A stretch of 11,875 nucleotides of DNA from Candidatus Bathyarchaeota archaeon (lineage in GTDB: Archaea; Thermoproteota; Bathyarchaeia; Bathyarchaeales; Bathyarchaeaceae), in NCBI GenBank assembly GCA_029881555.1, contig JAOUMI010000013.1, forward strand, positions 1 to 11,875, read 5' to 3'. The notes under the pieces were generated by a model. The model was given only the letters and a program-made list of their open reading frames with translations. It was not told where the DNA came from and ran no database searches. Positions 1-11,875 of this stretch are shown here, piece after piece; within the stretch, counting starts at the first letter, position 1, and every line of letters starts with the position of its first letter. The translations under genes and the position numbers were made by a program.

Positions 1-647
1 ACCTCTTCAGGATGCCCCAACCGCTTCAAAGGCACCTTGCTCTCGAAATCCCGCATCATCTCAGGAGTGTACTCCGCCTCCTGCATCGGCGTAAGAATGA
101 AACCAGGGCACACAGAATTAACTCGCACCTTCGGAGCCAACTCCAACGCCATCGAACGCGACAGCTCAATAACACCCCCCTTCGAAGCATTATAATCGGC
201 AGACAAGGGATAACCCATTAACCCATTAGTCGAACCCATGTTCACAATCACGCCACCATCACCCGCCAACATCCGTCGAGCAGCCTGCTGAGCCACAAAA
301 AACACCCCGTTCAAGTTGACATCAATCATCCTACGCCACTGCTCCGGCGTAATATCAACAAAAGGCCGTGGAGCACTGATCCCAGCATTGTTAATCAGCA
401 CATCCAACCCACCCAACAACCTATCCAGTTCGCCAAACGCGCGTGCCACAGCGTCAGCATCCGACACGTCGGCGCTGATAGTGCCACTCAGTGAAGGCAA
501 CAACTTCTCAATGCGCCGAAGCCCCTCGTCGTTAAAATCCAACACGACAACCCGAGCACCCTCCTCCAGAAACCGTTTCGCCGTCGCCGCACCAATACCG
601 CTCGCTCCGCCAGTAACAAGAACCCGTTTACCCCTCAAACCACGCAT
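1..647 (-). CDS. SDR-family oxidoreductase, 3' end cut by window edge
   Basis: Classical short-chain dehydrogenase/reductase; 215 codons are visible and the C-terminus lies outside the window. The Rossmann cofactor motif TGGASGIG is at residues 12-19, an acidic residue ending strand beta-2 (D37 in LDFND) suggests NAD(H) over NADP(H), and NNAG is at 86-89. The catalytic set is N111, S139, Y152 and K156 (YNASK). The substrate cannot be read from sequence. The chosen ATG (647-645) follows GAGGTG with 7 nt spacing. An in-frame ATG at 662-660 overlaps the stop of the upstream SDR gene (TGATG) and is a real alternative, giving five more residues. Either way the two SDR genes are translationally adjacent and the gene is last visible in the minus-strand cluster. 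It is related to its neighbour but clearly diverged, so the pair is a tandem of paralogues, not a recent duplication. Confidence 0.93.
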   Translation of the reverse strand, partial: MRGLRGKRVLVTGGASGIGAATAKRFLEEGARVVVLDFNDEGLRRIEKLLPSLSGTISADVSDADAVARAFGELDRLLGGLDVLINNAGISAPRPFVDITPEQWRRMIDVNLNGVFFVAQQAARRMLAGDGGVIVNMGSTNGLMGYPLSADYNASKGGVIELSRSMALELAPKVRVNSVCPGFILTPMQEAEYTPEMMRDFESKVPLKRLGHPEE

Positions 648-661
648 AACCCACCACCTCA

Positions 662-1459
662 TCACAATCCTGCCAATCCGCCGCCGTCCACCACCAACGC
701 CGTGCCAGTGACGAACGACGACGCATCACTCACCAAATACAACACCGCCTGAGCAATCTCTTCTGGACGAGCAACCCTCTGCAACAGATGCGCACCCGCT
801 GATTCAGCCAAGAACTGCTCCCAAGGTTTGCCAAGCTGTCGGGCTTCGCTCCGCAACATAGCCGTATCCGTATCACCAGGACAGATGCAGTTAACACGAA
901 TATTCTGCCCAGCATGGTCAACAGCCATAGCCTTAGTCAGCAGTACAACCGCTCCCTTTGACGCGCAATACGAAGCCGCATCCTGCCCACCGACCAGCCC
1001 CCAATTCGAAGCTGTGTTGACGATCACACCGCCGCCCGCCTCAGCCATAATCGGAATAGCGTATTTCGAAAGCAAAAAGACCGACTTGACGTTAGTTGCC
1101 ATCACCCGATCCCATTCCTCTTCAGTTGTCTCCACCACCGACGCTCGTCGAATGATACCAGCGTTATTGAAGAGGATATCCAGTTTGCCCAGTTGCTCCA
1201 CAGTCTGCCGCACAGCCAACTGGCAGTCTGCCGCTCGCGTCACGTCGCCTTGCACAAAAATAGCCTGTCCTCCCTCGTCGATTATCGTTTGGACTACGGC
1301 TTTTCCCTCAGGTTCGTTCAAATCAAAGATCGCCACCGCCGCGCCTTCTCGGGCAAGGAGCAACGCCGTCGCTCGCCCGATGCCTGACGCGCCACCAGTG
1401 ATCAGGGCGACTTTCCCCTTCAATGCCCCACCAGATTTACGTTCAAAGTCCTGCGTCAA
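662..1459 (-). CDS. SDR-family oxidoreductase (complete, TTG start)
   Basis: A complete 265-residue classical SDR, a normal family length. It has TGGASGIG at 21-28, an acidic beta-2 end (D46 in FDLNEP) pointing to NAD(H), NNAG at 98-101, and the active-site set N123, S151, Y164 and K168 (YCASK). The PG motif follows at 194-195 and the usual C-terminal VTGTALVVDGGG is at about 250-261. FabG-like reductases, glucose or 3-hydroxyacyl dehydrogenases and sugar/polyol dehydrogenases share this layout, so no substrate is named. The start is TTG at 1459, preceded by GAGGTGATCC with 6 nt spacing, an almost full match to the 16S tail found in this window. That Shine-Dalgarno sequence begins two bases after the stop of the kinase-like gene, so the two are probably co-transcribed. 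The next SDR gene overlaps or abuts its stop. Confidence 0.94.
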   Translation of the reverse strand: MTQDFERKSGGALKGKVALITGGASGIGRATALLLAREGAAVAIFDLNEPEGKAVVQTIIDEGGQAIFVQGDVTRAADCQLAVRQTVEQLGKLDILFNNAGIIRRASVVETTEEEWDRVMATNVKSVFLLSKYAIPIMAEAGGGVIVNTASNWGLVGGQDAASYCASKGAVVLLTKAMAVDHAGQNIRVNCICPGDTDTAMLRSEARQLGKPWEQFLAESAGAHLLQRVARPEEIAQAVLYLVSDASSFVTGTALVVDGGGLAGL

Positions 1460-1463
1460 TCAA

Positions 1464-1474
1464 GGATCACCTCT
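1464..1474 (-). promoter_or_regulatory. Strong ribosome binding site deciding a TTG start
   Basis: On the minus strand GAGGTGATCC lies six or so bases before TTG 1459. It is complementary to GGATCACCTC near the 3' end of the 16S rRNA encoded at 7116. No ATG or GTG at a comparable distance opens the same frame, so this site fixes the start. Confidence 0.75.
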
Positions 1475-2653
1475 CTAACATGATATTTTATAGATGACGT
1501 GCTCATTATATCCAGTCACCACTCTTATATAACCACTTAACATCCTATCAACTGCTCGATCACCAGTATCAACCAAAAAAGGCCTTCCCCGCAATGAATT
1601 GATCTTTTCAGGAGCAGCCACAACCATTATGTTATCCCTCCCCACCTTCTTGATAACCTCGGGACTTATTTGCTGATTCCCCCTACCGAATATGTAGCCT
1701 TGACCACCTATCGGGGTAATTATTATCTTCGCTTTTCGTTTTTCAAGAAGCTTTAGGAGTTGAGCCTCGTTGACATCAGTGCCCGCCAATTTTCCCTTTG
1801 AAACCACATCCACCCCTACTAATGTCTTGTTCAACCCCAGTTTAGACGTGATAGCTCGCGTCGTGGTCCCAGGTCCGACTATGTAAAGATAATCGTCCTT
1901 CATCCCATCCACGACCTCACAAGCTATCGCTTCCATAGCTTCCTTCTCTCCGCCGCTACTTGGAGTCTTTAAACCTTGAATCAGCCTTTTCTCAAACGGA
2001 ATCCTAAGGTAACCATACAGTTTCGCGGAAACAATGCCCCGCCTAAGAGCCTCCTCATCTATATCCATGACCTCCGCCTCTCGTATGCCACATCGTCCCT
2101 GTAAAAATAAAACAACCAGATCCCCCGCGCTTCTAGGGCTTATCGCAAAAGCAGCCGAATGAATCTTAACCCCCGCAGGTATCCCAAGAACTGGCATTTT
2201 TTCTCCAATCGCATTGTATATGTCCCTTGCTGTGCCATCCCCACCCGCAAAAAGTAGAAGATCCACGCTCAGACGCAGCATTTCCTTCGCTGCATTTTTA
2301 GTATCCTCTGCGGTTGTTTTGCCTTTTCTAATTGAACCAACTACAATGTGGTCAAAACCACATTCTTTGGCTGCGTCTTCTCCCATTTCACTGGGATATG
2401 TTACGATTTCGAGGTCTTCCTTTACGGAGGCTACTCTTTCCAGTGCTTGAACAGTCCGAGTTAGCGATTGCGGCAAGGCACCCAATTGTAGGGCTTTCTT
2501 TTGTATCTCCGCCCCATCACTTCCTTTAAGTCCAACCCTTCCACCTATCCCTGCAATCGGGTTGACGATTAAGCCTAACTTTCTTCTCCCACTTTGATTC
2601 CGACTTTTGTCCATGAACTGACAAGTGTGCCACGGGAACATTTGCGTACTCAT
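1475..2653 (-). CDS. AcoX / ATP-NAD kinase-like protein
   Basis: 392 residues from the most upstream ATG. It resembles the COG3199-type ATP-NAD kinase/AcoX group. Visible signs are a glycine-rich NPIAGIGG segment at 31-38, the kinase signature GGDGT at 137-141, a GIPAGVKIHSAAFA segment at about 158-170, and a GPGTTTRAI segment at about 260-268 in the C-terminal half. NAD kinases phosphorylate NAD to NADP using ATP or polyphosphate. For the AcoX branch the reaction is not settled, so NAD kinase activity here is an inference. The start is uncertain: ATG 2653, ATG 2641 and ATG 2614 are all in frame and none has a strong Shine-Dalgarno sequence; homology begins only at about residue 25. It lies 45 nt after the gcvPB-like gene and directly before an SDR gene, consistent with one operon. 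Confidence 0.85.
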   Translation of the reverse strand: MSTQMFPWHTCQFMDKSRNQSGRRKLGLIVNPIAGIGGRVGLKGSDGAEIQKKALQLGALPQSLTRTVQALERVASVKEDLEIVTYPSEMGEDAAKECGFDHIVVGSIRKGKTTAEDTKNAAKEMLRLSVDLLLFAGGDGTARDIYNAIGEKMPVLGIPAGVKIHSAAFAISPRSAGDLVVLFLQGRCGIREAEVMDIDEEALRRGIVSAKLYGYLRIPFEKRLIQGLKTPSSGGEKEAMEAIACEVVDGMKDDYLYIVGPGTTTRAITSKLGLNKTLVGVDVVSKGKLAGTDVNEAQLLKLLEKRKAKIIITPIGGQGYIFGRGNQQISPEVIKKVGRDNIMVVAAPEKINSLRGRPFLVDTGDRAVDRMLSGYIRVVTGYNEHVIYKISC

Positions 2654-2698
2654 CCAAATTGCAACTTAATAGACTTGAAGACTTCGATACATTGCTCC

Positions 2699-4270
2699 CT
2701 ATTCTCTCTCTTTGCGTACTTTCTTGCGATACGCCCTCCAAGTCATCGCCCACTGCGACGGATCGTCCAAAGGCGCCGTATCAATCTTGTGAATAGTGCT
2801 ATTGTGAGGAGCGGTCTTAACCAGCTCAGGGTTCGTGTACGCCTCGTCGGATACTTGCCTAATTATCTCAACATATTCATCTAGGTCAGCCTTAGAATAC
2901 GATTCGGTTGGCTCAAGGGTACAAGGCTCTGGAACTACCCATGGGTGATGGCTGGTCCAGTAATGAACACCGAAGTCCGCAGCTCTAAGTCCGATTTCCT
3001 CGGAATGAACCCCCGTATCTCTCGTCAACTTCTCCAAGCTATACCTCACCTGTTCAATTCGACGTTTGCCCTTGGCGTAAGGCGCACTCACTCCTCGTAT
3101 CTCTAACAACTTATTGAGTAGATAATTGTTGTTGAGAACAGCGATCTCAGCGACCTCTTTCAGACCTTCAGCGCCGTGACTCATCGCCCACGCGTATGAT
3201 TTCAATACCACTGGTGCGACGCCACAAAATGCTCTCACCTTTCCAATACTCTCGGGCCTGCCATAGTCCAAATGATACTTACTACCATCAAACTCGATAA
3301 CTGGAACTGGCAGGAATTTTGCGAGTTCTTTGGTTACACCGATAGCGCCGACTGCTGGTCCACCACATCCATGAGGCGACGAAAATGTCTTATGCAAATT
3401 AAAGTGGCAAAGATCAAAACCAGCCTCCCCCGCCCTAGTTATGCCTAATATTCCGTTAGCATTTGCCTGGTCATAGGAGCACAATCCTCCCGCTTCGTGG
3501 ACGACCTTCACGAACTCTTCAATCTTTGGATTAAAAATTCCCGTGTCCTCCGGGTTTGTTATCATCAGCCCGGCTGTACGCTCTGAAACCGCTGCTTTCA
3601 ACGCCTCAAGATCAGGATAGCCATCCTCATCAGGATACAGAGTTATGACCTTGAAACCAGCTGTTTTGGCACATGCCGCATCTGAAGGATGAGAGAAAAT
3701 TGTCGTAATGATCTCATCTCTCTGATCTGCTTCCCCCCGAGCTTCGTGGTACGCTCTTATGATCGAAGCATTCGCGTATATAGCCTGGGAACCAGCAGCA
3801 GGTTGAAACGAAAACTGGTCCAACCCCGAAATCTCTTTGAGAATCTGCTCGAACTTGTACATCACCTCAAGTATGCCCTGAACAGTTTCTTCATCCTGTA
3901 ACGGATGAATCTCCGTCATTTGAGGCATTCTGGCCAGTTGTTCGTTGATCTTCGGACTGTATTTCATCGTACAGGTTCCCTGTCCCACGTCAATGTTTAG
4001 ATCCGTCCCCAAAGTTTCCTGTGACAGTCTAATATAGTGTCTTAACACTCGTGGTTGGGAAAGTTCTGGTAATCTAGGCGGCTGTTTCCTCCGCATGCTC
4101 TCAGGTATGGTTGACACAACATCTCCGACTTCACTTTTTATCTCATCCTCAACATCTGGTAAGAGGACGCCTCTCTCTCCTTCGCTGCTCAATTCAAAAA
4201 TTATCGGTTCATCCCACCTAGCTTGATGAAACCGCCTCAGTTTCGGTTTTCCACCTGTATACCGTTTCAT
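2699..4270 (-). CDS. gcvPB: Glycine dehydrogenase subunit 2-like protein (divergent GcvPB)
   Basis: 523 residues from ATG 4270. This is the PLP-binding half of split glycine decarboxylase (P-protein), a fold type I enzyme. The Schiff-base lysine is K294 in NLHKTF (292-297), followed by SSPHGCGGP. D267 in SYDQAN is the likely partner of the pyridine nitrogen, and QPAAGSQ lies at 156-162. The N-terminal FELSSEGERG segment is also typical. Unusually, the region that reads AHGTNPAS in standard P-proteins reads SHPSDAAC here (193-200), LDGAN reads SYDQAN, and TYPSTHG reads TNPEDTG (238-244). The substrate may therefore differ from glycine. ATG 4270 is chosen for GGAGG eight bases upstream; ATG 4285, one base after the gcvPA-like stop with its own GAGGT, is an alternative. 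No gcvT, gcvH or lpd is nearby. Confidence 0.88.
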   Translation of the reverse strand: MKRYTGGKPKLRRFHQARWDEPIIFELSSEGERGVLLPDVEDEIKSEVGDVVSTIPESMRRKQPPRLPELSQPRVLRHYIRLSQETLGTDLNIDVGQGTCTMKYSPKINEQLARMPQMTEIHPLQDEETVQGILEVMYKFEQILKEISGLDQFSFQPAAGSQAIYANASIIRAYHEARGEADQRDEIITTIFSHPSDAACAKTAGFKVITLYPDEDGYPDLEALKAAVSERTAGLMITNPEDTGIFNPKIEEFVKVVHEAGGLCSYDQANANGILGITRAGEAGFDLCHFNLHKTFSSPHGCGGPAVGAIGVTKELAKFLPVPVIEFDGSKYHLDYGRPESIGKVRAFCGVAPVVLKSYAWAMSHGAEGLKEVAEIAVLNNNYLLNKLLEIRGVSAPYAKGKRRIEQVRYSLEKLTRDTGVHSEEIGLRAADFGVHYWTSHHPWVVPEPCTLEPTESYSKADLDEYVEIIRQVSDEAYTNPELVKTAPHNSTIHKIDTAPLDDPSQWAMTWRAYRKKVRKERE

Positions 4271-4286
4271 GGTTATATCCTCCATC

Positions 4287-5684
4287 TTATTCAACTACCT
4301 CCTTCAGCGCATCAACCAGCCTAACAATGTCATCCTTAGTGTGAACTTCAGTAACACAATAAAGTGCGCTATTCCCCAGCCCCGGGAATTCTTTTGTCAG
4401 GTCTTTTCCACCGAATATTTTACGCCTCAACAGAGCCCTATTGATCTCCTCAACTGTCTTACCAGTATCATCAAAGTTCACGACGAATTCCTTGAAATGA
4501 GTTGACCGGAAAACGGGACACTTGACGCCCTTTATCTTAGATATCTGCAACATCGCGTAATGCGATCTTTGCATGACGCCTTCGCCGATTTCCCGCATAC
4601 CCTGAGGTCCCATAAGCGCCAAGTAAACACCAGCCGTTATGCCCCATAAAGCAGTGGCTGTGCCCACGAACTCTTTGCCCTCCTCCCTCAACGCGAAAGA
4701 GGTCCGGTCATAAGCAACGTCACCGAATCCATACTCCCCTTCAACCGAAGTCGGGGCTATTCCAAACAGCCTAGAAGGATATTCCATAACGTACTTCTTT
4801 TCATCCCGAGTGGCAATGAATCCAGCATGACCACCACCAAATTGCATGTGCATACCGAACGGTTGTATATCGCCGCACACTATGTCCGCACCATACTCAA
4901 TCGGAGGAGCCAAGATTCCCAACGAAATCGGATCGACCCCAACAATGCATATCGAGCCATGGTCATGGGTTATCTTAGAAATCTCATCCCCATGAGCCTC
5001 AATAAAACCGAGGTAGGATGGATTCTCAAAATAGACGGCGGCGGTCTTTGAAGAAATCTCAACCTTGAGGGAATCGAGGTCTAGTTGCCCGGTCTCAGTG
5101 TCATAGCCTAGCAACTTGACCTCTATCTCAGGCTTGCAATAATCCCTGATTTTCGATAATTTGTCAGCGCCGATTGTTCTAGACACTAGCACTTCGCGTC
5201 GGCCTGTGATTCTTGATGCCATACGAATGGAAGTAGCAACTGCTTGCAACCAGTCATATGTTGGAACATTCACAACATCCATGTTTAGAAGCTCTCCCAT
5301 CATGCTCGCGTACTCGAAAAGCGCCTGCCACCTCCCGTGATCATCATAAGGTTCGCCTGCGTACGCGGTTAAAAATTCACCTCGCTGATTCACCTCGTCA
5401 CACACTGCAGGAACATAATGTTGCCAGCATCCAGCTCCCAAAAAACTGAGATATTCCTGACAGGTCTTGTTTTTCGAAAGGATCCCTTCCACGTGCTTTC
5501 TCAAAGAGAATTCGGACAAGAGAGGTTTGGGCAAATTCATGTTTTTCTTGAGCCTGAGTTTCTCAGGGATATCCTCGAAGAAGTCCTCCGCGCTCTTTGC
5601 TCCAACCTCTTTGAGCATCTGATTCTTTACGGTGGGCACAGAGTTCGGGATGTACGGATACACGGTCTGTTTTTCTTCGCTCAT
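4287..5684 (-). CDS. gcvPA: Glycine dehydrogenase subunit 1-like protein (divergent GcvPA)
   Basis: 465 residues, a usual GcvPA length. This subunit pairs with GcvPB to form the P-protein heterodimer that decarboxylates glycine and passes the aminomethyl group to lipoyl-GcvH. Family signs are the N-terminal YIPN..PTVKNQML segment, FLGAGCWQHYVP (about residue 80-90), FLTAY, a GGGHAGFIA segment and a C-terminal helper domain. Two segments that face the active site in standard enzymes are changed: TPYQPEISQG after the FxTAY motif is replaced by AGEPYDDHGR, and the S(L/M)xDxATA motif by PTYDWLQAVA. The start is ATG 5684, with GAGGA seven bases upstream. A TTG at 5708 would extend the frame, but lies at or before the start of transcription expected from the TATA box at 5721-5730. 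First gene of the cluster; it ends one base before a possible gcvPB start. Confidence 0.88.
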   Translation of the reverse strand: MSEEKQTVYPYIPNSVPTVKNQMLKEVGAKSAEDFFEDIPEKLRLKKNMNLPKPLLSEFSLRKHVEGILSKNKTCQEYLSFLGAGCWQHYVPAVCDEVNQRGEFLTAYAGEPYDDHGRWQALFEYASMMGELLNMDVVNVPTYDWLQAVATSIRMASRITGRREVLVSRTIGADKLSKIRDYCKPEIEVKLLGYDTETGQLDLDSLKVEISSKTAAVYFENPSYLGFIEAHGDEISKITHDHGSICIVGVDPISLGILAPPIEYGADIVCGDIQPFGMHMQFGGGHAGFIATRDEKKYVMEYPSRLFGIAPTSVEGEYGFGDVAYDRTSFALREEGKEFVGTATALWGITAGVYLALMGPQGMREIGEGVMQRSHYAMLQISKIKGVKCPVFRSTHFKEFVVNFDDTGKTVEEINRALLRRKIFGGKDLTKEFPGLGNSALYCVTEVHTKDDIVRLVDALKEVVE

Positions 5685-5720
5685 ACTCCATTCCTCGTCT
5701 ATTGACAAACTAGCTTATCC

Positions 5721-5730
5721 CATATATTAA
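5721..5730 (-). promoter_or_regulatory. TATA box of the gcvPA-led operon
   Basis: The minus strand reads TTAATATATG here. Transcription starting about 25 bp downstream would fall near 5700, leaving a short leader of roughly 15 nt before ATG 5684. No clearly purine-rich BRE is seen upstream. Confidence 0.5.
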
Positions 5731-5919
5731 TGACGCATCCCGCTCTTTCTGTCAACTTTGGACCTGTTAAGATATGCTGAGCAACTCACCTCCCCCGAAC
5801 TGGTTGTGGAATAAATTACACACTGCTTACTATGGAGATGCGCCTTGCAAAATTGCTCACCTATGGCAGTTTTAATGCTAGTTTTGTGCATCTGATCGTG
5901 TGCATAGTGAAAGTGCGAA

Positions 5920-6156
5920 CTAACGAATTCGCTGACGCAGCATACGGATTGCCTCTGCTTTTTTTCGTTCAATCTCTAATTGGTGGATCTTAAGAGCTCT
6001 TCTTTCTTTGTCGTTTAGCGAGGCGAGGGAACGCAGTGGTGTATCCTCAAATGGTGGTCTGAACGTGATTGAGGTCTTCCTAAAAGCGTTTGGTTTTGTT
6101 TTTATTCTGTGTTCTGTGCAAGTGTGTTTGGTCTTCTCTATTTCTTCACAATTCAT
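5920..6156 (-). CDS. Small basic hypothetical protein
   Basis: 78 residues, not recognised. The N-terminal third is polar and holds two cysteines; a short middle region contains ITFRPPFEDTPLRS; the last 35 residues are highly charged and look like one amphipathic, possibly coiled-coil helix (NDKERRALKIHQLEIERKK) ending RQRIR. This could bind nucleic acid or a partner, but nothing shows which. ATG 6156 is preferred because GGTGATT lies just upstream; an ATG at 6168 would add four residues. The gene diverges from the ArsR-type regulator and shares with it a 110-130 bp intergenic region carrying repeated AAACAT sites, so co-regulation is likely. The charged composition and ribosome site argue for a real gene, but no homologue could be checked. 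Confidence 0.5.
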   Translation of the reverse strand: MNCEEIEKTKHTCTEHRIKTKPNAFRKTSITFRPPFEDTPLRSLASLNDKERRALKIHQLEIERKKAEAIRMLRQRIR

Positions 6157-6173
6157 ACTAATCACCATTTTAT

Positions 6174-6242
6174 TAGTTAAACATATGTTTTAATAGGTAA
6201 ACAGATCTGGATTATAAAGCTTTCGTTTTGATAGGAAAACAT
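6174..6242. repeat. Operator-like AAACAT repeats in a divergent promoter region
   Basis: Three direct copies of about TAGGTAAACAT occur at 6174-6184 (TAGTTAAACAT), 6194-6204 (TAGGTAAACAG) and 6232-6242 (TAGGAAAACAT), spaced 20 and 38 bp. The first is half of the perfect 12-bp palindrome AAACATATGTTT at 6179-6190. The third touches the probable TATA element (CATTTTTATGC, 6240-6250) of the ArsR-type gene. A TATA-like CTTTATAATC on the minus strand (about 6219-6210) lies between copies and could serve the small basic protein. Layout fits a repressor covering both promoters, most simply the regulator itself; that is inference. Confidence 0.5.
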
Positions 6243-6283
6243 TTTTATGCTAATTTAAACGTCTTATTTATTTGTGAGGCACC

Positions 6284-6871
6284 TTGAAGCCGATAAAAGC
6301 GATAAAAGATCCTGAAGCGTTTCAGCTGTTAGGCGACGAAACCAGAAGGAAAATAGTGTTTCTGCTTAGGGTTAAGGAGATGACCGTGAGTCAGATTGCT
6401 GCGGAGCTGAACATTACTCCTCAAGCGGTTTACCATCACATAAAGAAGCTTCAGAAGGCAGACATGGTGGAGGTGGCACGGGAAGAACGCATTGACCACC
6501 TCATTGAGAGCTACTACAGAGCAACTGCTGAGACTTTCTTTTGCAGCGTAGGGAAAACTCCCCGTAGTAGAGAACTCGCCGAAGACCAAGTGAGGACCGT
6601 CCTCAACGCTTTGAAGAGACTTGGTTTCAACCTTGAATTCGATGAGAACCAGATTTCTCAGTTAATTAACGTGGGGAGTAAGCTTGACGAGTACAAATGT
6701 TCTGAGAAGTTTGAAGATGCTATAGCTGACTTAAATGATGTGGACTTTCTTACGAAACAGACGGTTCAGGAGTACGCTGAAATTGTTTCGATGTCTGATA
6801 AGGAGTTCAGTAGACAGCAAGAACTTAAAAAGAAGTTTAGGGATCTGCTGATTTCCCTCGTTAAGAAATAA
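6284..6871 (+). CDS. ArsR-type winged-helix transcription regulator
   Basis: 195 residues. Residues 11-70 form an ArsR-family winged helix: FQLLGDETRRKIVFLL is helix 1-2, the helix-turn-helix runs from MTVSQIAAELNITPQAVYHH with the recognition helix at about 45-57, and ADMVEVAREER is the wing. The remaining 125 residues are an alpha-helical, charged domain, much longer than metal-sensing ArsR proteins of about 100-120 residues, and probably a dimerisation or effector domain; the ligand is unknown. There is no CxC metal-site motif in the helix used by ArsR. The start is TTG 6284, with GAGG four bases upstream (6276-6279) and no better ATG nearby. It diverges from a small basic gene and probably regulates both by the AAACAT sites upstream. 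Its end converges on the 16S rRNA gene. Confidence 0.88.
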   Translation: MKPIKAIKDPEAFQLLGDETRRKIVFLLRVKEMTVSQIAAELNITPQAVYHHIKKLQKADMVEVAREERIDHLIESYYRATAETFFCSVGKTPRSRELAEDQVRTVLNALKRLGFNLEFDENQISQLINVGSKLDEYKCSEKFEDAIADLNDVDFLTKQTVQEYAEIVSMSDKEFSRQQELKKKFRDLLISLVKK

Positions 6872-6930
6872 AAGAGGGATTCATCTTCGCTGCTCATTTC
6901 GCGCACGTGTTCTCCAGCTGATCTTTCATA

Positions 6931-6945
6931 CGCCTTTTTCTTTCA
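6931..6945 (+). terminator. T-rich terminator candidate after the regulator gene
   Basis: A pyrimidine-rich run, CCTTTTTCTTTC, lies about 60 bases after the regulator stop. Archaeal transcripts often end in such T-rich stretches without a hairpin. The rest of 6872-7056 shows no gene or tRNA. Confidence 0.3.
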
Positions 6946-7039
6946 GGTCGTGATATACAGTTTTCATTCTACTGGCTCTCCTTATACGGTCTGAAGTTAT
7001 AGCAGAACCCAGAGAACTAATAGGAACCCAAAAATGAGT

Positions 7040-7069
7040 GAAAGGAAAAGAAGGAAAGAGATTATCTCT
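7040..7069 (-). terminator. Terminator candidate downstream of 16S rRNA
   Basis: On the minus strand the perfect inverted repeat AGAGATTATCTCT (7057-7069) is followed by a pyrimidine tract with TTCCTTCTTTTCCTTT. It lies just beyond the processing-stem arm at 7070-7100, as expected for the end of a monocistronic 16S transcript. Confidence 0.4.
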
Positions 7070-7100
7070 GGCTTGTGCGCTTTCCCCTCCAGCCGGCTTT
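7070..7100 (-). ncRNA. 16S rRNA processing stem, 3' arm
   Basis: This arm is complementary to 8634-8667 before the 16S gene. The core AAAGCCGGCTGGA pairs perfectly over 13 bases, followed by GGGG (4 bp), GCGC (4 bp) and CAAGCC (6 bp). A 3-nt bulge (AAA, 5' arm) and an unpaired AAA opposite AAC flank the 4-bp GGGG helix, giving a bulge-helix-bulge or relaxed bulge-helix-loop. Archaeal tRNA-splicing endonuclease cuts such motifs in pre-16S RNA. Confidence 0.7.
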
Positions 7101-7115
7101 TGGCGCTGTTTTCTT

Positions 7116-8612
<1,497 letters not shown>

Positions 8613-8633
8613 ATAATGGTGGAGTTTTGCCGC

Positions 8634-8667
8634 AAAGCCGGCTGGATTTGGGGGTTGCGCCAAGCCC
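8634..8667 (-). ncRNA. 16S rRNA processing stem, 5' arm
   Basis: Partner of the arm at 7070-7100. On the RNA it reads, in order, GGCUUG, GCGC, AAC, CCCC, AAA, then UCCAGCCGGCUUU, each paired block matching the 3' arm. The CCCC helix between unpaired triplets is the expected endonuclease site. Confidence 0.7.
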
Positions 8668-8708
8668 ATTTCAGACCTAAAGTAGCGTTCAGGTCCTCAT
8701 TTTTGTTT

Positions 8709-8789
8709 CCGTAACTGGAGGTCAACCCTTCATCCAAGGGCGAAACGACGCCTTAACGCGTTTGGGTTGACGCCGCCGTAAAGTTACGG
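8709..8789 (-). ncRNA. Leader hairpin upstream of 16S rRNA
   Basis: CCGTAACT (8709-8716) pairs with AGTTACGG (8782-8789) and GTCAACCC (8721-8728) with GGGTTGAC (8764-8771), with an asymmetric 4/10-nt internal loop. Inside, AAGGGCG and CGCCTT can pair with one bulge. The element lies between the candidate promoter and the processing stem, so it would be transcribed as leader RNA. Role unknown; folding aid or antitermination are possible. Confidence 0.5.
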
Positions 8790-8830
8790 GTGCGATTCAT
8801 ATCGCCAAAATTGACTTGGGCGTCCTCGCC

Positions 8831-8838
8831 GATATAAG
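8831..8838 (-). promoter_or_regulatory. Candidate TATA box of the 16S rRNA gene
   Basis: The minus strand reads CTTATATC. Transcription would start near 8808, giving a leader of about 195 nt that includes the leader hairpin and the processing arm. Chosen by its position and A/T character; other boxes upstream are possible. Confidence 0.4.
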
Positions 8839-8880
8839 TGTTGTGAATGGAAGCTAATAAACTTAGTGAGAGAGGGTTCC

Positions 8881-8938
8881 GTTAACTCTTTGGGACTTTT
8901 AGCGTTTTAGCCGAGATTGTTAACTATCGGGACTTTTT
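8881..8938. repeat. Two direct repeats upstream of the rRNA promoter
   Basis: GTTAACT, then 3-4 variable bases, then GGGACTTTT occurs at 8881-8900 and at 8919-8938, start-to-start 38 bp. The pair sits 40-110 bp upstream of the candidate rRNA TATA box and may be an upstream activating or factor-binding element. Confidence 0.5.
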
Positions 8939-9035
8939 GAGAGGACATAATAATGGTCTGAGCGATTGGTGAATTAAGTGAAAAAGAGGCTGCAGTGTCT
9001 TCCAGAAGCACGGTTTAGGTTTGTTAGTTTGCGTG

Positions 9036-9503
9036 TTAGTATGAGCCTTTCCCCAGAAGGACGAAGAAGGCTACGCCGATCACTGAGATTACTGCGATCA
9101 CGAGGACGTAGAACAGGGTTTGGGGGATTCCCATTATGTAGTGTTGAACGTCGTAGTTCAGGGTAACCATTTTTTCTTCCAGCGACTGGGAATTGTCAAA
9201 GTGCAGAGTGTAAACGCCGGCAGTTGTTGCGTGCAAAGAGAAGCTCTTTTGACCCACTGTGTCATACTGTATAATAGTGTCTCCGTTGGGATCGGTAACG
9301 GAGAAGTTTAATGCATTTATTGTTTGTCCGACCACGGTGAAGCCTATTGCAACGCGGTCATCATTCTGAAGGTTCAGTGATTTTGTAACTTCACTTTCCG
9401 GAGCCACCGTTAAGTTCTCGGTTGTTGCGTTGGCGTTGCATGTGATTAGGCTGGTTATGATTAGGAAAAAGGTTAGAGGGAGAACAGCATTTTTCTGTTG
9501 CAT
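9036..9503 (-). CDS. Secreted/membrane-anchored protein with p24/GOLD-like domain
   Basis: 155 residues from ATG 9503. Residues 1-26 look like a signal peptide (short polar start, hydrophobic LPLTFFLIITSLI, ANA before the likely cut). Residues about 30-120 are a beta-rich extracellular domain with NFSVTDPNGDTI, GQKSFSLHATTAGVYTLHFDN and KMVTLNYDV, the order seen in the GOLD domain of eukaryotic p24/emp24 proteins (V-DP-G, F-A-G-Y, F-N-S, K-V). A single transmembrane helix at about 128-150 leaves a five-residue tail (GKGSY). The protein would sit outside the cell, anchored at its C-terminus. An ATG at 9545 adds 14 charged residues and fits a signal peptide less well; neither start has a clear Shine-Dalgarno sequence. 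It diverges from rubrerythrin. The GOLD assignment is from pattern alone; other small beta-sandwich families are possible. Confidence 0.75.
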   Translation of the reverse strand: MQQKNAVLPLTFFLIITSLITCNANATTENLTVAPESEVTKSLNLQNDDRVAIGFTVVGQTINALNFSVTDPNGDTIIQYDTVGQKSFSLHATTAGVYTLHFDNSQSLEEKMVTLNYDVQHYIMGIPQTLFYVLVIAVISVIGVAFFVLLGKGSY

Positions 9504-9607
9504 CGTAGTTCCATGTTGAGTTTTCTGTTTCTCTCTTGAAAACATTATGAACCATTAATCTAGATCGAGGATACTGTCAGTTTGTCGAGGAAAGCAACTC
9601 GTTAATG

Positions 9608-9617
9608 TTATAAGTTT
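9608..9617 (+). promoter_or_regulatory. TATA box of the rubrerythrin operon
   Basis: TTATAAGTTT lies about 40 bp before ATG 9652, placing transcription start near 9638. GGTGA follows at about 9639-9643 as the ribosome binding site. Its TTATAA core is symmetric and might also serve the divergent p24-like gene. Confidence 0.5.
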
Positions 9618-9651
9618 TAACATGGAATTCTATTTCAGGTGAAATTGTAGT

Positions 9652-10173
9652 ATGAGCAAGACTGAAGAAAACCTGAAATTTGCGTTTGCGGGTGAGAGTC
9701 AAGCGAGAAACAAATACGCTTTTTTTGCAGAAGTTGCGAGAGCAGAAGGGTTTGAGCAGATCGCAGCCATCTTTGAGGAAACAGCAGCCAACGAAAAGGC
9801 TCACGCAGAACGACTTTTCGAATTTCTGAAGGGCGTTGGCGACACAAAACAAAACCTGAAGACGGCTATTGAGGGTGAACACTACGAATGGACACAAATG
9901 TATCCAACGTTCGAGAGAGAAGCACGCGAAGAAGGACTCACTGAAATAGCTGATGTCTTGAAGGAGATAGCTGAGGTGGAGGAGCAACACGAGAAAAGAT
10001 ATGGAAAGCTCCTCAAAAACTTGGAAGAAGGAAAGGTCTTCAAGAAGGAAAAAGTGGTCAAATGGAAGTGTCGAAACTGCGGCTACGTTCACGAAGGAAA
10101 AGAACCACCCGAAAGTTGTCCTGTCTGCGGATACTCCCAAGGCTTTTATGAACTGTTATGCGAAAATTACTAG
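9652..10173 (+). CDS. rbr: Rubrerythrin
   Basis: 173 residues, a typical length. Rubrerythrin reduces hydrogen peroxide in the cytoplasm of anaerobes. Residues 1-125 form the ferritin-like four-helix bundle with the di-iron ligands visible as E15 (AGESQA), E48 and H51 (ANEKAH), E76 and E79 (GEHYEW) and E110 and H113 (EVEEQH). Residues 138-173 are the rubredoxin-like domain with C140-x2-C143 (CRNC) and C156-x2-C159 (CPVC), which holds one Fe(Cys)4 and passes electrons to the di-iron site. The start ATG 9652 follows GGTGA with about 8 nt spacing. A desulforedoxin-like gene follows 24 nt after the stop, probably in the same transcript, so the two may act together against oxygen stress. All key residues are present. 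Confidence 0.96.
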   Translation: MSKTEENLKFAFAGESQARNKYAFFAEVARAEGFEQIAAIFEETAANEKAHAERLFEFLKGVGDTKQNLKTAIEGEHYEWTQMYPTFEREAREEGLTEIADVLKEIAEVEEQHEKRYGKLLKNLEEGKVFKKEKVVKWKCRNCGYVHEGKEPPESCPVCGYSQGFYELLCENY

Positions 10174-10197
10174 ACAGTAAGAGGAGGTGATGAAAAA

Positions 10198-10314
10198 CTG
10201 ACTAGAAAAGGTGAGGTATACCTGTGTGAAATTTGTGGGAACAAGGTTCAGGTGTTGGAGGAAGGTCGTGGAACTCTGGTTTGTTGCGGACAAGACATGA
10301 CATTAATGCAATAA
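10198..10314 (+). CDS. Stand-alone desulforedoxin-type iron protein (CTG start)
   Basis: 38 residues, too short for usual gene callers. It matches desulforedoxin and the N-terminal domain of desulfoferrodoxin: EVYLCEICGNKVQVLEEG, GTLVCCGQDM. Cysteines 10, 13, 29 and 30 have the C-x2-C and CC spacing that binds one iron. The catalytic superoxide reductase domain that follows in desulfoferrodoxin is absent, since TAA comes after LMQ. It is likely an electron carrier for rubrerythrin or for a separate superoxide reductase. The only in-frame start with a ribosome site is CTG 10198, six bases after GGAGGTGAT (10183-10191), a strong match to the 16S tail. ATG 10190 is out of frame and stops after three codons; one extra A in the run of five A at 10193-10197 would bring it in frame, so a sequencing error is possible. 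Confidence 0.8.
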   Translation: MTRKGEVYLCEICGNKVQVLEEGRGTLVCCGQDMTLMQ

Positions 10315-10444
10315 GCCTGTGAGTTTGGACGAGTTTTAAATAGATAGTCTTGTGTTCCGTTTGTTCACTATCACGGAGGCTATCGGTTTTCTATGTCAAA
10401 GAAGTTCGGTTTTGAAAGGGTATGTTTTGCTGGCGCGAAAGTGT

Positions 10445-10454
10445 TGCGCGCGCA
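10445..10454. repeat. GC palindrome TGCGCGCGCA, copy 1
   Basis: A perfect 10-bp palindrome directly before TATA-like TTTATAG (10455-10461) in AT-rich surroundings. An identical copy lies at 10680-10689. It occupies the BRE position of that possible promoter and might be an operator. Confidence 0.55.
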
Positions 10455-10506
10455 TTTATAGAAAATACTTTCTCAAGGCTTGTCAATTCAAAAATTCGAA
10501 GGTCGA

Positions 10507-10612
10507 GTTGGTTAAGGAGGTCATACTGAAGAGAGAAAGGAGTTCTTCTATGGGTTTACACCCAAAAATGGACTTCCTCCATAACCAACCATACAACCAA
10601 TTGGTTATCTAG
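10507..10612 (+). ncRNA. Structured element with alternative pairings and a micro-ORF
   Basis: GTTGGTTAAGGAGG (10507-10520) pairs with CCTCCATAACCAAC (10576-10589) in a 13-bp helix with one A/A mismatch, extended by TC/GA after a 3-nt bulge. Inside are GAAGA/TCTTC and the hairpin TGGGT-TTAC-ACCCA. ATAACCAA (10581-10588) can instead pair with TTGGTTAT (10601-10608), which excludes the long stem and would free the GGAGG. A 20-codon frame ATG 10550 to TAG 10612, with GGAG seven bases upstream, runs through it. A TATA-like box at 10455-10461 would start transcription near 10483. Neither RNA nor peptide function is known. Confidence 0.4.
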
Positions 10613-10679
10613 AAATATAAACGTTTCTGCACAAGTTAGTACATGCGCACATGCGCCCTCTCTCCAGAATTTTGTTTTA

Positions 10680-10689
10680 TGCGCGCGCA
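10680..10689. repeat. GC palindrome TGCGCGCGCA, copy 2
   Basis: Identical to copy 1. On the minus strand it is followed by ATAAAACAAAA, so both copies adjoin A/T-rich, TATA-like sequence facing inward over the region between them. Confidence 0.5.
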
Positions 10690-10834
10690 GTTTTCTTTGC
10701 ATCTGTTTGCTTTTCTTCAGCTTTTCGACGAAGTTTTCTTAACGAAGACTGGTAGGTTTTATTACGATGTTTTTCTACTAGATTAATGCAATAACATAGA
10801 AAGAAAGGGTGTACTTCACGGTTGTGTGGTGGTT

Positions 10835-11875
10835 TTGGGCGTAAATCTGCGTGCTTTGGTTCCGAAAACTACTGTTGCGCTTGACAGTTTAGGTGGTAAG
10901 TCTGTTGCTGTGGACGCTTACAACACGTTGTACCAGTTTCTCGCCATCATTCGTCAACCGGACGGAACCCCTCTCAAAGATAGAACTGGAAGAATCACCA
11001 GTCACCTAAGTGGATTGCTGTACAGAACCGCTAACCTTGTGGAAATGGGAATAAAACCTGTCTACGTGTTTGATGGGGTGCCTCCAGCTCTAAAGGAGGT
11101 GGAGATCAAACGCCGAATGCGAGTCAAAGAAGTAGCCCTCGTCAAATATGAACGGGCATTGAAGGAAGGAAAGATCGAAGAAGCCCGAACCTACGCTCAA
11201 GCTACCAGCCGCCTCAAAGATTACATGGCAGAAGACAGTAAAAGACTTCTCACCCACATGGGCATACCTTGGATACAGGCGCCCAGCGAAGGAGAAGCTC
11301 AAGCGGCACACGTCGTGAAAAAGGGGGACGCCGATTACTGCGCCAGCCAAGATTACGATAGCCTCCTCTTCGGAGCACCTCAACTTCTTCGCAACGTGAC
11401 CATTTCAGGACGGAGAAAGCTTCCTAGAAAAAACGTTTACATTGAGGTGCAGCCTGAAACCGTGGAACTCAACAGGGTTCTCACTGAATTAGACATCACT
11501 CACGAGCAGCTGATAGACGTAGGCATCCTGGTCGGTACAGACTTCAATCCTGACGGCGTGAAGGGAATAGGACCTAAAACAGCGCTTAAGCTCATACAGA
11601 AGCATGGAACCATAGAAAAAGTGCTGCCCACCTTGAAAGAGGCGGAGTTCCCTGTTGAACCTCAAAGAATACGGGAAGTCTTTCTCCGCCCGAAAGTTAC
11701 TGACAACTACAGAATCACATGGAAAGAACCCGACGCTGAAGCAGTGGTAGACTTCCTGTGCCGAGAAAGAGATTTCTCTGAGGAACGGGTGCGAAAAGCC
11801 CTCAAGAAAATGAGCGAAGGTTTGAGAGAAGCTAAGGGAAAAGTAACCCTTGAAACGTGGTTCGAACGTTCAACC
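10835..11875 (+). CDS. fen: Flap endonuclease 1, lacking only its extreme 3' end
   Basis: Structure-specific nuclease that removes 5' flaps and RNA primers in lagging-strand synthesis and base excision repair. 347 codons are visible without a stop. Metal ligands match archaeal FEN1: D27, D80, E152, E154, D173, D175 and D236. IRQPDGTPLKDR and GRITSHLSG lie in the N domain, QAPSEGEAQAA and ASQDYDSLLFG in the internal domain, and GVKGIGPKTALKLI (241-254) is the DNA-binding helix-hairpin segment. A PCNA-binding motif, KVTLETWF (336-343), ends the visible part with K in place of the usual Q, so only a few residues are missing. TTG 10835 is chosen because it gives the MGVNL start typical of the family, where the exposed glycine contacts DNA; GTG 10826 or 10829 are in frame but would place residues ahead of it. 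The Shine-Dalgarno sequence is poor (GGTGG, two bases away). Confidence 0.95.
   Translation, partial: MGVNLRALVPKTTVALDSLGGKSVAVDAYNTLYQFLAIIRQPDGTPLKDRTGRITSHLSGLLYRTANLVEMGIKPVYVFDGVPPALKEVEIKRRMRVKEVALVKYERALKEGKIEEARTYAQATSRLKDYMAEDSKRLLTHMGIPWIQAPSEGEAQAAHVVKKGDADYCASQDYDSLLFGAPQLLRNVTISGRRKLPRKNVYIEVQPETVELNRVLTELDITHEQLIDVGILVGTDFNPDGVKGIGPKTALKLIQKHGTIEKVLPTLKEAEFPVEPQRIREVFLRPKVTDNYRITWKEPDAEAVVDFLCRERDFSEERVRKALKKMSEGLREAKGKVTLETWFERST

Follow-up and report, generated by a model that had tools for sequence, protein, structure and literature searches.

We found that the GcvPA-like and GcvPB-like genes of a Candidatus Bathyarchaeota archaeon represent, judging from their sequences, a separate and widespread family that is firmly distinguished from the P-protein of glycine cleavage. 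The window, that is, the whole stretch of DNA analyzed, is contig JAOUMI010000013.1 (GCA_029881555.1), 11,875 nucleotides in forward-strand coordinates. It carries an intact operon in the order GcvPA-like, GcvPB-like, NAD-kinase-like (NK), SDR and a cut-off SDR (Table 1), an order that was also found in loci L023 and L027. The altered motifs quoted for the pair in an earlier note on this DNA were present in the window, in intact frames that both lie on the minus strand, and the start which that note had called for GcvPA, the ATG at 5684, is the probable one because it agrees with relatives that are 465 aa long. Both subunits scored above the NCBIfam cut-offs for GcvPA and GcvPB.

Table 1. Features of the window and the matches on which their names rest
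Feature	Position	Strand	Evidence
GcvPA-like subunit (variant P-protein alpha)	4287..5708	-	PF02347 204 bits; NCBIfam PRK00451 503 bits; variant signature
GcvPB-like subunit (variant P-protein beta)	2699..4294	-	PRK04366 606 bits; 1wyt_B E 6.6e-93; variant signature; PLP lysine K302 in NLHKTF
NAD-kinase-like protein (NK), conserved partner	1475..2653	-	PF01513 70 bits; PF20143 72 bits
SDR dehydrogenase 1, conserved partner	662..1459	-	PF13561 229 bits; PRK06138-like 292 bits, below cut-off 312
Second SDR, truncated by contig start	3..638	-	tblastn 37% identity to SDR 1 at 638-3

The altered motifs were conserved among sampled relatives (16 GcvPA and 14 GcvPB sequences, chosen from at least 120 matches each), and their pattern holds in 98 variant pairs, so the changes are not due to chance. 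Variants and standards were sorted by a single motif, the absence of AHG-T/S-N, a sorting consistent with the tree and with the remaining motifs. L094, whose GcvPB slot held a GcvPA, and L022 and L104, removed by a length filter, were left out of the variant set, and L114 was counted among the standards. When the 98 variant pairs were compared with 31 standard pairs, 31 positions were fixed differently. The PLP lysine K302, whose context NLHKTF had been claimed to be kept, is common to variants and standards, as are H202, D275 and N278, so that the shared residues include a histidine and an aspartate as well. In Thermus numbers, the robust differences include T96A, P97G, E101Y and S129P in GcvPA, where a loop is also one residue shorter in the variants (AYTPYQPE to AYAG-EPY), and P70G, S73T, A165S, G167P, T214D, G240Q, E376Q, V378R and Y405H in GcvPB. 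Two further features were absent from the list in the earlier note: a new arginine, R417, in 98/98 variants, and a histidine, H449, likewise in 98/98, where standards have tyrosine. The near-invariant glycine decarboxylase motifs TPYQPE, PLGSC, AHG(T/S)N, TNPNTLG and YDGAN are replaced in the window and in the 98 variants. The motif contrasts drawn at first were confirmed, but some of them shrink against split standard pairs, the original yardstick having been the single-chain GcvP of the E. coli type. In the split standards TNPNTLG stands in place of TYPSTHG and YYDGAN in place of LDGAN, and standard GcvPA from the archaeal class of the window also has the W of YDW.

The variants formed one clade in each subunit tree, with FastTree support of 0.992 for GcvPA, 0.995 for GcvPB and 1.0 for the joined alignment; IQ-TREE support for the clade was 100/100, with a stem of 0.38. 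Its sister group was a set of 13 standard pairs from the window's own archaeal class, whose functionality we assumed, and the standard pairs from variant-bearing genomes fell outside it. The pair was therefore not placed inside the ordinary glycine decarboxylases, an outcome set beforehand as refuting, and the suggestion of a separate subfamily with intact frames stands. Variant pairs span many phyla and are strictly conserved. No description of the family appeared among the papers listed for Bathyarchaeota gcvP, AcoX, P-protein structure, glycine decarboxylase-like enzymes or hydroxylysine.

We compared the neighborhoods of 109 variant loci with those of 41 standard loci, 20 from the window's own class and 21 from other groups. 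NK lay within 10 kb of 87 variant loci and an SDR within 10 kb of 82, whereas neither lay near any of the 41 standard loci. For 68 variant loci the sequence extends at least 3 kb to either side; NK was present within 4 kb in 59 of them, SDR in 59 and both in 54, and nine of these framed loci have no SDR and nine have no NK, the latter including L122, the deepest branch of the variant clade. NK partners variant pairs in both large groups of the clade; over 75 loci, its distances track those of PA (r 0.82) and those of PB (r 0.66). In a set of 72,556 plasmid records NK occurred in 13, including all 8 in which a variant pair was identified. The protein has both NAD-kinase domains (PF01513 and PF20143), with GGDGT conserved at 98-100% per position in 81 sequences, and is predicted to be NAD-kinase-like.

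No gcvH was found near any of the 109 variant loci, whereas 19 of the 21 standard loci of other groups had one nearby, but this was so for only 1 of the 20 standard loci of the window's own class, and gcvT was near only 1 of the same 20. Our first control, 21 standard loci with none of the own class, had made the unlinking look decisive; the 20 own-class loci overturned that, and we no longer take the loss of gcvH and gcvT linkage to prove a different function. Of the 48 named variant-bearing genomes, 43 also held, by score, a complete standard P-protein, as did 17 of the 21 variant-bearing genomes of the window's own class. GcvH was encoded in 48/48 named genomes (3 of them weak matches) and GcvT in 46/48. 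The constant new partners and the second, standard P-protein in most named genomes point to another amino acid substrate, as the earlier note had supposed. As to its other suggestion, another acceptor, H-protein is encoded in the genomes and the acceptor may still be a lipoyl one. The note also asked whether the window's genome holds a standard gcvPA/PB and gcvT: in this 71% complete genome neither a standard pair nor GcvT was found, the variant being the sole P-protein found, and so this genome alone cannot show that another enzyme does glycine cleavage.

We also searched the neighborhoods for hints on the substrate. No glycosidase, HypD or aminomutase was found around the window's own pair. 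Elsewhere, a GH63-type alpha-glucosidase lay near 18/109 variant loci and a beta-galactosidase near 17/109, in two phyla, with both enzymes at 17 loci; the glycosidase context comes from two lineages. In the Chloroflexi locus L041 the glycosidases lie in one same-strand run; an apparent overlap of the glucosidase and GcvPA frames there disappears with the GcvPA start at ATG 8562. The Actinomadura alpha-glucosidase scored just below the NCBIfam cut-off (615.6 vs 625), and the Chloroflexi one is weakly similar to solved enzymes (42 bits). HypD, a hydroxyproline dehydratase, lay near 5/109 variant loci, and a lysine 2,3-aminomutase immediately follows NK in one locus, L028. The Gemmobacter pair has an acyl-CoA synthetase and a primary-amine oxidase as neighbors, and a CoA-transferase was found in L017 and L137. 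Among 70 scanned neighbors, acid-activating genes were rare (one AMP-binding and four CoA-transferase genes, the latter from two loci), and there was one aldehyde dehydrogenase. Class-III aminotransferase-like genes lay near 7/109 loci. EutB-like genes occurred in 4 loci, the one tested falling below its cut-off (395.6 vs 413), and one EutC-like gene scored above one cut-off and below another. MttB lay near 6/109 loci, and the two tested were below the model cut-off (488 and 399 vs 525). We rejected the use of ectoine and of methylated amines as general functions on these counts and scores, and sugar use alone because it covers only 18 loci. The MttB, M20 deacylase and EutB/C contexts suggest other amines, and the family may have several substrates.

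For the substrate and chemistry of the family we infer the following. We tentatively propose, at less than even confidence, that the pair is a PLP enzyme derived from the P-protein, working in a catabolic operon with NK and the SDRs on amino acids that carry a vicinal amino alcohol group, R-CH(OH)-CH2-NH2, the best single guess being 5-hydroxylysine from collagen. An SDR would oxidize the hydroxyl to an aminoketone, the terminal amine of which would form an external aldimine with PLP on K302, a lysine whose conservation is observed. The ketone would then be hydrated, and the C-C bond adjoining CH2-NH2 cleaved, giving an acid and an aminomethyl carbanion on PLP. This carbanion would be the same as that from glycine decarboxylation and would leave as methylamine or go to a thiol acceptor. 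Where an acyl-CoA ligase or CoA-transferase is linked, it would take up the acid, and NK could supply NADP, act as a regulator or carry out a kinase step. That a glycine decarboxylase has in this way been repurposed to break a ketone C-C bond with no release of CO2, giving archaea and bacteria a so far unrecognized way to use vicinal amino alcohols, hydroxylysine from collagen among them, with NK as partner, is a more doubtful claim. The clade with its 100/100 support, the 31 fixed differences, the NK and SDR partners, the kept K302, H202, D275 and N278, the second P-protein, the NK distances that follow PA and PB, the plasmid co-occurrence and the glycosidase, HypD, aminomutase, EutB-like and acid-activating gene hints speak for the proposed reading; the bare neighborhood of the window's own pair, its incomplete genome, the own-class standards that are mostly unlinked to gcvH and gcvT as well, the two-lineage origin of the glycosidases, the contexts suggesting other amines, the sparse acid-activating genes, the framed loci lacking SDR or NK and the want of a clear place for NK speak against it.

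That last point is where an unlikely alternative does better: NK might phosphorylate the hydroxyl of the amino alcohol, for example of hydroxylysine, and the GcvPAB-like enzyme might then eliminate phosphate and ammonia. This would give NK, a partner in both large variant groups with GGDGT kept, a role that the C-C cleavage reading does not, and the invariant Arg417 and the HGR loop of GcvPA could bind phosphate. Such a route has no need of the SDR present in 59/68 framed loci, and NK is itself absent from 9/68, the deepest branch among them; beta-elimination would have to come from a fold suited to breaking C-C bonds, and aldehyde dehydrogenase was but 1 of the 70 scanned neighbors, though acid-activating genes were almost as scarce. 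Rather unlikely, too, is a decarboxylase that acts on a larger amino acid than glycine and still hands its product to a lipoyl acceptor. The P-protein fold family, the PLP site, genomes with H and T, the altered pocket motifs and the shortened GcvPA loop are consistent with it, but it leaves the SDR and glycosidase links unexplained and has no H-like gene near its 109 loci, a count of little weight in the own class. We regard it as improbable that the pair is a divergent isoform of plain glycine decarboxylase, sharing H, T and L proteins from genes at other loci. This would fit the scores above the NCBIfam cut-offs, the kept lysine, the GcvH and GcvT genes of the named genomes, the sole P-protein found in the window's genome and the own-class standards that are likewise mostly unlinked, whereas the replacement of near-invariant motifs in 98 variants, the standard P-protein already held by score in 43/48 genomes and partners seen at 0/41 standard loci argue against it. 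A non-catalytic or decaying copy, which the changes near the active site might bring to mind, is highly improbable and was rejected, as the earlier note had done, given the intact frames, strict conservation over many phyla, kept PLP residues and co-inherited partners.

Because NCBI models name the variants GcvPA and GcvPB, their presence may lead to genomes being assigned glycine cleavage or the reductive glycine pathway. A passage of the Brockarchaeota paper assigns GcvPA and GcvPB of JZ-2.136 to the latter (PMC8065059). The MAG JZ-2.bins.136, which from its name we took to be JZ-2.136, has both a variant pair (L005) and, by score, a standard pair (G152), and so the pathway claim can stand for it, though the gene name alone is insufficient for it. 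If the substrate idea is true, an unassigned family gains a reaction and microbes gain a route for hydroxylysine; the titles and abstract openings of the papers on hydroxylysine among the matches listed named no bacterial gene for its use.

Among known systems, the closest is GcvPA/GcvPB of Thermus thermophilus (1wyt), which likewise has two subunits, with near full-length homology (E 5.8e-69 and 6.6e-93) and the PLP lysine in NLHKTF, the histidine and the aspartate in common; the variant differs in 31 fixed positions, its own clade and its NK and SDR partners. Animals use hydroxylysine kinase (HYKK) and phosphohydroxylysine phospho-lyase (PHYKPL), the lyase being class-III aminotransferase-like. 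A kinase-type protein adjoining a PLP enzyme may be seen as analogous, and under the phospho-lyase reading the pair would be an unrelated equivalent; in the window, however, NK matches NAD-kinase families and the PLP enzyme resembles the P-protein instead of an aminotransferase. In acetoin operons the NAD-kinase-like AcoX is encoded next to an enzyme cleaving a substituted ketone, an arrangement that may be compared with that of NK, but the cleavage enzyme is a different one. Finally, threonine dehydrogenase makes an aminoketone that is cleaved by the PLP enzyme 2-amino-3-ketobutyrate CoA ligase. The proposed route would follow the same idea, from dehydrogenase to aminoketone to PLP-dependent cleavage, but with another PLP family and with a different proposed bond and products.

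Phylogenetic analysis with FastTree grouped 98 variant pairs together, with support of 0.992 for GcvPA, 0.995 for GcvPB and 1.0 for the joined proteins; L122 lay nearest the root of this clade, followed by two large groups. IQ-TREE was run on 87 rows, comprising 37 of the 98 variants and 50 standard pairs (ordinary split glycine decarboxylase P-proteins), 19 of the latter from variant-bearing genomes. The variant clade was again recovered (100/100; stem 0.38), and its sister group (100/100) consisted of 13 standard pairs of the window's own archaeal class; several deeper nodes among the bacterial standards were poorly supported (42-80). The proposal in the earlier note of a separate subfamily is thus borne out by both programs, with standards from variant-bearing genomes falling outside the variant clade. 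The closest named match to the window's GcvPB was in a Bathyarchaeota MAG (L004, 92%), which makes Bathyarchaeia the probable class. Eighteen phage records also match GcvPA, including Prochlorococcus and Listeria phage entries, although these may represent contamination.

GcvPA scores across 151 genomes of the class fell into two bands, with standards reaching 397 bits and full-length variants at 185-237 (window, 204); of 22 variant places in the class, 20 were retrieved and 18 of these entered the tree. The earlier note asked whether the genome also holds a standard pair. Judged by score, this was so for 17 of the 21 class genomes with a full-length variant, which have a match of at least 290 bits, but not for the window's own genome (G000; 841 kb, 70.7% complete); this and the other three lacking such a match (G098, G101, G107) are each less than 90% complete. 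Among 48 named variant-bearing genomes, 43 hold a further match (E <= 2.7e-105); the others are G151, G158, G173, G174 and G195, with partial further matches in G151, G174 and G195. Brockarchaeota JZ-2.bins.136 (L005) carries both pairs, and its genome apparently figures in a published account of the reductive glycine pathway.

The motifs quoted in the earlier note were found in the window and are conserved among sampled relatives. Some of the contrasts drawn from them took single-chain GcvP as the yardstick, and split standards show TNPNTLG and YYDGAN. We compared the 98 variants with 31 standard pairs, taking a position as fixed at 90% or more agreement in standards and 85% or more in variants, and found fixed differences at 8 GcvPA and 23 GcvPB positions. 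Variants and standards aligned in this way share the PLP lysine K302, the SHP-motif histidine H202, the aspartate D275 and the CTMK stretch, and therefore the PLP site is retained with its surroundings altered in variants. Because variants and standards were initially sorted by one motif, that motif is not independent evidence. At the level of sequence, the altered motifs serve as the signature of a family.

We then counted neighbours within 10 kb of 109 variant loci (the 98 in the tree plus 11 truncated) and 41 standard loci (20 of the own class and 21 of other groups, namely 20 regions and Haloterrigena), several regions extending less than 10 kb on one side. The NAD-kinase-like protein (NK) was present at 87 of 109 variant loci and the dehydrogenase SDR at 82 of 109, versus 0 of 41 standard loci for each. 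Where at least 3 kb was available on both sides (68 variant loci), NK and SDR each lay within 4 kb in 59 and both did in 54. NK distances correlated with those of GcvPA (r 0.82) and GcvPB (r 0.66) over 75 loci, with 0 of 2000 permutations reaching either value, though shared descent inflates these figures. NK homologues are rare among plasmids (13 of 72,556 records), and the 13 take in all 8 records with an identified variant pair; at least 8 such records exist, among 40 listed of 160 GcvPB matches, 12 of which were examined. NK was adjacent in 7 of the 8 and about 54 kb away in Natronosalvus. The sequence family, its tree and this linkage are direct observations.

By the same 10-kb count, none of the 109 variant loci had GcvH nearby, as against 19 of 21 standards of other groups and 1 of 20 of the own class; for GcvT the figures were 0 of 109, 5 of 21 and 1 of 20. 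Neither gcvH nor gcvT accompanies the own-class standard genes (L171-L190) at 19 of the 20 loci, and therefore missing linkage tells variant from standard outside the class, not inside it. All 48 named genomes encode H-protein (weakly in G158, G173 and G174) and 46 have GcvT domains, often within fused frames of 800-1270 aa, which counts neither for nor against the variant using a lipoyl acceptor. Such frames, probably dehydrogenase fusions, carry many GCV_T domains in G154, G155, G161, G162 and G165, up to several per genome. Class-wide, GcvH occurs in 139 of 151 genomes and P-proteins in 97, which suggests another H-protein role in the class. The only GcvH detected in the window's genome (L003, 107-1905) adjoins a gene for a 467-aa flavoprotein reductase-like protein.

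The window is a complete contig of 11875 bases. Its operon is without a broken frame, in agreement with what the earlier note said of the P-protein pair. The divergent ArsR-type protein could possibly regulate it. ORFs called within the 16S rRNA gene are spurious. The emp24/GOLD domain is best known from eukaryotic trafficking.

Features of the window
Feature	Position	Strand	Remarks
GcvPA-like gene	5708-4287	-	first in transcription order; start likely 5684
GcvPB-like gene	4294-2699	-	second
NAD-kinase-like gene (NK)	2653-1475	-	third
SDR	1459-662	-	fourth
Second SDR	638-3	-	fifth; cut by contig start
ArsR-type winged-helix regulator	6284-6871	+	diverges from operon
Archaeal 16S rRNA gene, full	7116-8611	-	Rfam RF01959, 1500 bits
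169-aa protein with emp24/GOLD domain	9036-9545	-	PF01105, E 2.7e-9
Rubrerythrin	9652-10173	+	NCBIfam 234 bits, cut-off 200

Further neighbours offered hints of a substrate. YgjK prefers Glc-alpha-1,2-Gal. An alpha-glucosidase lay within 10 kb in 13 Actinomycetota and 5 Chloroflexi variant loci, accompanied in 17 of these 18 by a beta-galactosidase and in 17 of 18 by a sugar-type ABC transporter cluster. The Actinomadura enzymes are a GH63 YgjK-like glucosidase (479 bits to 3d3i; 615.6 against a cut-off of 625, i.e. below) and a GH42 galactosidase. Chloroflexi L041 has a distant GH63/MGH1-like protein and a LacZ-type GH2 enzyme in a single same-strand run, the glucosidase ending about 20 bases ahead of the likely GcvPA start and the galactosidase and SDR overlapping by 4 bases. 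Collagen hydroxylysine bears Glc-alpha-1,2-Gal, a glycan requiring such a pair of glycosidases (PMC8537180, PMC8626586).

HypD, the trans-4-hydroxyproline dehydratase, was a neighbour of 5 variant loci, and both of the copies tested (1201 and 1341 bits) exceeded the 1100-bit cut-off; hydroxyproline is the other collagen mark. A lysine 2,3-aminomutase gene directly follows NK in L028 (623 bits, cut-off 525). EutB-like genes (L009, L010, L023, L027; cluster c24, one tested) and cyclodeaminase genes (L023, L027; c41, one tested) would fit 3-hydroxy-2,4-diaminobutyrate, another CH(OH)-CH2-NH2 compound. Oligopeptide-binding-protein-like proteins occur in 9 loci, and non-specific neighbours of the 109 include MttB (6), M20 deacylase (8) and ornithine aminotransferase-like proteins (7).

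We infer the substrate and all reactions of the variant pair as follows. SDR would oxidise the substrate hydroxyl to an aminoketone, a step in which zinc alcohol dehydrogenases perhaps replace it in Sphingomonas; the PLP enzyme would then cleave beside CH2-NH2, giving an acid and a PLP-bound aminomethyl carbanion. An acid and a small amine would be products in keeping with the acyl-CoA synthetase and primary-amine oxidase beside the Gemmobacter pair and with the CoA-transferases at L017 and L137, though few such genes were seen. Oxidation followed by C-C cleavage would draw on most of the conserved partners, with NK left out. Alternatively, NK could act as a kinase and the GcvPAB-like enzyme as a phospho-lyase, which would account for NK but leave SDR unaccounted for.

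Databases name both proteins GcvPA/GcvPB, and no description of the subfamily was found in the literature searched. The pair is best filed as a new form of a known kind of enzyme. The C-C cleavage proposed after SDR oxidation would chemically parallel the loss of CO2 from glycine in the glycine decarboxylase reaction.
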